From NCBI RefSeq assembly GCF_029872055.1, contig NZ_JARXNQ010000005.1, positions 9,895 through 73,894 on the forward strand: 64,000 nucleotides of DNA, read 5' to 3'. A program made the translations under genes and the position numbers. Below, piece by piece: positions 1-64,000 of this stretch; position 1 is the first letter of the stretch; each line of letters begins with the position of its first letter. Below the pieces are notes generated by a model. It did no database searches. It was not told the DNA's origin and was given only the letters and a program-made list of their open reading frames with translations. Origin of the DNA: Sulfurimonas sp. C5. GTDB lineage: Bacteria > Campylobacterota > Campylobacteria > Campylobacterales > Sulfurimonadaceae.

Positions 1-1008
1 CTTAAAGAGGTAAGTGTTATCAACGTAGGTGATACAATTACAGATGCGAAAAACCCGGCAGCAGAACCTGTAGGTGACTATGAACCGGCAAAACCGTTTG
101 TCTTTGCCGGACTATATCCAATCGATACAGACAAATTCGAAGATCTTCGTGATGCACTCGACAAATTAAAGCTTAACGACTCTTCGCTATCGTATGAACC
201 GGAAACATCGGTAGCACTAGGTTTTGGATTCCGTGTAGGTTTCCTTGGTATGTTACATATGGAAGTAATTAAAGAGCGTTTAGAGCGTGAATATGGTCTA
301 GACCTAATTGCAACTGCACCGTCTGTTATTTATCATGTTTATATGACTGATGGTTCAAAAATTGAAGTACAAAACCCTTCAGAACTTCCACCGGTGCAAA
401 AGATTGATAAGATTGAAGAGCCTTATGTACGTGCAACGGTAATTACACCGAGTGAGTATCTAGGAAATATCATTACATTACTAGTTTCCAAACGTGGAAA
501 TCAGTCGAAAATGACTTATCTTAATGAAGACAGGGTTATGCTCGAATACGAGATTCCAATGAATGAGATCGTTGTAGATTTTTACGATACACTAAAATCG
601 ATCTCAAAAGGGTATGCTTCTTTTGACTATGAACCGCTTGATTTTAAAGTGGGTGACCTTGTGAAACTTGACATCAAAGTAGCTGGTGAAGCTGTTGATG
701 CATTGAGTGTTATAGTACCTCGTACGCAAGCACTTGCTCGTGGCCGTGCGCTTGTAAAGAACATGAAAGAGTTAATCCCTCGTCAACTTTTTGAAGTAGC
801 TGTTCAAGCTTCTTTAGGCTCTCAGATTATTGCACGTGAAACTGTAAAATCTATGGGGAAAAACGTAACTGCTAAATGTTACGGTGGGGATATCACACGT
901 AAACGTAAGCTTTTAGAAAAACAAAAAGCGGGTAAAAAACGTATGAAGTCTATCGGTAAAGTTCAGCTTCCGCAAGAAGCCTTTATGTCAGTTTTAAAAA
1001 TGGACTAA
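1..1008 (+). CDS. lepA: Elongation factor 4 (LepA), C-terminal part, cut by window edge
   Basis: This is the C-terminal 335 residues of LepA/EF-4, a ribosome-associated translational GTPase that acts on stalled or mis-translocated ribosomes. The frame is open from base 1, so the GTP-binding domain lies outside the window and the in-frame ATG at 250 is internal. Two LepA hallmarks are visible: [14 protein letters not shown] just before and at that ATG, and the family-specific C-terminal tail with [16 protein letters not shown] followed by [12 protein letters not shown]. The stop is one base from the ATG of the ComF-like gene, so the two are probably co-transcribed. The identification is firm; only the 5' end is missing. 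Confidence 0.97.
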
Positions 1009-1009
1009 C

Positions 1010-1573
1010 ATGCGCTGTATGATGTGTGAAAGGTTTTCTTTCTCACACATCTGCTCCTCCTGTCAAAATAACTTTTTACAACCCTCTTTATATAAAAGAA
1101 CTCTTCCTAATAATATTCAGCTTATCTCTTTTTATAAATATGATGAGATAAAAAAACTGCTTCATACAAAACATAGCGATCTTGGTTACCATATATATAA
1201 CATTCTGGCAAAACTCTCATTTGCAAAATTTGCCGATGAATTTCACACTGATGAGAAATTTTTCTCAATTGCAGTAGATGATCATGTTCGACACGGTTAT
1301 TCTCATACAGCCATTTTAAATAAACATCTTAAATCATACAATATTACACCTCTCTACAACCAATTACGTGCACAAAACCACTTAACTTATTCGGGAAAAT
1401 CCAAATATTTTCGCAGAACTAATCCTCGATCTTTTAAAAGCAATACAGGTGTAAAAGAAAATATTATACTCGTAGATGACATAGTCACTACAGGAACTAC
1501 ATTGAATGAAGCTATAGAAACTTTTGGAAAAGAGAGGGTATCTTTTTGTTTAAGTCTAGTCGATTTAAACTAA
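1010..1573 (+). CDS. ComF-like phosphoribosyltransferase-family protein
   Basis: A 187-residue protein. The N-terminus carries two CxxC pairs (C3/C6 and C15/C18), the zinc-ribbon layout of ComF proteins. A type I phosphoribosyltransferase PRPP loop, ILVDDIVTTGTT, lies at about residues 153-164. ComF homologues are linked to DNA uptake in competent bacteria, but many lack proven enzymatic activity, and the substrate cannot be read from sequence. At 187 residues it is slightly short for the family (often 190-240). It starts 2 bases after the lepA stop and has no convincing promoter of its own, so it probably rides on lepA transcription. A true nucleotide-salvage PRTase is less likely because of the Cys ribbon. 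Confidence 0.85.
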   Translation: MRCMMCERFSFSHICSSCQNNFLQPSLYKRTLPNNIQLISFYKYDEIKKLLHTKHSDLGYHIYNILAKLSFAKFADEFHTDEKFFSIAVDDHVRHGYSHTAILNKHLKSYNITPLYNQLRAQNHLTYSGKSKYFRRTNPRSFKSNTGVKENIILVDDIVTTGTTLNEAIETFGKERVSFCLSLVDLN

Positions 1574-1628
1574 AAAGTATTGATGAAAAAAGATCCACTC
1601 CTGTAATATCACTGTAATTAAAAAAAGT

Positions 1629-1634
1629 TATAAT
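1629..1634 (+). promoter_or_regulatory. -10 box TATAAT, leaderless-start candidate
   Basis: A perfect TATAAT ends 6 bases before the ATG at 1641. The usual start of transcription would therefore fall on or next to the A of the start codon. No Shine-Dalgarno sequence precedes the ATG, which fits a leaderless mRNA. A run of A lies upstream and no -35 box is evident, as is common for this phylum. Confidence 0.6.
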
Positions 1635-1640
1635 TGTTGC

Positions 1641-2108
1641 ATGTATAAGACAATATTATTAACTTTACTTCTAAATTGTTTTTTGTTTGCTAGTGATGTG
1701 GACCTTACGCAAAAGCTGTCCTATAATACACAAATACAGCTTGCTCACGCTATTCAAAAAGAGGCTATCGTCTATGGTTCTGGTCAACAAAAAGTCTATG
1801 TGTTTATCGATCCATGGTGCCGTTACTCTAGAAAATTTATTACTATGGTGTCAAGCAATAAAGAGATGCTTTCAAAATACCGTTATTATCTTTATCTCTA
1901 CGGTATTCCAAGATTACATTCCCAAAATGCAATAGCAGCTGTTTATAATGCTAAAAAACCTTTATCTACACTTTTAAATATTATGCTTCATGATGATAAA
2001 ACAGTTATGCCGCTTAATACAAATATACAAAATAAAATAAACACAATAGCAAATACAGCAAAAGAACTTCATGTCAACAAAAGACCATTTTTAATAATAG
2101 AGAAATAA
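1641..2108 (+). CDS. Exported thioredoxin-fold protein with single active-site Cys (WCRYS)
   Basis: A 155-residue protein with an N-terminal signal sequence (hydrophobic residues 4-17, ending about ASD). The core VYVFIDPWCRYSRKF (about 52-66) matches the DsbC/DsbG-like thioredoxin fold, but the active site is C60-R-Y-S63 instead of CxxC. A cis-Pro segment, KRPFLII, is near the C-terminus. Loss of the second Cys normally abolishes reductase/oxidase cycling and leaves a monothiol that can form mixed disulfides or act as a chaperone; that role is inference. Only 14 bases separate it from the RND exporter downstream, so the two probably form one transcription unit. A periplasmic location is inferred from the signal peptide. 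Confidence 0.75.
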   Translation: MYKTILLTLLLNCFLFASDVDLTQKLSYNTQIQLAHAIQKEAIVYGSGQQKVYVFIDPWCRYSRKFITMVSSNKEMLSKYRYYLYLYGIPRLHSQNAIAAVYNAKKPLSTLLNIMLHDDKTVMPLNTNIQNKINTIANTAKELHVNKRPFLIIEK

Positions 2109-2122
2109 ACTAAGGGACTTCA

Positions 2123-4216
2123 ATGTACTATAATACACCGAACATTCATAGATACCTCGACTTTATAGTCAAGTTTCGCAAATTCATCATTTTATTTTTT
2201 ATATTTTTAGCAACATTGAGTGCTACACTTTTTCAACCGAAATTTTTATCATCAGACGAATTGTTTTGGCTTAACAGTTCAAAAGAGTTGCAAAAAACGG
2301 AATCAAAAAATTTCACTACCTATATACAGTCAAAACTAATTGTAAAAATTGAAACACTTAACGATGAGACACTTAGCCTTTTACAAAAGCTTCATACAGA
2401 CTTGTCATCACTTAAAAATGTCAAAAAAGTCTCCTCTATTTTTAGTAATGATTTTATTGAAAACAGATATGATTCAAATAGTTCAAATATGCTTGTTGTT
2501 CTTAACGGTACAGAAGTAGATACTTTCAAATTAAAACAACTTCTTAAATCGGCACATAATGACTATTGTAATGTCGTAGATAAAGAGTTTTCAACATTCT
2601 ATTTCTATATAAGTGCGACAGAAAAACTAGATATCTCCGGCTTAAAAATTCCGGGTAAATATCAGTATATAGATTCTGTGGATGAGATCAAATGGAGTAT
2701 ATTATTTATTTATGCATTTATCTTTGCATCTGTTCTTTTACTTCTCTTTAGAGTATTATTTAGAAACTATATTGCAGCTTTTATTGCAATGTTTGTCATT
2801 ACTCTCTCTACTGTACTGACATTTACTACTATAATTATGCTCACGGGAATACATACTATCCATATTACTATGCCGTTTATTACAATCAGTATTGCATTAG
2901 TTGAATTTTTGTATTTTTATTATCGCTGGCATGTATCACAGTATAAAACAAATGTTTTTCATTCTTTGAGAAAAATGCTTAACAGAAGTATGATACCGGC
3001 AATGTGGACATCAGTACTTACGATCCTAGGTCTGGGAAGTTTGGTACTGATAGACTCAGACATTATTAAACTGCTGAGTCTTAGTGTAATTGTTTCATCT
3101 GTTATGAGTTATATATTAAATCTAACTCTGCTCCCTGCCCTTTTAAGCTACTTTACACTGAAGCACACACATGTACCATATGCAAAACTTGGATTTATGC
3201 TTTCATCGAATGAGCTTCACTACAATAGAAAGTTTTTATATACGTTTTTATCTATAACTTATTTACTTTTACTTGTCGGTGGTTTTTTGATCTATTCTAA
3301 AAGTCATAATTTTTTTGAACTTCATGTACAAAATGAACAGATTGAACTCAAGATACCATACGAACAAATAGATTTAAACCTCATCAATTCTCTAGACCAA
3401 TTCTCACAGGACATCCAAGAAAAATTTGAAGATGGTTTGGGAGACGTAGTCTCAGTAGTCACACTTATTAAAAACCTTAACGAAGCGAATACGCAAACAG
3501 ATACACTTGATGAAGAAGCTTTACTGCAAGCACTGTTTTATATTGACCTCTATAAACTCAATGACAAATATTTTGATGATAATTCTGTTAATCTTGTTAT
3601 TAACATATTCGATATCAATAAACTCGAATTGCTGGACTGGCTGGTTAACTATAAGGGAATTAATCTTTATTTTCTTGATCAAGATTCGCTTTTAAGTATT
3701 GCCAAATACAATCAGACAATTTTATTGGCTACTTCACTCTTTGCAGCACTGTTTTTAATTGGACTTGTTACAGGATGGATATTTAGATTAAAGACTATGA
3801 TATTTGTCGGTTTTAGCGTAAACCTCATCCCGATATTGTGGTTTGGAGTCCTAATTACCGTATTTGATATACCTCTGAGTTTAGAGATGCTCATAGCAAT
3901 GACTATCTCTTTAGGGCTTGCTTCGGATGCGACAATCCACTTTGCTTTTAAATACTTCCGTCTACGTTATTTCGGGCATTCACAAAAACATGCCCTCGAA
4001 AAAGTGTTTTTCTATGCAGGTATTCCGGTAATTATAGGTTCAATAGTACTGATCACTATTTTTGGTTCACTTTACTTTTCCCAAGTACAGTCTCTACAAC
4101 TCATCGGTTTATACAGTGCACTACTCATTACTCTTTCTTTACTGAGTGATCTCTTTATTCTTCCTGTAATGCTTTTATTTGTAGATAAGTATCACCAACT
4201 CAAACAAGCTCGTTAG
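2123..4216 (+). CDS. RND-superfamily (MMPL-type) exporter
   Basis: A 697-residue integral membrane protein with the duplicated RND layout: one helix (about 19-37), a large periplasmic loop (about 40-185), a five-helix bundle (about 188-345), then a second helix (about 370-390), loop and bundle (about 533-690). At about 700 residues it belongs with the short MMPL/predicted-exporter group rather than the 1000-residue multidrug HAE pumps. No adaptor (membrane fusion) or outer-membrane gene is adjacent. The GLASDATIHFAFKYF segment in the second half matches the conserved helix of the MMPL family. The substrate is unknown; lipids, hydrophobic compounds or small exported molecules are typical. It is paired with the preceding CRYS thioredoxin-fold gene. 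Its stop codon overlaps that of the convergent AsmA-like gene. Confidence 0.85.
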   Translation: MYYNTPNIHRYLDFIVKFRKFIILFFIFLATLSATLFQPKFLSSDELFWLNSSKELQKTESKNFTTYIQSKLIVKIETLNDETLSLLQKLHTDLSSLKNVKKVSSIFSNDFIENRYDSNSSNMLVVLNGTEVDTFKLKQLLKSAHNDYCNVVDKEFSTFYFYISATEKLDISGLKIPGKYQYIDSVDEIKWSILFIYAFIFASVLLLLFRVLFRNYIAAFIAMFVITLSTVLTFTTIIMLTGIHTIHITMPFITISIALVEFLYFYYRWHVSQYKTNVFHSLRKMLNRSMIPAMWTSVLTILGLGSLVLIDSDIIKLLSLSVIVSSVMSYILNLTLLPALLSYFTLKHTHVPYAKLGFMLSSNELHYNRKFLYTFLSITYLLLLVGGFLIYSKSHNFFELHVQNEQIELKIPYEQIDLNLINSLDQFSQDIQEKFEDGLGDVVSVVTLIKNLNEANTQTDTLDEEALLQALFYIDLYKLNDKYFDDNSVNLVINIFDINKLELLDWLVNYKGINLYFLDQDSLLSIAKYNQTILLATSLFAALFLIGLVTGWIFRLKTMIFVGFSVNLIPILWFGVLITVFDIPLSLEMLIAMTISLGLASDATIHFAFKYFRLRYFGHSQKHALEKVFFYAGIPVIIGSIVLITIFGSLYFSQVQSLQLIGLYSALLITLSLLSDLFILPVMLLFVDKYHQLKQAR

Positions 4217-4227
4217 AAGAGCTTGTT
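4203..4227. terminator. Bidirectional terminator hairpin over two overlapping stop codons
   Basis: A perfect 9-bp inverted repeat, AACAAGCTC (4203-4211) and GAGCTTGTT (4219-4227), has a 7-base loop. The loop holds the stop codons of both convergent genes (plus 4214-4216, minus 4213-4215). Neither flank has a strong T-tract, so termination efficiency is uncertain. Confidence 0.6.
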
Positions 4228-6225
4228 GAAGAGTTTATCCAGCTGTTTGTTTGCCTCTTTTTTGATAGCTTTGTTTGCTTCATCTTTAATGATTGCACTC
4301 GCATCCACTTTCACTTTAGGTGATTCAACATTACCTTGAAGCGTAACATAAATTGCTGGATTATTATTTGCAATAATTTTAATATTCGAATCAATATTTT
4401 TTGTTTTTGAGTTTAACTTTGTGTCTTTTGTATAGATAGAAGACGTGTTAGACTTTAAATCTAGAAGAGCCGTTATGTTTTCTTTTTTAATCACAGCGTT
4501 TGCATTTCCGACAAATTTTTGTTTATAGAGATCCACTTTTGCAAACTGTTTTGTCAAATCTAAGATCTGATTTGGCATAAACAATCCATCTTTTAGATCA
4601 GCATCAAATTTCCCGCTAGCTTGTGCCAGATTATATGTCACTTTAGCATCAATATTTGATTTGAACACTTTGGGATAGATCAGCATATCTAAAATATCCA
4701 AAGTCTGCATCTTATTTATGTAAGCGACAAAATCATCATTATGCAGTTTTGCATCTAATTTTCCACCTGCAAAATTACTTACTAGGGTAAAATCCAAATC
4801 TTTTGCTTTTTTCAATTCACCTGTAGCTACGATCGCACCTTTTAAATGTCTTTGAGTAACAAAAAAGAGCCTATCTAAATCATGAATAATAGCTTGATAA
4901 TCACTTGATATGGAACTCTCTTTTAGATCAAATCGTGCCTGCTTAATATCTAAGTTTGCCATATTTGACTTGAGTAGTACTTTAGTATCTATCTTTGTTC
5001 CTTTTAGTACAGTGTTTGTCTTAGCACTGAATGTAGTATACGGCATAAGTGATTTGAACTCATATGTCTTCGTAAGATATTTACTGTCAAGTACACCCTC
5101 TGTTATTGCCGTGTTTACATTACCTTGTAAGTTTTTCGGATCTAAACTACTCAAAGCTGCATCCAGATTAAATGTAGCATCTGCGTAATGGGGCTGTTTA
5201 ACCATATAAAGAAGTTTTTGCAGTTTTAAATGTTTTATAGCCAGTTTTACACTATCAGGCTGGAAGTTTTTAAGATCAGCTTGAAAAGCAGTTAAAGAAT
5301 CTGCAATATCACTCTTTCCGTCTATTACCATTTTTTCTTTTGAACCTTTTACCGTTCCGCTAAGATTGAGTGCACCTCTAATGTCTGCTTGAGTGAGAGG
5401 TTTTAAAACAGCAAGTTCTTGAACATTTAGAGCATACGTCGAGTCTATATTTAAAGGTTCCGGTACTACTTTTCCTTTAGAACCTATTTTTGCGAGGTTT
5501 GAATTAAGTAAGTAATTATAAATAAGATCATCACCCTGGAGCTTTGCATCGAGCTTCATTTTAAAAGCAGTTTCAGGAATTGTAAGTTGAAAGTCTTTTT
5601 TCATAACTTGTGTATTTAACTTTCCATTTGTAGTTAAGAGTTTTACATCTCCGTCAAGTTGATGCGGTTTGATATTTTTAAAATTCAGGTCAAGATCAAC
5701 CTGTGCACTTGCATACTGTTTTTGCCCTGCCATTGCAAGCAAAGTACTTAGATCTAAGTTATCAATCTTAGCGATGATTGAAGTAGGATTAAACTCCTGC
5801 AACTCTACATGATATCTTGTAGCACTCTTAGCAAGATCACTTTTTCCATCAATTGTAAGAAGTTTCGAGTTACCTACAACAGTCCCGTCTGTCAGAAATG
5901 AGCCTGAAAGTTTTGTTTGAGTCAGTGCTTCCAAAGATGCTAATTTATTCAGAACTACATTGTATTTGAGATCAAAAGACTGAGCAAATAGTGAATACTT
6001 TCCTTTTACAGATATACTATTGTCTTGATCGAGGAATAAAACAAAATCTATACTACTCATATTGAGTACAAATGTTTCTAACTTCACATCCTGTTTTGTT
6101 GCTTCTTTAATTTTCCCCTCTATAATAGGACCTACAATACCATTACCGAAACTTGTAAACGCTAAAACATAAATTCCTATAACCAATACGATCACTATCG
6201 CTGCAAACCACTTTAGAAACTTCAT
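4213..6225 (-). CDS. AsmA-like membrane-anchored repeat protein
   Basis: A 670-residue protein starting at the ATG at 6225, chosen because GGAG stands 5 bases upstream; a longer frame to 6285 has no ribosome binding site. An N-terminal helix (about 5-25) is followed by a long beta-rich periplasmic region. At least two copies of a unit of about 176 residues are visible, each with IDGKSD, an F-x-P-x-S step and a Y-A-(S/D)-A motif (units beginning near residues 125 and 301). This architecture fits the AsmA/TamB/YhdP group of periplasmic bridge-like proteins implicated in lipid transport or outer-membrane assembly. The family assignment is moderately sure; the exact function is unknown. The gene is divergent from grpE-dnaK and convergent with the RND exporter. 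Confidence 0.7.
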   Translation of the reverse strand: MKFLKWFAAIVIVLVIGIYVLAFTSFGNGIVGPIIEGKIKEATKQDVKLETFVLNMSSIDFVLFLDQDNSISVKGKYSLFAQSFDLKYNVVLNKLASLEALTQTKLSGSFLTDGTVVGNSKLLTIDGKSDLAKSATRYHVELQEFNPTSIIAKIDNLDLSTLLAMAGQKQYASAQVDLDLNFKNIKPHQLDGDVKLLTTNGKLNTQVMKKDFQLTIPETAFKMKLDAKLQGDDLIYNYLLNSNLAKIGSKGKVVPEPLNIDSTYALNVQELAVLKPLTQADIRGALNLSGTVKGSKEKMVIDGKSDIADSLTAFQADLKNFQPDSVKLAIKHLKLQKLLYMVKQPHYADATFNLDAALSSLDPKNLQGNVNTAITEGVLDSKYLTKTYEFKSLMPYTTFSAKTNTVLKGTKIDTKVLLKSNMANLDIKQARFDLKESSISSDYQAIIHDLDRLFFVTQRHLKGAIVATGELKKAKDLDFTLVSNFAGGKLDAKLHNDDFVAYINKMQTLDILDMLIYPKVFKSNIDAKVTYNLAQASGKFDADLKDGLFMPNQILDLTKQFAKVDLYKQKFVGNANAVIKKENITALLDLKSNTSSIYTKDTKLNSKTKNIDSNIKIIANNNPAIYVTLQGNVESPKVKVDASAIIKDEANKAIKKEANKQLDKLFNKLF

Positions 6226-6268
6226 AGTCACTCCAATTATTATAATTCTATAATGATACAAAAAAAAC

Positions 6269-6289
6269 TGAAATGAAAGAAACATTTCA
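6269..6289. repeat. 7-bp inverted repeat upstream of the AsmA-like gene
   Basis: TGAAATG (6269-6275) and CATTTCA (6283-6289) form perfect arms around a 7-base A-rich spacer. It lies 44 bases upstream of the AsmA-like start codon, close to where the minus-strand promoter should be. It could be an operator; no regulator is identifiable. Confidence 0.4.
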
Positions 6290-6291
6290 TA

Positions 6292-6312
6292 CTTGATATA
6301 AATAGACTCAAC
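6292..6312 (+). promoter_or_regulatory. HAIR-like HspR operator, distal copy
   Basis: The sequence is CTTGATA, 7 bases, ACTCAAC. The known HspR-associated inverted repeat (HAIR) is CTTGAGT-N7-ACTCAAG. The match is 5/7 plus 6/7 with exactly the right spacing. It lies between the AsmA-like gene and the grpE promoter, 49 bases from a second copy. HspR binding is inferred. Confidence 0.6.
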
Positions 6313-6340
6313 TTTATTTATAGATTGAAATTAAACTATA

Positions 6341-6361
6341 CTTGACATTATTACACTCAAT
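6341..6361 (+). promoter_or_regulatory. HAIR-like HspR operator overlapping the grpE -35 box
   Basis: The sequence is CTTGACA, 7 bases, ACTCAAT, matching HAIR at 5/7 and 6/7 positions with the exact 7-base spacer. Its left half contains the -35 hexamer TTGACA, so a bound repressor would block sigma-70 RNA polymerase. This predicts HspR-repressed, heat-inducible transcription of grpE-dnaK. Confidence 0.65.
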
Positions 6362-6370
6362 ATGTATAAT
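6342..6370 (+). promoter_or_regulatory. Perfect sigma-70 promoter of grpE-dnaK
   Basis: TTGACA (6342-6347), a 17-base spacer and TATAAT (6365-6370) match the sigma-70 consensus at every position. A perfect -35 is unusual in this phylum. An 11-bp perfect inverted repeat (6343-6353 and 6367-6377, 13-base spacer) spans both boxes and may be a further operator. Confidence 0.85.
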
Positions 6371-6406
6371 AATGTCATCTTTTGAGAAAAGGAGCGTAAA
6401 ACAGTT

Positions 6407-6958
6407 ATGTCTGAAGAAAAAAACGATATAAAAAATGAAGAGATTCAAGAAGATGTAGAAGTTACAAATGAAGAAGCTCAAGCAGATGAACAAGCTGTTG
6501 AGAATGAATTTGATCTTTTACAAAATGAACTAAATACACTAAAAGATAAATATGCACGTGTTCATGCTGATTTTGAAAACATCAAAAAAAGATTAGAACG
6601 TGAAAAGTATACTGCCGTTGAATATGCAAATGAAAAATTTGCAAAAGATATGGTTCCTGTAATCGACTCGTTAGAGGGAGCTTTAAAGTCTGTTGCAACA
6701 GATGCAGATAAAGCAGAATTATTCGATAAATTAAAAGAGGGGATTGAATTAACATATAAACAATTTTTGACTTCCCTTGAAAAACACGGTGTAACAATGG
6801 TATCACATGATGAACCTTTTGATCCGAATATCCATAATGCTATCCAAAGTGTTGATAGTGAAGATGTAGAAAGTGGACAAATTGTTCAAACTTTCCAAAC
6901 AGGATATAAATATAAAGAAAGACCATTACGTGAAGCAATGGTTGTAGTGGCAAACTAA
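6407..6958 (+). CDS. grpE: GrpE nucleotide exchange factor
   Basis: A 183-residue GrpE, the cytoplasmic co-chaperone that releases ADP from DnaK. An acidic, disordered N-terminus (about 1-30) leads into a long coiled coil with DFENIKKRLEREK (about 55-68). The beta domain carries HDEPFDPNIHNAIQ and ends with RPLREAMVVVAN, both typical of the family. AAGGAG stands 12 bases before the ATG, a long but plausible spacing. hrcA, often next to grpE in this phylum, is absent here. Transcription is predicted from the perfect promoter at 6342-6370 under HAIR-like control. dnaK follows after 122 bases, so the two are probably co-expressed. Confidence 0.96.
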   Translation: MSEEKNDIKNEEIQEDVEVTNEEAQADEQAVENEFDLLQNELNTLKDKYARVHADFENIKKRLEREKYTAVEYANEKFAKDMVPVIDSLEGALKSVATDADKAELFDKLKEGIELTYKQFLTSLEKHGVTMVSHDEPFDPNIHNAIQSVDSEDVESGQIVQTFQTGYKYKERPLREAMVVVAN

Positions 6959-6970
6959 AAATTGTCACTA

Positions 6971-6986
6971 TGCAACTAAAGTTGCA
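6971..6986 (+). repeat. Short palindrome between grpE and dnaK
   Basis: TGCAACT and AGTTGCA are perfect 7-bp arms with a 2-base centre, 12 bases after the grpE stop. No T-tract follows, so it is not a classical terminator. It may be a transcript-processing hairpin or a protein site. Confidence 0.35.
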
Positions 6987-7080
6987 AAACGAATTTTTGA
7001 AAGATCGTACAATATCGATGTTTTAAAAAAACTAAATAAATTTTAACAAGTAAAAAAAGAAATACATAAAAGGAAAAAAA

Positions 7081-8970
7081 ATGAGTAAAGTAATTGGTAT
7101 AGACTTAGGTACAACAAACTCTTGTGTTGCTGTATACGAAGGTGGTGAAGCAAAAGTTATCCCAAATGCAGAAGGGAAAAATACAACTCCGTCAGTAGTA
7201 GCCTTCACTGATAAAGGTGAGGTTTTAGTTGGTGATCCGGCAAAACGTCAAGCTATCACAAACCCTGAAAAAACAATCTCTTCTGTTAAGAGAATTATGG
7301 GTCTTATGATGAACGAAGAAAATGCTAAAAAAGCGCATGACAAAGTTACTTATAAGATTGTAGATAAAGACGGTATGGCTGCTGTTGATGTTGCTGGTAA
7401 AATCTACACGCCACAAGAAATTTCGGCAAAAATCTTAACAAAACTAAAAGAAGATGCGGAAGCTTACTTAGGTGAAAAAGTTACAGATGCTGTTATTACA
7501 GTTCCTGCTTACTTTAACGATGCACAAAGAAAGGCTACAAAAGATGCTGGTACAATTGCTGGACTTAATGTTCTTCGTATCATCAATGAGCCTACTGCAT
7601 CTGCACTTGCTTACGGACTAGATAGCAAATCTGATGAGAACGTTTTAGTTTATGACCTTGGTGGTGGTACATTCGACGTTACAACTTTAGAGATCTCTGA
7701 CGGTACTTTTGAAGTTCTTTCAACTGACGGTAATGCATTCCTTGGTGGTGACGACTTCGATAACAAGATCGTTGATTTCTTAAATGATGAGTTTAAAAGC
7801 TCTCACGGTATCGATCTTAAAAATGACAAAATGGCACTGCAACGTCTAAAAGATGCTGCTGAAAATGCTAAAAAAGAGCTTTCTGCATCGACTGAAACTG
7901 AGATTAACTTACCGTTCATCACGATGACTGAAGCTGGACCACAACACTTAGTTGTAAAATTAACTCGTGCTAAGTTTGAAGGTATGATTGACGGTCTTGT
8001 TAAAGAGACTATGGATCACATCTCAACTGCGATGAAAGATGCAGATTTAGATAAAGGTGATATTAAAGAGATCATCATGGTTGGTGGTTCTACTCGTGTA
8101 CCATTAGCTCAACAAAAAGTAAGTGAATACTTCGGTGGTAAAGCACTTAACAAATCTGTAAACCCAGATGAAGTTGTTGCTGCTGGTGCTGCTATCCAAG
8201 GTGGTGTTTTACGCGGTGATGTAAAAGATGTTCTTTTACTAGACGTTACTCCGTTATCACTTGGTATTGAAACTCTTGGTGGTGTTGCAACTAAAGTTAT
8301 TGAAAAAGGTACTACGATTCCTGTTAAGAAATCTCAAGTATTCTCAACTGCTGAAGACAACCAACCGGCAGTATCTATCAATGTAGTTCAAGGTGAGCGT
8401 GAGTTCGCTAAAGACAATAAATCTTTAGGTTTATTTGAACTTGGTGACATTCCTGCTGCTCCACGTGGTGTACCTCAAATTGAAGTAACATTCGATATCG
8501 ATGCAAACGGTATCTTAACTGTTAGCTCAACTGATAAAGGTACTGGTAAATCTCAATCTATCACTATCTCTGGATCATCTGGTCTAAGTGAAGAAGAGAT
8601 CAACAAAATGGTTCAAGATGCAGAAGAGCACAAAGCTGAAGATGCAAAAAGAAAAGAATTAGTTGATACTAAAAACCAAGCAGATGCACTTATCGCTCAA
8701 ACAGAAAAAACTATGGAAGAGATGGGTGACAAACTTGAAGACTCTGAAAAAGCAAACATTGTTGCGGCAATCGATGCTCTTAAAGAAACACTAAAAGATG
8801 AAAATGCTACTAAAGAGCAAATTGAAGAAAAAGTAAAAGCTCTTAGCGAAGCAAGTCACAAAATGGCTGAGCAAATGTACAAACAACAACAAGAAGGACA
8901 AGCTCAAGGTGGAGCTGATACTTCTAAAAAGAAAGATGACGACGACGTTATCGACGCTGAAATCGAATAA
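7081..8970 (+). CDS. dnaK: Chaperone protein DnaK (Hsp70)
   Basis: A 629-residue Hsp70, the ATP-driven chaperone that folds and protects cytoplasmic proteins with GrpE and DnaJ. The N-terminal phosphate-1 motif is [14 protein letters not shown] (residues 5-18), and further ATPase motifs are [11 protein letters not shown] and [12 protein letters not shown]. The substrate-binding domain starts near [14 protein letters not shown], and the tail [11 protein letters not shown] is the canonical DnaK C-terminus. Length is normal. AAAAGGA lies just upstream of the ATG. dnaJ is not in this window. An intrinsic terminator follows at 8999-9019. Confidence 0.98.
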
Positions 8971-8973
8971 CTT

Positions 8974-9183
8974 CTAGTCCTTCTTCTTAATTTTAAAGCG
9001 ATTGTCTTTTTGACAATCGTCTTTATCTCCAAAAATACACTTTCTATTCTTATATACTCTCATTAAAAATATACTAAATAATATAGATGCAATCACTCCG
9101 CTCATAATGGCTTGAATATATAATGTTTGAAAATAAAATACAAATGTAATGGTTATAAATATGATTGATAGTGCAAAACAGAT
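8974..9183 (-). CDS. Small two-helix membrane ORF with no standard start codon
   Basis: This minus-strand frame is open for 80 codons (9216 down to the TAG at 8974-8976) but has no ATG, GTG or TTG before its middle. An ideal AAGGAG stands 6 bases before an ATC codon at 9183, where a start codon would be expected. From there it encodes 69 residues: a hydrophobic helix (FALSIIFITITFVFYF), a second one (AIMSGVIASILFSIFLM), then a basic, charged tail ending KIKKKD. Either ATC is a rare non-canonical start, the start was lost by mutation, or one base is a sequencing error. The 3' end overlaps the dnaK terminator region. I recognise no family. Confidence 0.45.
   Translation of the reverse strand: MCFALSIIFITITFVFYFQTLYIQAIMSGVIASILFSIFLMRVYKNRKCIFGDKDDCQKDNRFKIKKKD
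8999..9026 (+). terminator. Intrinsic terminator of grpE-dnaK
   Basis: CGATTGTC (8999-9006) and GACAATCG (9012-9019) make a perfect 8-bp stem with a five-T loop, followed by TCTTTAT. It lies 28 bases after the dnaK stop. Confidence 0.8.
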
Positions 9184-9244
9184 AGTAAACTCCTTATATA
9201 AGTAATTAAAATAATATCAAAGTCTATTTTAAAATTCTAAGTGA

Positions 9245-9250
9245 TACAAT
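9245..9250 (+). promoter_or_regulatory. Extended -10 (TGA-TACAAT) 7 bases before an ATG
   Basis: TACAAT preceded by TGA (a TGn extension) ends 7 bases before the ATG at 9258. No ribosome binding site precedes that ATG, so the transcript is probably leaderless or nearly so. Confidence 0.5.
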
Positions 9251-9257
9251 TTATATT

Positions 9258-9746
9258 ATGCAAATTAGTTCCAATAGTTCATACGACATATCTAATCAGA
9301 ACAAATCTTCTTCCCAAGAGGATAAAAAAGAAGAAAAATCTAGTAGCACTACTAAACTAGATGCTTCCCAGCAACAAGAGGTAAATAAACTTCAAGCAAG
9401 GGATTCTGAAGTAAGAGCTCATGAAGCTGCCCATAAAGCTGCAGGTGGAGGACTAGCTGGTTCAGCCTCTTTTTCTTATCAAAGAGGACCTGACGGTAAG
9501 ATGTACGCTATTGGCGGGGAAGTCCCTATCTCTTTTGAAAAAGGTGCAACTCCGCAAGAAACTATATCAAATGCCAGACAGGTAGCTGCTGCAGCTATGG
9601 CACCTGCCAATCCTAGTCCACAAGACTTCTCCGTTGCTTCCAGTGCACGTATGATGGAACTCACTGCACAACAAGAGCTTGTAAAACAACTTCAAGAAGA
9701 ACAAAACCAACAAACCGGTTTGAAAACTTACAAACAAAGTGCATAA
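9258..9746 (+). CDS. SprA-related putative metalloprotease-like protein
   Basis: A 162-residue protein. The first 50 residues are Ser/Gln/Lys-rich and look disordered. The core has a zincin-like HEAAH motif (H55-E56-A-A-H59) followed by KAAGGGLAGSASFSYQRGPD and YAIGGEVPISF, the signature I associate with the SprA-related family. The Ala-rich segment MAPANPSPQDFSVASSA and a helical C-terminus complete the family pattern. No signal peptide is evident. Whether these proteins are active peptidases is not established to my knowledge. The gene stands alone with its own -10 box; the next gene starts 19 bases downstream and may be co-transcribed. Confidence 0.75.
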   Translation: MQISSNSSYDISNQNKSSSQEDKKEEKSSSTTKLDASQQQEVNKLQARDSEVRAHEAAHKAAGGGLAGSASFSYQRGPDGKMYAIGGEVPISFEKGATPQETISNARQVAAAAMAPANPSPQDFSVASSARMMELTAQQELVKQLQEEQNQQTGLKTYKQSA

Positions 9747-9765
9747 ATTCAAAGGGAGTATAAAA

Positions 9766-10161
9766 ATGTATAAAAAAGTTTTGTTATCAATAGCAGTCAT
9801 TAGTCTAAGTAGTTCAGTTCTAATGGCTAAGCCTAATAAAGACAATGATGATTATGAGTATTCTCATAAACAACAAAAAGAGAAAAAGCATAAACATAAA
9901 AAACCGGAAAAAAGCTGGGAACGTAAAGAATCCTCTTCTATCCCTTATGGGCTACAAAAGCGTTCAGAAAACACTGGAAAACCTTTACCTCCTGGATGGC
10001 AAAAGAAGTTAAAACCTGGTGCTATTATGGATCGTGAGGTATATGAGCACGGTCGTATTGTACAACCATTAGATAAAGACGGCTTACTTACAATCAGTGT
10101 AGAGGGCAAACTTGTACGCTTATATCAAGACACAAGAGAGATTATTGAGATTTTAAAATAA
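9766..10161 (+). CDS. Secreted RcnB-like protein, Lys/His-rich
   Basis: A 131-residue protein starting at the ATG at 9766, chosen because AAAGGGAG precedes it; an upstream in-frame ATG at 9739 overlaps the previous gene. The signal peptide ends about LMA-KP (residue 22). A charged linker rich in Lys, His and Asp (about 24-55) leads to a PPGW-centred segment, GKPLPPGWQKKLKPG, and a short beta domain ending in YQDTREIIEILK. This resembles the RcnB / nickel-cobalt-homeostasis periplasmic family, in which PPG(W/L) repeats recur. The His/Lys-rich linker could bind metal or nucleic acid; that is conjecture. It may be co-transcribed with the SprA-related gene. Confidence 0.6.
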   Translation: MYKKVLLSIAVISLSSSVLMAKPNKDNDDYEYSHKQQKEKKHKHKKPEKSWERKESSSIPYGLQKRSENTGKPLPPGWQKKLKPGAIMDREVYEHGRIVQPLDKDGLLTISVEGKLVRLYQDTREIIEILK

Positions 10162-10236
10162 TCGATAATTTCAAATAAAATGATTTAAATTTAGATATTG
10201 CTATATAATTAATCAATATTGTGAACGCAAATTGCT

Positions 10237-10242
10237 TATAAT
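10237..10242 (+). promoter_or_regulatory. -10 box TATAAT upstream of a 39-codon ORF
   Basis: A perfect TATAAT in an AT-rich intergenic stretch. The predicted transcription start is near 10249, giving a leader of about 36 bases to the ATG at 10285. No -35 is recognisable. Confidence 0.5.
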
Positions 10243-10284
10243 ATATTGTTTTACTTTTGTAAAAATCAATACTAAGGATCTGTC

Positions 10285-10404
10285 ATGAACCGTGTTTATG
10301 CTGAAGTTGCCCTTATTTGTGCCCACAATCCTGAAGTTAACCAAAACATACGATTTTTAAAAATGGTGAAAATCAATTTACGGCTTGATGATAAAGGGGG
10401 TTGA
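10285..10404 (+). CDS. Possible 39-residue small protein or small RNA gene
   Basis: An ATG at 10285 with AAGGA 9 bases upstream opens a 39-codon frame (MNRVYAEVALICAHNPEVNQ at the N-terminus, LRLDDKGG at the C-terminus). It has a plausible promoter and a strong hairpin 33 bases after its TGA. In the +1 frame a short Val/Phe-rich frame runs on across the TGA to 10463, so a frameshifted remnant of a longer gene is possible. I recognise no family. The transcript, if real, could also act as an RNA. The 300 bases between 10162 and 10462 contain nothing else I can identify. Confidence 0.35.
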   Translation: MNRVYAEVALICAHNPEVNQNIRFLKMVKINLRLDDKGG

Positions 10405-10436
10405 TCCAACGGTATCAAGTTTTGTAGTTTTAGTTT

Positions 10437-10459
10437 TTCACTCCCTTTTCGGGAGTGAA
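10437..10459. terminator. Strong hairpin at a convergent junction
   Basis: TTCACTCCC (10437-10445) and GGGAGTGAA (10451-10459) form a perfect 9-bp stem with loop TTTTC. It lies 4 bases beyond the stop of the DUF4395 gene. Neither strand has a T-tract after the stem, so factor-independent termination is uncertain. Confidence 0.5.
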
Positions 10460-10462
10460 TAG

Positions 10463-11182
10463 TTAGAAGTCTTCGTTATCGAATTCTTCTAAATCCTTCT
10501 CATATTGCATCTGTTCTAGAGCTTTATCCGACATAAATAACTCTTTCATTTTTTTCACAAATATAGTTCTGTCTTTTAATTCTGTAAAATATGCATAAGT
10601 TCCGTAAAGAGCACCGACAACAGTGACAATTAAAATTATTTTTTGAAGCGGATTAAACTTCTGAACATCTTCTTTTACTCTAAACTCACATACACCGCCG
10701 GGACAGTGTGTCGCTTTTTCTTTCATAAATAGATTAAAAAGCTTACATCCTATACAGATTGAAAATGCTGCTTCAAAGAAAAGTAAAAACATACATATTA
10801 AACACACTAATACTTTAAGTGGATTTGGTTCAAAACTAATAACTAAATAATAAAACATAGGTACAGCTATAATAAATCCCAGACCCCATGCAAATCTTTT
10901 CTGCGTAGCACCTACATATTCAGGTGTTTGGTTTTGTACAAAAAAACGACCCACCATTAAACTAGGTGCATAACGGGGATTTACTATTCTGATCAAAAAA
11001 TCGAGAGTAAAAAAAGTTATAAAGTATTTTGAAAAGACAGCTGTTTGCAACATTACACCGTTTGTTAAACCGATAAATGCCCCAACAAACAATAATGCTG
11101 CTGCTGCTCTTGCTTCACGCTCATTTAATACTCTGACGTCATAGCCTGCAACTTTTTCTCCATATTCTGGTAAGAAACCCAT
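10463..11182 (-). CDS. DUF4395-family membrane protein
   Basis: A 239-residue integral membrane protein. The segment VRVLNEREARAAAALLFVGAFIGL near the N-terminus and the later ICIGCKLFNLF with its CxxC pair are features I associate with DUF4395. About four transmembrane helices span residues 28-165, and a fifth (LQKIILIVTVVGALYGTYAYF) lies near 178-200. A Cys pair HCPGGVC sits between the last helices. The acidic C-terminus is cytoplasmic or periplasmic. Function is unknown; the Cys pairs suggest a redox or metal role. It follows the NosL-like gene by 10 bases and so is probably in its operon. Confidence 0.7.
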   Translation of the reverse strand: MGFLPEYGEKVAGYDVRVLNEREARAAAALLFVGAFIGLTNGVMLQTAVFSKYFITFFTLDFLIRIVNPRYAPSLMVGRFFVQNQTPEYVGATQKRFAWGLGFIIAVPMFYYLVISFEPNPLKVLVCLICMFLLFFEAAFSICIGCKLFNLFMKEKATHCPGGVCEFRVKEDVQKFNPLQKIILIVTVVGALYGTYAYFTELKDRTIFVKKMKELFMSDKALEQMQYEKDLEEFDNEDF

Positions 11183-11192
11183 TTAATACCTT

Positions 11193-11702
11193 CTAATTAA
11201 AATCTTTTTGTGCTTCTTGCAGTGCACCGTTAAAATCCATGATTTTTCCACCATGTTGTTTTTGAAAATTTTGTGCAGCTTCATATGTGCCAAATGCATA
11301 TTTACTCACACGACTCATTGTTCCTCTAACATCACTTCCTACAACATAATAAGCCTGTAATACAGATATTGGTTTTAATGAACTTACATCAATAACTTGT
11401 GGATTTTTAAGTTCCACATCATGATTTAAATGATCTGCTAAACAATGGATAGAACAATACTGATATTTACGCGTACCATCCTCAGCCATATAACTTGTTT
11501 TATAAAATTTTACTAAATGCATACCGCATATATGACAGTAATACTTCTCATTTCCTGTTTGTACAAGTACAGCATCTTTTTCATCTACTGTTTGAAACAT
11601 CATTCTAGGTTTCATGTCAGCTTTTTTTGTCATAGTAGTTTGTTGTGTACATCCGGCAAAAGTAAGTAGTAATACCGTAGCTAAAAGAAGACTCTTTAAC
11701 AT
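11193..11702 (-). CDS. NosL-like lipoprotein, putative copper chaperone
   Basis: A 169-residue lipoprotein. The lipobox LTFAGC places the acylated Cys at 18. The mature part carries C56-H-I-C59-G-M61, the CxxCGM metal motif of NosL-type proteins, and a second pair C83/C87 in YCSIHCLADHL. NosL family members bind Cu(I) and supply it to periplasmic copper enzymes such as nitrous oxide reductase. No nos gene is visible in the window, so its client is unknown. It leads a two-gene unit with the DUF4395 protein. AAGGAAAAAAG precedes the ATG. Its promoter lies in the palindromic divergent region at 11736-11761. Confidence 0.8.
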   Translation of the reverse strand: MLKSLLLATVLLLTFAGCTQQTTMTKKADMKPRMMFQTVDEKDAVLVQTGNEKYYCHICGMHLVKFYKTSYMAEDGTRKYQYCSIHCLADHLNHDVELKNPQVIDVSSLKPISVLQAYYVVGSDVRGTMSRVSKYAFGTYEAAQNFQKQHGGKIMDFNGALQEAQKDFN

Positions 11703-11735
11703 CTTTTTTCCTTAAATCTCGTAATAATTCAATAA

Positions 11736-11761
11736 AATTGTAACTGTTTATTATTACAATT
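11736..11761. promoter_or_regulatory. Palindromic divergent promoter or operator
   Basis: AATTGTAA (11736-11743), 10 bases, TTACAATT (11754-11761) is a perfect 8-bp inverted repeat. Each arm contains TACAAT as a -10 box pointing outward (minus 11742-11737, plus 11755-11760). Predicted starts give leaders of about 25-27 bases to both flanking genes, each with a ribosome binding site. It may equally be a regulator operator. Confidence 0.55.
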
Positions 11762-11792
11762 ACATTAATCTACTGCTTTATAAAGGATAGAA

Positions 11793-12299
11793 ATGTTGAA
11801 AAAAAAAGTTTTTTACTACGCTAAAGAATTAGTATTTATCATTATTTTCATGAGTATATTTGCGAATATACTAAGTATATATAAAAGCCAAGAGCTAAAT
11901 AAACAAGCTCTCAAATTTCAATCTTTTAAACTGATTGATAATACTACCTACAATGTCAATACTTCTAAACCGTTAATAGTTCACTTTTGGGCTACTTGGT
12001 GCCCAACATGTAAACTTGAAACTTCCAACATTGAATATTTATCTAAATACTACAATGTAATTACAATAGCTGTAAATTCAGGCTCTGACTATGAACTGCA
12101 TACATACCTGCAAGAAAGAGATCTTCACTTTAAAGTAATAAATGATAATAACTCTGAGTACTCTACTCAATTTAACATAAAAGCTTTTCCTACAACTTTT
12201 ATTTATGATCAAAATCAGAATTTGGTTTTTAGTGAAGTGGGATATACAAGTACAATCGGTTTATTATTAAGGATGTGGTGGATTAAATTATTTAAATAA
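11793..12299 (+). CDS. Membrane-anchored thioredoxin-like oxidoreductase (TlpA/ScsD-like)
   Basis: A 168-residue protein with an N-terminal anchor (about 10-30) and a periplasmic thioredoxin domain. The active site is W-C70-P-T-C73-K within VHFWATWCPTCKLE, and the cis-Pro is in IKAFPTTFIYD. The WCPTC motif and size match ScsD/TlpA-type proteins, which pass or receive electrons for cytochrome c maturation, copper stress defence or repair of periplasmic thiols. It is divergent from the NosL-like gene across a symmetric promoter, which suggests linked expression. AAAGGATAG precedes the ATG. The assignment to fold is sure; the partner is not known. Confidence 0.82.
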   Translation: MLKKKVFYYAKELVFIIIFMSIFANILSIYKSQELNKQALKFQSFKLIDNTTYNVNTSKPLIVHFWATWCPTCKLETSNIEYLSKYYNVITIAVNSGSDYELHTYLQERDLHFKVINDNNSEYSTQFNIKAFPTTFIYDQNQNLVFSEVGYTSTIGLLLRMWWIKLFK

Positions 12300-12309
12300 G
12301 GTTGCAGGG

Positions 12310-12332
12310 GATAAAAGCGTTACGCTTTTATC
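12310..12332. terminator. Perfect hairpin whose loop is the stop codon of the molybdoenzyme gene
   Basis: GATAAAAGCG (12310-12319) and CGCTTTTATC (12323-12332) form a perfect 10-bp stem. The 3-base loop (12320-12322) is the minus-strand TAA of the catalytic subunit gene. It lies between two convergent genes and probably ends transcription from both sides, although T-tracts are weak. Confidence 0.6.
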
Positions 12333-15300
12333 TCTACTGCATAAGCTTTGTCCGATAGTGGAACCCATGGACGCTTAATGTGTTGTGGACGACGTAATTT
12401 GTCGTGCTCGTTTAGTGGACGAGTAAGTTGATCTCTCCATCCTTGGTAAACTTTGAAGTTGTTTTCATAGTTCACATAGATGTCACCAATTTTATCACCA
12501 GCTTGTGCAGGCTCTAAAATAACTTTTTGGTGCCAACAGTGCATACCAGAGATTGGATCCGGATGAGCTGCAGCAACAGCATTTTGCCAAGAACCACTTA
12601 GACCATCCCACCAAACATTTCCGCTATCACGGTTATAGTCAGCGAAACGCTCTGAATGGAATGGATGGATACCTTGAGTATATTTTAGTTTACCAACTTT
12701 TCCATCCATAACAAGTTCAGCTGTTGGAACACCGAAGCTGTTAAGACCTGCTGTTCCATCATAATCTTCGATTTTGATTTGACCAGCTTCGCTACCAGCA
12801 TTTTCAACTTTAGCAGCCATAAATTGAGGATCATTCATGTTACGTGCTACTGGTTGAGATGCAACTTTACCATCTGTAACACCATTAGGAATAGTTACAG
12901 AGTTAACAAGTTTCCATCTACCACCGTGGTGTGAACATGCTAATGTACCTGGTAATACACCTTCAGTAGGTACAGCCATAGCTACAAAGTAACCAGATTC
13001 TAAACCAGTTACAGAATCCACGATTCTTACACGGATAGCATCACCACGTTTGAAACCTTGACGTTTTGCATCTTTTGTAGAGATCCAAATTGGGTCATGG
13101 TTTTGAGAAATTTCCATAAGGTGTTTAGAGTTACCTGAACGAGTATGGATATTATACGGTAAACGGAATACTGTATTTAATGCATAAGAGTTCTCTTCAG
13201 TCATATAAGTATGATCTACGTGAGAAACAATGTGATGCATTTGTTTTTTCTCTTCCGGTGTTCTTGGATAGAATGGAATAGCGTATTCTGGCCATTTCCA
13301 ATCATCAGCTAACCACTCACAGAAGAAGTCAAGTTTCTTGTCAAGTGTTGAGAAACCTTCCATTTTCTTACCGTCAATTTCGATACCGATAGAGTGTTTT
13401 TTACCTTCATGCTCAACAGACATAACACCTGTACGTTTATCAGTGTGTACGTGGTGTTTGTTATATTTTTTACCGTGAGCGATATAGTAGTTACCCTCTT
13501 CTTTGATTTCACGCTCTTGTGCAGAGTAGATTTTATTTTCTTCTAACCATGCACCGTGATCTCTCATATACTCGTATACTGGATATTCAGCATCTTTGTA
13601 TCTAGCATCGCTTGTAGCTGTTGCTTTAAGATTTGGTAAGTTGTCACCAAATGCTGCATCATACCACTCAGCAATTGTAACTGGTTTACCAGGGTTCTTT
13701 TTAGATTCCCACATTTTCTTGATACCAAGTTTACCAGTTGGATCGATGTAGTTAACACACATATCGAACCAGAACTCATTCTCTTCCCAAACTTCACCAA
13801 GACCAGCTTTAATGTGTGCTTCAAGTGTAGCACGGTTAGGGTTTTGTGGTTTCCAACCAGCTTTTTCTAATGCAACTCTCATAACAGGTTGACGGAATGA
13901 AGTCCATCTTGCAGGCATAGTTGCTTCAGAGTGTTGATCGTGACGCTCACCAGCTAAACCAACAGGTAATACGTAATCAACATGCCAGTTTGTCTCAGAC
14001 CATGTTGGTGACAGGTTGAAAGTAAGTTCCATTTTAGACTCGTCTTTAAGAACTTGTAACCATCTGAAACCATCTGGATTAATCCATACTGGGTTATACA
14101 TACGAGGAATCCAAACTGAAAGTTTTTCAGGTACGTTAAGACCTTTTTTCTTCCATTTTTGTTGCCACTCAGTATCACTTAATAAGTGAGGTAATAAGAA
14201 TGACATTTCGTATGTTGAAAGTGGCCATTCTGGCGGCCAAGTAAGTTCGTTATAAACGTCAACTTTAGCAACGTCAGCACCACGCTTACCTTGACCAACA
14301 GTAGCAGCTCCACCTTTACCAGCAACAGAAATAACGTGCCAGTGGTGGAAGAATGTACCACCCTCAGGACCGATAGCACCACGTAATGCAAGTGGTAAAT
14401 AACCAGTTCTACCACTCATCCAACCACCACGGTTACCAGCAGCAGTTGCTCTCCAGAAGTAAGAAGAGATAGACTCGCCAGCCCAGATGAACATTTCGTA
14501 AAGTTTTTCTAACTTGTAAGCAGGAACGTGTGTTTCTTTTGAAACGTGTTCTAGTGTATACGGGCTGTAAAGTTCTTTGATAGTATCTAAGAATGTATCA
14601 AAGTCATTGCCTTTAGGCATTTTAGAGATATAACCTTTTTCAACCATATACTTAAGGTATTTTTTGTTATCTAAGAATACTTCCCAGTTTACCCATTTCT
14701 TAACGAATTTACGATCAACGTTACCTTCGTTTAGGATTCTTTGAGTTAAGTAAAGATAGATTAAAGGCTCAGTACCTGGCCATGCAGCAATCCAAAGATC
14801 AGCCATACCAGCAGAGTTAGACATACGTGGGTCCATAACTACAAGTTTTGCACCTTTTGATCTTGCATCAGCAATGAATGAAGCAGATTGTTGGAAGTAG
14901 TGACCAGCATCTGCAGCATGTGAAGAGTTAAGGAATACTAACTTAGCATTTGCCCAGTCTGGAGATGTTCTATCGTCATTTGCCCATTGAATAGTTGGCG
15001 TACGACCACCAGATGAACAGATGTTAGTATGTGAGTTGAATGCATCACAACCAAGTGTTTGCCATACTTTACCAGTAAATCCATTCTCATTTGGACGACC
15101 AACGTGGAACATTACTGATTTTTTAGATAACTCATCACCAGTAGCTAATGTATCTCCCATCTTCTTACCGATAGTAGTCATAGCTTCATCCCATGTAGTA
15201 CGGATCCATTTACCTTCACCACGAGCAGAACCTGGAGCACGCTTTAATGGGAATGCAATACGATCTGGATCATACATTTGAGATTGTGTAGCGTAACCTT

Positions 15301-15712
15301 TAGCACAGTTTCTACCACGAGAACCTGGGTGTAATGGGTTACCCATATATTTTTTAACAGTGAATGATTTTTTATCAATCCATGCAGTTAAACCACAAGA
15401 TGCCTCACAGTTTGAACAAGCAGTTGGAACGATCATATAATCATTTACTTCGATACCGTCAGGGTTTGATTCACTTCTTACACCGTGGCGATCAATACCA
15501 CCTCTTTTCCAATCATCACCGTCTAATTCTTTGAAATCTTCCCATTGTTCCATAGGAGGATAGAATGACAGTGAATCTGGAGTATTTGTAAATTTGCTTT
15601 CTTCAACAGATTCAGCAATAGCGTCAGTTGTAAAAACACCTTTCGCGATTGCAGCGCCAGCAACTGTAAATGCAGCACCTTTTAAAAATGTTCTTCTACT
15701 TTCTAAATACAT
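12320..15712 (-). CDS. Periplasmic molybdopterin oxidoreductase catalytic subunit (PsrA/PhsA/TtrA group)
   Basis: A 1130-residue enzyme of the DMSO-reductase superfamily. A Tat signal S5-R-R-T-F-L-K is followed by a hydrophobic stretch, so it is exported folded. Cys ligands C99, C102, C106 and C136 form an N-terminal [4Fe-4S] site. C232 in NICSSGGR is the likely Mo/W ligand, and GSRGRNCAKG and a C-terminal MGD-binding region are present. At 1130 residues it is well above PsrA/PhsA (about 760) and nearer to TtrA. A His-rich insert (HGKKYNKHHVHTDKR and MHHIVSHVDHTY) lies in the second half. Substrate is uncertain: polysulfide, thiosulfate, tetrathionate, arsenic oxyanion or another. It is the last gene of a B-C-A operon. 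Confidence 0.85.
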   Translation of the reverse strand: MYLESRRTFLKGAAFTVAGAAIAKGVFTTDAIAESVEESKFTNTPDSLSFYPPMEQWEDFKELDGDDWKRGGIDRHGVRSESNPDGIEVNDYMIVPTACSNCEASCGLTAWIDKKSFTVKKYMGNPLHPGSRGRNCAKGYATQSQMYDPDRIAFPLKRAPGSARGEGKWIRTTWDEAMTTIGKKMGDTLATGDELSKKSVMFHVGRPNENGFTGKVWQTLGCDAFNSHTNICSSGGRTPTIQWANDDRTSPDWANAKLVFLNSSHAADAGHYFQQSASFIADARSKGAKLVVMDPRMSNSAGMADLWIAAWPGTEPLIYLYLTQRILNEGNVDRKFVKKWVNWEVFLDNKKYLKYMVEKGYISKMPKGNDFDTFLDTIKELYSPYTLEHVSKETHVPAYKLEKLYEMFIWAGESISSYFWRATAAGNRGGWMSGRTGYLPLALRGAIGPEGGTFFHHWHVISVAGKGGAATVGQGKRGADVAKVDVYNELTWPPEWPLSTYEMSFLLPHLLSDTEWQQKWKKKGLNVPEKLSVWIPRMYNPVWINPDGFRWLQVLKDESKMELTFNLSPTWSETNWHVDYVLPVGLAGERHDQHSEATMPARWTSFRQPVMRVALEKAGWKPQNPNRATLEAHIKAGLGEVWEENEFWFDMCVNYIDPTGKLGIKKMWESKKNPGKPVTIAEWYDAAFGDNLPNLKATATSDARYKDAEYPVYEYMRDHGAWLEENKIYSAQEREIKEEGNYYIAHGKKYNKHHVHTDKRTGVMSVEHEGKKHSIGIEIDGKKMEGFSTLDKKLDFFCEWLADDWKWPEYAIPFYPRTPEEKKQMHHIVSHVDHTYMTEENSYALNTVFRLPYNIHTRSGNSKHLMEISQNHDPIWISTKDAKRQGFKRGDAIRVRIVDSVTGLESGYFVAMAVPTEGVLPGTLACSHHGGRWKLVNSVTIPNGVTDGKVASQPVARNMNDPQFMAAKVENAGSEAGQIKIEDYDGTAGLNSFGVPTAELVMDGKVGKLKYTQGIHPFHSERFADYNRDSGNVWWDGLSGSWQNAVAAAHPDPISGMHCWHQKVILEPAQAGDKIGDIYVNYENNFKVYQGWRDQLTRPLNEHDKLRRPQHIKRPWVPLSDKAYAVEIKA

Positions 15713-15726
15713 TTAAAATCCTCTTC

Positions 15727-16629
15727 TTAACTTAATGGTAATAATTGTGGTATTACTAACCAAACGTGTTTAACAACCCATAAACCAGCGATTGCTAAAA
15801 CAGCTGCTAAATTTAACATAGCAGTTGAGTTGTTAACTCTGCTTAATGCTACAAGTAACATTGGTAAAATATAAGCTACCCATTGTCCAATCCAGAACAT
15901 AGTTGAGTACTCACCGTGACCTTTAACATAGTCTAGGATCGCAGCAACTTCTTCAGCTTTCATTGCACCGAAAATATACTCTGACATATAGATGATAAAT
16001 GCCATTAATGCACTTAAACCTAAAATAGCACCAAAGAATCTTTTTGACTCATCGCTTAACTTAGAACCACCAAGTAAAATCATAGCTGCAGAACCTGATA
16101 GTGTAGCTGCTAAAATCATTTGTGCAGATTCAGTCGGCATTTGCCATAATTCACGAGCTGTAGCTTCTGCCATAATACCTGCTGTATAAAGAGTAACAGG
16201 AATAGCAAGTAAAGTTACCCAGAATAATAGTTTGTCAAATGCTTCAACATTTTTCTTTAGTAACATAATTACGATCATTAAGAACTCTAAACCTACGAAT
16301 AATGTAGCCATCCATGCACCAACAGTAATTGCTGAAGTCCAGTGTGGATAGAAGAAGATATGCCACATTCTCCACATTTGGTGAAGGTCTAACCAAGTGA
16401 ATAATAAGAAGATGTTCATAAATACGAATGAAACGATAAGTGTAGATGTTCTTAAACCTTCCATCTCATTAGCATTTTTCTTCATTAATAGGAAAAGCAT
16501 AAAGATTAAACCTGTACCAATACTTTTCGCCCACATATTCATAGTAACATACCAGCCCCAAAAAATATCCGGTAAAGCTACGTCTAAAGTCACTACAGCA
16601 TGTGTAGCCGCTACTGTTTCATGTACCAT
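15727..16629 (-). CDS. NrfD/PsrC-like membrane anchor subunit
   Basis: A 300-residue polytopic protein with about eight transmembrane helices, the size and layout of NrfD/PsrC quinone-binding subunits. It should exchange electrons between the menaquinone pool and the four-cluster ferredoxin subunit on the periplasmic side. A helix with FLLFTWLDLHQMWRMW and another with TAGIMAEATARELW hold charged residues that could line the quinone site. Its ATG overlaps the stop of the ferredoxin gene by one base (TAATG), indicating translational coupling. The catalytic subunit starts 14 bases downstream. Subunit identity is sure; reaction direction is not. Confidence 0.88.
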   Translation of the reverse strand: MVHETVAATHAVVTLDVALPDIFWGWYVTMNMWAKSIGTGLIFMLFLLMKKNANEMEGLRTSTLIVSFVFMNIFLLFTWLDLHQMWRMWHIFFYPHWTSAITVGAWMATLFVGLEFLMIVIMLLKKNVEAFDKLLFWVTLLAIPVTLYTAGIMAEATARELWQMPTESAQMILAATLSGSAAMILLGGSKLSDESKRFFGAILGLSALMAFIIYMSEYIFGAMKAEEVAAILDYVKGHGEYSTMFWIGQWVAYILPMLLVALSRVNNSTAMLNLAAVLAIAGLWVVKHVWLVIPQLLPLS

Positions 16630-17267
16630 TAGTGATGCCCTCCTAGTGGAAGTTTAGTAATATTATTAAATAAGTTATGTCCCTCTTCTCTTACAGATGC
16701 AAGTGGGTTAAGTGTAACATTTCCGCCACCAACATAGTAATGATGTGGATTTGTACCTTTCTCTGGTTTACGAACTTGAACATTACCTTGGTGGTTTTGA
16801 ATATATTTTGAAATGTTTGATGTTGGATCATCTAAATCACCAAAGATATTTGCTTGAACTGGACAAGCAACAACACAAGCTGGCATCATTGAAGAAGCAA
16901 CACGGTGAGCACAATAAGTACACTTATCAGCAGTTTGTGTTTGCGGATCAATATAAATTGCACCATAAGGACATGCCATAACACATCCAGCACAACCGAT
17001 ACATCTTTCTTTATCAATGTTTACAATACCGTTTTCTATATAATGTAATGCGCTTACCGGACAAATTCTCTCACATGGAGCATTTTCACAGTGATTACAT
17101 CTTAGAGGTGTAAATGTTCTTTTAGTTTCTGGGAAAGTCCCAACGTCAACATATTTAACACGAAGTCTCCATGTACTAAGCGGAACTTCATTTTCCACTT
17201 TACATGCGATTTCACAACCTTTACATCCCATACAAAGATGTAAATCAACTAGGAAGCCTAATTGCAT
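16629..17267 (-). CDS. Four-cluster ferredoxin subunit (PsrB/DmsB type)
   Basis: A 212-residue iron-sulfur subunit with exactly 16 cluster Cys in four groups: C12/15/18/22, C57/60/65/69, C89/92/95/99 and C116/119/131/135. This is the four [4Fe-4S] pattern that relays electrons between an NrfD-type anchor and a molybdenum subunit. It has no signal peptide, as expected if it is exported together with the Tat-tagged catalytic subunit. AAAGGAG stands before the ATG, and a TATAAC -10 lies about 40 bases upstream, so this is the first gene of the operon. The C-terminal 60 residues are Gly/His-rich and divergent. Confidence 0.93.
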   Translation of the reverse strand: MQLGFLVDLHLCMGCKGCEIACKVENEVPLSTWRLRVKYVDVGTFPETKRTFTPLRCNHCENAPCERICPVSALHYIENGIVNIDKERCIGCAGCVMACPYGAIYIDPQTQTADKCTYCAHRVASSMMPACVVACPVQANIFGDLDDPTSNISKYIQNHQGNVQVRKPEKGTNPHHYYVGGGNVTLNPLASVREEGHNLFNNITKLPLGGHH

Positions 17268-17304
17268 ATATTCTCCTTTGACTAAATATGGCTAGTTTTT
17301 TTCA

Positions 17305-17310
17305 GTTATA
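17305..17310 (-). promoter_or_regulatory. -10 box (TATAAC) of the molybdoenzyme operon
   Basis: On the minus strand, TATAAC (5 of 6) lies 38 bases before the ferredoxin-subunit ATG, giving a leader of about 31 bases with AAAGGAG. No -35 is visible. Confidence 0.45.
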
Positions 17311-17334
17311 ACCAAGACTAATTAAAATTAAAAG

Positions 17335-17367
17335 AAGCCCTTATTTTAGGCAATAAGCGCTTTTTTT
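17335..17367. terminator. Terminator between moeA and the molybdoenzyme operon
   Basis: AAGCCCTTATT (17335-17345) and AATAAGCGCTT (17352-17362) pair at 10 of 11 positions with a 6-base loop. On the minus strand, the direction of moeA, CTTTTAATTTT follows; on the plus strand seven T follow. It should separate the aroK-moeA unit from the molybdoenzyme operon. The rest of the 214-base gap holds only the promoter and a weak TACTAT/ATAGTA palindrome (17367-17382). Confidence 0.65.
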
Positions 17368-17481
17368 ACTATGGATATAGTAACTAAGTAATCTTAAATA
17401 AAAAATAAATTTATGTGATTTTTTTTAGATATACGGACGAGTGAGTAGATTTAAACTTAAATAAGTTTTTTAGATAAATAA

Positions 17482-18723
17482 TTAAAAGTTAACAGAATTA
17501 ATTGTATTACTTCTACTAATATCTTGGAGAGAAACGACTTTAATATATTCACCTTCATCAAAGCCATCAATATTGTCAGCAAAATATGCAATTGCATTAC
17601 TCTCAACAAGAGGAGAAAGCATCCCAGAACCAATTTTATTGTCTCTTGTAGGGTAAAAGAGACCCTCTTTTACAGAACCTAGGACCATATTATCTCTTCC
17701 GCTTCTTAGTTTTAGTGTTTTAGCACTTTTGACATAGAAGGCACTATGGTAACAATTTGTAGCACCTTGCTTTTTAAATAGTGTAGGAATTGACAATGTA
17801 AATACGTTTAACATAGTTGTAAGTGGATTTCCAGGCATTGCCATAACAAGAGTTGTTCCCATTTTACCCATCATAGTAGGACGTCCCGGCTTTACATTTA
17901 CTCCGTGAAAAATTGATTCTAAGCCATTTGCAACAAATGCTTGGTACAAAAAGTCAGCATCACCCATACTGATTCCACCAGTTGTGATAACAACGTCATA
18001 AGAGTTTAATGTAGAGATAAATTCTATTGTTTTTTGTAAGTCATCCGGTATAGAACCAATATATGAAGCTTCAAAGCCAAACTGTTTTAAAAGAGATTTG
18101 ATTCCAAAAGCATTTGCATTAAAAATTTCATCTTCATCTGCTTCTTCCCAAGGTTCTTTGATCTCATCCCCTGTAGAAACAACAGCAATATTTAATGGAG
18201 CAATCACTTCGACAGTTGTAATCCCCTGAGATGCTAGAAGAGCAATGTGTGCAGCAGTTAAAATTTCACCTTTATGAAATAAAACTTCACCTTCTTGTAA
18301 TTCTTCACCCTTTTTTCTTAAGTTATCACCTAAGTTAATTTTTTCAGGAACGACTACACTCTCATCTGTAACATCACTGCAGTTTTCAATAGGAGCTATC
18401 GTATCAACTCCCACAGGAACTTTTGCTCCAGTCATAATTTTACAACACTCACCCTCTTGAATGTTACAATTTACATCTTTTTCACCTGCAAATACTGTAG
18501 AGATAACTTTTAATTTCTTCCCTTTATCACTTGCTTTAAAAGCAAACCCGTCCATTGCAGAGTTATCAAAAGAAGGTAGGTTTTTCTTTACAATAATATC
18601 ACAAGCTAGTACCGATTGTTCTGCTTCCATTGTCGGAATAAAACGCGATTCGGACTTTGGAGTTATCACTTCGATAACTTTTTGTTGTGCTTCGCTTAAT
18701 GATAATGATGTAAATTTCGGCAA
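17482..18723 (-). CDS. moeA: Molybdopterin molybdotransferase MoeA
   Basis: A 413-residue MoeA, which inserts molybdate into adenylylated molybdopterin in the cytoplasm. Family motifs include SFDNSAMDGFAF near the N-terminus, MTGAKVPVGVDTI, VVSTGDEI, TTGGISMGDADF and VKPGRPTMMGK with AMPGNPLTTMLNVF. The start is TTG at 18723, preceded by AGGAAA at a good distance; no ATG fits. It is the last gene of an aroK-trx-hisD-moeA unit and sits directly upstream of the molybdoenzyme operon, which needs its product. That neighbourhood supports a functional link even though a terminator lies between. Confidence 0.95.
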   Translation of the reverse strand: MPKFTSLSLSEAQQKVIEVITPKSESRFIPTMEAEQSVLACDIIVKKNLPSFDNSAMDGFAFKASDKGKKLKVISTVFAGEKDVNCNIQEGECCKIMTGAKVPVGVDTIAPIENCSDVTDESVVVPEKINLGDNLRKKGEELQEGEVLFHKGEILTAAHIALLASQGITTVEVIAPLNIAVVSTGDEIKEPWEEADEDEIFNANAFGIKSLLKQFGFEASYIGSIPDDLQKTIEFISTLNSYDVVITTGGISMGDADFLYQAFVANGLESIFHGVNVKPGRPTMMGKMGTTLVMAMPGNPLTTMLNVFTLSIPTLFKKQGATNCYHSAFYVKSAKTLKLRSGRDNMVLGSVKEGLFYPTRDNKIGSGMLSPLVESNAIAYFADNIDGFDEGEYIKVVSLQDISRSNTINSVNF

Positions 18724-18733
18724 ATTTGATTTC

Positions 18734-20026
18734 CTATTTTTTTAATCTTACTCTTACTGATTGTTCATGTGCAGTTAAACCTTCAGTGTTTGCAATAAGT
18801 GCACACTCTTCTCCAATCTCATTGATTGCTTTTGAGCTAAATGAGATAATAGAAGATTTCTTCATAAAATTCTCAACGCTAAGCGGTGAATAAAATTTTG
18901 CTGTCCCGCCAGTTGGCAGTGTATGGTTAGGACCTGCCACATAATCACCTATCGCTTCAGGAGTATTGTGTCCTAAGAAGATAGCTCCAGCGTGTTTGAT
19001 ATATGGTAATAGTTCAAACGGTGACGTTGTTGCTACCTCTAAGTGCTCAGGCGCAATCTCGTTCATCAGCTTTACAGCTTCATCCATATCTTGAGTTACA
19101 ATTATTGCTCCACGCTCTTCAATAGACTTTCTAGCAATCTCTTGACGAGGTAGTTTTTGTAACCAGTTTTCGATCTCAACAGTTACTTCATCTGCTAACT
19201 TTTGAGACGGAGTAATTAAGATTGAGCTTGCCATCTCATCGTGTTCAGCTTGAGAAAGTAAATCAATTGCCAAATGGTTAGGATTTGCACTCTCATCTGC
19301 CAAGATTCCGATCTCGCTCGGTCCTGCAATCATATCGATATGTACATCACCGAAAACCATCTTTTTAGCAGTTGCAACGAAGATATTCCCTGGTCCCGTG
19401 ATAACGTCTACTTTTGGAATATTTTCAGTACCGTATGCCATTGCAGCAATAGCACTAGCTCCACCAACTTTAAATACTTTTGTTACACCGCATAAATGAC
19501 ATGCTGCAAGTAAAAGTTCATTTGGTTCATTATCAGGTGTCGGTGTACATACTACGATCTCTTCTACGCCTGCAACTTGAGCTGGAATAACATTCATAAG
19601 CAGTGATGATGGATATGCAGCCTTTCCACCGGGGATATATAACCCTGCACTATCTACAGGTGTTACTTTTTGTCCTAATATAGTTCCGTTTTCTTCTGTA
19701 TCAAACCAAGACTGAGGTTTTTGTTTTTCGTGATACACTTTTATACGATCATATGCCAAGTGTAGTGCTGACTTTAACTCTTGGTCTAAATTAGCATATG
19801 CTTTTTCCATAGACTCTGAAGAGATTTGTAAATCTTCATCATTTACCGGTGTCCATTTGTCAAACTTTGCAATATGCTCTTTTAAAGCTTTATTCTTATC
19901 TTGTTTAATCTCATTAATAATATTCATTACAATATTGCTTACAGTAGCAATATCCATTTTTCCACGCCCTAATAGCTCTTGGAAACTTGCTTGAAAATTC
20001 GGATCTTTTGTAGCTATGTTTATCAT
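18734..20026 (-). CDS. hisD: Histidinol dehydrogenase
   Basis: A 430-residue HisD, the zinc enzyme that oxidises histidinol to histidine in two NAD-dependent steps. Visible motifs: AGLYIPGGKAAYPSSLLMN, GPGNIFVATAKK, the catalytic Glu-His in IAPEHLEV, and GPNHTLPTGGTAKFYSPLSV near the C-terminus. Length is typical. It follows a thioredoxin-like gene by 12 bases and precedes moeA by 10 bases. Other his genes are not adjacent, apart from hisC about 18 kb away in another operon, so histidine biosynthesis is dispersed here. Confidence 0.97.
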   Translation of the reverse strand: MINIATKDPNFQASFQELLGRGKMDIATVSNIVMNIINEIKQDKNKALKEHIAKFDKWTPVNDEDLQISSESMEKAYANLDQELKSALHLAYDRIKVYHEKQKPQSWFDTEENGTILGQKVTPVDSAGLYIPGGKAAYPSSLLMNVIPAQVAGVEEIVVCTPTPDNEPNELLLAACHLCGVTKVFKVGGASAIAAMAYGTENIPKVDVITGPGNIFVATAKKMVFGDVHIDMIAGPSEIGILADESANPNHLAIDLLSQAEHDEMASSILITPSQKLADEVTVEIENWLQKLPRQEIARKSIEERGAIIVTQDMDEAVKLMNEIAPEHLEVATTSPFELLPYIKHAGAIFLGHNTPEAIGDYVAGPNHTLPTGGTAKFYSPLSVENFMKKSSIISFSSKAINEIGEECALIANTEGLTAHEQSVRVRLKK

Positions 20027-20038
20027 TTTTATTTTGCC

Positions 20039-20452
20039 TTATTTCTTTCTTGAATCGAACTCTTTTTTTACTACTTTTAATGCTTCAATAAAATACTCTT
20101 CGCCTACTGCACCCATAAGCGGTTGATACATCGGTTCAGCATTTTCATCTAAAAACCATAATGTAGGTGTCCCTGGTCTCCATAACATTTGAGGAAACTG
20201 ATCACCCTCATCGCTATAAGCGATAATAGATACAAAGTCTTTGTTAAGTGCATCAATTACTTTTTTATTTGCAAATGTTGTTCTTTCTAAAAGCACACAA
20301 TATTTACAAGTGTGTCTTGAGAATACAAAAAGTATAGGTTTATGCTCTTTTTTTGCCGTTGCTGCACCGCTCTCAAAGTCTTGGGCCCAATGGATCTCAT
20401 TTGCAAATATCGATGCAGTGAGAAGCATCATTATTAAGATTACTTTTTTCAT
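20039..20452 (-). CDS. Periplasmic thioredoxin-like protein (CKYC)
   Basis: A 137-residue protein with a cleavable signal sequence (about 1-18, ending SIFA). The thioredoxin-like core LFVFSRHTCKYCVLLE has the redox pair C49-K-Y-C52, and the cis-Pro is in RPGTPTLWFLD. This resembles SoxW and DUF255-type periplasmic thioredoxins, which reduce thiol carriers or cytochrome partners. The ATG overlaps the aroK stop by 4 bases (ATGA), so translation is coupled. Link to sulfur metabolism is suggested only by the nearby molybdoenzyme; the electron partner is unknown. Confidence 0.8.
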   Translation of the reverse strand: MKKVILIMMLLTASIFANEIHWAQDFESGAATAKKEHKPILFVFSRHTCKYCVLLERTTFANKKVIDALNKDFVSIIAYSDEGDQFPQMLWRPGTPTLWFLDENAEPMYQPLMGAVGEEYFIEALKVVKKEFDSRKK

Positions 20453-20961
20453 AGTTTTTTCACCTTTTTAAGTACTTCTTTAGCACACTCCAGTGCTTCT
20501 TTATTCGTTACATCCACTACTACATCAGCAAGTTTTAAATAATCAGGACGACGTTGTTCGTACAGTTCTTTTGCTTTTTCAAGATCTTGTAATAAAGGTC
20601 TCTTTCTTAACTTTTTTTCTGCTTTTGGATGTGCCTTAATTCTGTTAATAATCTCATCAAACGGAGAATCTAAAAGAACTATTGTACCTATTTTTTTAAT
20701 ATTTTTTTGTTTATAAAAACCGCCGCCAGTTGAAATTAACGTATTTTTTACACTCTCTTCGAGCCATTTGGCAACTTTTTTTTCTATTTTTCTAAAATAC
20801 TCTTCACCCTCTGTCTCAAAAATAGATTTTATTTTTCTATTTTCCATACTTTCAATGAGATCGTCAGTATCGATAGCTATATAATCGGAATGTTTTAAAA
20901 TTTCGCGTGCAACACTCCCTTTTCCAACACCCATAAAACCGATTAGTACAATATTTTTCAT
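20449..20961 (-). CDS. aroK: Shikimate kinase with GKGS P-loop
   Basis: A 170-residue shikimate kinase (shikimate to shikimate 3-phosphate, aromatic amino acid pathway). The P-loop is G8-F-M-G-V-G13-K14-G15-S16: the usual Ser/Thr after the Lys is Gly, and Ser is shifted by one, as in adenylate kinases (GKGT). Shikimate-binding elements are present: IDTDDLIE near 31-38, the STGGGFY loop near 78, and the lid Arg in KRPLLQDLEKAKELYEQRRPDY. Length is normal. It leads an operon with a thioredoxin-like gene, hisD and moeA, from a TATAAT at 21012-21007. Confidence 0.93.
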   Translation of the reverse strand: MKNIVLIGFMGVGKGSVAREILKHSDYIAIDTDDLIESMENRKIKSIFETEGEEYFRKIEKKVAKWLEESVKNTLISTGGGFYKQKNIKKIGTIVLLDSPFDEIINRIKAHPKAEKKLRKRPLLQDLEKAKELYEQRRPDYLKLADVVVDVTNKEALECAKEVLKKVKKL

Positions 20962-21006
20962 AAAAATATATTCACCTTTTTGCAGCAGTAGCCTTTTGTA
21001 TTCGAC

Positions 21007-21012
21007 ATTATA
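21007..21012 (-). promoter_or_regulatory. -10 box of the aroK operon
   Basis: A perfect TATAAT on the minus strand, about 45 bases before the aroK ATG. AAAGGTGA serves as ribosome binding site. Confidence 0.5.
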
Positions 21013-21049
21013 TATAATTAATTTTAAACTACCATTTAATAAGAGTTGG

Positions 21050-21055
21050 TATAAT
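21050..21055 (+). promoter_or_regulatory. Extended -10 (TGG-TATAAT) of the ctpA-pur operon
   Basis: TATAAT preceded by TGG, a TGn extension, lies 41 bases before the ctpA ATG. It is the only recognisable promoter for the seven-gene plus-strand operon down to 26141. Confidence 0.6.
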
Positions 21056-21096
21056 ATCCTCTTTAAATATCAACAATATAAAACATAGGTTATGCC

Positions 21097-22407
21097 ATGA
21101 AAAATAAAAAGCTTTTTACATTAGGATTTAGTTCGGTTGCAGTATCGCTTTCACTTTTAGTTTCTAGTTCACTTTTTGCGGAACCGACAAAAAAAGATGC
21201 GGAAGCATCTAGACTCGAAGCTCTGGCAAAATTTACAAAAGTCATCTCCATAGTTGAACAATATAATGTTGATGATGTGACTATTGAAGAACTAATCGAT
21301 AAATCACTTGACGGTATGATGAAAAATCTTGATGCACATTCAAACTATTTGACACAAAAAGACTATAAACAACTCAAAGTTCAAACAGACGGTGAATTTG
21401 GAGGTCTTGGTATTACCGTAGGTATGAAAGACGGTGCCTTAACGGTTATTGCTCCAATCGATGACACTCCTGCAGACAAAGCGGGTCTTAAAGCAGGTGA
21501 CATTATCCTAAAAATCAACGATAAATCTACACTTGGTATGACAATTGATGAAGCAGTATCTTTAATGCGTGGAAAAGTTGGTGCCCCAATAGATATTACA
21601 ATTGTTAGAAAAGGTGAACTTGAACCGATTAAGGTACATATTGTCAGAGGAAAAATCACTATAGATTCTGTACATGCAAAAACAATCGGAGACGATATTT
21701 TATATATCAGAGTTTCGAGTTTTGACAAAAAAGTAGCAGATGATGTCGAAAAAGCTATTAAAAACAAAAAGAGAACAACAAAAGGGATTATTCTAGATCT
21801 TAGAAACAATCCAGGCGGCTTACTTGATCAAGCAGTCGGTCTTGTTGACCTTTTTGTAAGTAAAGGGAAAATTGTTTCTCAAAAAGGGAGAAATCAAGTT
21901 GAAGACAAAGTATACAGTGCTTCAAGCTCTTCGACAATCACAAATGTACCAATGGTTGTTCTAGTAAACGGAGGAAGTGCAAGTGCAAGTGAGATCGTAA
22001 GTGGTGCTCTTCAAGATCATAAACGTGCAGTATTAGTTGGTGAAAATACTTTTGGAAAAGGAAGCGTGCAAGTTGTTCTTCCTATTACTGATGAAGAAGC
22101 AATTAAACTCACAATTGCAAGATACTACCTTCCAAGCGGCAGAACTATTCAAGCTGTTGGTGTAACACCTGATATTACGGCATTACCAGGTGAATTAAAA
22201 ACACATAAAAACGAGTTTGCAATCAAAGAAGCGGACCTTAAAAAACATCTTGAAAAAGAATTAGAAAAAGTTGATGGAAAAAAATCTAACGACAAAGCTA
22301 ATCAAAAAGATAAAAAAGATATAATTACACCAGAAATGTTAAACAAAGACAATCAACTCAAAACTGGTGTTGATATTTTAAGAGCTCTTATAATTACGAA
22401 AGGATAA
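21097..22407 (+). CDS. ctpA: C-terminal processing peptidase (S41 family, CtpA)
   Basis: A 436-residue periplasmic serine protease. A signal peptide (about 1-28, ending LFA) is followed by the S41 N-terminal domain, a PDZ domain (about 105-190, [13 protein letters not shown] and [14 protein letters not shown]), and the catalytic core. The nucleophile Ser is in [15 protein letters not shown] and the general-base Lys in [11 protein letters not shown]. The C-terminal 50 residues are Lys-rich and variable. Such enzymes trim or degrade periplasmic and cell-wall proteins. It begins the operon that continues into purC 8 bases later, a pairing with no obvious functional reason. Confidence 0.95.
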
Positions 22408-22415
22408 TCTTTAAC

Positions 22416-23129
22416 ATGGAAAAAAAAGAACTTCTTTATGAAGGTAAAGCAAAAAAAATCTGGTCTACAGACGATGCAAATTTAGTAATCTCTGAATTTA
22501 AAGATGATTTAACAGCGTTTAACGGTGAGAAAAAATCTAGTGAGGCTGGAAAAGGTGCACTTAACAATAAAATCTCTACAGAGTTATTTAAACTATTAGC
22601 AGAGAACGGTATCCCTACTCACTTTATCAAAATGTTAGATGACAACCATATGCTTCATAAAAAAGCTGACGTTATCTTAATCGAAGTAATTGTAAGAAAT
22701 ATTGCGACAGGTTCACTTTCAAGAAACCTTGGTATCGAAGATGGAAAAGTACTACCATTTACTTTAGTTGAATTTGATTACAAAAATGATGAATTAGGCG
22801 ATCCTAAACTTAACGATCAACATGCACTTATCTTGGGTCTAGTTGAATATCAAGATGAACTTGACAAAATTCGTAGAATGGCAAGACAAGTAAACGATAT
22901 TCTTAAACCTTATTTTGCTACAAAAGGTCTTAACCTAGTTGATTTCAAACTTGAGTTTGGTAAAGACTCTGACGGAAACATCATTTTAATTGACGAGATT
23001 TCACCTGACAACTGCCGTTTTTGGGATGCTAAAACTGGTGAAAAAATGGATAAAGACAGATTCCGTCAAGGTTTAGGCGGACTTAAAGTAGCTTACGAAG
23101 AAGTACTCAACCGTATCTTAAACAAATAA
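22416..23129 (+). CDS. purC: Phosphoribosylaminoimidazole-succinocarboxamide synthase
   Basis: A 237-residue SAICAR synthetase, which joins CAIR and aspartate with ATP in de novo purine synthesis. Motifs: [11 protein letters not shown] at the N-terminus, [32 protein letters not shown] and the signature [11 protein letters not shown]. Length is the usual bacterial short form. It lies 8 bases after ctpA and is followed by purS and purQ in one operon. Confidence 0.98.
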
Positions 23130-23153
23130 TAAACTCTAAGGAAAAGAAATATA

Positions 23154-23393
23154 ATGAAAGCAATTGTAAACGTATCTTTAAAACAAGGTGTTCTTGACTC
23201 TCAAGGAAAAGCAGTTCACCACGCACTACAATCACTACACTTTAACGGTGTAGACGATGTTCGTGTAGGTAAACAAATTGTTCTACAACTTCAAGAGTCT
23301 GACAAAGAAAAAGCTATGGCAGAAGTTACAAAAATGTGTGAAGAGCTTTTAGCAAATACTGTTATTGAAGATTACGAAATAGAGCTAGTGTAA
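23154..23393 (+). CDS. purS: Phosphoribosylformylglycinamidine synthase subunit PurS
   Basis: A 79-residue PurS, the small dimeric scaffold of the three-part FGAM synthase (PurL-PurQ-PurS). Characteristic sequence: VNVSLKQGVLDSQGKAVHHA and VRVGKQIVLQL, with NTVIEDYEIELV at the end. Its presence implies a small-type PurL encoded elsewhere. Its TAA shares one base with the purQ ATG (TAATG), so translation is coupled. Confidence 0.96.
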   Translation: MKAIVNVSLKQGVLDSQGKAVHHALQSLHFNGVDDVRVGKQIVLQLQESDKEKAMAEVTKMCEELLANTVIEDYEIELV

Positions 23394-24067
23394 TGAAAGT
23401 TTCAATTTTACAATTTCCAGGTACAAACTGTGAGTACGATACACAGTATGCATTTGAAAAACTAGGTGCCCAAACTGAAATCATTTGGCATAAAGCAGAG
23501 TCTATTCCAGCTGATACAGATCTACTTGTAGTAGCTGGAGGATTCTCTTACGGAGATTACCTAAGAAGTGGTGCTATTGCAAAATTTTCTCCTGTAATGA
23601 AAGCTGTAAAAGAGTATGCAAACAAAGGTGGAAAAGTTCTAGGTATCTGTAACGGTTTTCAAGTTCTAACTGAATCAAGATTACTTCCTGGTGCACTAAA
23701 AAGAAATGAAAACTTACACTTCATCTCTAAACACCACCACTTAAAAGTTGAAAATAACGACAATACATTCTTGAAAAAACTTGACAACGGTGATGTTGTA
23801 AATATTCCTATTGCTCACCACGATGGAAACTATTACATTGATGCAGAAGGCTTAGCTGAGCTTGAAGCAAATGGACAAATTCTTTTACGCTATAGCGATG
23901 CAAACGGTGATATGAAAAACCCTAACGGTAGTGTAGGTTCAATTGCAGGTGTTTGTAATAAAGAGAAAAATGTATTTGGTCTTATGCCTCACCCTGAACG
24001 TGCTATGGAAGCAGTACTTGGAAGTGACGACGGTGTAAAAATGTTACAAGGATTTTTAGAATCGTGA
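23393..24067 (+). CDS. purQ: Phosphoribosylformylglycinamidine synthase subunit PurQ
   Basis: A 224-residue class I glutamine amidotransferase that supplies ammonia to PurL in step four of purine synthesis. The N-terminus VSILQFPGTNCEYDT and GGFSYGDYLRSGAIA are typical. The nucleophile Cys is in VLGICNGFQVLTE and the His-Glu pair in LMPHPERAMEAVLG. Its stop overlaps the GTG start of the next gene (GTGA, four bases). Confidence 0.97.
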   Translation: MKVSILQFPGTNCEYDTQYAFEKLGAQTEIIWHKAESIPADTDLLVVAGGFSYGDYLRSGAIAKFSPVMKAVKEYANKGGKVLGICNGFQVLTESRLLPGALKRNENLHFISKHHHLKVENNDNTFLKKLDNGDVVNIPIAHHDGNYYIDAEGLAELEANGQILLRYSDANGDMKNPNGSVGSIAGVCNKEKNVFGLMPHPERAMEAVLGSDDGVKMLQGFLES

Positions 24068-25113
24068 TTCTAAGAGCTCTTTTTATCCTCTCTCTCATTA
24101 CTAGTGCTTTATTCGCAAACAAAGTAATTTACTTTAATTACGATCAAGTACCGCAAAGAGTGATAAAAGGGCAAATCTTTGAAGTAAGAGTAAAAACTCT
24201 TTCAACTGTCAAAGACTTCTCAAACATAACATATCAGTTTACCAACCATCCTGGTATCAGAGTTTTAAACACTGTACCTTATAGAGAAAAAAAGGGAAAG
24301 TTTTATTACGATACTTTTAAGCTCTACCTTACAGCAAGCAGAGCAAAACTTCCCGATATTGAAGCGAGTTTAATTGCCGGTGTCCCATATGACTCTACTA
24401 CAATTGTAGGTGAAAACCTTAATATCATCACTTTAAACCCTCAAAAAGATTTTTCAAATATTATTGCGGATAGTTTTACATTAACAAACTATAAAACAAC
24501 GAGTTATGACAATAAGCACAACATTGTTCTTTTCTCCGGTGTCGCAACTAATTCCATGCTCAATACTATCCATTTTAATAATGTATATAAACAGGGAACG
24601 GAATCTATAGAACAAGCAATAAAAAATGCAAACGTAACATATTTTGTCGTAATTGATAAAAAGTATGAAACATTTTCTTTCTCTTACTTCAATCTTTTAG
24701 AAAATAAATTTATTGACATCAAAATTCCTATTATAGTAGACGATGACAGTGTAACTACGCAGACCGATCTTAAACCAACAAATCAGTCACATGAAAAAAT
24801 AAAAACTTATATAGCAGCGGCAGTTTCACTTTTACTTATTCTTTTTGCTCTCTGGAGAAGAAAATATATCTATCTTGTATTATTGGTATTTCCTATAGCA
24901 TACCTTTATTTGACTGCAGCTCCGGATACGGAAGTCTGTATTAAACAAGATGCTGCCATACATCTTCTTCCTGTGGATAATGGGACAATTTTTGAAAGAA
25001 CACAGAGTCAAATATATCTTCCTAAAGAAGGAAGCGTAAAACGATATGTCAAAGTCAGATTAGAAAATGAAAAAATAGGTTGGGTAAAAAATGAAGATAC
25101 TTGCGCGAATTAA
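24064..25113 (+). CDS. BatD-like exported protein with C-terminal SH3-like domain
   Basis: A 349-residue protein with a GTG start at 24064 that overlaps the purQ stop. A signal sequence (about 1-18) leads to a beta-rich periplasmic region resembling the N-terminal part of BatD/oxygen-tolerance proteins (VPQRVIKGQIFEVRVKTL). Two closely spaced transmembrane helices (about 246-262 and 268-284) are followed by an SH3-like tail (TEVCIKQDAAIHLLP to EKIGWVKNEDTCAN). No batA/B/E gene is adjacent. Function is unknown; an envelope-sensing or scaffolding role is a guess. The last 23 bases overlap plsC. Confidence 0.6.
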   Translation: MILRALFILSLITSALFANKVIYFNYDQVPQRVIKGQIFEVRVKTLSTVKDFSNITYQFTNHPGIRVLNTVPYREKKGKFYYDTFKLYLTASRAKLPDIEASLIAGVPYDSTTIVGENLNIITLNPQKDFSNIIADSFTLTNYKTTSYDNKHNIVLFSGVATNSMLNTIHFNNVYKQGTESIEQAIKNANVTYFVVIDKKYETFSFSYFNLLENKFIDIKIPIIVDDDSVTTQTDLKPTNQSHEKIKTYIAAAVSLLLILFALWRRKYIYLVLLVFPIAYLYLTAAPDTEVCIKQDAAIHLLPVDNGTIFERTQSQIYLPKEGSVKRYVKVRLENEKIGWVKNEDTCAN

Positions 25114-25789
25114 TTGGGTTTTTGCCACAATTATTATCTTTACTGCTTTAGCTCTTTCTATACTTCTGCACTTTGTTCTACCTAGACCATATCCCAGAAA
25201 ACTCTCTTCTTGGTTCATTAGAGGTACTACTTTTTTCACTACGACTATTGAAGGAAAAGAAGCCGATGATGTGCAGATGTTTTTGATCAACCACCAAAGT
25301 GATCTCGATATAGGCGTAATGGAAACTACTACTAAAAAAGACCTTGCATGGGTTGCGAAAAAAGCTCTTTTTGATGTTCCTTTTTTCGGACTTGCAATGA
25401 AACTACCTGAAGATATAGAAGTAGAACGTGAAAGTAAAACATCATTAGTAAAACTTTTAAAAGCTGCTAAAGATAGACTTGGAAAAAAAAGAGTTATTAC
25501 AATGTTCCCAGAAGGTACGCGTTCACGTACTAAAAGAATGCTCCCGTTTAAATCAGGTGCTAAAGTTATTGCAGATAAATATAAGTTAAAAGTCCAACCT
25601 GTAGTTTTGATCAATACTGCGGGCTGTTATGATGTAAAAACATTCTACTATATGCCAAAAACTATAAAAGTGATATACTTAGAACCATTTATAGCTGATA
25701 AAAGCGATCCTGACTGGTTAAATAATCTACACGATACAATGCAAAAGGTTTACGATGATGAGTTGGCAAACAATCCTAGCGATAGGTAG
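25091..25789 (+). CDS. plsC: 1-acyl-sn-glycerol-3-phosphate acyltransferase
   Basis: A 232-residue PlsC-type acyltransferase, which adds the second acyl chain to make phosphatidic acid at the inner membrane. An N-terminal helix (about 8-29) precedes the catalytic HX4D motif in LINHQSDLD (about 67-75) and the substrate-binding FPEGTRSR (about 140). ProPAV-like segment VQPVVLINTAG is also present. It overlaps the preceding gene by 23 bases and crcB by 35 bases, so it is firmly embedded in the operon. Specificity for other lyso-lipids cannot be excluded. Confidence 0.9.
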   Translation: MKILARINWVFATIIIFTALALSILLHFVLPRPYPRKLSSWFIRGTTFFTTTIEGKEADDVQMFLINHQSDLDIGVMETTTKKDLAWVAKKALFDVPFFGLAMKLPEDIEVERESKTSLVKLLKAAKDRLGKKRVITMFPEGTRSRTKRMLPFKSGAKVIADKYKLKVQPVVLINTAGCYDVKTFYYMPKTIKVIYLEPFIADKSDPDWLNNLHDTMQKVYDDELANNPSDR

Positions 25790-26141
25790 CGGCGGTTTTA
25801 TTGGAGCACTACTCAGAGCTTATCTAAATGGTGTAATTTCCCATAAACTTCCCCATGATCTTCCCTTTGGAACACTGAGTGTAAATCTTTTGGGAAGTTT
25901 TATTATGGGTTGCTTAGTCGCTTACTTTGCCTATTCATCTCTTCCTGTACAATTTAAATCATTTCTCTCAACAGGAATACTTGGAGCACTAACAACATAC
26001 TCTACATTTGCAATGGAAAGTTTTTTACTGCTTCAAGGTGGAAGTTTTGCCTTAGCATTTGCCAATATGACACTTAATCTTTTTGGTACTATTATAATGG
26101 CCGGAAGCGGTTATTATCTGATCAATTACTTTAAATCGTAA
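25755..26141 (+). CDS. crcB: Fluoride exporter CrcB/Fluc
   Basis: A 128-residue four-helix protein of the Fluc/CrcB family, dimeric fluoride channels of the inner membrane. Visible motifs are GGFIGALLRAYL, the conserved Asn segment VNLLGSFIMG, and TGILGALTTYSTFAMES, which holds the Na+ site and Phe-box region. AAAGG stands 6 bases before the ATG at 25755. No fluoride riboswitch is visible, as the start lies within plsC. Its last 11 bases overlap the convergent ABC ATPase gene. Confidence 0.94.
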   Translation: MMSWQTILAIGSGGFIGALLRAYLNGVISHKLPHDLPFGTLSVNLLGSFIMGCLVAYFAYSSLPVQFKSFLSTGILGALTTYSTFAMESFLLLQGGSFALAFANMTLNLFGTIIMAGSGYYLINYFKS

Positions 26142-26143
26142 TT
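26124..26143. terminator. Weak hairpin at the crcB / ABC ATPase convergent junction
   Basis: AATTAC (26124-26129) and GTAATT (26138-26143) flank an 8-base loop. Both stop codons fall within it. The stem is short and AT-rich, so confidence is low. Confidence 0.35.
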
Positions 26144-26700
26144 ATCTCATCACTACACCAAGAAGCCAGATCCAAATCGTGAGTAATTAAAAGCATTCCT
26201 GTTTTATCAAGATGGCGCATAAGCATCTGCATGACATCCAATTGAATTACATTATCCAGTGCTGATGTCGGTTCGTCTAAAAGTAACAATTCGGGCTTCA
26301 TTAACATTGCACGTAGTATTGATGCTCGTTGCAATTGTCCGCCAGATAGTTGATGGGGTAATTTTGTCAGTAACTCTTTTTCTAAATTAAGTGTTTCGAG
26401 ATAGATTTCAAGCTCATCCAAAGAAGCTACATCTTTTATTTGATTAAGTAATGTATAACTCGGATGAAATGAACTGTAAGGGTCTTGAAAAACCTGAGAA
26501 AGTTTAGCAGCTTTTACACTTCCTTTTAAAGGTTGCATATTTCCTAAAATGAGCTCAAATATAGTACTTTTACCTGCACCGCTTTCCCCCGTTATAGACT
26601 TGAGTTCACCCTTTTTTAACGAAAGGTTTAAACCACTGAAAAGAATCTTCTCTTTTGTATAACCAAACTCTAAATCTTTAAGTTCTAAAACGGTTTGCAA
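26131..26700 (-). CDS. Orphan ABC transporter ATP-binding protein, short
   Basis: A 189-residue ABC ATPase. Walker A is GESGAGKST, the Q-loop is in LSQVFQDPYSSFHP, the signature is LSGGQLQRASILRAML, Walker B is LLLLDEPTSALD and the switch His is in LLITHDLD. The QDPYSS(F/L)HP segment is typical of the peptide/nickel (DppF/NikE) group, but the protein is about 50 residues shorter than usual. No permease or binding-protein gene is adjacent, so its transporter partners are elsewhere or lost. It starts 4 bases after the dut stop and is co-transcribed with dut. Confidence 0.82.
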   Translation of the reverse strand: MQTVLELKDLEFGYTKEKILFSGLNLSLKKGELKSITGESGAGKSTIFELILGNMQPLKGSVKAAKLSQVFQDPYSSFHPSYTLLNQIKDVASLDELEIYLETLNLEKELLTKLPHQLSGGQLQRASILRAMLMKPELLLLDEPTSALDNVIQLDVMQMLMRHLDKTGMLLITHDLDLASWCSDEIITI

Positions 26701-26704
26701 GAAA

Positions 26705-27400
26705 TCACTTCACTAAAGAGTGGTAGAGTTTCGTTAACTCTTTATATAAAGCATCAGGTTTAACATCAGGATTCTCTTCCCAGATACGCTTCATAACAAC
26801 GTTATCTTCTTCTCCATCCCATACCTTAACATAAGAGCCGTCTTTATAACCATTGTCTTGACGGAATTGATTTAAAATGTTTTTTCCAACATATAAACGG
26901 TAAAGCGTATCTAAATTCAGTCCGCTCATTTTTACTAGTTCAAAGAAACGTGCCAACATAGAGTTCAGATCTAACTTCTCTCTTGATAACGATAAAATCA
27001 TAATCTCTTCTACTTTTGCCATAATATCTTTATCTAATTCAAAATTATCTACTTCACTCGTTTCAATTATTTGCAGTGATTCTAAATCTGAAATCATAAT
27101 AGCAATATCTTCGATACCGCCTTTTAATTCTTGATTGTAATTCTCAATTGCCAAAGACATAATAAAATGCCAAACATCTACAACTTCAATCTGTAGATTC
27201 ATCCAATCCGGTTCTTGATAAATGTTTTTCCAGTGTTTCCATGAAAAACTGTCGATCATCTCTGCACATTCCATATATATACAGCGTCTCCAGTTGATCT
27301 CTTTATTGTTTTTTGTTAGACCTTTTGTCCACTCTTCACCGTTTGTAGCATCATTTAATTGGTTTTGTAATTGCAACATTAAAAGAATTTTACTGTTCAT
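26705..27400 (-). CDS. dut: Dimeric all-alpha dUTPase
   Basis: A 231-residue dimeric dUTPase of the MazG-related all-alpha NTP pyrophosphatase superfamily, which hydrolyses dUTP to dUMP and keeps uracil out of DNA. The metal-binding helix contains RRCIYMECAEMIDSFSWKHWK, shown here as E-C-A-E plus the later EVVDVWHF with its E-x-x-D. C. jejuni uses the same type of enzyme rather than the trimeric Dut. AGAGAAG precedes the ATG. Expression is from the symmetric promoter at 27428-27439 shared with the small Cys protein. Confidence 0.88.
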   Translation of the reverse strand: MNSKILLMLQLQNQLNDATNGEEWTKGLTKNNKEINWRRCIYMECAEMIDSFSWKHWKNIYQEPDWMNLQIEVVDVWHFIMSLAIENYNQELKGGIEDIAIMISDLESLQIIETSEVDNFELDKDIMAKVEEIMILSLSREKLDLNSMLARFFELVKMSGLNLDTLYRLYVGKNILNQFRQDNGYKDGSYVKVWDGEEDNVVMKRIWEENPDVKPDALYKELTKLYHSLVK

Positions 27401-27427
27401 GACTTCTCTTTATATAATTTATTGATT

Positions 27428-27439
27428 TATTGTACAATA
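27428..27439. promoter_or_regulatory. Symmetric bidirectional promoter core TATTGTACAATA
   Basis: A perfect 12-bp palindrome contains TACAAT on each strand (plus 27433-27438, minus 27434-27429). Predicted starts give leaders of about 20 bases to the ATG at 27464 and to dut at 27400. The two start codons are only 63 bases apart, so the promoters must overlap. Confidence 0.5.
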
Positions 27440-27463
27440 GCGTTCATAAAAGAAAGTATAAGA

Positions 27464-27637
27464 ATGAAAAGAATTAACTGCAGAAGATGTAAATACTACT
27501 ATGTAACATGGGAGGCTTCCCAACCCCATGGCTGTAAAGCATACGGCTTTAAATCAAAACAAATCCCATCCATGGTTGTTTTTTCAAGCAGCGGTTTGGA
27601 GTGTTCGCTCTTTGAAGAGAAAGCTAAGGCCAAATAA
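27464..27637 (+). CDS. Small conserved Cys protein, 57 residues
   Basis: Starts at the ATG at 27464; the longer frame from 27422 begins inside the promoter. Four Cys are placed as CRRC, GC and EC: C6, C9, C23 and C46, which suggests a zinc knuckle. The pattern TWEASQPHGCKAYGFKSK with the following IPSMVVFSSSG is one I have seen in small conserved proteins of unknown function from several proteobacteria. Its 3' end overlaps the convergent PNPOx-like gene by 14 bases. Function is unknown. Confidence 0.7.
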   Translation: MKRINCRRCKYYYVTWEASQPHGCKAYGFKSKQIPSMVVFSSSGLECSLFEEKAKAK

Positions 27638-28037
27638 TTTTTTTGCCAAATCCAAGCCGATTGTCTGTTAACTTCAAAAAATCTACTTTTATGGTCCATA
27701 GTTTTGGAGTTAAGGCAAGTGCATAGGGAAAAGTTTTAAAATAAAGTTGTGAGAAGTTTTTTTCACTATTTTCTTCCATAACTCCCCGAAATTGCAAACC
27801 TTGAATTTTACCAACCTCAGAAGTTTCAAGTAAAATATTGCCAGCTATATGATTATTTTGTCTTACATGTTGGATATGAAGTGTCTCTTCACTACTGGCA
27901 ACAACGAAAGTTTTTTTCTCTTCATCATAAGCATAGAAAAGACTGCAAGCACTGATCTCGTTATCAGTACTTGTAGCCAGAGTAAGAACATGATGCTCTT
28001 TTATAAAAGTATGTATCTTTTTTAAATCTTCAGACAT
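27624..28037 (-). CDS. Pyridoxamine 5'-phosphate oxidase-like FMN-binding protein
   Basis: A 137-residue split-barrel protein of the PNPOx-like superfamily. The N-terminal FIKEHHVLTLATSTDNEISACSLFYAYDEE and the later VASSEETLHIQHVRQN pattern are typical; shown in part, the ATS..N..ISAC strand binds flavin in relatives. It is the last gene of a four-gene unit with ovoA, the ovoB-type lyase and a 72-residue unknown; its ATG overlaps the stop of the latter (TAATG). A link to thiol redox chemistry is plausible but unproven. Confidence 0.75.
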   Translation of the reverse strand: MSEDLKKIHTFIKEHHVLTLATSTDNEISACSLFYAYDEEKKTFVVASSEETLHIQHVRQNNHIAGNILLETSEVGKIQGLQFRGVMEENSEKNFSQLYFKTFPYALALTPKLWTIKVDFLKLTDNRLGFGKKIIWP

Positions 28038-28255
28038 TACAGTTGTTCAAGAATACGCTCTAGTCCTGCTGCATCGGTAATATTACGTTTATTAAGCATC
28101 ATGCTACCTATATCATCCTCTTTTAAAGCATCAAAAACATCATATGGATTTGTCATATTGTAATAACTTTTCAAAAACTCTAAAGTGATCTCAAAATTAT
28201 CTTTTCTAACACTGTATTGCTTATGATCTTTATATGCATCCCAATCAATTGTCAT
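28037..28255 (-). CDS. Unknown 72-residue protein in the ovothiol operon
   Basis: A small acidic soluble protein (DWDAYKDHKQYSVRKDNF at the N-terminus, ITDAAGLERILEQL at the end). It has no Cys and no membrane segment. It overlaps the lyase gene by 4 bases and the PNPOx-like gene by 1 base, so it is certainly translated within the operon. I do not recognise a family. Its position between ovothiol enzymes and a flavoprotein-like gene hints at an accessory role. Confidence 0.7.
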   Translation of the reverse strand: MTIDWDAYKDHKQYSVRKDNFEITLEFLKSYYNMTNPYDVFDALKEDDIGSMMLNKRNITDAAGLERILEQL

Positions 28256-29427
28256 TGTTGTTTCATCCTTTGCAAAGCATTTTCCAACTGCTTTATTATT
28301 TGCGTCATTTTAGCAGATGGGACTGCAAAATTCAAGCGCATAAAGCCACTTCCCTCTTTACCAAAACTTAGTCCTGCATTGAGTCCAAGTTTAGCCTCTT
28401 GAACAAACCATTTGCGTAATAGTTTATCACTCAAATGCATCCCTTTACAATCTAACCATGCGAGATATGTTCCTTCTATAGGTATTAACTTAATATAATC
28501 ACTATATTTTGCACATAATTCCTCTAACATTTGATAATTTTTATATAGGTGTACAAGAAGTGCTTCAATCCATTTAGAGCCTTCTCTATACGCAGCTTCA
28601 AAGGCAACATGACTCAATACATTTCCCTGTGCAAAATGGACACTATCATACGCTTCTTTAAATTTTTCCTGCAAGTTTTTCGGTACAACAATACTACTTG
28701 CTGCAAATCCTGCCATATTAAAAGTTTTACCGACACCTATCGCTGTAATTGTAATCTCTTTTGCACCTTTGAGTGATGCAAATGGTATATGTTTATTCGA
28801 CTTATACACTAAGTCACAATGCACCTCATCTGCAAAAATCACAATATTGTTCTCTATACATATTTCTAAAAGCGCTTCAAGTTCCTCTTTTCTCCATACA
28901 CGACCAACCGGATTGTGTGGAGATGAGAGTAAAAGCAGTTTTGTTTTATCTGTTATTTTTGACTTTAAATCATCCAGATCAAAAATATATGTACCATCCT
29001 CTTTTTGTTTTAAAGGGTTTTTCAATACCTTTCGATCCATCTGAAGCGGTGCATGAAAAAAAGGCGGGTAGATCGGTGTTTGTACAATCACCTCATCTCC
29101 AAACTCTGTAAATGCACTAATTACTACTTGCATTGATGCAACAACAGAATGGGAATAAAACATCTCATCTAATTTATACTCTACATTATGATGTTTTTTC
29201 ATCCACTCTATTTGTGCTTCAAAGGCAGAATCAGGAAACTCTTCATAACCAACTATTGGGTGTTCTAACCTTTTTTTTACGCTCTCAAGTACAAAGTCCG
29301 GCGTATCTATATCCATATCCGCCACCCATGCAGGAAGTACATCTTCAGTTCCGAATAGCTTTTCTCTTAATGTATACTTTTCTGCATTTGTTTGACTTCT
29401 ATCAGCCGCAGTCGTAAAATCGTACAT
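28252..29427 (-). CDS. ovoB: PLP-dependent C-S lyase (PatB/MalY type), probable OvoB
   Basis: A 391-residue fold-type I aminotransferase-like enzyme. The start is the ATG at 29427, which shares one base with the ovoA stop (TAATG); an upstream in-frame TTG lies inside ovoA. Motifs: N-terminal LPAWVADMDID, SSPHNPVGRVW, IFADEVHCDLVY, and the PLP Lys (about 234) in GVGKTFNMAGF. Alone it would be called PatB/MalY cystathionine beta-lyase. Its coupling to ovoA indicates OvoB, the sulfoxide lyase that releases 5-thiohistidine from histidyl-cysteine sulfoxide. The call to OvoB is by context. Confidence 0.85.
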   Translation of the reverse strand: MYDFTTAADRSQTNAEKYTLREKLFGTEDVLPAWVADMDIDTPDFVLESVKKRLEHPIVGYEEFPDSAFEAQIEWMKKHHNVEYKLDEMFYSHSVVASMQVVISAFTEFGDEVIVQTPIYPPFFHAPLQMDRKVLKNPLKQKEDGTYIFDLDDLKSKITDKTKLLLLSSPHNPVGRVWRKEELEALLEICIENNIVIFADEVHCDLVYKSNKHIPFASLKGAKEITITAIGVGKTFNMAGFAASSIVVPKNLQEKFKEAYDSVHFAQGNVLSHVAFEAAYREGSKWIEALLVHLYKNYQMLEELCAKYSDYIKLIPIEGTYLAWLDCKGMHLSDKLLRKWFVQEAKLGLNAGLSFGKEGSGFMRLNFAVPSAKMTQIIKQLENALQRMKQQ

Positions 29428-31538
29428 TATATTTTTTTCCAAACACTTACCTCTGCAATTGTATGTTGATATTTTCTTTTTGTTTCGGGAATCACAAACT
29501 CTAAATCTTCTACTGCTACAAGTTCAAATTTATCTTGTAAAATTGTTTTCATATTCTCTAAAGTCTCTACCACATTTCCTCGTTCATCATAATAACCGCC
29601 CAACCAAAACTCTTTGTCAGTTGATTCTTCCTGCCAAGTGTACGGTGATGTAATGATCAATATCCCTTCTTCATTTAATCGCTCAGAGACATCATCTAAA
29701 AAGAGTCTCGGATTATACAACCTATCAATTAAATTTGTTGCAAGGATAAGATCATAACCAGTAAAATTCGGTTTTAAATTACAAGCATCCCCTTGCCAAA
29801 AACTCACCTTCTCTTTCAATGAATCATATCCGAGTGCTTCAATGGTTACAGTTTTTTCTTTTATAATTTCACCTTCTTGTTTTACTTTAAAGGAGACTGT
29901 TCCCTCTTTTTGAAGCTTTGTTCCTACACCGATAAAACGCACAGAGAAATCTATACCTTCTACTTCATCAAATATTTTAGCGAGCTCATAAGTTGCACGT
30001 CCTGTTGCACATCCTAAATCAAGTGCTTTTTTAGTTTTCTTTGCATATTTTTTTGCAAGATTTCCACAGGAGATTGCAAAGTTCTCAACTCCAAAATGTG
30101 TTTCACCATATTGAAATTCACAATACTGCGAAACCAGTTCATCTGTTTCATATATATTCTCATCATTATCTGCATTGTTACTAATTACATATCTAAAACC
30201 TGCATGTTGAAAAAAATGTCTTCTAAATGCATAGCGGGAGTATTTCATAATCAAATTTCCCGTACTTGCAAAAGAGGAACCAAGGATTAAAGCATGCTTT
30301 TCATCAAATGTCGGTGTTGAAAAATCATCATATGCTACGTGTGGTTCAAAACCTTCAAAGCCCCGGATTGGTGTACGGCTCCATTGCCAAACATTTCCAA
30401 TTAAATCATATATAACCGAACCGTTTTTTAAAGCAAAACTAAATTGATCCACCGGACACGAAGAAGCATAATGGTAAAAATCAATATTAGCCGAACTCTC
30501 ATGCAACTCAGGTATATCTTGCAAATTAGAGAGTTCATAAATTGCCATATACTCTGCTTCACTTGGCAAAGTATATATTTTGCCATCTGTTTCTGACTTA
30601 TAATTACAAAAAGCTTCTGCTTCTAAAGCATTCACATCTACAGGCCAGTTTAACGGCAAAGGGATGATTTTACTCAAAGCTCTGTAATCATATCCTTTCT
30701 CTTTTTTAATCCAAAAATGGGGATGCTTTGCTTTACTTCGCTCTAGGAACTCTTTTCCTTCATCACTCCAATACTCATTATTATCATATCCCCCTGCAAG
30801 TACAAACTCTAAAAACTCACCGTTGCTTACAAGATATTTTGCCACTTGAAAAGATTTAATCTCCTCTTGGTATTCTCCATACTCGTTATCCCAACCATAC
30901 AGATGATGATCATGAGACTTTCCTAGCCTTATAGTTTTACCCTCAATAGAGATCATCTCATTTTTTATATTCTCTCCACTGCTTTCGCAAATAATAAATT
31001 CATCCAACTCTTGAATAAACTCTATCGGCATTTGACGATGTAAAACCGAAGAGGTCTCTATATGGATCCGCTCATGTTCAATTCCCATTAAAATAATCCA
31101 CATAGCAGAGTCTTGCGTAATCGGCAGAGTAAATTCAAGCGTATCTATAAGTGAGTTAATTAACTTGCGCACTTTTACTCTATATGCTCTGACTTCGTGA
31201 ACTTTCGGCCAATCATAATTTTTTTCATTCAAATCATCCCAAGTCATCTCATCCACACCCACGGCAAAAAGAGATTCATACTCAGGGTTTATGCGTTCAG
31301 TGATAAGTTTCATCAAAATAAGTTTGTTTATAAAAAAAGTTGCCGTATGTCCAAAATAGAAGATCATTGGATGGCGTGTAGGTTCTGATTTTTTATAATA
31401 TACTGTATCACTCTTCAACATATCAAACATCTTTTCAAACAGATCAAAACTGTTGTTAAAGTATCTCTTGATCTCTTGCCGTTTTTCCTCTATATTTGCA
31501 CCATCTAATCTCGGTGGGAATACACTGAGTTTGCTCAC
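29427..31538 (-). CDS. ovoA: OvoA: 5-histidylcysteine sulfoxide synthase / thiohistidine methyltransferase
   Basis: A 703-residue fusion enzyme of ovothiol A biosynthesis. The N-terminal DinB-like domain holds the iron motif HX3HXE (H155, H159, E161 in GIEHERIHIE) with H64 as the likely third His. A formylglycine-generating-enzyme-like domain (about 200-455) follows, ending GFRYV. The C-terminal SAM methyltransferase (about 460-703) has motif I ALDLGCATGRATYEL. OvoA couples cysteine to histidine with O2, and its last domain N-methylates 5-thiohistidine. The start is GTG at 31538 with AAGGG 6 bases upstream. It forms an operon with the lyase and two small genes. Confidence 0.95.
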   Translation of the reverse strand: MSKLSVFPPRLDGANIEEKRQEIKRYFNNSFDLFEKMFDMLKSDTVYYKKSEPTRHPMIFYFGHTATFFINKLILMKLITERINPEYESLFAVGVDEMTWDDLNEKNYDWPKVHEVRAYRVKVRKLINSLIDTLEFTLPITQDSAMWIILMGIEHERIHIETSSVLHRQMPIEFIQELDEFIICESSGENIKNEMISIEGKTIRLGKSHDHHLYGWDNEYGEYQEEIKSFQVAKYLVSNGEFLEFVLAGGYDNNEYWSDEGKEFLERSKAKHPHFWIKKEKGYDYRALSKIIPLPLNWPVDVNALEAEAFCNYKSETDGKIYTLPSEAEYMAIYELSNLQDIPELHESSANIDFYHYASSCPVDQFSFALKNGSVIYDLIGNVWQWSRTPIRGFEGFEPHVAYDDFSTPTFDEKHALILGSSFASTGNLIMKYSRYAFRRHFFQHAGFRYVISNNADNDENIYETDELVSQYCEFQYGETHFGVENFAISCGNLAKKYAKKTKKALDLGCATGRATYELAKIFDEVEGIDFSVRFIGVGTKLQKEGTVSFKVKQEGEIIKEKTVTIEALGYDSLKEKVSFWQGDACNLKPNFTGYDLILATNLIDRLYNPRLFLDDVSERLNEEGILIITSPYTWQEESTDKEFWLGGYYDERGNVVETLENMKTILQDKFELVAVEDLEFVIPETKRKYQHTIAEVSVWKKI

Positions 31539-31563
31539 TAAATCACCCTTCTCATTTTTCTGC

Positions 31564-31576
31564 TATAATGATTATA
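31564..31576. promoter_or_regulatory. Overlapping divergent promoters TATAAT-G-ATTATA
   Basis: A perfect 13-bp palindrome holds TATAAT on both strands. The plus box (31564-31569) has a TGC extension and lies 6 bases before the pgeF ATG, predicting a leaderless pgeF mRNA. The minus box (31576-31571) predicts an ovoA leader of about 26 bases with AAGGG. Confidence 0.6.
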
Positions 31577-32268
31577 TGAAATTAAATCAAAAGCCTTTAT
31601 TAATTTTCACAGATAGGGAAGATGGTAACATTGCTTTTCATGTCGGCGACGACATCAACAGTGTATTATCAAATCATGAAATTTTGGCACTCAAGCATAA
31701 TTATGATCTCTCTAGCCTTGTACATATGAAACAGATACACTCTAATATTGTCCATGAAGTTGAAGAGGGAGACAGCTTTGAAAACCCCCCAACATGTGAT
31801 GCTCTCATCACAAATAAAAAGAATATCCCTTTAATGGTCATGGTAGCTGATTGTTCTCCTATTGTGTTTTATGATCGGAAAAAACATGCCATTGCCGTTG
31901 CACATTCCGGACGAGCCGGGGCATTCAAAAATATCTCAAAAAATGTTATCGAAAAATTTGCAATACTTTACAATAGTGATATTACAGATATTGAAGTAAC
32001 TGTAGGTCCTGCAATAGGCCCTTGTTGTTATGAAGTTGGCTTAGAGATAGTAGAAGAGGCAGAAAAACTTGGACTTGAATATGCTATCCAGCAAAAAGAG
32101 AATAACTATTACCTTGATATTCCTGCTATTTTAAAAACACAATTTGATGAATTTGGAATTAAAAACTATACTATTTCAAATACATGTACATGCTGTAACA
32201 CTCATAAATTTTTCTCTTATAGAGCAGAAGGAAATACAGGTAGATTTGGTGCAGTGGTAGAGTTATAG
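31576..32268 (+). CDS. pgeF: Peptidoglycan editing factor PgeF (YfiH/DUF152 family)
   Basis: A 230-residue YfiH-family protein. Members remove mis-incorporated L-Ser from UDP-MurNAc (PgeF) and are related to purine nucleosidases and multicopper laccase-like enzymes. Zinc-site motifs are VAHSGRAGAFKNI and GPAIGPCCYEVG, with HMKQIHSNIVHEV upstream and the C-terminal CTCCNTHKFFSYRAEGNTGRFGA. The ATG at 31576 fits the family N-terminus and lies at the predicted transcription start; a longer open frame to 31453 would overlap ovoA. Its stop is the loop of a terminator hairpin. Confidence 0.88.
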   Translation: MKLNQKPLLIFTDREDGNIAFHVGDDINSVLSNHEILALKHNYDLSSLVHMKQIHSNIVHEVEEGDSFENPPTCDALITNKKNIPLMVMVADCSPIVFYDRKKHAIAVAHSGRAGAFKNISKNVIEKFAILYNSDITDIEVTVGPAIGPCCYEVGLEIVEEAEKLGLEYAIQQKENNYYLDIPAILKTQFDEFGIKNYTISNTCTCCNTHKFFSYRAEGNTGRFGAVVEL

Positions 32269-32287
32269 TAACTCTTGCACTTTTTTT
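32249..32287. terminator. Terminator hairpin with the pgeF stop codon as its loop
   Basis: AGAGTTA (32259-32265), loop TAG, TAACTCT (32269-32275), with an outer stem GTGCA (32249-32253) and TGCAC (32276-32280), then seven T. The loop TAG is the pgeF stop codon, and the dxs stop lies in the left arm. It is a strong terminator for the plus strand. Confidence 0.75.
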
Positions 32288-34086
32288 GCCAGTTGTTCAG
32301 GAAGTAATCCTAAAGATTCTTCCACAAGTTTTGTGTTTCCATGAGTTATAAATTTATCTTCATATTCAAAACTGACAAGTTGAATCTCATCTATAAACTC
32401 TTTTGCCAAAAATTCTAAAAGCGCACTTCCAACTCCACCGGCTTTTGCACTGTCAGAGAACACAAACCATTTTTTATGCTTTTGTGCCAATGTCTTTAAC
32501 ATATCTTCATCTAATGGTTTTACAAAACGAAGGTCTAAAATAGCTACGTCTTTATCTAAGAGTTTTGCAGTCTGTACTGCACGTCCTACTCCATTTCCGT
32601 AACCTATGAAAAGGATATCTTCATTACTTGCTTGAAGTAACTGTGACTTTGCAAGCTCAAATGGTTGTGATTCAGGCATATCTTCACATTCAAAGAAAGC
32701 ACCTCTAGGATAGCGAATACTACAAGGGTGTTGGTACTCATGTGCAAAACCTATTGCCTGATGAAAACTTTTTTCATCTCTTGGAGCAAATAATGTCATA
32801 TTTGGAATAGCTCTTAAATAAGAGATATCAAATACACCTTGATGTGTTTCTCCATCTTCACCTACAATACCGGCACGGTCAAGAGTAAATACAACAGGAA
32901 GATCCATTAAACACGTATCGTGAATAACCTGATCGTAAGCACGCTGTAAGAAAGTTGAATAAATTGTACAAAAAGGTTTAAAGCCCTCTTTTGCCAATGC
33001 TGCACTTGATGTTACTGCGTGTTGTTCTGCAATTGCCACATCCCAAAAACGTTCAGGATATTTTTCCAGTAACGGAGTAAGTCCTGTACCACTTGGCATT
33101 GCAGCTGTCATACCAACAACTTTTTCATCTTTGTCAGCTAAAGCCATTAAAGCTTCTGTATAGATCTGTGTAGCTGATTTTGCTGAAGATTTTTTTGCAC
33201 TGCTGCCGCTATCAATATCGAAAGGACCGACACCATGCCATTTTTCCTCATGCCCTTCAGCAATTTCATACCCTTTTCCTTTAAGAGTTTGTGCATGAAT
33301 AATAACCGGCTTTTTCATCTTCTTAGCCGTCTCAAAAATATCGATAAGCTGTGAAATATTATGCCCATCAACAGGACCTATGTAGTCAATCCCCATCTCT
33401 TCAAACATAATTCCTGGTGTCACTAACTTTAGTGATTCTTCCATACGTTTAGCGATATAACGAGCACCCTCACCGAAATTATCTACAAAATTTTCAGTAT
33501 GCTTTTTAAATCTTTGATAAAAAGGCGAAGCCATAGCAGAACTTAGCATTCTACTGAGCGCTCCAATAGGTTTTGCAATACTCATTTCATTATCATTGAG
33601 AATAATAACCATAGGATATTTACGATCACCAAGCTCATTAAGTGCTTCATACACCATTCCGGCAGTCATTGAACCATCACCAATCATAACGACTGGAATA
33701 CGTTCATCTTGCTGCCCTTTTAAAGCTATCGCTTTTGCTGCACCGACACCTAATGAAATAGATGTAGAGCTATGTCCTGCTACAAAATAATCATGCTCAC
33801 TCTCACTCGGTTTTGTATAACCACTGATTCCACCAAATGTACGGAGTGTATCAAAAGCTTTCCATCTGTCCGTTATAAGCTTATGTGCATACGACTGATG
33901 TGAAACGTCAAAAATAAAAGGATCTTTTTGACTGTCAAATACTTTGTGCATAGCTACAATTAATTCTGTGGCACCTAGCGTTGAGCTTAAATGCCCACCA
34001 TTTTTACTTACAACTCTTAAAATTTCTTCTCTAATATCAGCACAAAGAGCCTCCAGCTCTTCAATACTTTTATCTTTAATGTTCAT
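32263..34086 (-). CDS. dxs: 1-deoxy-D-xylulose-5-phosphate synthase
   Basis: A 607-residue thiamine-diphosphate enzyme that condenses pyruvate and glyceraldehyde-3-phosphate, the first step of MEP isoprenoid synthesis. Motifs: GGHLSSTLGATELI, GHSSTSISLGVGAA, the ThDP motif GDGSMTAGMVYEALN, and DRAGIVGEDGETHQG in the transketolase-like domain. I place the start at the ATG at 34086, one base after the fliH stop; a GTG at 34095 inside fliH is an alternative (610 residues). It is the last gene of the lysA-to-dxs cluster. Confidence 0.96.
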   Translation of the reverse strand: MNIKDKSIEELEALCADIREEILRVVSKNGGHLSSTLGATELIVAMHKVFDSQKDPFIFDVSHQSYAHKLITDRWKAFDTLRTFGGISGYTKPSESEHDYFVAGHSSTSISLGVGAAKAIALKGQQDERIPVVMIGDGSMTAGMVYEALNELGDRKYPMVIILNDNEMSIAKPIGALSRMLSSAMASPFYQRFKKHTENFVDNFGEGARYIAKRMEESLKLVTPGIMFEEMGIDYIGPVDGHNISQLIDIFETAKKMKKPVIIHAQTLKGKGYEIAEGHEEKWHGVGPFDIDSGSSAKKSSAKSATQIYTEALMALADKDEKVVGMTAAMPSGTGLTPLLEKYPERFWDVAIAEQHAVTSSAALAKEGFKPFCTIYSTFLQRAYDQVIHDTCLMDLPVVFTLDRAGIVGEDGETHQGVFDISYLRAIPNMTLFAPRDEKSFHQAIGFAHEYQHPCSIRYPRGAFFECEDMPESQPFELAKSQLLQASNEDILFIGYGNGVGRAVQTAKLLDKDVAILDLRFVKPLDEDMLKTLAQKHKKWFVFSDSAKAGGVGSALLEFLAKEFIDEIQLVSFEYEDKFITHGNTKLVEESLGLLPEQLAKKVQELL

Positions 34087-34087
34087 T

Positions 34088-34861
34088 CTACTCACTTAAA
34101 GCCGCTTTTTTTACTCTTTCAAATCTTTTTTGTATCTGTGCATCAATATTACCGGCATCGCTTAAAACGATTACGCCACCCTCGCTGATCGCACTATCTG
34201 AAACTATTGTTATATTTTCTAAATTCCCTAAATGTTGTGATATTACACTATGATCTTTAGGATTTACCTTTAAAGTTATTTTAGAAGCACCTTGTAAATC
34301 TTTTATAAGTTCTTCTGAAAGGACTTTTGCTATTTCACTTGAATTCTCGGAAACCTCAACTTTTACAACTTCTTTAGCAACATCTAAGGCTGCTAAAACC
34401 AGTTCACTTTTTAAAGACTCTATCGAACTTTTGAATTCATTTGCAGATTCTTCCAGTTTTTGTACTGATGCAGCATAGAGTTCAATTGAATTTTGAACAC
34501 TTTTTTCGAGTCCCTCTTGGGCATGTTTTACACCGGCTTCCAAACCTTCTTGATACGCTTCCTCTTTTGCTTTTTGTAAATTTTCAGAAAACTCTGCCTC
34601 TTTTTCCTCTAACTTCATCTGCAACTTAATAAAGTTTGATGTCATCTCATCGGTTTTTTTCATGAGAGATTCAATCAAAGAATCTTTCGTTCCGCTGCTG
34701 AGTGCACTTGAATCTATTGTTTCATCAGCTAATTGAGGTTCAACGCTAACTGTTGCTTCCTCTTTAATCTCTTCATCTTTTGCTCCAAAAGCAATTACTT
34801 TGAAATTGTATGTATTAACATTATGTCTTTCAATATCATCATTTGAAATTACAGTTGCCAT
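34088..34861 (-). CDS. fliH: Flagellar assembly protein FliH
   Basis: A 257-residue FliH, which binds the export ATPase FliI and docks it to the flagellar type III apparatus. The centre is a long Glu/Lys-rich helix (about 75-150) with spaced Gly/Ala residues, GLEAGVKHAQEGLEKS, and the C-terminal domain contains LVLAALDVAKEVVKVE and ISEGGVIVLSDAGNIDAQI, a FliH/YscL pattern. It follows fliG by 4 bases. Its N-terminal 70 residues are poorly conserved. Confidence 0.9.
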   Translation of the reverse strand: MATVISNDDIERHNVNTYNFKVIAFGAKDEEIKEEATVSVEPQLADETIDSSALSSGTKDSLIESLMKKTDEMTSNFIKLQMKLEEKEAEFSENLQKAKEEAYQEGLEAGVKHAQEGLEKSVQNSIELYAASVQKLEESANEFKSSIESLKSELVLAALDVAKEVVKVEVSENSSEIAKVLSEELIKDLQGASKITLKVNPKDHSVISQHLGNLENITIVSDSAISEGGVIVLSDAGNIDAQIQKRFERVKKAALSE

Positions 34862-34865
34862 AACT

Positions 34866-35894
34866 TTACTCTACCATCTCTTCTGTTGAACCCATTTGGA
34901 TAGTTCCAGATTCAGCTAACTGATTAACCACTTCAACAATTTTTCTTTGTGCAGCTTCAACATCTTTCATTTTCACAGCACCCATAAACTGCATCTCTTC
35001 TTCAAATGCATTTTGTGCTCTTTCACTCATTGCAGAGAAGAATTTTTCTTTTAATTCTTCAGGAGCAGATTTCATCGCTAACATAAGGTCAGGTTTATCG
35101 ATAGCTTTTAACAGCTCAGCTATTGCATTTTTATCTAATGTTACGATATCTTCAAATGTAAACATCATCTCTTTAATTTGTGTTGCTAATTCTTCATCAA
35201 CCTGCTCAATTGTTGCAAGAGTCGATTTAGAGCTTTTTGCACCTAAACGGTTAAAGATATCTGCAACCGCACGTGTTCCACCAACTTCAACTTTGTAAGA
35301 TGCAAGTGATTCTAGTTTGGATTCAAGCACAGCCGAAACACGTTTGATAACCGATGGAGAGATATCTCCAAGTTTAGCCATCCTCATAGCAACTTCACTT
35401 CTTAAATCATCCGGAAAATACTGCAATGTATCTGCTGCTTCTGTTGCATCCATGTGTGCCAAGATAAGTGCAATTGTTTGAGGATGCTCATTTAAAATAA
35501 AGTCTGATAACTGTTGTGGTTTAATTTTTGACAGATAAGCAAAGTTCTGAGTATTTTGCATTGACTTGCTAAGTTTATCAAGTACTTTTTTCGCTTCTTC
35601 AGGACCAAGTGTTCTATAAAGAAGCTCACGAGCATATTCTAAACCACCAGTAGTAAGATACTGACCCGATTGAAAAATTGCATGGAACTCTTCAAGAACT
35701 GCTGTTGCTATTGCTCTGTCTATACTTTTGTTAACGGCAATAAATTTAGATATTTCAGTAATCGATTCTACTTCCATATTTGAAAAAATGGCTGCAGTTA
35801 TATCTTCACCGAGCTGTAATAATAAAATGGCAATTTTTTCAGCCATTCCCATTTCATCAAATGATGCTTGCTGCTGTTGTGTTAAATTTGCCAT
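34866..35894 (-). CDS. fliG: Flagellar motor switch protein FliG
   Basis: A 342-residue FliG, the C-ring protein that receives torque from the stator. The middle domain has the EHPQTIALILAHM segment and the C-terminal domain has MFTFEDIVTLDKNAIAELLK with the torque-helix charges further on (AMSERAQNAFEEEMQFMGAVKMKDVEAAQ, split by charged residues). Length is standard. AGGA precedes the ATG, which is one base after the fliF stop. Confidence 0.97.
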   Translation of the reverse strand: MANLTQQQQASFDEMGMAEKIAILLLQLGEDITAAIFSNMEVESITEISKFIAVNKSIDRAIATAVLEEFHAIFQSGQYLTTGGLEYARELLYRTLGPEEAKKVLDKLSKSMQNTQNFAYLSKIKPQQLSDFILNEHPQTIALILAHMDATEAADTLQYFPDDLRSEVAMRMAKLGDISPSVIKRVSAVLESKLESLASYKVEVGGTRAVADIFNRLGAKSSKSTLATIEQVDEELATQIKEMMFTFEDIVTLDKNAIAELLKAIDKPDLMLAMKSAPEELKEKFFSAMSERAQNAFEEEMQFMGAVKMKDVEAAQRKIVEVVNQLAESGTIQMGSTEEMVE

Positions 35895-35895
35895 C

Positions 35896-37614
35896 TTAGT
35901 CTATCCTCGGTCGTCTATGTGATGTTGCTTCTAATTCTTCCGACAAGAGTGCTTGTAAAAGTGCTGCAACATTGTCAGGTTCATCTTCAGCCATAACACG
36001 TACTTTTTCAAGCAGTACTTCATGTTTAAGTTCGTCTTCATTCAATGAACCGCTAATACCAAGTTGATCTTCAACTTTTTTACGCATTGTTTGTACTTTT
36101 TCAACCAAATCGTCATCTTCATCGTCAGCAATATCCAGAGATGGTCTTTGAAGTTCTTCATCTTCTTTTGACACTTCAAGCATTCTGTCTGCAAAAGGTA
36201 CGATAATTTTTTTGTAAAGTATTAAAAGTAACAGTAATACAAAAATATATTTGAATAAATCTGCAAACGGTACTAAATATGTTTCACTGAACTTGAGTAC
36301 CTCTTTTACTTGTGTAGCAGACGGATCGTGTGCCTCTCTTTCAAACTGTAGGTTTTGTACACTGATTTGGTCACCTCTACCTTGATTAATACCGATAGAA
36401 CGACTTGCAAGTGCCGTAAGTGCATTAATATCTGCTTCATCTAGAGGTGTATATTCTGTCTCTCTTGTAAAATTACCGTTTTCATCAACTTTATATTTAT
36501 ATTTTCCATCAACTAAAACAGCAGCAGTAATTCGTTTTATACGTGCAAACTGTGATTTTGTCGTACTGACTGTTTTACCCACTTCATAGTTTGTAGTCCC
36601 CGTATTTTTAGAATATTTCTCACTTGTTTTATTCGATTGAAGACCTTCAACAGGACCAATATTACTAACTGTTCCCGGTACACCACCAACTGCATCTGGT
36701 GTTGCACCTTCACGTTTTTCTTCGCTTACCTGTTCACTTCTTACAACATTTTCCGGATCGTATTTTTCACTAGTAGAGCTTTGAATCGAAAAATCATAAT
36801 CTATTGTTACTTGAGCAACAACTTTATCCTTCCCGCCGACAAAAGGAGCAACCACCTCAACTATTTTATTTCTGAGTTTCCCTTCCTCTTTCGTTTTATA
36901 ACGTTGTTGTACGACTGAGAGCTCATCCATCTGACCTAATTCATCATTATCGCCAAGGGTAATACCATTACTGCTAACAACCATTACGTTTGTAGCTTCT
37001 AACTTAGGTACAGCTGCTGCTACCAAATTTTTTATACCACGGATTTGTTTATTTGAAAGTGTACGGTCTTCTTCCAACTCAATCATAACAGATGCAGTAG
37101 GATCTGTTTGTTTTGAGACAAAAAGAGTATCTTTAGGAAGAGCAAGGGATACACTTGTATTTTTAATAGGTGCAAGTGCCGTAATTGTACGAGAAAGTTC
37201 CCCTTCCAATGCACGAAGATATTTTACATCTTGGTCAAACTTTGTAGCACCAAATTCTTGATTATCAAAAAGTTCAAAACCAACAACATTATCTTTTGGA
37301 ATACCTAATGAAGCGATAGATATACGTTCTTTATAAACCACATCTTTAGGAACTTTAATAACATTATTTTCTTCAAGTTTATAGGGGATTTTATCTTTTT
37401 CAAGTTGTTCAACAACTTTTGCAGCATCTGATGAACTTAATGAATCAAACAGTACCTCATAAGAACTAAGCCCAGTATTTCTTGACGTATATGTTACTAA
37501 AAAAACCAAGAATGCAACAATACCTAAAATTGCAAAAGCGATAATAGCTTTTTGCTGCTTCGTTAGTTTTGCATATACAACTGATAACTGGGAAAAAAGT
37601 GCCTTAAAGTCCAT
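35896..37614 (-). CDS. fliF: Flagellar MS-ring protein FliF
   Basis: A 572-residue FliF with an N-terminal transmembrane helix (about 24-45), a periplasmic ring-building motif region (FDSLSSSDAAKVVEQLEKDK, residues about 56-75), a second helix (about 450-470, FKYIFVLLLLLILYKKI) and a cytoplasmic FliG-binding tail. It forms the MS ring in the inner membrane. hisC is 15 bases upstream, so flagellar ring genes are expressed with amino acid genes. No sigma-54 or sigma-28 promoter is evident nearby. Confidence 0.96.
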   Translation of the reverse strand: MDFKALFSQLSVVYAKLTKQQKAIIAFAILGIVAFLVFLVTYTSRNTGLSSYEVLFDSLSSSDAAKVVEQLEKDKIPYKLEENNVIKVPKDVVYKERISIASLGIPKDNVVGFELFDNQEFGATKFDQDVKYLRALEGELSRTITALAPIKNTSVSLALPKDTLFVSKQTDPTASVMIELEEDRTLSNKQIRGIKNLVAAAVPKLEATNVMVVSSNGITLGDNDELGQMDELSVVQQRYKTKEEGKLRNKIVEVVAPFVGGKDKVVAQVTIDYDFSIQSSTSEKYDPENVVRSEQVSEEKREGATPDAVGGVPGTVSNIGPVEGLQSNKTSEKYSKNTGTTNYEVGKTVSTTKSQFARIKRITAAVLVDGKYKYKVDENGNFTRETEYTPLDEADINALTALASRSIGINQGRGDQISVQNLQFEREAHDPSATQVKEVLKFSETYLVPFADLFKYIFVLLLLLILYKKIIVPFADRMLEVSKEDEELQRPSLDIADDEDDDLVEKVQTMRKKVEDQLGISGSLNEDELKHEVLLEKVRVMAEDEPDNVAALLQALLSEELEATSHRRPRID

Positions 37615-37629
37615 TAAATATCAAATCAC

Positions 37630-38724
37630 CTATAAATATTGCTGTGCTAGCTCAAAAAATTTGTCATTTTGTTCACTTGTCCCAACCGTAACACGAATAG
37701 CGTTCAGACCATAGCCTGCTAAATCTCTAACGATCATTCCTCGTCTTAGAAGATCGTCTGCTAATTTTGTCGAATTTTGGTTTTTATTTAGACATAAAGT
37801 AACAAAATTTGTATAACTCTCAATTATATCTATTTTTTGCTCATTTGCAAACTCTTTATAACGTTTCATCTGTTCAAAGTTTAAAGCGATACTTTTGTTC
37901 ACAAACTCCTCATCTTCTAATGCAACAGAAGCTGCTTCAAGTGAGAGTGTTGTAATGTTAAACGGAGGACGTAATTTATAGAGTTCGTTAATGATTAATT
38001 CATCTGCAATACCGTATCCAGTACGCATTCCACCAAGACCGTAAGCTTTAGAAAAAGTTCCTAAATAAATAACATTTTTAAATTTTTCTATTAATGCTTT
38101 AGGATCAACCGATTTCTTCTCATCTGCATACTGAGCATACTCCATATATGCACCATCTACAACAACAAGTGTATTCTCATCAATCTTTTCCAAAAATGCA
38201 AGCATCTCGTGTGCATCAATAGCATCACCTGTCGGATTGTTTGGTGTACATAAGAAAATAATTGATGGATTCTCTTTTTTATAAAGATCGTAAAATTCAT
38301 CTAGATTATGCTTTTGAGAAGCAGTTTTTATAATCTGTGCACCTACATGCTTTGCATAGATCTCATACATAGCGAATGTTACACTGTTAACTAACACTTT
38401 TGCATTTTCATTAGCTTTTGCATGAATAACAAATTCAATAACCTGATCGCTTCCGCTTCCGATGATGATATTTTTTTGCTCTACGTCAAATCTTTTTGCA
38501 AGTCCTGCTTTTAATTTGATCATTGAATCATCCGGATATAAAGCCATATTTTTTACAATTTTACTTACAGCTTCTTGTACTTTCGGTGAACATCCAAGTG
38601 GATTTTCGTTTGATGCAAGTTTCACGATATCTTTTGGCTCAATACCAAATTCACGTACAACTAATTCTATAGGCTTTCCAGCTTCATAAGTCTTGATACT
38701 CTCAAGATGTTTATTAAATTTCAA
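37630..38724 (-). CDS. hisC: Histidinol-phosphate aminotransferase
   Basis: A 364-residue PLP aminotransferase. Visible motifs: [25 protein letters not shown] (the KLASNENP part is diagnostic), [23 protein letters not shown], and the PLP Lys in [16 protein letters not shown]. HisC makes histidinol phosphate and in some bacteria also transaminates aromatic keto acids; the adjacent pheA makes that double role plausible. Its ATG overlaps the pheA stop by 4 bases. Confidence 0.93.
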
Positions 38725-39806
38725 TTTTCACCCTTTACATATGATCCTAGCCATGTTACTTCGCTAGCGTGTTTTTCAATAACTTTTTTAATTCTTTCTT
38801 CATCTATATGACCATAAAAGTCGATATAAAACCAATAACCAAAACCACCGTCTTTATCTTTTGACGGACGAGATTCTATTTTACTTAAGTTAATTTTCTC
38901 CTGATCAAAATCTTGTAAAAAATGTACAAGTGCTCCAGCTTCTACCGCATCTTTTAAACGCACTAAAATTGATGTTTTGTCATCACCGCTTATAGCGTTT
39001 TTAAAATCGCTTAAAATCACAAAACGAGTAGAATTTTCTGCCTCATCTTCGATATTTTCAAAAAGAATAGGTACTCCGTAAAGTTTTGCGGCTATATGTG
39101 AACAAATAGCTGCGGCACTTGGATCATCAGCTGCTAAAATAGCTGCTTTTGCCGTTGATTCGACAGGAATAAGTTCGATTTCGTTAAAGCCATGTTCACT
39201 TAAAAAGTCACGACATTGCCCGAAGCCTTTATCTTTCGAATAAATTCTTTTAATATCTTCAAGTTTTTCCGCTTTTGTAGCAAATGCAACATGAATCGGC
39301 ATATAAAATTCTGAAACTATTTTCATAGGTGAACGTGAAAGCAGATCAAGTGTTTCCCCAACAATTCCATCACGTGAATTTTCAATAGGTACTACACCGA
39401 ATTTTGCACGTCCGGCTTCGATTGTTTTAAACACAGACTCTATAGAATTAATTGAAAGATATTCACTCATTGCCCCAAAACGACTCTCTGCTGCTTGATG
39501 TGTAAAGCTTCCTTCAGGTCCTAAGTATGCAATACGTTCAGGAAGTTCAAGATTACGTGAAACAGCAAAAATCTCTAAAAAGATAGCCTCAATCGCAGCT
39601 TTATTTAAAATACCACCTTCATCTTCACTCAGTTTAGCAAGTCTTTCAATAATCGCCTTTTCACGTTCTGGTCTGTAGATAGCACCGCCAGTGTCTGCTT
39701 TGATTTCACCAACACGCTCCACAACTTTCATACGCTTGTTTAAAAGTTCTAAAAGTTGTGTATCTATCTCATCTATCGCTACTCTACAATCATCTAAAGT
39801 CTTCAT
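38721..39806 (-). CDS. pheA: Bifunctional chorismate mutase / prephenate dehydratase
   Basis: A 361-residue P-protein for phenylalanine synthesis. An AroQ chorismate mutase domain (about 1-90, [19 protein letters not shown]) is followed by prephenate dehydratase (about 93-275, [31 protein letters not shown] and ENSTRFVIL) and an ACT regulatory domain (about 280-360) with GALVHFL and ESRPSK, the Phe-binding motifs. Feedback inhibition by phenylalanine is expected from the intact ACT motifs. It overlaps the HAD gene by 4 bases. Confidence 0.96.
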
Positions 39807-40594
39807 TTTCTCTCCAAATTGTGCTGGCTTAAAATCTCTTGCATATTTTTATATACAAAATCCGGTCTTAGGTTTTCATCTAAAAAAGGTACTATCTCTT
39901 CTGCCGTCTTATATTTTCCGCTTGTTACAAAAATTGTTTTCATTCCAAGCTCTTTTGCACCGCCGAGATCACCCTTTACATCATCGCTGATAATCTCGAT
40001 ATGCTCAAATGTAGCTGCAGGATTTTGCTTTTGTAAATGCATAAGTGATTCACCGTAAAATGCCGTACTGGGCTTACCTACAACTTCATACGAAACACTT
40101 GTAGCAAACTCTAACATTTTAAGCACTGCACCTACACCCGGATATCTTTTACCATTTTTTGCATAGATTGACGTTTCATGCATTCCAACAAGTTTTGCAC
40201 CTTGAAGTAAAAACTCTATCATCTGTGCAAACTCTTCAGATGTAAAATCTTCTTTGATTGCGACAAGTACAGTTTTTGGTTTTGTATAATTAAGCGTATA
40301 ACCCATAGATTCCAAAGTTTTCAAAAACTCAATTGCACCGTAAGCTGCTACTGCGTCTTTCTCAACTTTCTCTTCTAAAAGCATTAAAGGGTCAAGATAT
40401 TTATCAAATCCAAATTCAAAACCGCTTGCTTGCAAAAAGTTATAGAAATCTTTCGAGGCTTTTTTTGTGTTGTTTGTGATCACCATATAAGGAAGCTTAT
40501 GCTCATTTAAATATGAGATAAATTCGCGACTTCCCTCTATAGGAGATTTATCCTCATCACTTATCAAAGTCCCTTGCACATCTATAAAATACAA
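39803..40594 (-). CDS. HAD-superfamily hydrolase (NagD-like) with DVQGT motif I
   Basis: A 263-residue HAD IIA (NagD-like) protein. Motif I reads D5-V-Q7-G-T, where active HAD phosphatases have DxD; the general acid-base Asp is replaced by Gln. Motif II is in VITNNTKKASKDF, and the later EIISDDVKGDLGGAKELGMKTIFV supplies the metal Asp pair. The nucleophile Asp remains, so weak or altered activity is possible. I recall a similar DVQGT protein at this place in C. jejuni. The substrate is unknown. It lies between lysA and pheA in the cluster, overlapping pheA by 4 bases. Confidence 0.82.
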   Translation of the reverse strand: MYFIDVQGTLISDEDKSPIEGSREFISYLNEHKLPYMVITNNTKKASKDFYNFLQASGFEFGFDKYLDPLMLLEEKVEKDAVAAYGAIEFLKTLESMGYTLNYTKPKTVLVAIKEDFTSEEFAQMIEFLLQGAKLVGMHETSIYAKNGKRYPGVGAVLKMLEFATSVSYEVVGKPSTAFYGESLMHLQKQNPAATFEHIEIISDDVKGDLGGAKELGMKTIFVTSGKYKTAEEIVPFLDENLRPDFVYKNMQEILSQHNLERK

Positions 40595-40606
40595 TGTTTT
40601 TCTCTC

Positions 40607-41818
40607 TTAGTTTTCTAAAAACTCACGTTCAAGTTCAATTAAATTTTCAAAGTTTTCTCTACGACGAATCACTCTAGCCTGACCGTCTTTGATCGCAACT
40701 TCAGCACTTCTTCCACGAGTGTTATAGTTACTTCCCATACCAAAACCGTATGCACCTGCCGATTTAATCACAAGTAGATCATTATGCTTTAACGGAGGAA
40801 GTGGATAGTTTTTCGCAAAAAAGTCACCGCTTTCACACACTGGTCCAACAATATCTACTTCTCTAGTTTCTTCAGTACTCTCAGTCACTGCTTCAATCTC
40901 ATGATATGCACTATAAAGAGAAGGACGGATAAGATCATTCATCGCACCGTCAACTACCACAAATTTTTTCTCACCGTTTTGTTTCTCATACAATACTTTT
41001 GTCAAGAAGTAACCTGCATTAGCAGTCAAAAATCTTCCTGGCTCACAAATAATTGTCATATCAAGTGCTGTAAGAGTTCCTAAAATTGCCTGTGCATAAT
41101 CGTATGGTTTAATAGTTGTTTCATCTTTATATTTAATACCTAAACCACCACCGATATCAAAGAATTTCAATTCAATATCAAGTGCTTGTAAAGAGCGAAC
41201 TAAATCAGCTACAATTTCAGCAGATTCACGAATAGGATCAAGTTCAGTTAATTGTGAACCGATATGGAAATGGATTCCCACAGCATCTAAATCTTCAGAA
41301 TTTTTCGCTTGAATGTACATTCTTTTTGCTGTATTTAAATCAACCCCGAATTTATTATCATGAAGACCTGTTGAGATATAAGGGTGTGTTTTTGGATCGA
41401 TGTTCGGATTTACCCTGATACTAATGCGTGCCTGTTTGTCCAATTCTTTTGCAACAAGTGCTACACGTCCAAGTTCCGCTTCACTTTCAACGTTGATGTA
41501 TAAAATATCTTTTTCTATTGCTTCACGAATCTCATCATCAGTTTTACCCACACCAGAAAAAATCACTCTATATGCAGGAACACCTGCTAAAAGTGCACGA
41601 CGAACTTCACCGATAGATACACAATCGGCTCCGCTTCCCATCTTTGCAAAATGTTGTACGACACTTAAATTTGAATTTGCTTTTACTGCATACGCGATTA
41701 TTGATTTTCTACCGCGAAAAGCTTCTTTTAACTCTTCAAATTGTGCTTGCATATAATCAAAATCATACACGTATAAAGGTGTTTGATATTCATTTGCTAA
41801 AGATTTAAAATCGATCAT
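40607..41818 (-). CDS. lysA: Diaminopimelate decarboxylase
   Basis: A 403-residue PLP enzyme with an alanine-racemase-like barrel, converting meso-diaminopimelate to lysine. The PLP Lys is in IIAYAVKANSNLSV, the phosphate-binding glycines in FDIGGGLGIKY, and the partner-subunit Cys in GPVCESGDFFA. YGFGMGSNYNTRGR is the typical C-terminal motif. Length is normal. It is the first gene of the lysA-HAD-pheA-hisC-fliF-fliG-fliH-dxs cluster. A TAAAAT (41848-41843) is a possible -10. Confidence 0.96.
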   Translation of the reverse strand: MIDFKSLANEYQTPLYVYDFDYMQAQFEELKEAFRGRKSIIAYAVKANSNLSVVQHFAKMGSGADCVSIGEVRRALLAGVPAYRVIFSGVGKTDDEIREAIEKDILYINVESEAELGRVALVAKELDKQARISIRVNPNIDPKTHPYISTGLHDNKFGVDLNTAKRMYIQAKNSEDLDAVGIHFHIGSQLTELDPIRESAEIVADLVRSLQALDIELKFFDIGGGLGIKYKDETTIKPYDYAQAILGTLTALDMTIICEPGRFLTANAGYFLTKVLYEKQNGEKKFVVVDGAMNDLIRPSLYSAYHEIEAVTESTEETREVDIVGPVCESGDFFAKNYPLPPLKHNDLLVIKSAGAYGFGMGSNYNTRGRSAEVAIKDGQARVIRRRENFENLIELEREFLEN

Positions 41819-41870
41819 AAAATTTCCTATAAATTTTTGACGATTTTATCTAAAATGTGCTTATAAGTGC

Positions 41871-42941
41871 CTAAGTTGATAAACGATGTTTCCGCCACTG
41901 CCATAGGGCAATGAGAAAGAGGATTGTGATTGGAGTAATGACACCTACTTCACTTGGTATAGTTTTATGGTTTGATAGTTCAATGAGCATAAACAAACCA
42001 CCCCAAACAAGCAGCGTTGAGAGAATCGCCCCAAAAGAAAAAAGTGAAATGTTTAAAAAACGTATACTAATAGGGACAAAAAAGAAAATAATAACTATAA
42101 GAGTAGGTGCAAAAAATGGATAGATGAAAATTCTATAGAGAGCCCCTCGAATATTACTTGTTTCAACACCTTGAGAACTCAGTAATTTATATGCTGCAAA
42201 AGCATCTTGAATCGTAAAATCCACCTGACCCAAATATACCTGATCAAGCATTTTAGGTCTAAAACCATCAAGAATTTTTATGTCTTTTTCTTGGTCAACT
42301 GTAATTCCTTTCGAACTAAAACTCAAATCATCAGGCTTTGTAATGATATCTGCACTTTTTATATGCCAATAATCATCTTCATAATGTGCTTCTTTTGCAA
42401 TAATTACAGTTTTCAATGAGCCATTATTCACTTCAAAAACTCTAATTCCCATCGCCTTTTCCTGAATAGGTAATAGTTTAGAAAAATAGATATATTGCCC
42501 TTTATGTATGAAAAAAAGGTCTCGACTAGGATTGAGATATTTCCCATGAACACGAATATTGTAAGCATACTCTTGTGCACGAGAAAATTTTGTAAAAGCA
42601 TGTGCAGAAATGAATAAAAAAATAATTAAAGAAGCAACTAGAACAAATGGTTTCAATGCATCTACACGTGAATATCCAAGGGAATACATTGAAACTAAAG
42701 CATTAGAACGAATCAGGTAAATCTTTGTTGCAATCATTCCAAAGACAAGAGAAATAGGCAAAAGAGTATCTATCGCAAAAAAAGTTTTATATGTTAAATA
42801 AATAAGTGTTAAGTTTGCTGATTTGGATAATGCATCAGCATTGCTCATATAGTCAAAGCCAACCATAAATAAAACAAGTGCAAGTAAAATAACGAAAAAA
42901 TATTTAAAATAATGTAACGCTATATATCTATAAATTAACAT
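41871..42941 (-). CDS. LptF/LptG-family lipopolysaccharide export permease
   Basis: A 356-residue YjgP/YjgQ-family protein with six membrane helices in two groups (about 12-110 and 275-350) around a periplasmic beta-jellyroll. The N-terminus YRYIALHYFKYFFVILLALV and the later RALFSMYSLGYSR-like segment are typical. LptF and LptG pair with LptB and LptC to extract LPS from the inner membrane. Only one copy is here, so I do not choose between F and G. It overlaps pth by 7 bases. Confidence 0.9.
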   Translation of the reverse strand: MLIYRYIALHYFKYFFVILLALVLFMVGFDYMSNADALSKSANLTLIYLTYKTFFAIDTLLPISLVFGMIATKIYLIRSNALVSMYSLGYSRVDALKPFVLVASLIIFLFISAHAFTKFSRAQEYAYNIRVHGKYLNPSRDLFFIHKGQYIYFSKLLPIQEKAMGIRVFEVNNGSLKTVIIAKEAHYEDDYWHIKSADIITKPDDLSFSSKGITVDQEKDIKILDGFRPKMLDQVYLGQVDFTIQDAFAAYKLLSSQGVETSNIRGALYRIFIYPFFAPTLIVIIFFFVPISIRFLNISLFSFGAILSTLLVWGGLFMLIELSNHKTIPSEVGVITPITILFLIALWQWRKHRLST

Positions 42942-43489
42942 ATAGCACCTTTTTTAGCATATTGTGAGCTTGTATCTTCGAGTGGATTTGTAAGTAAAAA
43001 CTCGATTGCATTACATGTATGCTCAATCCATGTATCTAGACACACTCTCTCTTTGTCAGAAAAATCACTGAGAACATATGAGGCAATCTCCCCTTTATGT
43101 TCCGGTTTTCCAATCCCCATTCTCACACGAGCATACTCTTTTGAGATATGTGCATCAATCGATTTTAAACCATTATGACCGCCATGTCCACCACCAAATT
43201 TAAAGCGAAGTGTTCCAAAAGGCAAGTCTAAATCATCATGTATTACAACAACATCATCAATTTTATAAAAGTTTTTTACTTTTACGACAGATTCTCCTGA
43301 AAGATTCATATATGTAAGCGGTTTTAATAAAAAATGATTTTTAAATTTGAAAAGGTCCCCTTTAAAATTTGAAGAGGATTGTTGGGAAGCATTGAACCTG
43401 CGAACAAGTTCATCAATAACCATAAAACCTATGTTATGGCGTGTTTTTTCATAGTTCGGGCCAGGGTTTCCTAGTCCGACTATAAGCAC
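42935..43489 (-). CDS. pth: Peptidyl-tRNA hydrolase
   Basis: A 184-residue Pth, which recycles peptidyl-tRNA by cleaving the ester bond. Motifs: GLGNPGPNYEKTRHNIGFMV with the catalytic His in TRHN, FLLKPLTYMNLSGE, and HDDLDLPFGTLRFKFGGGHGGHNGL. It sits 10 bases after rplY, a pairing (rplY-pth) found in many bacteria. Confidence 0.97.
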   Translation of the reverse strand: MLIVGLGNPGPNYEKTRHNIGFMVIDELVRRFNASQQSSSNFKGDLFKFKNHFLLKPLTYMNLSGESVVKVKNFYKIDDVVVIHDDLDLPFGTLRFKFGGGHGGHNGLKSIDAHISKEYARVRMGIGKPEHKGEIASYVLSDFSDKERVCLDTWIEHTCNAIEFLLTNPLEDTSSQYAKKGAIC

Positions 43490-43499
43490 TAGTAATTCC

Positions 43500-44036
43500 T
43501 TACTTAGCTTTGATCACACTTAAAACTGCTACACGGTCAGCATCAGTGTAAGTAACATTTTCAAATGTTGGTAAGTCACGGATAAGTCTTGCATCACCAA
43601 CATCCATAGGAGTTACGTCAACAACGATCTCTTTTGGTAAATCTTCAATTTTAGCTTTTACACGAAGACGTGGTTTAGAAATGAAAACCATACCTTTGTT
43701 TTTAAGACCAATAGCGTCACCTTGTGCTACAACTGGAACCATATAGTGTGTTAAAACACCTGGTTGAGCAACCATAAGATCAACGTGAAGTAATTTACCA
43801 GTAGTTGGGTGAGACTCATATGCTTGTACTACAACATTCATCTCTTTACCATCTACTTTAATAGCGAATGCAATTGAATCTTTGTTGCGCACTGTACGGA
43901 TATATTCATTTTCTTTGAATGCAGCATTGATATTCTCAAAACCTTTTCCGTAAATATTTGCAATTAGATAACCATCACGGCGAAGTGCTTTAACACTTTT
44001 CTTACCAGTACTCTCTCTAACGATACCTTCTAACAT
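43500..44036 (-). CDS. rplY: 50S ribosomal protein L25, CTC form
   Basis: A 178-residue L25/CTC protein that binds 5S rRNA. The N-terminal L25 domain (about 1-90) includes SVKALRRDGYLIANIYGKG, and the beta-barrel CTC extension (about 92-178) has VPVVAQGDAIGLKNKGM. It begins an operon with pth and the LptF/G gene from a TATAAT at 44072-44067; AAGGACTTCAT precedes the ATG. Confidence 0.96.
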   Translation of the reverse strand: MLEGIVRESTGKKSVKALRRDGYLIANIYGKGFENINAAFKENEYIRTVRNKDSIAFAIKVDGKEMNVVVQAYESHPTTGKLLHVDLMVAQPGVLTHYMVPVVAQGDAIGLKNKGMVFISKPRLRVKAKIEDLPKEIVVDVTPMDVGDARLIRDLPTFENVTYTDADRVAVLSVIKAK

Positions 44037-44066
44037 ATGAAGTCCTTAATTAATAAAATGGGCGAA

Positions 44067-44072
44067 ATTATA
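44067..44072 (-). promoter_or_regulatory. -10 box of the rplY-pth operon
   Basis: A perfect TATAAT on the minus strand lies 31 bases before the rplY ATG, within the 54-base gap after pilT. Confidence 0.5.
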
Positions 44073-44090
44073 CTAAAATTTGATTTAATT

Positions 44091-45278
44091 CTACTTTAAG
44101 TCAAATACGTCATCATCCATTGTAATTTCATGAGTTTCCCCATGTTGACCATTTGGAGCACCCGTAATTTTACCGCTTGTAAGTCCGGAAATTTTAAGTT
44201 CAAGGTCAGATGCACTTGTTGCATAATCCATAGCTGCTTCTTTTGAAATCACACCATCATTATAAAGGTCTAAAATAGCTTGATCGAAACTTTGCGATTT
44301 ATAGTGGTCCTTCCCTGCTTCAATCGCATCACGGATCTCAACATCTCTATTTTCCATAATCAAAGTCTCAATAAGCGGTGTACGTACAAGAACCTCTAAT
44401 GCTGCACGACGAGTTCCGTCTTTAGCAGGAACAAGACGCTGAGAAATAACTCCTTGAAGTACACCAGCTAATGAAATCCTAACACGATTTTGCTCTTCTG
44501 TCGGGAACTGTGCAATGATACGGTTAACCGTCTCTTTTGCATCAAGCGTATGCAGAGTTGAGAATACTAAGTGTCCAGTATCTGCAGCATGTAGTGCCAA
44601 GTTAATTGTCTCACGGTCCCTCATCTCCCCAACTAGGATGATATCCGGGTCTTCACGAAGTGCAGCACGGAGAGCATTTGCAAATGAAAGGGTATCTTGT
44701 CCTACTGAACGCTGGTTGATAATACACCCTCTATCTTTATGAACGAATTCAATTGGGTCTTCAATTGTAATTACATGTTTTTTCTTTGTAAGATTCAGTT
44801 CATTGATTAAAGCTGCAAGCGTTGTTGATTTCCCCGAACCTGTTACACCCGTTACTAGGACAAGCCCACGCTCTTTTTTTGTGAAACCTCTAACAACTTC
44901 AGGAAGATGCAGCTCTTCTAAACTTGGAATACGTACTGGAATAACACGAAAAACCGCTGAAACTCCGTCCATTTGAAAAAAGATATTTACACGAAAACGG
45001 TTATTTTCATCAAATGGATATACTAAGTCAAGCTCTTTTTTCTCAACGAACTCTGCAAAACGCCCTTTAAGCAACTCTTTTGCAAATGTAAGTGCATCCT
45101 CTTTCGATAAAATTCCACCAGAGAATTGTTTCATCTCACCGTTAATTCTTGCACGCATTACCGCATTAGCCTTAACATGAAGGTCACTGCCGCCAACATC
45201 AATCATCTTTTTAAGATGAACTCTTACCTTTTTTAACTGTTCAAAAGTTAATTTGCTTACATCTACTTCATTACTCAT
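44091..45278 (-). CDS. pilT: PilT-like retraction ATPase
   Basis: A 395-residue secretion ATPase of the PilT group. Walker A is VTGVTGSGKSTT, the Asp box is in VITIEDPIEFVHKD, Walker B is in IILVGEMRDRETI and the His box in HLVFSTLHTLDAKETV. PilT hexamers retract type IV pili for twitching, adhesion or DNA uptake. The C-terminus is longer than in classical PilT (about 345) by some 45 residues. Other pil genes are not adjacent. It overlaps tal by 4 bases. Confidence 0.92.
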   Translation of the reverse strand: MSNEVDVSKLTFEQLKKVRVHLKKMIDVGGSDLHVKANAVMRARINGEMKQFSGGILSKEDALTFAKELLKGRFAEFVEKKELDLVYPFDENNRFRVNIFFQMDGVSAVFRVIPVRIPSLEELHLPEVVRGFTKKERGLVLVTGVTGSGKSTTLAALINELNLTKKKHVITIEDPIEFVHKDRGCIINQRSVGQDTLSFANALRAALREDPDIILVGEMRDRETINLALHAADTGHLVFSTLHTLDAKETVNRIIAQFPTEEQNRVRISLAGVLQGVISQRLVPAKDGTRRAALEVLVRTPLIETLIMENRDVEIRDAIEAGKDHYKSQSFDQAILDLYNDGVISKEAAMDYATSASDLELKISGLTSGKITGAPNGQHGETHEITMDDDVFDLK

Positions 45279-46255
45279 AATGCCTCCAAAATCTCTTGAA
45301 ATGCGTCTTTAAATGCTTCTAGACCATCTTCAATTTGTTGTGTTAAAACAAGATCAAAGTCTATACCCGCTGCAGCTATTTTATCAAAATGTGCTTGAAT
45401 TATGCTAGAGTCAATTGGCAACGCTTTTTCTTTTCCGCCGTTTTGTACATATGCGTTAATCGTCTCGATTGGTGCTGTGTTAACAGTGTTATATGCAAGT
45501 AGTTTCTCAATATAATAATATGCAGGAAGAGAATCATCTTTTACTCCTGTACTTGCAAAAAGAGCACGGCATCCTTTTACGTTCATCTCTTTAATTGTAC
45601 TATAAATATCCGCAGTATTATAAATCCCGCTTAGTGCCACATCTATACCGTTGTTTTTAAGATGCGCATCAAGTGCTCTATCTACACGCGAAACAAATAT
45701 ACTAATTACCGTATCTACTTTAGAACCGTGTTTTGCTACACCTTTTGCAAAAGCTTCAGCACAATTTATAGCTTGCTCTTTTTTAAATATAAGTGTAGCA
45801 TTTACGTGAATACCTTCAGAAGTAAGTGCTTCCATCGCTTTATATCCGGCCTCAGTTGCCGGAACTTTAATCATTACATTTGGTCTGTCAATGGTAGCAA
45901 AAAGACGTTTCCCTTCTGCAATTGTTCCCTCTGCATCATCACACAGATGCGGATCAACTTCTATGCTCACATAACCATCATCACCTTTATCATATAAAGG
46001 GCGTAAAATATCTGCAGCTTTTTGAATATCGTAAATTGCCACTGCTTCATATTTTTGTTTTGGCTCTAAATCTTCTAAGGTCTGTAGTTGGGAAAGATAT
46101 GCGGGTGAATTTAAAATAGCATTTTTAAATATAGACGGATTTGAAGTTGCACCGTTAATAATTTTTGCATCAATTAATTCACGAAATTCATTATCTAAAA
46201 AATCTCTTTCAATAAAATCTGCCCATAATGAAAACTTCAAATCCTCAATATACAT
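45275..46255 (-). CDS. tal: Transaldolase
   Basis: A 326-residue transaldolase of the non-oxidative pentose phosphate pathway. The Schiff-base Lys lies in VMIKVPATEAGYKAME, and GATSNPSIFKNAIL near residue 35 is the first family signature. The segment VISIFVSRVDRALD and the C-terminal VKDDSLPAYYYIEKLLA are also typical of the TalB-type subfamily found in Campylobacterota and actinobacteria. GAGGAAG precedes the ATG, and a TATAAT (46287-46282) supplies a promoter. Confidence 0.94.
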   Translation of the reverse strand: MYIEDLKFSLWADFIERDFLDNEFRELIDAKIINGATSNPSIFKNAILNSPAYLSQLQTLEDLEPKQKYEAVAIYDIQKAADILRPLYDKGDDGYVSIEVDPHLCDDAEGTIAEGKRLFATIDRPNVMIKVPATEAGYKAMEALTSEGIHVNATLIFKKEQAINCAEAFAKGVAKHGSKVDTVISIFVSRVDRALDAHLKNNGIDVALSGIYNTADIYSTIKEMNVKGCRALFASTGVKDDSLPAYYYIEKLLAYNTVNTAPIETINAYVQNGGKEKALPIDSSIIQAHFDKIAAAGIDFDLVLTQQIEDGLEAFKDAFQEILEAL

Positions 46256-46281
46256 ATATAACTTCCTCGGTTTTTTAACTT

Positions 46282-46287
46282 ATTATA
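46282..46287 (-). promoter_or_regulatory. -10 box of tal-pilT
   Basis: A perfect TATAAT on the minus strand lies 26 bases before the tal ATG, just after the pabB stop. Confidence 0.5.
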
Positions 46288-46299
46288 ACCCAACATTTC

Positions 46300-47238
46300 T
46301 TAAGGAAGATAAATTTTGTCTAACATCTCCTGATACTCTGCGAAAGCATTACTGTCAAGAGTCACACCCCCTCCACTTTTATACATATACCCATCATGAG
46401 TTTTTTCTATAAAACGGATCATCACACCGCTGTCAAAATTTTTCCCATCAAAAACACCAAATACTCCGGTAAAAAAGCCTCTTTCATACCCCTCAATTTG
46501 TTCAATTAACTCTACCGTACTTTTTTTCGGTGTACCGCTAATACTCCCTGCAGGTAGAAGAGCTTTTAAAATATCCCCTAAGTGTTCTTGCCAATTCTCT
46601 TTCAGATCACCGCTGATATGAGAACTCACCTGGAGTAATTTTTTCTCCCCTGTATTTATCTCATCAATATAACGGAACTTTTCCACTTTAACGTTTTTTG
46701 CCACGATTGAGAGATCATTTCTTAAAAGATCTACGACCATAATGTGTTCAGCCATCTCTTTTTCATCTGCTAAAATTTTCTCTTTTGCATTAGGGATCGA
46801 AGCATCTATAGTCCCTTTCATCGGAAAAGTTGCTATTTTATTCCCCTGAATCTGCACAAATTTTTCAGGAGAAAAACATACAAATTCATCTTTATATCTC
46901 AGTTTGTAATCTGCATTTGCAAGTGTATAGATTTCATTTAAACTCAAAGAAGTTTCAATCTGTGTGGGTTGTGTAAGATTTAAAATGTATGTATTTCCAG
47001 ATTTGATATTCTCAATTACCTGCTCAAACTTAGCTTTATAATTTGCAAAAGAGACGGGGAGTTTTTTTAGTCTATGAGAGTGTTCTAAATACTTAAAATT
47101 GTGTTTTATTTGAAATTCTATATCTTCTTTATGCAGTTCATCTAAAGGGTAAACTTTTACGGTTTCCCCATGAAAATCACTTAAAAAGAGAAATGGATGT
47201 TTCTCTTTTGCTAAGCGATTAAGTGTTTCAAACCCCAT
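46300..47238 (-). CDS. pabB: Aminodeoxychorismate synthase component I (PabB-like)
   Basis: A 312-residue chorismate-binding enzyme. Motifs: ENIKSGNTYILNLTQPTQIE, FCFSPEKFVQ-like segment (CFSPEKFV), MKGTIDASIP, VDLLRNDLSIVAKN, PAGSISGTPKKSTVELI and RGFFTGVFGVFDG. The short length (about 310 rather than 450) and the MKGT motif favour PabB over TrpE. It makes 4-amino-4-deoxychorismate for folate with PabA, which is not in the window. It follows pyrB by 7 bases. Confidence 0.9.
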   Translation of the reverse strand: MGFETLNRLAKEKHPFLFLSDFHGETVKVYPLDELHKEDIEFQIKHNFKYLEHSHRLKKLPVSFANYKAKFEQVIENIKSGNTYILNLTQPTQIETSLSLNEIYTLANADYKLRYKDEFVCFSPEKFVQIQGNKIATFPMKGTIDASIPNAKEKILADEKEMAEHIMVVDLLRNDLSIVAKNVKVEKFRYIDEINTGEKKLLQVSSHISGDLKENWQEHLGDILKALLPAGSISGTPKKSTVELIEQIEGYERGFFTGVFGVFDGKNFDSGVMIRFIEKTHDGYMYKSGGGVTLDSNAFAEYQEMLDKIYLP

Positions 47239-47245
47239 AAAACTT

Positions 47246-48121
47246 TTAACTGTCAGCTATCAGTTTTTTCAAAATTGCCATACGGATGTTTACGCCGTTA
47301 CTTACCTGAGTAAGCACTTTACATCTCGGATCGTCAAGCATTGCATCTGAAATATCAATATTTCTATGAACTGGTCCTGGGTGTAAAAGGATAAGATCAC
47401 GATCACCTACAAGTTCTTCAGTGATACAGAAATCACTTGCATAGTCTTTGAGTGATGCGTAATTTTGTGAAGAGTGGCGTTCTGTTTGTGTACGCAGTGA
47501 CATAATCGCATCCACTTCATTAATAATCTCATTTAAATGATGTGTTGTTCTTAAATTTGTTTTCGGTAAAAATTGAGGTGGAGCTACTAAAATCACTTCC
47601 ATACCAAAACGAGTTAAAAGTTCAATATTTGAATTGGCTACACGTGAGCTTTTAATATCTCCGACAATGGCAATTTTCTTACCCTTAAGATCACCGAAAT
47701 GCTCCGTTAAAGTGTATAGGTCTAAAAGTGCTTGTGAGGGATGAGCATGTGCACCGTCACCAGCATTTAAGATAGAAGCTTTTGTGTGATTTGAAAGTAT
47801 TTTAGGTACACCTGCATTTTGGTGACGAACGATGATTGCGTGAGGTCCCATTGAATCAAGGTTCATTGCAGTATCAACAAGAGTTTCCCCTTTTTTTGTT
47901 GAACTTTTTGCAACATCAAGATGCACAACTTCTGCACCTAAACGTTTTGCAGCGATCTCAAAAGAACTTTTTGTACGTGTAGAGTTTTCAAAAAAGAGAG
48001 TAATTACAATTTTATCTTGCAAAATTCTCTCAAATCTTCCGTCACTAAATCTTTTTGCATCTGCCAACAGTTCTTTTATCTCTTCGACACTAAAATCGTC
48101 TGTACGAATTAAATGCTTCAT
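47246..48121 (-). CDS. pyrB: Aspartate carbamoyltransferase, catalytic chain
   Basis: A 291-residue PyrB, which makes carbamoyl aspartate in pyrimidine synthesis. Carbamoyl-phosphate binding is seen in [13 protein letters not shown], with [35 protein letters not shown] and [13 protein letters not shown] place the start at the ATG at 48121: GGGAG lies just upstream, and a TATAAT at 48158-48153 gives a 25-base leader. A GTG at 48136 is less likely. No pyrI regulatory gene is adjacent. Confidence 0.96.
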
Positions 48122-48152
48122 ACGCTCCCTTTGCACACATAAAAGTGTCCGT

Positions 48153-48158
48153 ATTATA
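48153..48158 (-). promoter_or_regulatory. -10 box of pyrB-pabB
   Basis: A perfect TATAAT on the minus strand, 31 bases before the pyrB ATG, in the gap after bioD. Confidence 0.5.
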
Positions 48159-48175
48159 GCCTAAAGTGATATAAA

Positions 48176-48817
48176 TTACACTATTTTTGCAACAAGTTTT
48201 TCAAGATCTGAAGTTGTAAAAACCTCTTCATATATTTTTTCAAAATACGGACGCGATATAGTTTCAAAACTATTTTTCTCTTCCTCTCGGCAATTAAAAA
48301 CCACCTCATGCTTAATTCCATAATCTTTGAGTGCTTTTTGGTGAACCAAAGTATCATTAATACAGCCTAGAGAACAATGGGTAACTAAAATAGCCTCTGC
48401 CTTTAACTCTTTGATCAAATCAATCATCATAAAATGTTCATCTATCGGAACAAACAATCCACCTGCACCCTCGATTAACAATACATCGCATAGAGCATCT
48501 TGTTCGTTTATGGCATCTGCTATTTTTTGATAATCTATCACACCAAAGTTTGAAGCTATATATGGTGCTGCCGGTAATTCAAAAGAGATTGGTACTATAT
48601 TGGTAACTTCATATGACCAAGCAGATGGGTTTACTTGTTTCAAAAGCTCTAACAGTGCATCACCATCTGGATATATTCCATCTTCTACACCTGTCTCAAT
48701 TGGCTTTACAACACCGACTTTAAGCCCCTTCTCTGCCAAAATACGCATCAGTTTCTTTGTAGTATATGTTTTTCCGATATCTGTATTTGTTGCTGTTATA
48801 AAAATCTTTTTTGCCAA
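48176..48817 (-). CDS. bioD: Dethiobiotin synthetase
   Basis: A 213-residue BioD, the ATP-dependent enzyme that closes the ureido ring of biotin's precursor. The P-loop is ITATNTDIGKTYTTKKL, with VKPIETGVED and LLIEGAGGLFVPIDE further on. I place the start at TTG 48817: CGGA stands 7 bases upstream, and the TATAAT at 48849-48844 rules out the earlier TTG at 48841. Other bio genes are not adjacent. Confidence 0.92.
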   Translation of the reverse strand: MAKKIFITATNTDIGKTYTTKKLMRILAEKGLKVGVVKPIETGVEDGIYPDGDALLELLKQVNPSAWSYEVTNIVPISFELPAAPYIASNFGVIDYQKIADAINEQDALCDVLLIEGAGGLFVPIDEHFMMIDLIKELKAEAILVTHCSLGCINDTLVHQKALKDYGIKHEVVFNCREEEKNSFETISRPYFEKIYEEVFTTSDLEKLVAKIV

Positions 48818-48843
48818 AATAATTCCGTTTTTTAATTTCAAAG

Positions 48844-48849
48844 ATTATA
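48844..48849 (-). promoter_or_regulatory. -10 box of bioD
   Basis: A perfect TATAAT on the minus strand, 26 bases before the bioD TTG start; it decides between two possible starts. Confidence 0.5.
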
Positions 48850-48934
48850 ACGAAAAGTTGATTTATAAAATAAAATGTAAAGTTATTTTGTTTGTGCTTA
48901 ATGTGCTTTAGATGTGGATGTGTTTGAAAAGGAG

Positions 48935-48983
48935 GCTACATACAGTAGCTGACTGCACAAATCATCCGCAGATGAAGTGCAGT
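48935..48983 (-). terminator. Two hairpins downstream of ilvC
   Basis: Downstream of ilvC the transcript can form ACTGCAC/GTGCAGT (48977-48983 with 48952-48958) enclosing CATC/GATG, then GCTAC/GTAGC (48945-48949 with 48935-48939) with a 5-base loop, followed by CCTCCTTTTC. The T-tract is modest, so termination is likely but not certain. The 140 bases from here to bioD hold only this and the bioD promoter. Confidence 0.5.
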
Positions 48984-48996
48984 AAGTAACAAAAAA

Positions 48997-50072
<1,076 letters not shown>

Positions 50073-50148
50073 CAAAAAATATGGTAAAACTTTTATTAGA
50101 CTAAACTTAGATTTATTTTTAATATTACTCTCTTAATATCATAGCTTG

Positions 50149-50154
50149 TATAAT
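50149..50154 (+). promoter_or_regulatory. -10 box of the unknown / NYN gene pair
   Basis: A perfect TATAAT lies 25 bases before the ATG at 50180. It overlaps an earlier in-frame ATG at 50153, which therefore cannot be the start. Confidence 0.55.
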
Positions 50155-50179
50155 GCTAAAAAAATTTGTGAGGTTTGCT

Positions 50180-50833
50180 ATGAAAAAATTCAACCTTTTT
50201 AAAGAAATTATCATTCTAGATAAACAAGAACTCTTTAATGCTATAAACTCTCAAAAAGAGTTTGCAATCAATACAAAAGGGGAAATAATTTTTACTCCTT
50301 TAGCAGATAACGAAGCAATTATCTATCTTGGAAAACATACTCCTCAACCTACTAATTCTTTAATGCCGCCAAAGCCTATCACACTTTCTGAGATGCTGGG
50401 CAAGAATTATCAAGTTGTTGAAGATGAAGACAGAGTGCTTATAAAAGCATTTTCAAATTGGCAAGAGCTTATCGCAGCTAATGTAGTTCGTGCTTCATAT
50501 GACGATACGACAGGTGACGGTGTAGGAGAGTTTTCAAATAAAGATTTAGAAGAGATTGGCTGGCAAGCTACGGAATTCAACATCACTTACCGTGAACTTG
50601 TTGAGCTGATCGAAGAAAAATGTGACGGTATTTTACTTTGTATTGAACAGGAGGAACCTCATTATCAGTTCAGTGGACTAGGATTTATAGCTGATGACAA
50701 ACATGCTTATGAAGTTATGTATAGCTATTGTCAGGAAAAAATCAAAAAGATGATTGCAGAAGATGACCTGTATTCTGTTGATAATTTAACTGATGACGAA
50801 GAGGAAGCTGCACAATTTTTTAAAGTTCTATAA
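50180..50833 (+). CDS. Unknown acidic protein, 217 residues
   Basis: Starts at the ATG at 50180, placed by the promoter and by GTGAGG upstream. The protein is acidic and soluble, with no signal peptide or membrane helix. A central segment YDDTTGDGVGEFSNKDLEEIGW and a later CDGILLCIEQEEPHYQF and SGLGFIADDKHAYEV are distinctive, and the C-terminus is Asp/Glu-rich (VDNLTDDEEEAAQF). I do not recognise the family. Its stop shares one base with the ATG of the NYN-like gene, so the two are translationally coupled. Confidence 0.75.
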   Translation: MKKFNLFKEIIILDKQELFNAINSQKEFAINTKGEIIFTPLADNEAIIYLGKHTPQPTNSLMPPKPITLSEMLGKNYQVVEDEDRVLIKAFSNWQELIAANVVRASYDDTTGDGVGEFSNKDLEEIGWQATEFNITYRELVELIEEKCDGILLCIEQEEPHYQFSGLGFIADDKHAYEVMYSYCQEKIKKMIAEDDLYSVDNLTDDEEEAAQFFKVL

Positions 50834-51558
50834 TGATACCGATTAAAATTGAACATAAATTTCGCGGAAAAATAGAATTACCACATAATAAATACGCTAA
50901 AGATCTTTTCTTTAGGGTAAAACAGGCATATGCTAACCATGAACAAATGGGTGTACATCTGCTTTTCAACAAGCATAAGCTAAAAAAACTAAGCACCTAC
51001 CAAAAAGGTGGTGCAAAATGTGAACTGGAAAATCTCGATTTTTACATAAAGCTCGGAAAGATTCTCGACTTTAACACATCAGATGCACAAAAACTGAAAA
51101 ACTCCATACTTTTTATAAATGATGCAGCACATACACATTTTAATATTACAAAACGTCTTAAACTTATTAACAAAGAGCAAAAAAAAGATCTTCAAAAATC
51201 TTATCTCTTTTGGGATATTGAAAACTTCTCGGCGATTACTTCCATATTTTCAGAGATCATAGAACCTTATAAAATACAAGATAAAAATATCTATCTTGCT
51301 GCAAATCCTGATTCACTCTATCTCAAACGTGCTGAATGGGAAGCAAACTTATATGATTATGGCAAAACACTCAACTCATTTAATTTTATAAAGTGTGACC
51401 ATGGAAAGAATGTAGCTGATGATGTACTTTTAAACAAATACAAAAGTCTTAATATTAAAAATGCCAATGTATTTTTACTTACATTCGATCGAGAATTAAA
51501 AGAAAGATTTTCTGAGGTTATAGACAAAAATACAAATCTTTATATTATGAGTAAATAA
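50833..51558 (+). CDS. Putative NYN/PIN-like nuclease-domain protein
   Basis: A 241-residue protein. The C-terminal half shows a NYN-like layout: YLFWDIENFSAI (first acidic residues, about 123-134), GKNVADDVLLNKY (middle Asp pair) and NVFLLTFDRELKERF (third acidic site). NYN domains are PIN-fold, metal-dependent ribonucleases. The N-terminal 115 residues are basic and unassigned and could bind RNA. The acidic upstream partner overlaps it by one base. The fold call is from motif spacing only and is moderately sure. Confidence 0.6.
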   Translation: MIPIKIEHKFRGKIELPHNKYAKDLFFRVKQAYANHEQMGVHLLFNKHKLKKLSTYQKGGAKCELENLDFYIKLGKILDFNTSDAQKLKNSILFINDAAHTHFNITKRLKLINKEQKKDLQKSYLFWDIENFSAITSIFSEIIEPYKIQDKNIYLAANPDSLYLKRAEWEANLYDYGKTLNSFNFIKCDHGKNVADDVLLNKYKSLNIKNANVFLLTFDRELKERFSEVIDKNTNLYIMSK

Positions 51559-51563
51559 AGATT
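51535..51563. terminator. Hairpin at the NYN / FIST convergent junction
   Basis: AATCTTTAT (51535-51543) and ATAAAGATT (51555-51563) are perfect 9-bp arms with an 11-base loop. The right arm contains the NYN stop and reaches the stop of the convergent gene. The stem is AT-rich. Confidence 0.45.
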
Positions 51564-54063
51564 ATATAAATTCTTTAGGCTCTGAAAAATAGTATCCTTG
51601 GGCATAATCGATCCCTAGTTCTTTTACTACTTCAAAGACCTCTTTTGAGTGCACATACTCTGCAACTACTTTTTTACCAAGTTTTTTTGCAAACTCTGTA
51701 ATTGTTTCTGTAATAATTCTGGCATTTTTGTCTTCATCTATTTTTTTGATTAATGAACCGTCAATTTTTACAAAATCATTTCGAATATTCGTGACATATT
51801 CAAAATTGGCATAACCGCTTCCGAAGTCATCAATAGCAACTTTTACCTTGTGCTTACAAATATTTTCAACAAAGTCCAGTACAATATTAGGATCCTCAAA
51901 CTCTTGAGTCTCTAAAACTTCTATTGTTAATTGCTCGGCTACATTGTACTCAATAAGTTTCTGATATAAAAACTCTCTAACACTTTCACTTGCGATATCG
52001 GCAAAATCCATATTTAAACTAAAATCCAAGCCATTCTTACTGAAAAATGAAAATGTTTGTTCTATCATCGCTTTCGTTATACTCTTATTCAAACGAATTT
52101 TTCGGCTGGCTTCTAAAAACACACTTGGAGGTAAAATAGTTCCATCAATATCTCTTAAACGTACCAAGGCTTCATATTTTACAATCTCCAATGTTTGGAC
52201 ATCTACAATAGGCTGATAGTAAGGGATCATATTTCCTGTATCTAGAGCTGTTTTTATTTTATTTGCAATTTTTATATTTTGTTCATATGTTCTAGCTAAA
52301 TGCAACTCTTCATTAAAAATCATAAAACTTTTTCTTTTTGACTTTGCAAGCTTTAATGTCATATCGGCATTTACCATACCTGTTTTTTCTGCATTTATCA
52401 CTGCTGCGGCAATTGTAATTCCAACATGAATGCTATGGTCACCAAAAGTATAGTCATACTTTTCTATTTTCACTGCCAACTCTTTTATATACTTCTCTAA
52501 ATCAGTTTTACTTTTTTTTATATTGACTATTAAAGCAAACTCATCAGCTGGTAACTTAAATGCCTTAAAATTATAGTCTGTTGCATACTCTTGCACAGTT
52601 GTAGCAATTTGTTTTAATAATTGGTCTCCCACTTTATAACCGTAAAAATCATTAATAGTACTAAAGTTATCTACATTTATTAATACTATCGTTTCACCTA
52701 AATGGTTATCCAATGAATCAATTAAACTAATTCTATTTGGCAAACCTGTCAATTTATCAAAATAGGCCTGTTTAAAAATATATGTCGAACTCTCACGTAC
52801 TCTTTGTTCTAAATTCTCATTTAATTCTGCAAGCTCATTGGATATTGTATTTGCAAGATTGGCCAAAACCTGTTGTGTCGTTTTAATAATTGTTGTGTCA
52901 GTCTTTTTTTTAGCTAACCTAAAACTATATTTGATATCACAATTTTCATAAAGCATCAAATATGTCATTGTCCCATTTAAAAATTGATTTTTCCCCTGAG
53001 AATGAAAAAATTCACCATAGGTAAAAAAACCTGAAGCTGTACCTAAGTGTGAGATACTTTCTATTTCCTTATGTGCATACTTGTCTAAAAAACGTCTTCT
53101 CGCCATGCATGAATAGATAAAGACTGCTTCCACTCTGCAGTTATTTTTTTGTAATAAAGAGTTTGCTGTATGAGTCGCATCATTTAAAATTGATTCAATA
53201 TCCCCCACTCCAAAGCGTACAATTTCAAACTCGTCTATGTTTCCTGCAAAAGTCATTGAACCATCATCATTCTTACCTATTACGGCTCTACCGACTGTCA
53301 CATCACCCTTTTGTAACATTAATGGGAACTCTATCCCTATATGCGGAAGTTGTTCTATTAAATCTTTACCCATATATTTAGCATAGACATCAACTATAGG
53401 CTGACCGTCTAACTCATAAACTCTATTTTTAACAGACTTTGTCACCCTCATTTTTTTCCCAATGGGTATCCAATTAAAACTGTAATTAGATCCTACAAAA
53501 AGGTTTGGATTAATAAGTGCAACAGCTACAGCAGCTCGATTTGAAATCTCCTTACGATCAAAGACTAAGGTATTTTTCAATTCACCATTATCACCGGCTA
53601 ATCCACCGGCTACGATCACATCTGGCATAACCGTTTCGATTGCATCGACAAACTCTTCCCCGTTTATATTGAGTCCATCGGCAAAACATATAATTGTTTT
53701 TACATCTTTATTTTTTAAAGCAGAAGCGATAGCAATCCCTGTGTCATAACTACAGTTTTCAGAATCGCCATGGATCACAAATTTTGTTTTTAAGTCAGTA
53801 TCTTCAAAAATTGAGAATGTCAAAACATTTTTTGTATCGTAATAGATTTCAGAGTCATTAATGACTCCATCTGTGGTAGTCCCTATCAAAGAACATAATG
53901 GAAGTTTTTGATTTAAAAAATTTTGAAAGCTTTCTATAAACTCTCTATCAACTCTTGCACAAAAAAGTTGTAGTAATAAACGCGCACTATCATTAATACC
54001 ATGTTCGTGTATTAAGGATTCTAACTCTTCAACAGTTTCAAATGCTATGCTTACATTTTTCAT
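51562..54063 (-). CDS. FIST-domain sensor with degenerate GGDEF and intact EAL
   Basis: An 833-residue cytoplasmic signalling protein. Residues about 1-380 form FIST N and C domains (PLCSLIGTTTDGVI, DVIVAGGLAGDNGELKNT and VFIYSCMARRRFLDK), thought to sense small molecules such as amino acids. A coiled linker leads to a GGDEF domain (about 430-585) whose signature is L-P-A-D-E-F (505-509), predicting no cyclase activity. The EAL domain (about 595-833) has E631-[20 protein letters not shown] and AEYV, all needed for c-di-GMP hydrolysis. Predicted role: ligand-controlled c-di-GMP phosphodiesterase. Confidence 0.88.
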   Translation of the reverse strand: MKNVSIAFETVEELESLIHEHGINDSARLLLQLFCARVDREFIESFQNFLNQKLPLCSLIGTTTDGVINDSEIYYDTKNVLTFSIFEDTDLKTKFVIHGDSENCSYDTGIAIASALKNKDVKTIICFADGLNINGEEFVDAIETVMPDVIVAGGLAGDNGELKNTLVFDRKEISNRAAVAVALINPNLFVGSNYSFNWIPIGKKMRVTKSVKNRVYELDGQPIVDVYAKYMGKDLIEQLPHIGIEFPLMLQKGDVTVGRAVIGKNDDGSMTFAGNIDEFEIVRFGVGDIESILNDATHTANSLLQKNNCRVEAVFIYSCMARRRFLDKYAHKEIESISHLGTASGFFTYGEFFHSQGKNQFLNGTMTYLMLYENCDIKYSFRLAKKKTDTTIIKTTQQVLANLANTISNELAELNENLEQRVRESSTYIFKQAYFDKLTGLPNRISLIDSLDNHLGETIVLINVDNFSTINDFYGYKVGDQLLKQIATTVQEYATDYNFKAFKLPADEFALIVNIKKSKTDLEKYIKELAVKIEKYDYTFGDHSIHVGITIAAAVINAEKTGMVNADMTLKLAKSKRKSFMIFNEELHLARTYEQNIKIANKIKTALDTGNMIPYYQPIVDVQTLEIVKYEALVRLRDIDGTILPPSVFLEASRKIRLNKSITKAMIEQTFSFFSKNGLDFSLNMDFADIASESVREFLYQKLIEYNVAEQLTIEVLETQEFEDPNIVLDFVENICKHKVKVAIDDFGSGYANFEYVTNIRNDFVKIDGSLIKKIDEDKNARIITETITEFAKKLGKKVVAEYVHSKEVFEVVKELGIDYAQGYYFSEPKEFI

Positions 54064-54069
54064 AGATAC

Positions 54070-54075
54070 ATTCTA
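54070..54075 (-). promoter_or_regulatory. -10 box TAGAAT 6 bases before an ATG
   Basis: TAGAAT (5 of 6) on the minus strand ends 6 bases before the ATG at 54063, with no ribosome binding site. This is another leaderless candidate. Confidence 0.45.
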
Positions 54076-54130
54076 GTATCATTCTGCTTAATTCTTTTTT
54101 ATTAGAAAATGTTAATTAAAGGCATATCAC

Positions 54131-54520
54131 CTAGATTGTTGCTAAGAAACGTTGCAATATGATCATAGCAGAGATAGAGTCTACTCGCCCGTCACGAATA
54201 TATTTCATCTCCCCTTTCATCAGTTCTTCTGCTTCTAAGCTGCTTCCAGCTTCATCCTGATAAAAGACTTCACCTTGAAAATCTACAAGATTTAGAAAAT
54301 GTTCGATCCGTCTTTTCATTTCATCTTCACTGCTACCACCTAAAGGGATCCCCACAACAATAGCTTCTGTTTCCCACTCTGTTAACACGTTTTTGAGATC
54401 ATTTGCCGCTTGATTTCTGTTTTTACGAATAATTGCAGGTAGTGGAGTTACTATATCTTTGTGTGCAGAGTATGCCAGACCTATTCTTTTAAGGCCTAGG
54501 TCTATGGAAATATATTTCAA
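54131..54520 (-). CDS. ruvX: YqgF/RuvX RNase H-like protein
   Basis: A 129-residue YqgF. The first acidic residue is in ISIDLGLKRIGLAYS, with VVGIPLGGSS in the centre and YQDEAGSSLEAEELM and RDGRVDSISAMIIL supplying the remaining acidic residues. It is annotated as a putative Holliday junction resolvase and also linked to 16S rRNA pre-processing. The start is TTG, preceded by AGGAAA inside mnmE's end; it directly abuts the mnmE stop. Confidence 0.88.
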   Translation of the reverse strand: MKYISIDLGLKRIGLAYSAHKDIVTPLPAIIRKNRNQAANDLKNVLTEWETEAIVVGIPLGGSSEDEMKRRIEHFLNLVDFQGEVFYQDEAGSSLEAEELMKGEMKYIRDGRVDSISAMIILQRFLATI

Positions 54521-55852
54521 CTATTTTCCTAGACAGAAAGACCCGAACATCTTATCTAGCATCTCATCATTTTCAAAAGGCCTTGTGATACTTGCCATCG
54601 ATTTTACAGCATCATTGAGATGGAACGAAAAGATTTCAAGTTCTTGATCTTCAAGAGGAATAAATGCTTCATCGATATTTTGAATTGTCTCTTCTACAGC
54701 AGAAATTTGACGATGCGAGATCAACATTATCTCATCACTTACATTTGACTGGTCCATTATTGTTTCAAGTTTTTTAATAAGTGGAGTTACATCATCTTTT
54801 GAATTAAGTTCTAACTCAAAATCAAGGTCAAGATCAAGTTTTGTAGGAAGATCTATTTTATTTTTTATGCGGATTTGTTGCTTATCCGTTGTTTCAAGTA
54901 AAGAAAGTATTTGACGATCCTCATTATCCAGTTCTCTAGAGTTATCAAATACAGATACGACGATATCACTTTGCTCGATTGCTTCAAGACTTCTCTGAAT
55001 ACCAATCTTTTCGATCTCATCACTTGCTTCACGAATTCCTGCAGTATCAACTATACGGATAAGATGTGTACCGATTTTCACCTGCTCCTCAATAGTGTCA
55101 CGTGTAGTTCCCGCTATATCACTAACAATTGCGCGGTTATAGTTCAAAAGTGCGTTAAGCAGAGAACTTTTTCCAACATTTGGTTTACCTACAATGGCGA
55201 CACTGAAACCTTGCATAAGTCCTGAACGAGATTTTGAAGCCTGCAGAGTACGTTCTAGTTGTTTTTTCAAAGCCTCTAACTTTACTTTGATCTGCTCAAC
55301 TAAATCTTCCGGTAAATCTTCTTCAGCGTAATCTATACTCACTTCTGAATATGCCAGAATATGAATAATCTCATCACGCACTTGTTCGATAAATTCTTTT
55401 AAAGAACCTTTAACCTGCTTTGCCAAAATTTTTGCGGCATCTTCACTTTTAGCTTCTATAAGTTGAGAGATAGCTTCTGCTTCAGAGAGATCAATTCTGC
55501 CGTTAAAAAAAGCGCGTTTAGAAAATTCACCTGCATTTGCTATGCGTGCTCCGGCATCTAAACAAGCTTGTAATATTGACTGTGCTACAATGTATCCACC
55601 GTGACATTGAATCTCTACTACATCTTCACCAGTAAAAGAATGAGGATTTTGAAAATAGAGAATAATCGTTTCATCAATTAACTCATCATCTGCATTATAA
55701 ACTGATGTTAAAGTTGCATATCTAGGAGGAAAGTTTTCTTTTTTAGAGAGTTTTTTTGCAATATCTAGAGCTTTGTCACCACTAAGTCTAATAATTGCAA
55801 TCGAGCCTATGCCGTTAGCTGTGGCAATGGCTACTATTGTATCGTTATCCAT
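54521..55852 (-). CDS. mnmE: tRNA modification GTPase MnmE
   Basis: A 443-residue MnmE, which with MnmG modifies U34 of certain tRNAs. The N-terminal formyl-THF domain (FTGEDVVEIQCHGG) is followed by a helical region with an inserted G domain (about 210-370): GKPNVGKSSLLNALL, DIAGTTRDTIEE and VDTAGIREASDEIEKIG. The C-terminal C-L-G-K is the family's catalytic tail (usually C-I/V-G-K). It follows jag by 2 bases in the rpmH-to-ruvX operon. Confidence 0.97.
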   Translation of the reverse strand: MDNDTIVAIATANGIGSIAIIRLSGDKALDIAKKLSKKENFPPRYATLTSVYNADDELIDETIILYFQNPHSFTGEDVVEIQCHGGYIVAQSILQACLDAGARIANAGEFSKRAFFNGRIDLSEAEAISQLIEAKSEDAAKILAKQVKGSLKEFIEQVRDEIIHILAYSEVSIDYAEEDLPEDLVEQIKVKLEALKKQLERTLQASKSRSGLMQGFSVAIVGKPNVGKSSLLNALLNYNRAIVSDIAGTTRDTIEEQVKIGTHLIRIVDTAGIREASDEIEKIGIQRSLEAIEQSDIVVSVFDNSRELDNEDRQILSLLETTDKQQIRIKNKIDLPTKLDLDLDFELELNSKDDVTPLIKKLETIMDQSNVSDEIMLISHRQISAVEETIQNIDEAFIPLEDQELEIFSFHLNDAVKSMASITRPFENDEMLDKMFGSFCLGK

Positions 55853-55854
55853 GA

Positions 55855-56670
55855 TTATGAATGATAATCATTAACGATAATATATTTTAATCCCTCTTTT
55901 GTAGAACGGATTACAACATATTTTTCCGGGTATTTAGTACGTAACTCTTTTAAAGCAATTTGTACTAAAACACCATCTAAGATTTTTGTTTGTGCACGAC
56001 CTTCTCGCTCAATAATACTATATACGCCCTCAAGATACTTAGCTACAGCTTCCTCTTGATTTTTCAAAAATTCCGCTATCTCTAAACGAAGTTGTAAATT
56101 ATATTTTGCATTAATCCAGTTAAAAAGCATATATGATAACGCTTTGTATCTATATCCCTCTTTTCCGATTAGGAGTGCCGCATCTTCACCTTTAAACTCA
56201 ATTAAAAGAGTTTCATTATCATATGCACTTACTTCAATCTCATCAATTTTAAAACACATAGAAGCAAAAAGTTGATTTATATCTTTTTTAACTTCTGCTA
56301 CAACTTCATCCATATCGATGCTTTGTTCTTCATTGTAGTCTATCTCATCATATGAATCATCATAGTCCGCAGTGTAGTCAAGCCCACTAGCTAAATCTTC
56401 TTCAAACTCTTCATCTTGATCACTTACAAAAGACTCAGGTAAAATCATATCATTTATAATTGTAGGTTCAGATTTTTTAGTTTGTTTCTCTTTTGTTTTA
56501 GTATCTTTTTTTACTGCTGCGACAATTACTGCTTTTTTCTTAAAAAAACCAAATACACCAGTACTTGGTGCTTGAACAACTTCTACAGCAAGTTCAGTTA
56601 CAGAACACTCAAGAGACCTTGCAGCCTCTTGATATGCTTGCTCTAGTGTGACAGACTCAATTTTGATCAT
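55855..56670 (-). CDS. jag: Jag/KhpB RNA-binding protein
   Basis: A 271-residue protein. The N-terminal Jag domain includes VQAPSTGVFGFFKKKAVIVAAV; an acidic linker (about 85-130) follows; then a KH-like domain with LLIGKEGYRYKALSYMLFNW and a divergent C-terminal R3H-like region ending NDYHS. Jag (KhpB, EloR, SpoIIIJ-associated) binds RNA and influences cell elongation and membrane protein insertion. It lies 3 bases after yidC, the conserved context. Confidence 0.88.
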   Translation of the reverse strand: MIKIESVTLEQAYQEAARSLECSVTELAVEVVQAPSTGVFGFFKKKAVIVAAVKKDTKTKEKQTKKSEPTIINDMILPESFVSDQDEEFEEDLASGLDYTADYDDSYDEIDYNEEQSIDMDEVVAEVKKDINQLFASMCFKIDEIEVSAYDNETLLIEFKGEDAALLIGKEGYRYKALSYMLFNWINAKYNLQLRLEIAEFLKNQEEAVAKYLEGVYSIIEREGRAQTKILDGVLVQIALKELRTKYPEKYVVIRSTKEGLKYIIVNDYHS

Positions 56671-56673
56671 GCT

Positions 56674-58263
56674 TTACTTCCCGCTTTTTTTCTCTACAGC
56701 TGCTTTTGCGTCTTTCGCATTTTTGAATTGTTGATTTACAACAAATTGTTGTGCTATTGAGAATAAGTTATTAACGAACCAGTATAGCACAAGTCCTGAT
56801 GGAAATGTTATAAAAAAGAATGTAAAAATTACAGGAAGATATTTAAAGATCTTCTCTTGCATAGGATCCGTGAAATTGTTTGGTGTAATACGTTGTTGAT
56901 AGAACATAGAAGCACCCATTAATATTGGTAAAATGTAATACGGATCCATACGTGAAAGATCATCAATCCATAAGATCCAAGAAGCACCTTGTAATTCAAC
57001 CGCATTTAAAAGTACACGGTAAATAGCAAAGAATACGGGAATTTGTAATAACATAGGTAAACAACCGCCAAGTGGGTTGGCACCGTGCTTTTTATACATC
57101 TCCATAGTTGCTGCATTCATACGCTGTGGATCTTTACCGTACTTCTCTCTAATCTCTTTGATTTGAGGAGCAAGTTCTTTGATCTTTTGCATACCCATCA
57201 TACCTTTGTGTGTTAGTGGGTAAAGTACAGCTCTAACGATAAATGTCAATCCGATGATTGCCCATCCCCAGTTACCAAAAATTCCATGTAACCAAGCAAG
57301 TAAAGCAAATAATGGTTTTGCCGCAAAAGTAAACCATCCATACTCAATAGCATTTACTAAAACAGGGTTGATTGCTTTTAATACCTTATGCTCTTTTGGA
57401 CCTATAAATCCATGAAATTCGTTATTGTTCTCAGCTTCAAAATATACAACCGGATTATTGTCAAATCCACGTTCTACGATTACATTTGTATCAGCTTTAA
57501 ATCCATACATAATGGTTGCCGTATATTGGTCAAATGATGAAGCAAGTTCTACACCTTGGAAAACTTGACGCCCTTCAGCTTCACCATCCTCTGTAATATG
57601 TGCCACTTCATCATTCGTATATACCATTGAACCTACTACCGTCATCATCTGCTCAGTAATTTTTGGTCTATCACCAATATATACATAATATCTTACAGGT
57701 GCAGTTGTATCAATTTTTACATCATAATGTCCATCTGCATAGAATTTAAGAGACTTTGTAATAGTTACCTGAGATAATGTTTGTGTTAATGTCACCTCTA
57801 CAGGTTTTTCATTTGTAAGCTCTACATTTGAAACATTTGTAGTGTATGGAGTTTTAAGAGCCTCTTCATTGATAGCTTTATCTACAAATCTTACATATAA
57901 CGGTTTTGTTCCGTTTTCAGGAATAATTTGCGCATGAAGATTTTCAGCATCTCTAAATTTCTCTTCTAATAATTCTTTTGAAGAGATACGCCCTAATGAG
58001 TCAATTTTAAGAAGAAACTTCTCATTTTTAATTACAACTAGATCATTAGAAGCAGTAGTATCTGCCTTTTCAGCTTCTGAGATCTCATGGCCACTTACTT
58101 TTTCTACAGAAACTTTTTCAGTTTTAACTGTCGATGTCGTTTGTTGTTCTTGTTTTGGTTGTGGTTGTTCCGGTGGGAAAATAGCAGTATAAGCTACGAA
58201 AAATACTATAGAGATTAGTACAGCTACTAATAGCCTTTGATTTGGTGTCATTTTTTCAAACAC
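56674..58263 (-). CDS. yidC: Membrane protein insertase YidC
   Basis: A 529-residue YidC/Oxa1 insertase of the inner membrane. Residue 9-28 is the first helix; a large periplasmic domain (about 70-320) follows, then the conserved five-helix core with YGWFTFAAKPLFALLAWLHG, YPLTHKGMMGMQKIKELAPQ (hydrophilic hairpin) and GGCLPMLLQIPVFFAIYRVL. The basic C-terminal tail contacts ribosomes. Long gram-negative form. It starts 3 bases after yidD. Confidence 0.97.
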   Translation of the reverse strand: MFEKMTPNQRLLVAVLISIVFFVAYTAIFPPEQPQPKQEQQTTSTVKTEKVSVEKVSGHEISEAEKADTTASNDLVVIKNEKFLLKIDSLGRISSKELLEEKFRDAENLHAQIIPENGTKPLYVRFVDKAINEEALKTPYTTNVSNVELTNEKPVEVTLTQTLSQVTITKSLKFYADGHYDVKIDTTAPVRYYVYIGDRPKITEQMMTVVGSMVYTNDEVAHITEDGEAEGRQVFQGVELASSFDQYTATIMYGFKADTNVIVERGFDNNPVVYFEAENNNEFHGFIGPKEHKVLKAINPVLVNAIEYGWFTFAAKPLFALLAWLHGIFGNWGWAIIGLTFIVRAVLYPLTHKGMMGMQKIKELAPQIKEIREKYGKDPQRMNAATMEMYKKHGANPLGGCLPMLLQIPVFFAIYRVLLNAVELQGASWILWIDDLSRMDPYYILPILMGASMFYQQRITPNNFTDPMQEKIFKYLPVIFTFFFITFPSGLVLYWFVNNLFSIAQQFVVNQQFKNAKDAKAAVEKKSGK

Positions 58264-58266
58264 AAA

Positions 58267-58614
58267 TTACCCTTTATATGAAAAATTTTTGATAATATAG
58301 TAACGGTTCTTTTCATTGGGAACCAACCAATATTTTATGGAATCAAGCTCTAATTTTGAAGGCTGTAAATGAAGTTTATCTAGGAGTGGATAATCAATTC
58401 CGCCGTCAAAAAGTTGATTGCAACGTAGTATTCTAATCAAAGAGTTATAAAAAGCACTTAAAAGTGAATTATTTTCAAAATTTATTCTTGCATACTCACT
58501 ACATGTTGGGTAATATCGACACGAGCCATAACCGATAAGAGTAAAAAATTTCTGGTAAAGCCACAAAAGCTTAAGCAAGAGTTTTCGAACGGGAAAGAAT
58601 TTTTTTAAAATCAT
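58267..58614 (-). CDS. yidD: Membrane protein insertion efficiency factor YidD
   Basis: A 115-residue YidD with its diagnostic segment GYGSCRYYPTCSEYARINF (about 28-47), an N-terminal amphipathic helix and the later ILRCNQLFDGGIDYP. It assists YidC-dependent insertion. It overlaps the 3' end of rnpA by 44 bases, a strong but common overlap in this operon. The C-terminal 30 residues extend beyond the minimal family length. Confidence 0.93.
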   Translation of the reverse strand: MILKKFFPVRKLLLKLLWLYQKFFTLIGYGSCRYYPTCSEYARINFENNSLLSAFYNSLIRILRCNQLFDGGIDYPLLDKLHLQPSKLELDSIKYWLVPNEKNRYYIIKNFSYKG

Positions 58615-58900
58615 TTTGAATGTTTTGGTAATCAGCAGTTACAATTGCTGCTTTAGCAACAAAAATATAACTACCGTCTTGAAGATTAGCAGAAAATTCA
58701 CGAAAGAGTGCACGCATTCTACGTTTTGCACGATTACGTTTTACTGCATTTCCTATCTTTTTAGTAGCAGTAAAACCAACTTTGCGAATTCCATCTTGTG
58801 GAAGATAAAAAACTACTACATTCGTTGAATGCTGGTTTTTACCTTTGTTATAAATATACTGAAACTCTTTATGGAGCTTTAGTATATTAAACCCGCTTAT
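58571..58900 (-). CDS. rnpA: Ribonuclease P protein component, no canonical start codon
   Basis: The frame encodes a clear Rnp[42 protein letters not shown] and ALFREF, the RNR signature of the protein subunit that helps RNase P mature tRNA 5' ends. It is open from 58912 but has no ATG, GTG or TTG before the internal ATG in RRMRALF, which would remove the RNR motif. My best start is ATA at 58900, overlapping the rpmH stop as ATAA and giving the family's usual N-terminal length (109 residues). ATT at 58909, ATC at 58906 or ATA at 58885 (preceded by GCGGG) are alternatives. Translation by coupling to rpmH is likely. Confidence 0.85.
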
Positions 58901-59031
58901 ACTGATAATTTCTTACGACCTTTAGCACGACGGCGGTTAATAATGTTACGACCATTTTTAGTAGCCATTCTAGCTCTAAAACCGTGTGTTCTTTTTCTAG
59001 GCGTATTATGTGGTTGGTATGTTCTTTTCAT
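58897..59031 (-). CDS. rpmH: 50S ribosomal protein L34
   Basis: A 44-residue L34, the small basic protein of the large subunit: [19 protein letters not shown] at the N-terminus and [12 protein letters not shown] at the end. AAAAGGA lies 9 bases before the ATG. It heads the rnpA-yidD-yidC-jag-mnmE-ruvX operon from a TAAAAT -10. The oriC/dnaA region often found beside rpmH is not present here. Confidence 0.98.
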
Positions 59032-59063
59032 TGGGACATATCCTTTTGTAATTTAAGAGCGCA

Positions 59064-59069
59064 ATTTTA
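59064..59069 (-). promoter_or_regulatory. -10 box TAAAAT of the rpmH operon
   Basis: TAAAAT (5 of 6), directly preceded by TG, lies 33 bases before the rpmH ATG on the minus strand. Confidence 0.45.
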
Positions 59070-59161
59070 CAAAAATATTACTTAAACACTCTTTAAGGTT
59101 ATTTCGAAACACTCACACTATTTAAAACTTAAATTGTGATAACTTTCTATAAATATTGTGT

Positions 59162-59167
59162 TATAAT
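59162..59167 (+). promoter_or_regulatory. Extended -10 (TGT-TATAAT) of the exported protein / OMP / GGDEF-EAL operon
   Basis: TATAAT with a TGT extension lies 41 bases before the TTG start at 59209. AAAGGA stands 12-14 bases before that TTG. Confidence 0.55.
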
Positions 59168-59208
59168 GTTTTTTCTTTAAGGAAAGACTACAAAGGACTG
59201 TACACATT

Positions 59209-59490
59209 TTGAGAAAAACATTAAAAACTTTTCTATTAACTTTTATAACTTTCACCCCTTTACTTGCATTACCATCCTATGCAGAACCAATTGAAAAAAT
59301 CGCAAAAAGATTTAATTTATATGGTGGTGAAAAGGCTACTGTTCAATGGAAAAGAGTCTTCTCTTCCAAACGACATCTTCAAAGATATAAACTCGAAGAA
59401 CTTGATCAAGCTACAAGAGACAAACTTGAGAAATACCTTATTGAACATGCTGCAGATTCAGAACAACCCATAGTACCAGGAGTATTGTAA
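59209..59490 (+). CDS. Small exported protein, 93 residues, TTG start
   Basis: A signal peptide (about 1-25, ending SYA) leads to a mature domain of about 68 residues: EKIAKRFNLYGGEKATVQWKRVF in part, a basic helix HLQRYKLEELDQATRDKLEKYLIEHAAD in part, and PIVPGVL at the end. The domain resembles helical segments of periplasmic electron-transfer proteins (QWKRVF, LEKYLIEHAADS) but has no Cys, so no heme. The start is TTG with a distant AAAGGA. It directly abuts the outer-membrane protein gene, and both are likely to be made together. Function unknown. Confidence 0.7.
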   Translation: MRKTLKTFLLTFITFTPLLALPSYAEPIEKIAKRFNLYGGEKATVQWKRVFSSKRHLQRYKLEELDQATRDKLEKYLIEHAADSEQPIVPGVL

Positions 59491-60945
59491 ATGAAACGTA
59501 TCCCCCTTTTAATCCTATTTCCTTTTTTACTTTTAAGTTCCGATGATATATCCGAAAAGATTAAAAATCTTGAAAAAGAGATCTCACAACTTAAAGCACA
59601 AGTAAAAATGCAACAAGAAGATGTTGATGAACATTTTCCAATTATAGAAAAAAATGAGAAACACTCTATTTTGGATAAACTCTCTTTATCTCCAGAAATT
59701 TTACTCAGTCTCCAAAAAATGGACTATAATTCAGGACTCATTGGTAATAATGGTGATCAAACATTAATCCATGATCCTTACAGTCCCTATAACGGTCTTC
59801 CTAGACGTGATAGATATAGCAAAAACTTTGATGCTTCCGGTTATGTAAGAATGCGTTTAAACATGCAGGGTAACTTTGATGACGTAAAATTTCACGGGCG
59901 TTTACTCTATGCGAATTCTTCGCAAAGCAATGAAAGACTCTGTATATTATCCAGAGATATTAAGTCAGCTCCAGGCGGAAGTGCTTTTGATGTAGACAGA
60001 GCCTATATTGATTATACACCAAATAGATATGATGGTGGTCGTTTTACACTAAGCTTCGGTATATTACCTACTACAGGTGGGACACCGATGCATTATGCAC
60101 AAAATAAACAGCGTTCTTCTATGTTTCCTGCACTTGTTTTTGATATGAACACATATGGATTGATAGCTACACAAAATTTATACGATACTATGTTTATAAG
60201 AGCAATTGTTGCAAAAGCATATACACTCAGTGAAAAGTTTTATCCTTATCAATGTAATCGCGAAAATATTGACAATGCAAATGTTTACGGTATTTACAGT
60301 GATGTAAGTTTCAAATTTCTAGGCAACTCATTATTATCTTTTGGAGTTAATCTCTTAGATCACTTAAAAGCCCATCCATATTTAGGCCCAGATATTGATG
60401 CTTCTTACGCACATGATCTTGGAAGTATGACAACATATGGTATAGGACTAGACATTAATAACTTTCTAGACACTTCCAGTGTTATCTTTGTCCATACTGC
60501 AGCCTCAAGCCCAAATTCAAATGGTGCACGTGATGACTATAAGATAGTTAATATTACTGAGGGTACTACAGACCATAACTATACAGGATTCACGGAAGAA
60601 GATTATGCAAGCGGCACTATGCTTGGTAAAATGGGCTATTCTTTTTACATAGGTGGAAAATACAATCCTATTCCTACTTTAGCCATAGGTGCCGAATATA
60701 ACTATGGAAGTAAATACTGGTTTGCCGCAACACAAGGTGCGGAAGATATATTTAACAAACTTGCTCTTCGCGGCCAAGCTATAGAGGTTTATTCTATTTG
60801 GAATTTTTACAAGCAACTCAATGCAAAAGCAGGTTTTCTTACGATGAAAGAGAAATATACAGGAAGCGGCTGGCACTTTGGAGAACCTCAAAAGAAAGAT
60901 GCAAGACAAAATATCTACTATCTTAATTTAGAGGCTAGATTTTAA
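59491..60945 (+). CDS. DUF3373-family outer-membrane protein
   Basis: A 484-residue protein with a signal peptide, a short coiled coil (IKNLEKEISQLKAQVKMQQE) and a long beta-strand-rich region with alternating aromatic residues, ending in LNLEARF, a typical C-terminal beta-barrel signal with terminal Phe. This matches DUF3373, a family I know mainly from Campylobacterota. A porin or adhesion role is possible; the substrate is unknown. An N-terminal coiled coil before a barrel is also seen in porin-like SlpA/OprO-type proteins. Its stop shares one base with the ATG of the GGDEF-EAL gene. Confidence 0.78.
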   Translation: MKRIPLLILFPFLLLSSDDISEKIKNLEKEISQLKAQVKMQQEDVDEHFPIIEKNEKHSILDKLSLSPEILLSLQKMDYNSGLIGNNGDQTLIHDPYSPYNGLPRRDRYSKNFDASGYVRMRLNMQGNFDDVKFHGRLLYANSSQSNERLCILSRDIKSAPGGSAFDVDRAYIDYTPNRYDGGRFTLSFGILPTTGGTPMHYAQNKQRSSMFPALVFDMNTYGLIATQNLYDTMFIRAIVAKAYTLSEKFYPYQCNRENIDNANVYGIYSDVSFKFLGNSLLSFGVNLLDHLKAHPYLGPDIDASYAHDLGSMTTYGIGLDINNFLDTSSVIFVHTAASSPNSNGARDDYKIVNITEGTTDHNYTGFTEEDYASGTMLGKMGYSFYIGGKYNPIPTLAIGAEYNYGSKYWFAATQGAEDIFNKLALRGQAIEVYSIWNFYKQLNAKAGFLTMKEKYTGSGWHFGEPQKKDARQNIYYLNLEARF

Positions 60946-62948
60946 TGAAATCAAAATCTCAGCAGTGGGTCTATTATACACTTTTTATAAGTTTTGCCCT
61001 ACTGATCTCTTCACTTGTATTTAGTTACAAAAATATTGATAGAAGCAGTGCACTTTTAAATGAACTTTCTCAAGATCAGATATCGCTAAGCCACTATGCA
61101 AATAGCTTAAATTACACAGTTAAAAAGAATCAATCTGACATTCTGCAATATCTTACGCTTCACAATAATCTAGACCTTTTAAATATGCAGGAATCGCAGA
61201 GCAAGATTCAGAGTTATATTCAAGAACTAAAAAAACTTACTAAAGACAAACCTGATTTTTCAAAAGAGCTGAACAAGACGCTAGATATTTTAGAAAAAAG
61301 AGCGATTGGGCATAAACTTGTAGAACAGTCTCTCATTACAGCCGTCCATTCTCACGATACAGAAGATATAAGAGATGCATTAATCGGCTTTGATATGATA
61401 AGTAATAAATTTTCTCATGATATCTCTATATTGATGGATCAAGTAAAAAATTCACAAAACAAACAAATTGCTGCACTAAAAGAAACAAATGAGCAAAGTT
61501 CATTAATTCTTGTTTTCTCATTTATATTAGCTACATTCTTGATCACTATTTCCATTTTAAAATTTCACTCATCAAATCTAAAAATATCAAAACAATTACA
61601 ACTTAAAGAGAAGGCGCAAAAAAGTTTAAAAGAAGCTCAAAAACAGTTACTTCTTTATAGTGAAAACTTAGAACATGAAATCGATAAAAAAACTCAAGAA
61701 CTACATAAAAAAATCTACACAAACTTTTTAAGCGCTCTGCCGAATAGAAATAGCCTCCTAGAAGATAGCAACGAGCACCAATTTCTTAAAATGGCAATTC
61801 TAGATATTGATAAATTTCAGTCGTTTAACGATGTATACGGTGAAGAGATAGGAAACATCGCTATCAAACAGACTGCACAATGGCTCAAAGATTATCTGAT
61901 GGAAACAGAATACCTTCTTTACCATTTAGGAGGCGATGAGTTTGTTGTAACATCTTCAGATAAAAAAATTAACAATGATCATTTTATTCGCTTTATTGAA
62001 ACACTTCTCAACGACTATAAAAGTACTCACTTTCTTTATGAAGATAAATCGTATCAATTTATCATGAGTTCCGGTATTACCTTTAGCGGTGAAGATAAGA
62101 TGCTTGCCTATGCCGACATGGCACTTAAAGATGCAAAAAAGAAAAATATTCCTATCTCTGTATTTGAAGATGATAAAAAACTAGAGCGTTCTCATCAAGA
62201 AGATATGGAGATTCAAAAGACGCTGCTTCATGTACTTAGAAATCAAGGACTTACATCTTATTTCCAACCTATTATCCCTATTCAATCTCCATCTAAAGAG
62301 ATAAAATACGAATCGCTTGTAAGACTTATAGATGAAGAAGGCAAAGTAACACCGCCATTTAAATTTTTAGACATAGCAAGACAAAACCGTGTATATTATA
62401 AAGTTACAAAACAGGTGCTTCATAATACACTCAATACTATTACTCAACATCAAGTCGCATGTTCATTGAATCTTTCCCTCATTGATATAAAGAATGAAAG
62501 AACGGTGAAATATCTTTATTCAGTTTTAGATGAATTTGAATACGGGGAACTCTTAACAATAGAGTTATTGGAAACAGAAGATTTTGATGATTATGAAGAA
62601 GTATATTCTTTCTGTATGAAAATCAGAAGTTATGGTATAAAAATAGCCCTGGACGATTTTGGTAGCGGTTATTCAAACTTTACCCATATTTTGCATCTTC
62701 CTGTTGATTACATCAAAATAGATTCCTCATTAATCTCAAATATAGACAGAGATATCAGTTCCCAAATCATGGTGGAGACGATAGTAAGTCTGGCAAGAAA
62801 ATTAAATGTTGAAACGATTGCAGAGTTTGTTTCTTCAGAAGATATTTTAGAGATGGTAAAAAGTCTTGGTGTAGATTATGCACAGGGCTTTCATTTAGGA
62901 AAGCCCCTACCAATTGAAGATCAGTTAAGTACTACGTCTATAAGTTGA
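60945..62948 (+). CDS. Membrane GGDEF-EAL sensor protein
   Basis: A 667-residue inner-membrane protein. Two helices (about 10-27 and 186-205) enclose a helical periplasmic sensor region of about 155 residues. A coiled coil (about 215-258) joins the GGDEF domain, whose G329-G-D-E-F333 is intact, to an EAL domain with [24 protein letters not shown] and IAEFV, which keep the catalytic ExLxR pattern. It may both make and degrade c-di-GMP. Coupling to an outer-membrane protein (one-base overlap) suggests a periplasmic signal linked to that protein. Its 3' end overlaps clpB by 28 bases. Confidence 0.9.
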
Positions 62949-62954
62949 TCTTTT
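62917..62954. terminator. Hairpin at the GGDEF-EAL / clpB convergent junction
   Basis: AAGATCA (62917-62923) and TGATCTT (62946-62952) are perfect arms around a 22-base loop, followed by TT. The last three bases of the left arm (TCA) are the clpB stop on the minus strand, and the first three of the right arm (TGA) are the stop of the plus gene. Confidence 0.4.
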
Positions 62955-64000
62955 ACAATAAATTCAACTTTAGAGCCCTCTTTTACTTTACCTTCTAAAA
63001 TAAGATCAGCAAGTCTGTCTTCTACAATCTCATAAAGAGCACGTTTAAGCGGTCTTGCACCATATACAGGATCAAAGCCAGCTTCTGCAATATATGCTTT
63101 TGCGTCATCACTTAGTGTAAGTTCTATATCTCTGTCTTTTACTTTAGCTTGAATTTCATTAAAGAACAGGTCAACAATACCTCTAATTTGTTCAGCACCA
63201 AGTGCATTAAAGATAACTACATCATCGAGTCTGTTTAAAAATTCAGGCTTAAATGCCATTTTTAATTCACCCATAACCATATCTTGAAGTTCAGGTGATT
63301 CAGGATTGTTAATAATCTTATCTGAAGCGATATTTGACGTCAGGATTATGATAGTATTGCTAAAATCAACCGTTACACCTTTATTATCTGTCAAACGCCC
63401 GTCATCTAAAACTTGTAAAAGCATATTAAAAACATCAGGATGAGCTTTTTCAACTTCGTCAAAAAGTACTACAGAATATGGTTTACGACGAACTGCTTCT
63501 GTTAGTTGTCCACCCTCTTCATATCCTACATATCCAGGTGCAGCACCTACTAAACGAGAGACTGCATGTTTTTCCATATATTCACTCATATCGATTCTGA
63601 TCAGTGCTTCTTCTGAGTCAAACAGGAACTTCGCTAAAGTTTTAGCTGTTTGTGTTTTACCAACACCTGTAGGTCCAAGGAATAAGAAACTTCCGATCGG
63701 AGAATTTGCAGATGAAAGCCCCGCTTTGTTTCTCTTAATAGCACGTGCAACTGCATGTGTAGCTTTTGACTGACCTACAACGTCACGGTTGAGTTCCTCT
63801 TCAACATGTAAGATCTTCTCTTGTTCTGCTTGGAGCATCTTATTTACAGGGATATGTGTCCAGCGTGATACGACTGAAGCAATAGACTCTTCATCCACCG
63901 AATTTTTGAGTAGTGTCCCTGATTCTTGCATTTGATCCCATTGTGCATTCAGAGCTTTTTCCTCTTCAATCAGTTTTGGAATTTCACCATATTCAATCTC
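62921..64000 (-). CDS. clpB: Disaggregase ClpB, C-terminal part, cut by window edge
   Basis: The C-terminal 359 residues of ClpB, the AAA+ chaperone that with DnaK dissolves aggregates. The frame runs open to 64000, so the first AAA domain and most of the coiled-coil middle domain are outside; the ATG at 63931 is internal. The visible part has [12 protein letters not shown], Walker [13 protein letters not shown], pore loop [10 protein letters not shown], Walker [16 protein letters not shown] and the C-terminal D2-small domain with [11 protein letters not shown]. Its regulation cannot be seen here. Confidence 0.96.

Follow-up and report, generated by a model that had tools for sequence, protein, structure and literature searches.

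Two HAIR-like sites at the grpE promoter of Sulfurimonas sp. C5 point to HspR control without HrcA, and a further conserved element precedes dnaK

The grpE-dnaK locus and its paired HAIR-like sites

We analysed 64,000 nt of contig NZ_JARXNQ010000005.1 of Sulfurimonas sp. C5 (assembly GCF_029872055.1, positions 9,895-73,894), and refer to this whole stretch of DNA as the window. An earlier reading made from the letters only (the sequence-only reading) had claimed that the grpE-dnaK promoter carries two HAIR-like operators of the repressor HspR, each matching at 11 of 14 positions with exact spacing and 49 bases apart, that the second of them covers the -35 box, and that hrcA is not beside grpE. 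The sequence bears these claims out: both sites are present, with starts 49 bp apart and spacers of exactly N7, a perfect sigma-70 -35 box is embedded in the proximal one, and the gene upstream of grpE is not hrcA but a divergent AsmA-like gene, for which a Pfam match was not found. The features of the locus, in window coordinates, are the following.

4213-6225, minus strand: divergent AsmA-like gene, so named in the sequence-only reading; start 6225 preferred, frame open to 6285
6292-6312, plus strand: upstream HAIR-like HspR operator (predicted), CTTGATATAAATAGACTCAAC; 11/14; roughly -85 to -65 relative to the predicted transcription start
6341-6361, plus strand: proximal HAIR-like HspR operator (predicted), CTTGACATTATTACACTCAAT; 11/14; -35 box within the left arm
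6342-6347, plus strand: -35 box TTGACA of the grpE promoter; 12/12 together with the -10 box, 17-bp spacer
6365-6370, plus strand: -10 box TATAAT of the grpE promoter; transcription start near 6377, placed from spacing only
6407-6958, plus strand: grpE (PF01025)
6971-6986, plus strand: palindrome TGCAACTAAAGTTGCA, a second, non-HAIR element before dnaK
7008-7013, plus strand: -10-like box TACAAT, 21 bp downstream of the palindrome and part of a predicted internal promoter for dnaK
7081-8970, plus strand: dnaK (PF00012)

Sites were scored over the 14 arm positions of the Streptomyces HAIR consensus, CTTGAGT-N7-ACTCAAG. At least 11 of these are matched at four positions in the 64 kb window, where the two grpE sites form the sole pair within 60 bp, and when the 181-bp intergenic region was put through 20,000 dinucleotide shuffles, a single one contained two non-overlapping sites of at least 11/14. 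With regard to the random frequency of CTTGA-N9-ACTCAA, a check that the sequence-only reading had proposed, the exact pattern proved rare, with five occurrences in the 2.06 Mb genome (two at grpE, one at the cbpA-hspR promoter and two within coding regions), and only the loose version with two mismatches was about as frequent in the window as chance would give (30 versus 32.5 expected), so that the signal is carried by the exact matches and by conservation.

Two other candidate features of the promoter region were set aside: a 14-pair inverted repeat across the promoter (6343-6377) was rejected as an operator, as perfect 11-bp arms are confined to Sulfurimonas sp. C5 and one near relative and the arms decay in most congeners, and a possible hairpin in the 5' UTR covering the grpE ribosome-binding site, considered by eye, has a stem sequence that other genera do not keep. 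An Rfam search over 6150-7120 found no structured RNA above threshold.

Conservation of the site pair

Relatives collected by GrpE comprised Sulfurimonas and close kin. All of the first 30 loci (the genome itself, 28 congeners and one other genus) carry an upstream HAIR besides the proximal site, and of the 79 named loci from the genus and its close kin that could be scored, 77 keep the two 49-50 bp apart, although as counts over related sequences these are not independent trials. An upstream HAIR was counted if it reached at least 9/14 at about -49 or -50 relative to the proximal site, a score that control offsets reach in 0.5% of cases. Elsewhere in the family, the pair was likewise present in 20/20 loci of other genera. 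The upstream neighbour of grpE varies among congeners, and both sites are kept regardless; the earlier suggestion that they might also control the AsmA-like gene is thus unsupported, because the pair persists where a different gene lies upstream.

The proximal HAIR is shared across the class, with conserved arms and a variable spacer. Three genomes of family f4 (L169, L170 and L172) carry a form with a 6-bp spacer, CTTGACA-N6-ACTCAAT, at the grpE promoter.

HspR and the cbpA promoter

The genome (2.06 Mb, 99.97% complete) holds three MerR-type genes. The sequence-only reading had proposed to look in it for hspR and for a HAIR site at cbpA, and both are there: hspR lies on contig 6, directly behind cbpA, and scores 116.5 against the curated HspR cut-off of 105 bits (NF047375), while the cbpA promoter carries CTTGATT-N7-ACTCAAG, a 13/14 match that is stronger than either grpE site and overlaps a TTGACA-18-TATAAT promoter, read by eye. 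A HAIR of at least 11/14 at the cbpA promoter is shared by 28 of 30 relatives, and a protein search with this HspR gave a match, one of them weak, in 113 of 121 genomes of the family.

A second, lone HspR-like MerR protein is encoded on contig 4 at about 130.1 kb (stretch L037, 1601-1942). It is 33% identical over positions 4-85 and falls below the cut-off, at 44.6 versus 105 bits. Extra HspR-like copies of this kind occur in only 4/121 family genomes, at the sensitivity of that protein search.

Absence of HrcA and CIRCE

The sequence-only reading had also stated that CIRCE is absent, and this holds genome-wide, with no match at up to three mismatches. For hrcA itself, the Pfam model PF01628 had to be rejected as evidence that the gene is lacking, since it misses 297 of 298 genomes of the class and two grpE-linked HrcAs that are recognised by NCBIfam receive zero Pfam matches. 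The model gave no match in the family, but this negative result is uninformative, because it misses nearly the whole class. Most sampled relatives in the class have an open frame directly upstream of grpE, and the three that were tested all match NF003033 (HrcA family). We therefore relied on a class-specific HrcA profile built from 14 such grpE-upstream frames, which detects HrcA in 226/298 class genomes. By this profile hrcA, whose presence the sequence-only reading had proposed to check, is found in 0/26 genomes of the family, that of Sulfurimonas sp. C5 included, a count that follows from all positives being listed and none coming from the family. HrcA is also missing from all sampled genomes of families f4 and f9 and from one genus of f2, and it seems to have been lost several times in the class (in the family of Sulfurimonas sp. 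C5, f1, in f4, in f9 and in that f2 genus).

The distribution of CIRCE follows that of the protein. Among class promoters in which a proximal HAIR was found, CIRCE (at least 12/14) lies downstream of it in 35/35 hrcA-positive and in 0/33 hrcA-negative loci; of the 20 loci in this count from other genera of the family, only some are from genomes individually tested for hrcA. An upstream HAIR is present in 11/35 loci of the hrcA-positive families, mostly in family f3, so that the pair is not unique to the loss of hrcA.

A second element before dnaK, clpB and hsp20

The palindrome before dnaK is 16 bp long, of the form TGCNAC-YTAR-GTNGCA, and is centred at about -41.5 from the inferred transcription start. 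A candidate palindrome of at least 9/10 is present in 36 of 68 distinct dnaK upstream regions from the genus; the best -10 hexamer stands at one fixed offset in 32 of these 36, and two other candidates fall within grpE. We count 34 true elements in the 68 regions, about half, and the motif derived from them consists of the palindrome, A/T tracts and the -10 box. With regard to the geometry of a class II activator-dependent promoter (CRP/FNR-like), for which one would expect a palindrome centred near -41.5 and a -10 box but no -35 box, the analysis showed a fixed spacing from palindrome to -10 box, the transcription start being placed by inference.

A matrix made from the dnaK elements of other species, with the two nearest relatives left out, was scanned over about 1.2 Mb (59%) of the genome. 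Its top three matches lie before dnaK, clpB and hsp20, and the fourth, which is the last above threshold, lies inside a coding region; the clpB locus had been chosen for the scan as a chaperone locus, and the hsp20 locus came from an unselected sample. The element before clpB (stretch L078, 464-449, minus strand) is found in this genome and its two nearest relatives, and that before hsp20 (PF00011; stretch L337, 12918-12960) in this genome. Neither HAIR nor CIRCE occurs within the shared element. DnaK, ClpB and Hsp20 form the team that carries out protein disaggregation.

Arm positions 4 and 13 of the palindrome vary in a mostly pairing-compatible manner, and the clpB copies break the pairing there. 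The fixed spacing to the -10 box and the unpaired clpB copies favour a putative DNA operator over an RNA hairpin, and the sharing of the element by dnaK, clpB and hsp20 suggests, from the sequence, that there may be a second heat-shock regulon independent of HspR. We give an even chance to the fuller proposal, according to which Sulfurimonas would possess a regulon independent of both HspR and HrcA, with the palindrome at the place of a class II activator before these three genes and a putative regulator, perhaps of the CRP/FNR type, that would convey heat or stress wherever HrcA is no longer present.

Proposed control of grpE-dnaK

We consider it very probable that grpE-dnaK is repressed by HspR through the proximal HAIR, which covers the -35 box, and the upstream HAIR, without HrcA or CIRCE. 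From analogy with known systems we infer HspR binding, cooperativity, repression and the heat signal at the grpE promoter. HspR, which belongs to the MerR family and whose gene follows cbpA at another place in the genome, would occupy the proximal site with one dimer, thereby covering the -35 box and blocking RNA polymerase, while a second dimer 49 bp upstream would stabilise the complex, probably cooperatively. The same protein would repress its own cbpA-hspR operon through the 13/14 HAIR. With HrcA and CIRCE gone from the family, HspR would be the only classical heat-shock repressor at the grpE promoter, and derepression would have to come through HspR itself, perhaps by titration via CbpA or DnaK. 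The "HspR-only" control of the operon that the sequence-only reading had predicted thus stands at the grpE promoter with regard to HrcA, but dnaK is preceded by a conserved promoter-like element that it has in common with clpB and hsp20 and that points to a further input independent of HspR, and the claim is therefore limited to the grpE promoter.

One could argue that the proximal motif is merely a strong sigma-70 promoter and that its HAIR likeness, the upstream copy included, is incidental, given that the consensus -35 box lies within the left arm CTTGACA and partly explains the conservation of that arm, and that the window holds no more loose matches to the HAIR pattern than chance predicts. 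The right arm ACTCAA, however, lies in the promoter spacer, and among 70 class promoters picked by their sigma-70 boxes only, 65 retain 5-6 of its 6 positions (the f4 loci with the 6-bp spacer being three exceptions), as against 0/35 control promoter-like sites; the upstream copy, moreover, has no promoter role and yet is kept in register, which makes the incidental explanation very unlikely. It is more improbable still that both sites are bound mainly by the HspR-like MerR protein of contig 4 instead of HspR: this protein does score against the HspR family, but its relatives are restricted to those few family genomes with extra copies, whereas the HAIR sites are near universal.

A more serious alternative accepts HspR at the grpE promoter but has dnaK transcribed mainly from the internal promoter under a different regulator, so that HspR would not be its main control. 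The conservation of the dnaK palindrome and -10 box at fixed spacing, and the recurrence of the same element at clpB in three genomes and at hsp20, speak for such an arrangement. Against it, the start of the internal promoter is a prediction, the element is missing from about half of the dnaK upstream regions sampled, and the palindrome could instead be an RNA hairpin, as the mostly pairing-compatible changes at positions 4 and 13 would allow, although pairing at these positions is broken in the clpB copies. On balance we regard this alternative as a substantial possibility, with somewhat less than an even chance of being correct.

Relation to known systems

HspR is known to bind, and to repress through, HAIR-like sites at the cbpA and hrcA-grpE-dnaK promoters of Campylobacter jejuni and Helicobacter pylori (PMC7464140, PMC6102357), and at the C. 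jejuni promoter Phrc (hrcA-grpE-dnaK) it acts on several HAIRs together with HrcA on CIRCE (PMC7464140). Sulfurimonas sp. C5 resembles C. jejuni in having several HAIR-like sites upstream of or around the grpE-dnaK core promoter and a further HAIR at cbpA-hspR, and differs in lacking HrcA and CIRCE, in placing one HAIR exactly on the -35 box, and in having clpB and groES genes without HAIR. As in H. pylori, a HAIR overlaps the cbpA-hspR promoter (autoregulation) and the grpE-dnaK operon is a target of HspR (PMC6102357, PMC6032397), the latter by prediction in our case; unlike in H. pylori, the HspR site lies over the -35 box and there is no HrcA. The dnaK operon of Streptomyces coelicolor, in the summary given by PMC6102357, is under HspR control through three HAIRs; repeated HAIRs at the dnaK operon are thus a shared feature, whereas in Sulfurimonas sp. 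C5 hspR lies outside the operon and the sites are two, each 11/14 to the Streptomyces consensus. The arrangement at grpE is thus a variant of a known system, in that HspR is kept and HrcA is missing, one HAIR coincides with the -35 box and the other holds a fixed register; greater novelty lies in the second element.

HrcA acts as the protein thermometer in H. pylori, where HspR itself is not temperature-responsive (PMC6032397). A whole family with HspR but without HrcA or CIRCE therefore offers a direct test bed for how heat is reported, be it by HspR or by something else, and for the latter role the element common to dnaK, clpB and hsp20 provides a specific candidate. We found no report of HspR control in Sulfurimonas in the literature; a metagenome study describes hspR in all samples and hrcA mostly in the 65 °C sample, assigned to Nautiliales.

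At clpB and groES, where the sequence-only reading had likewise proposed to look for HAIR sites, none above 10/14 and no CIRCE was found near either gene. An imperfect short inverted repeat, GCGAAGTT-CTTGTA-AACTTTCGC, was noticed by eye about 40 bp before the groES start (stretch L079, ~2060-2110).
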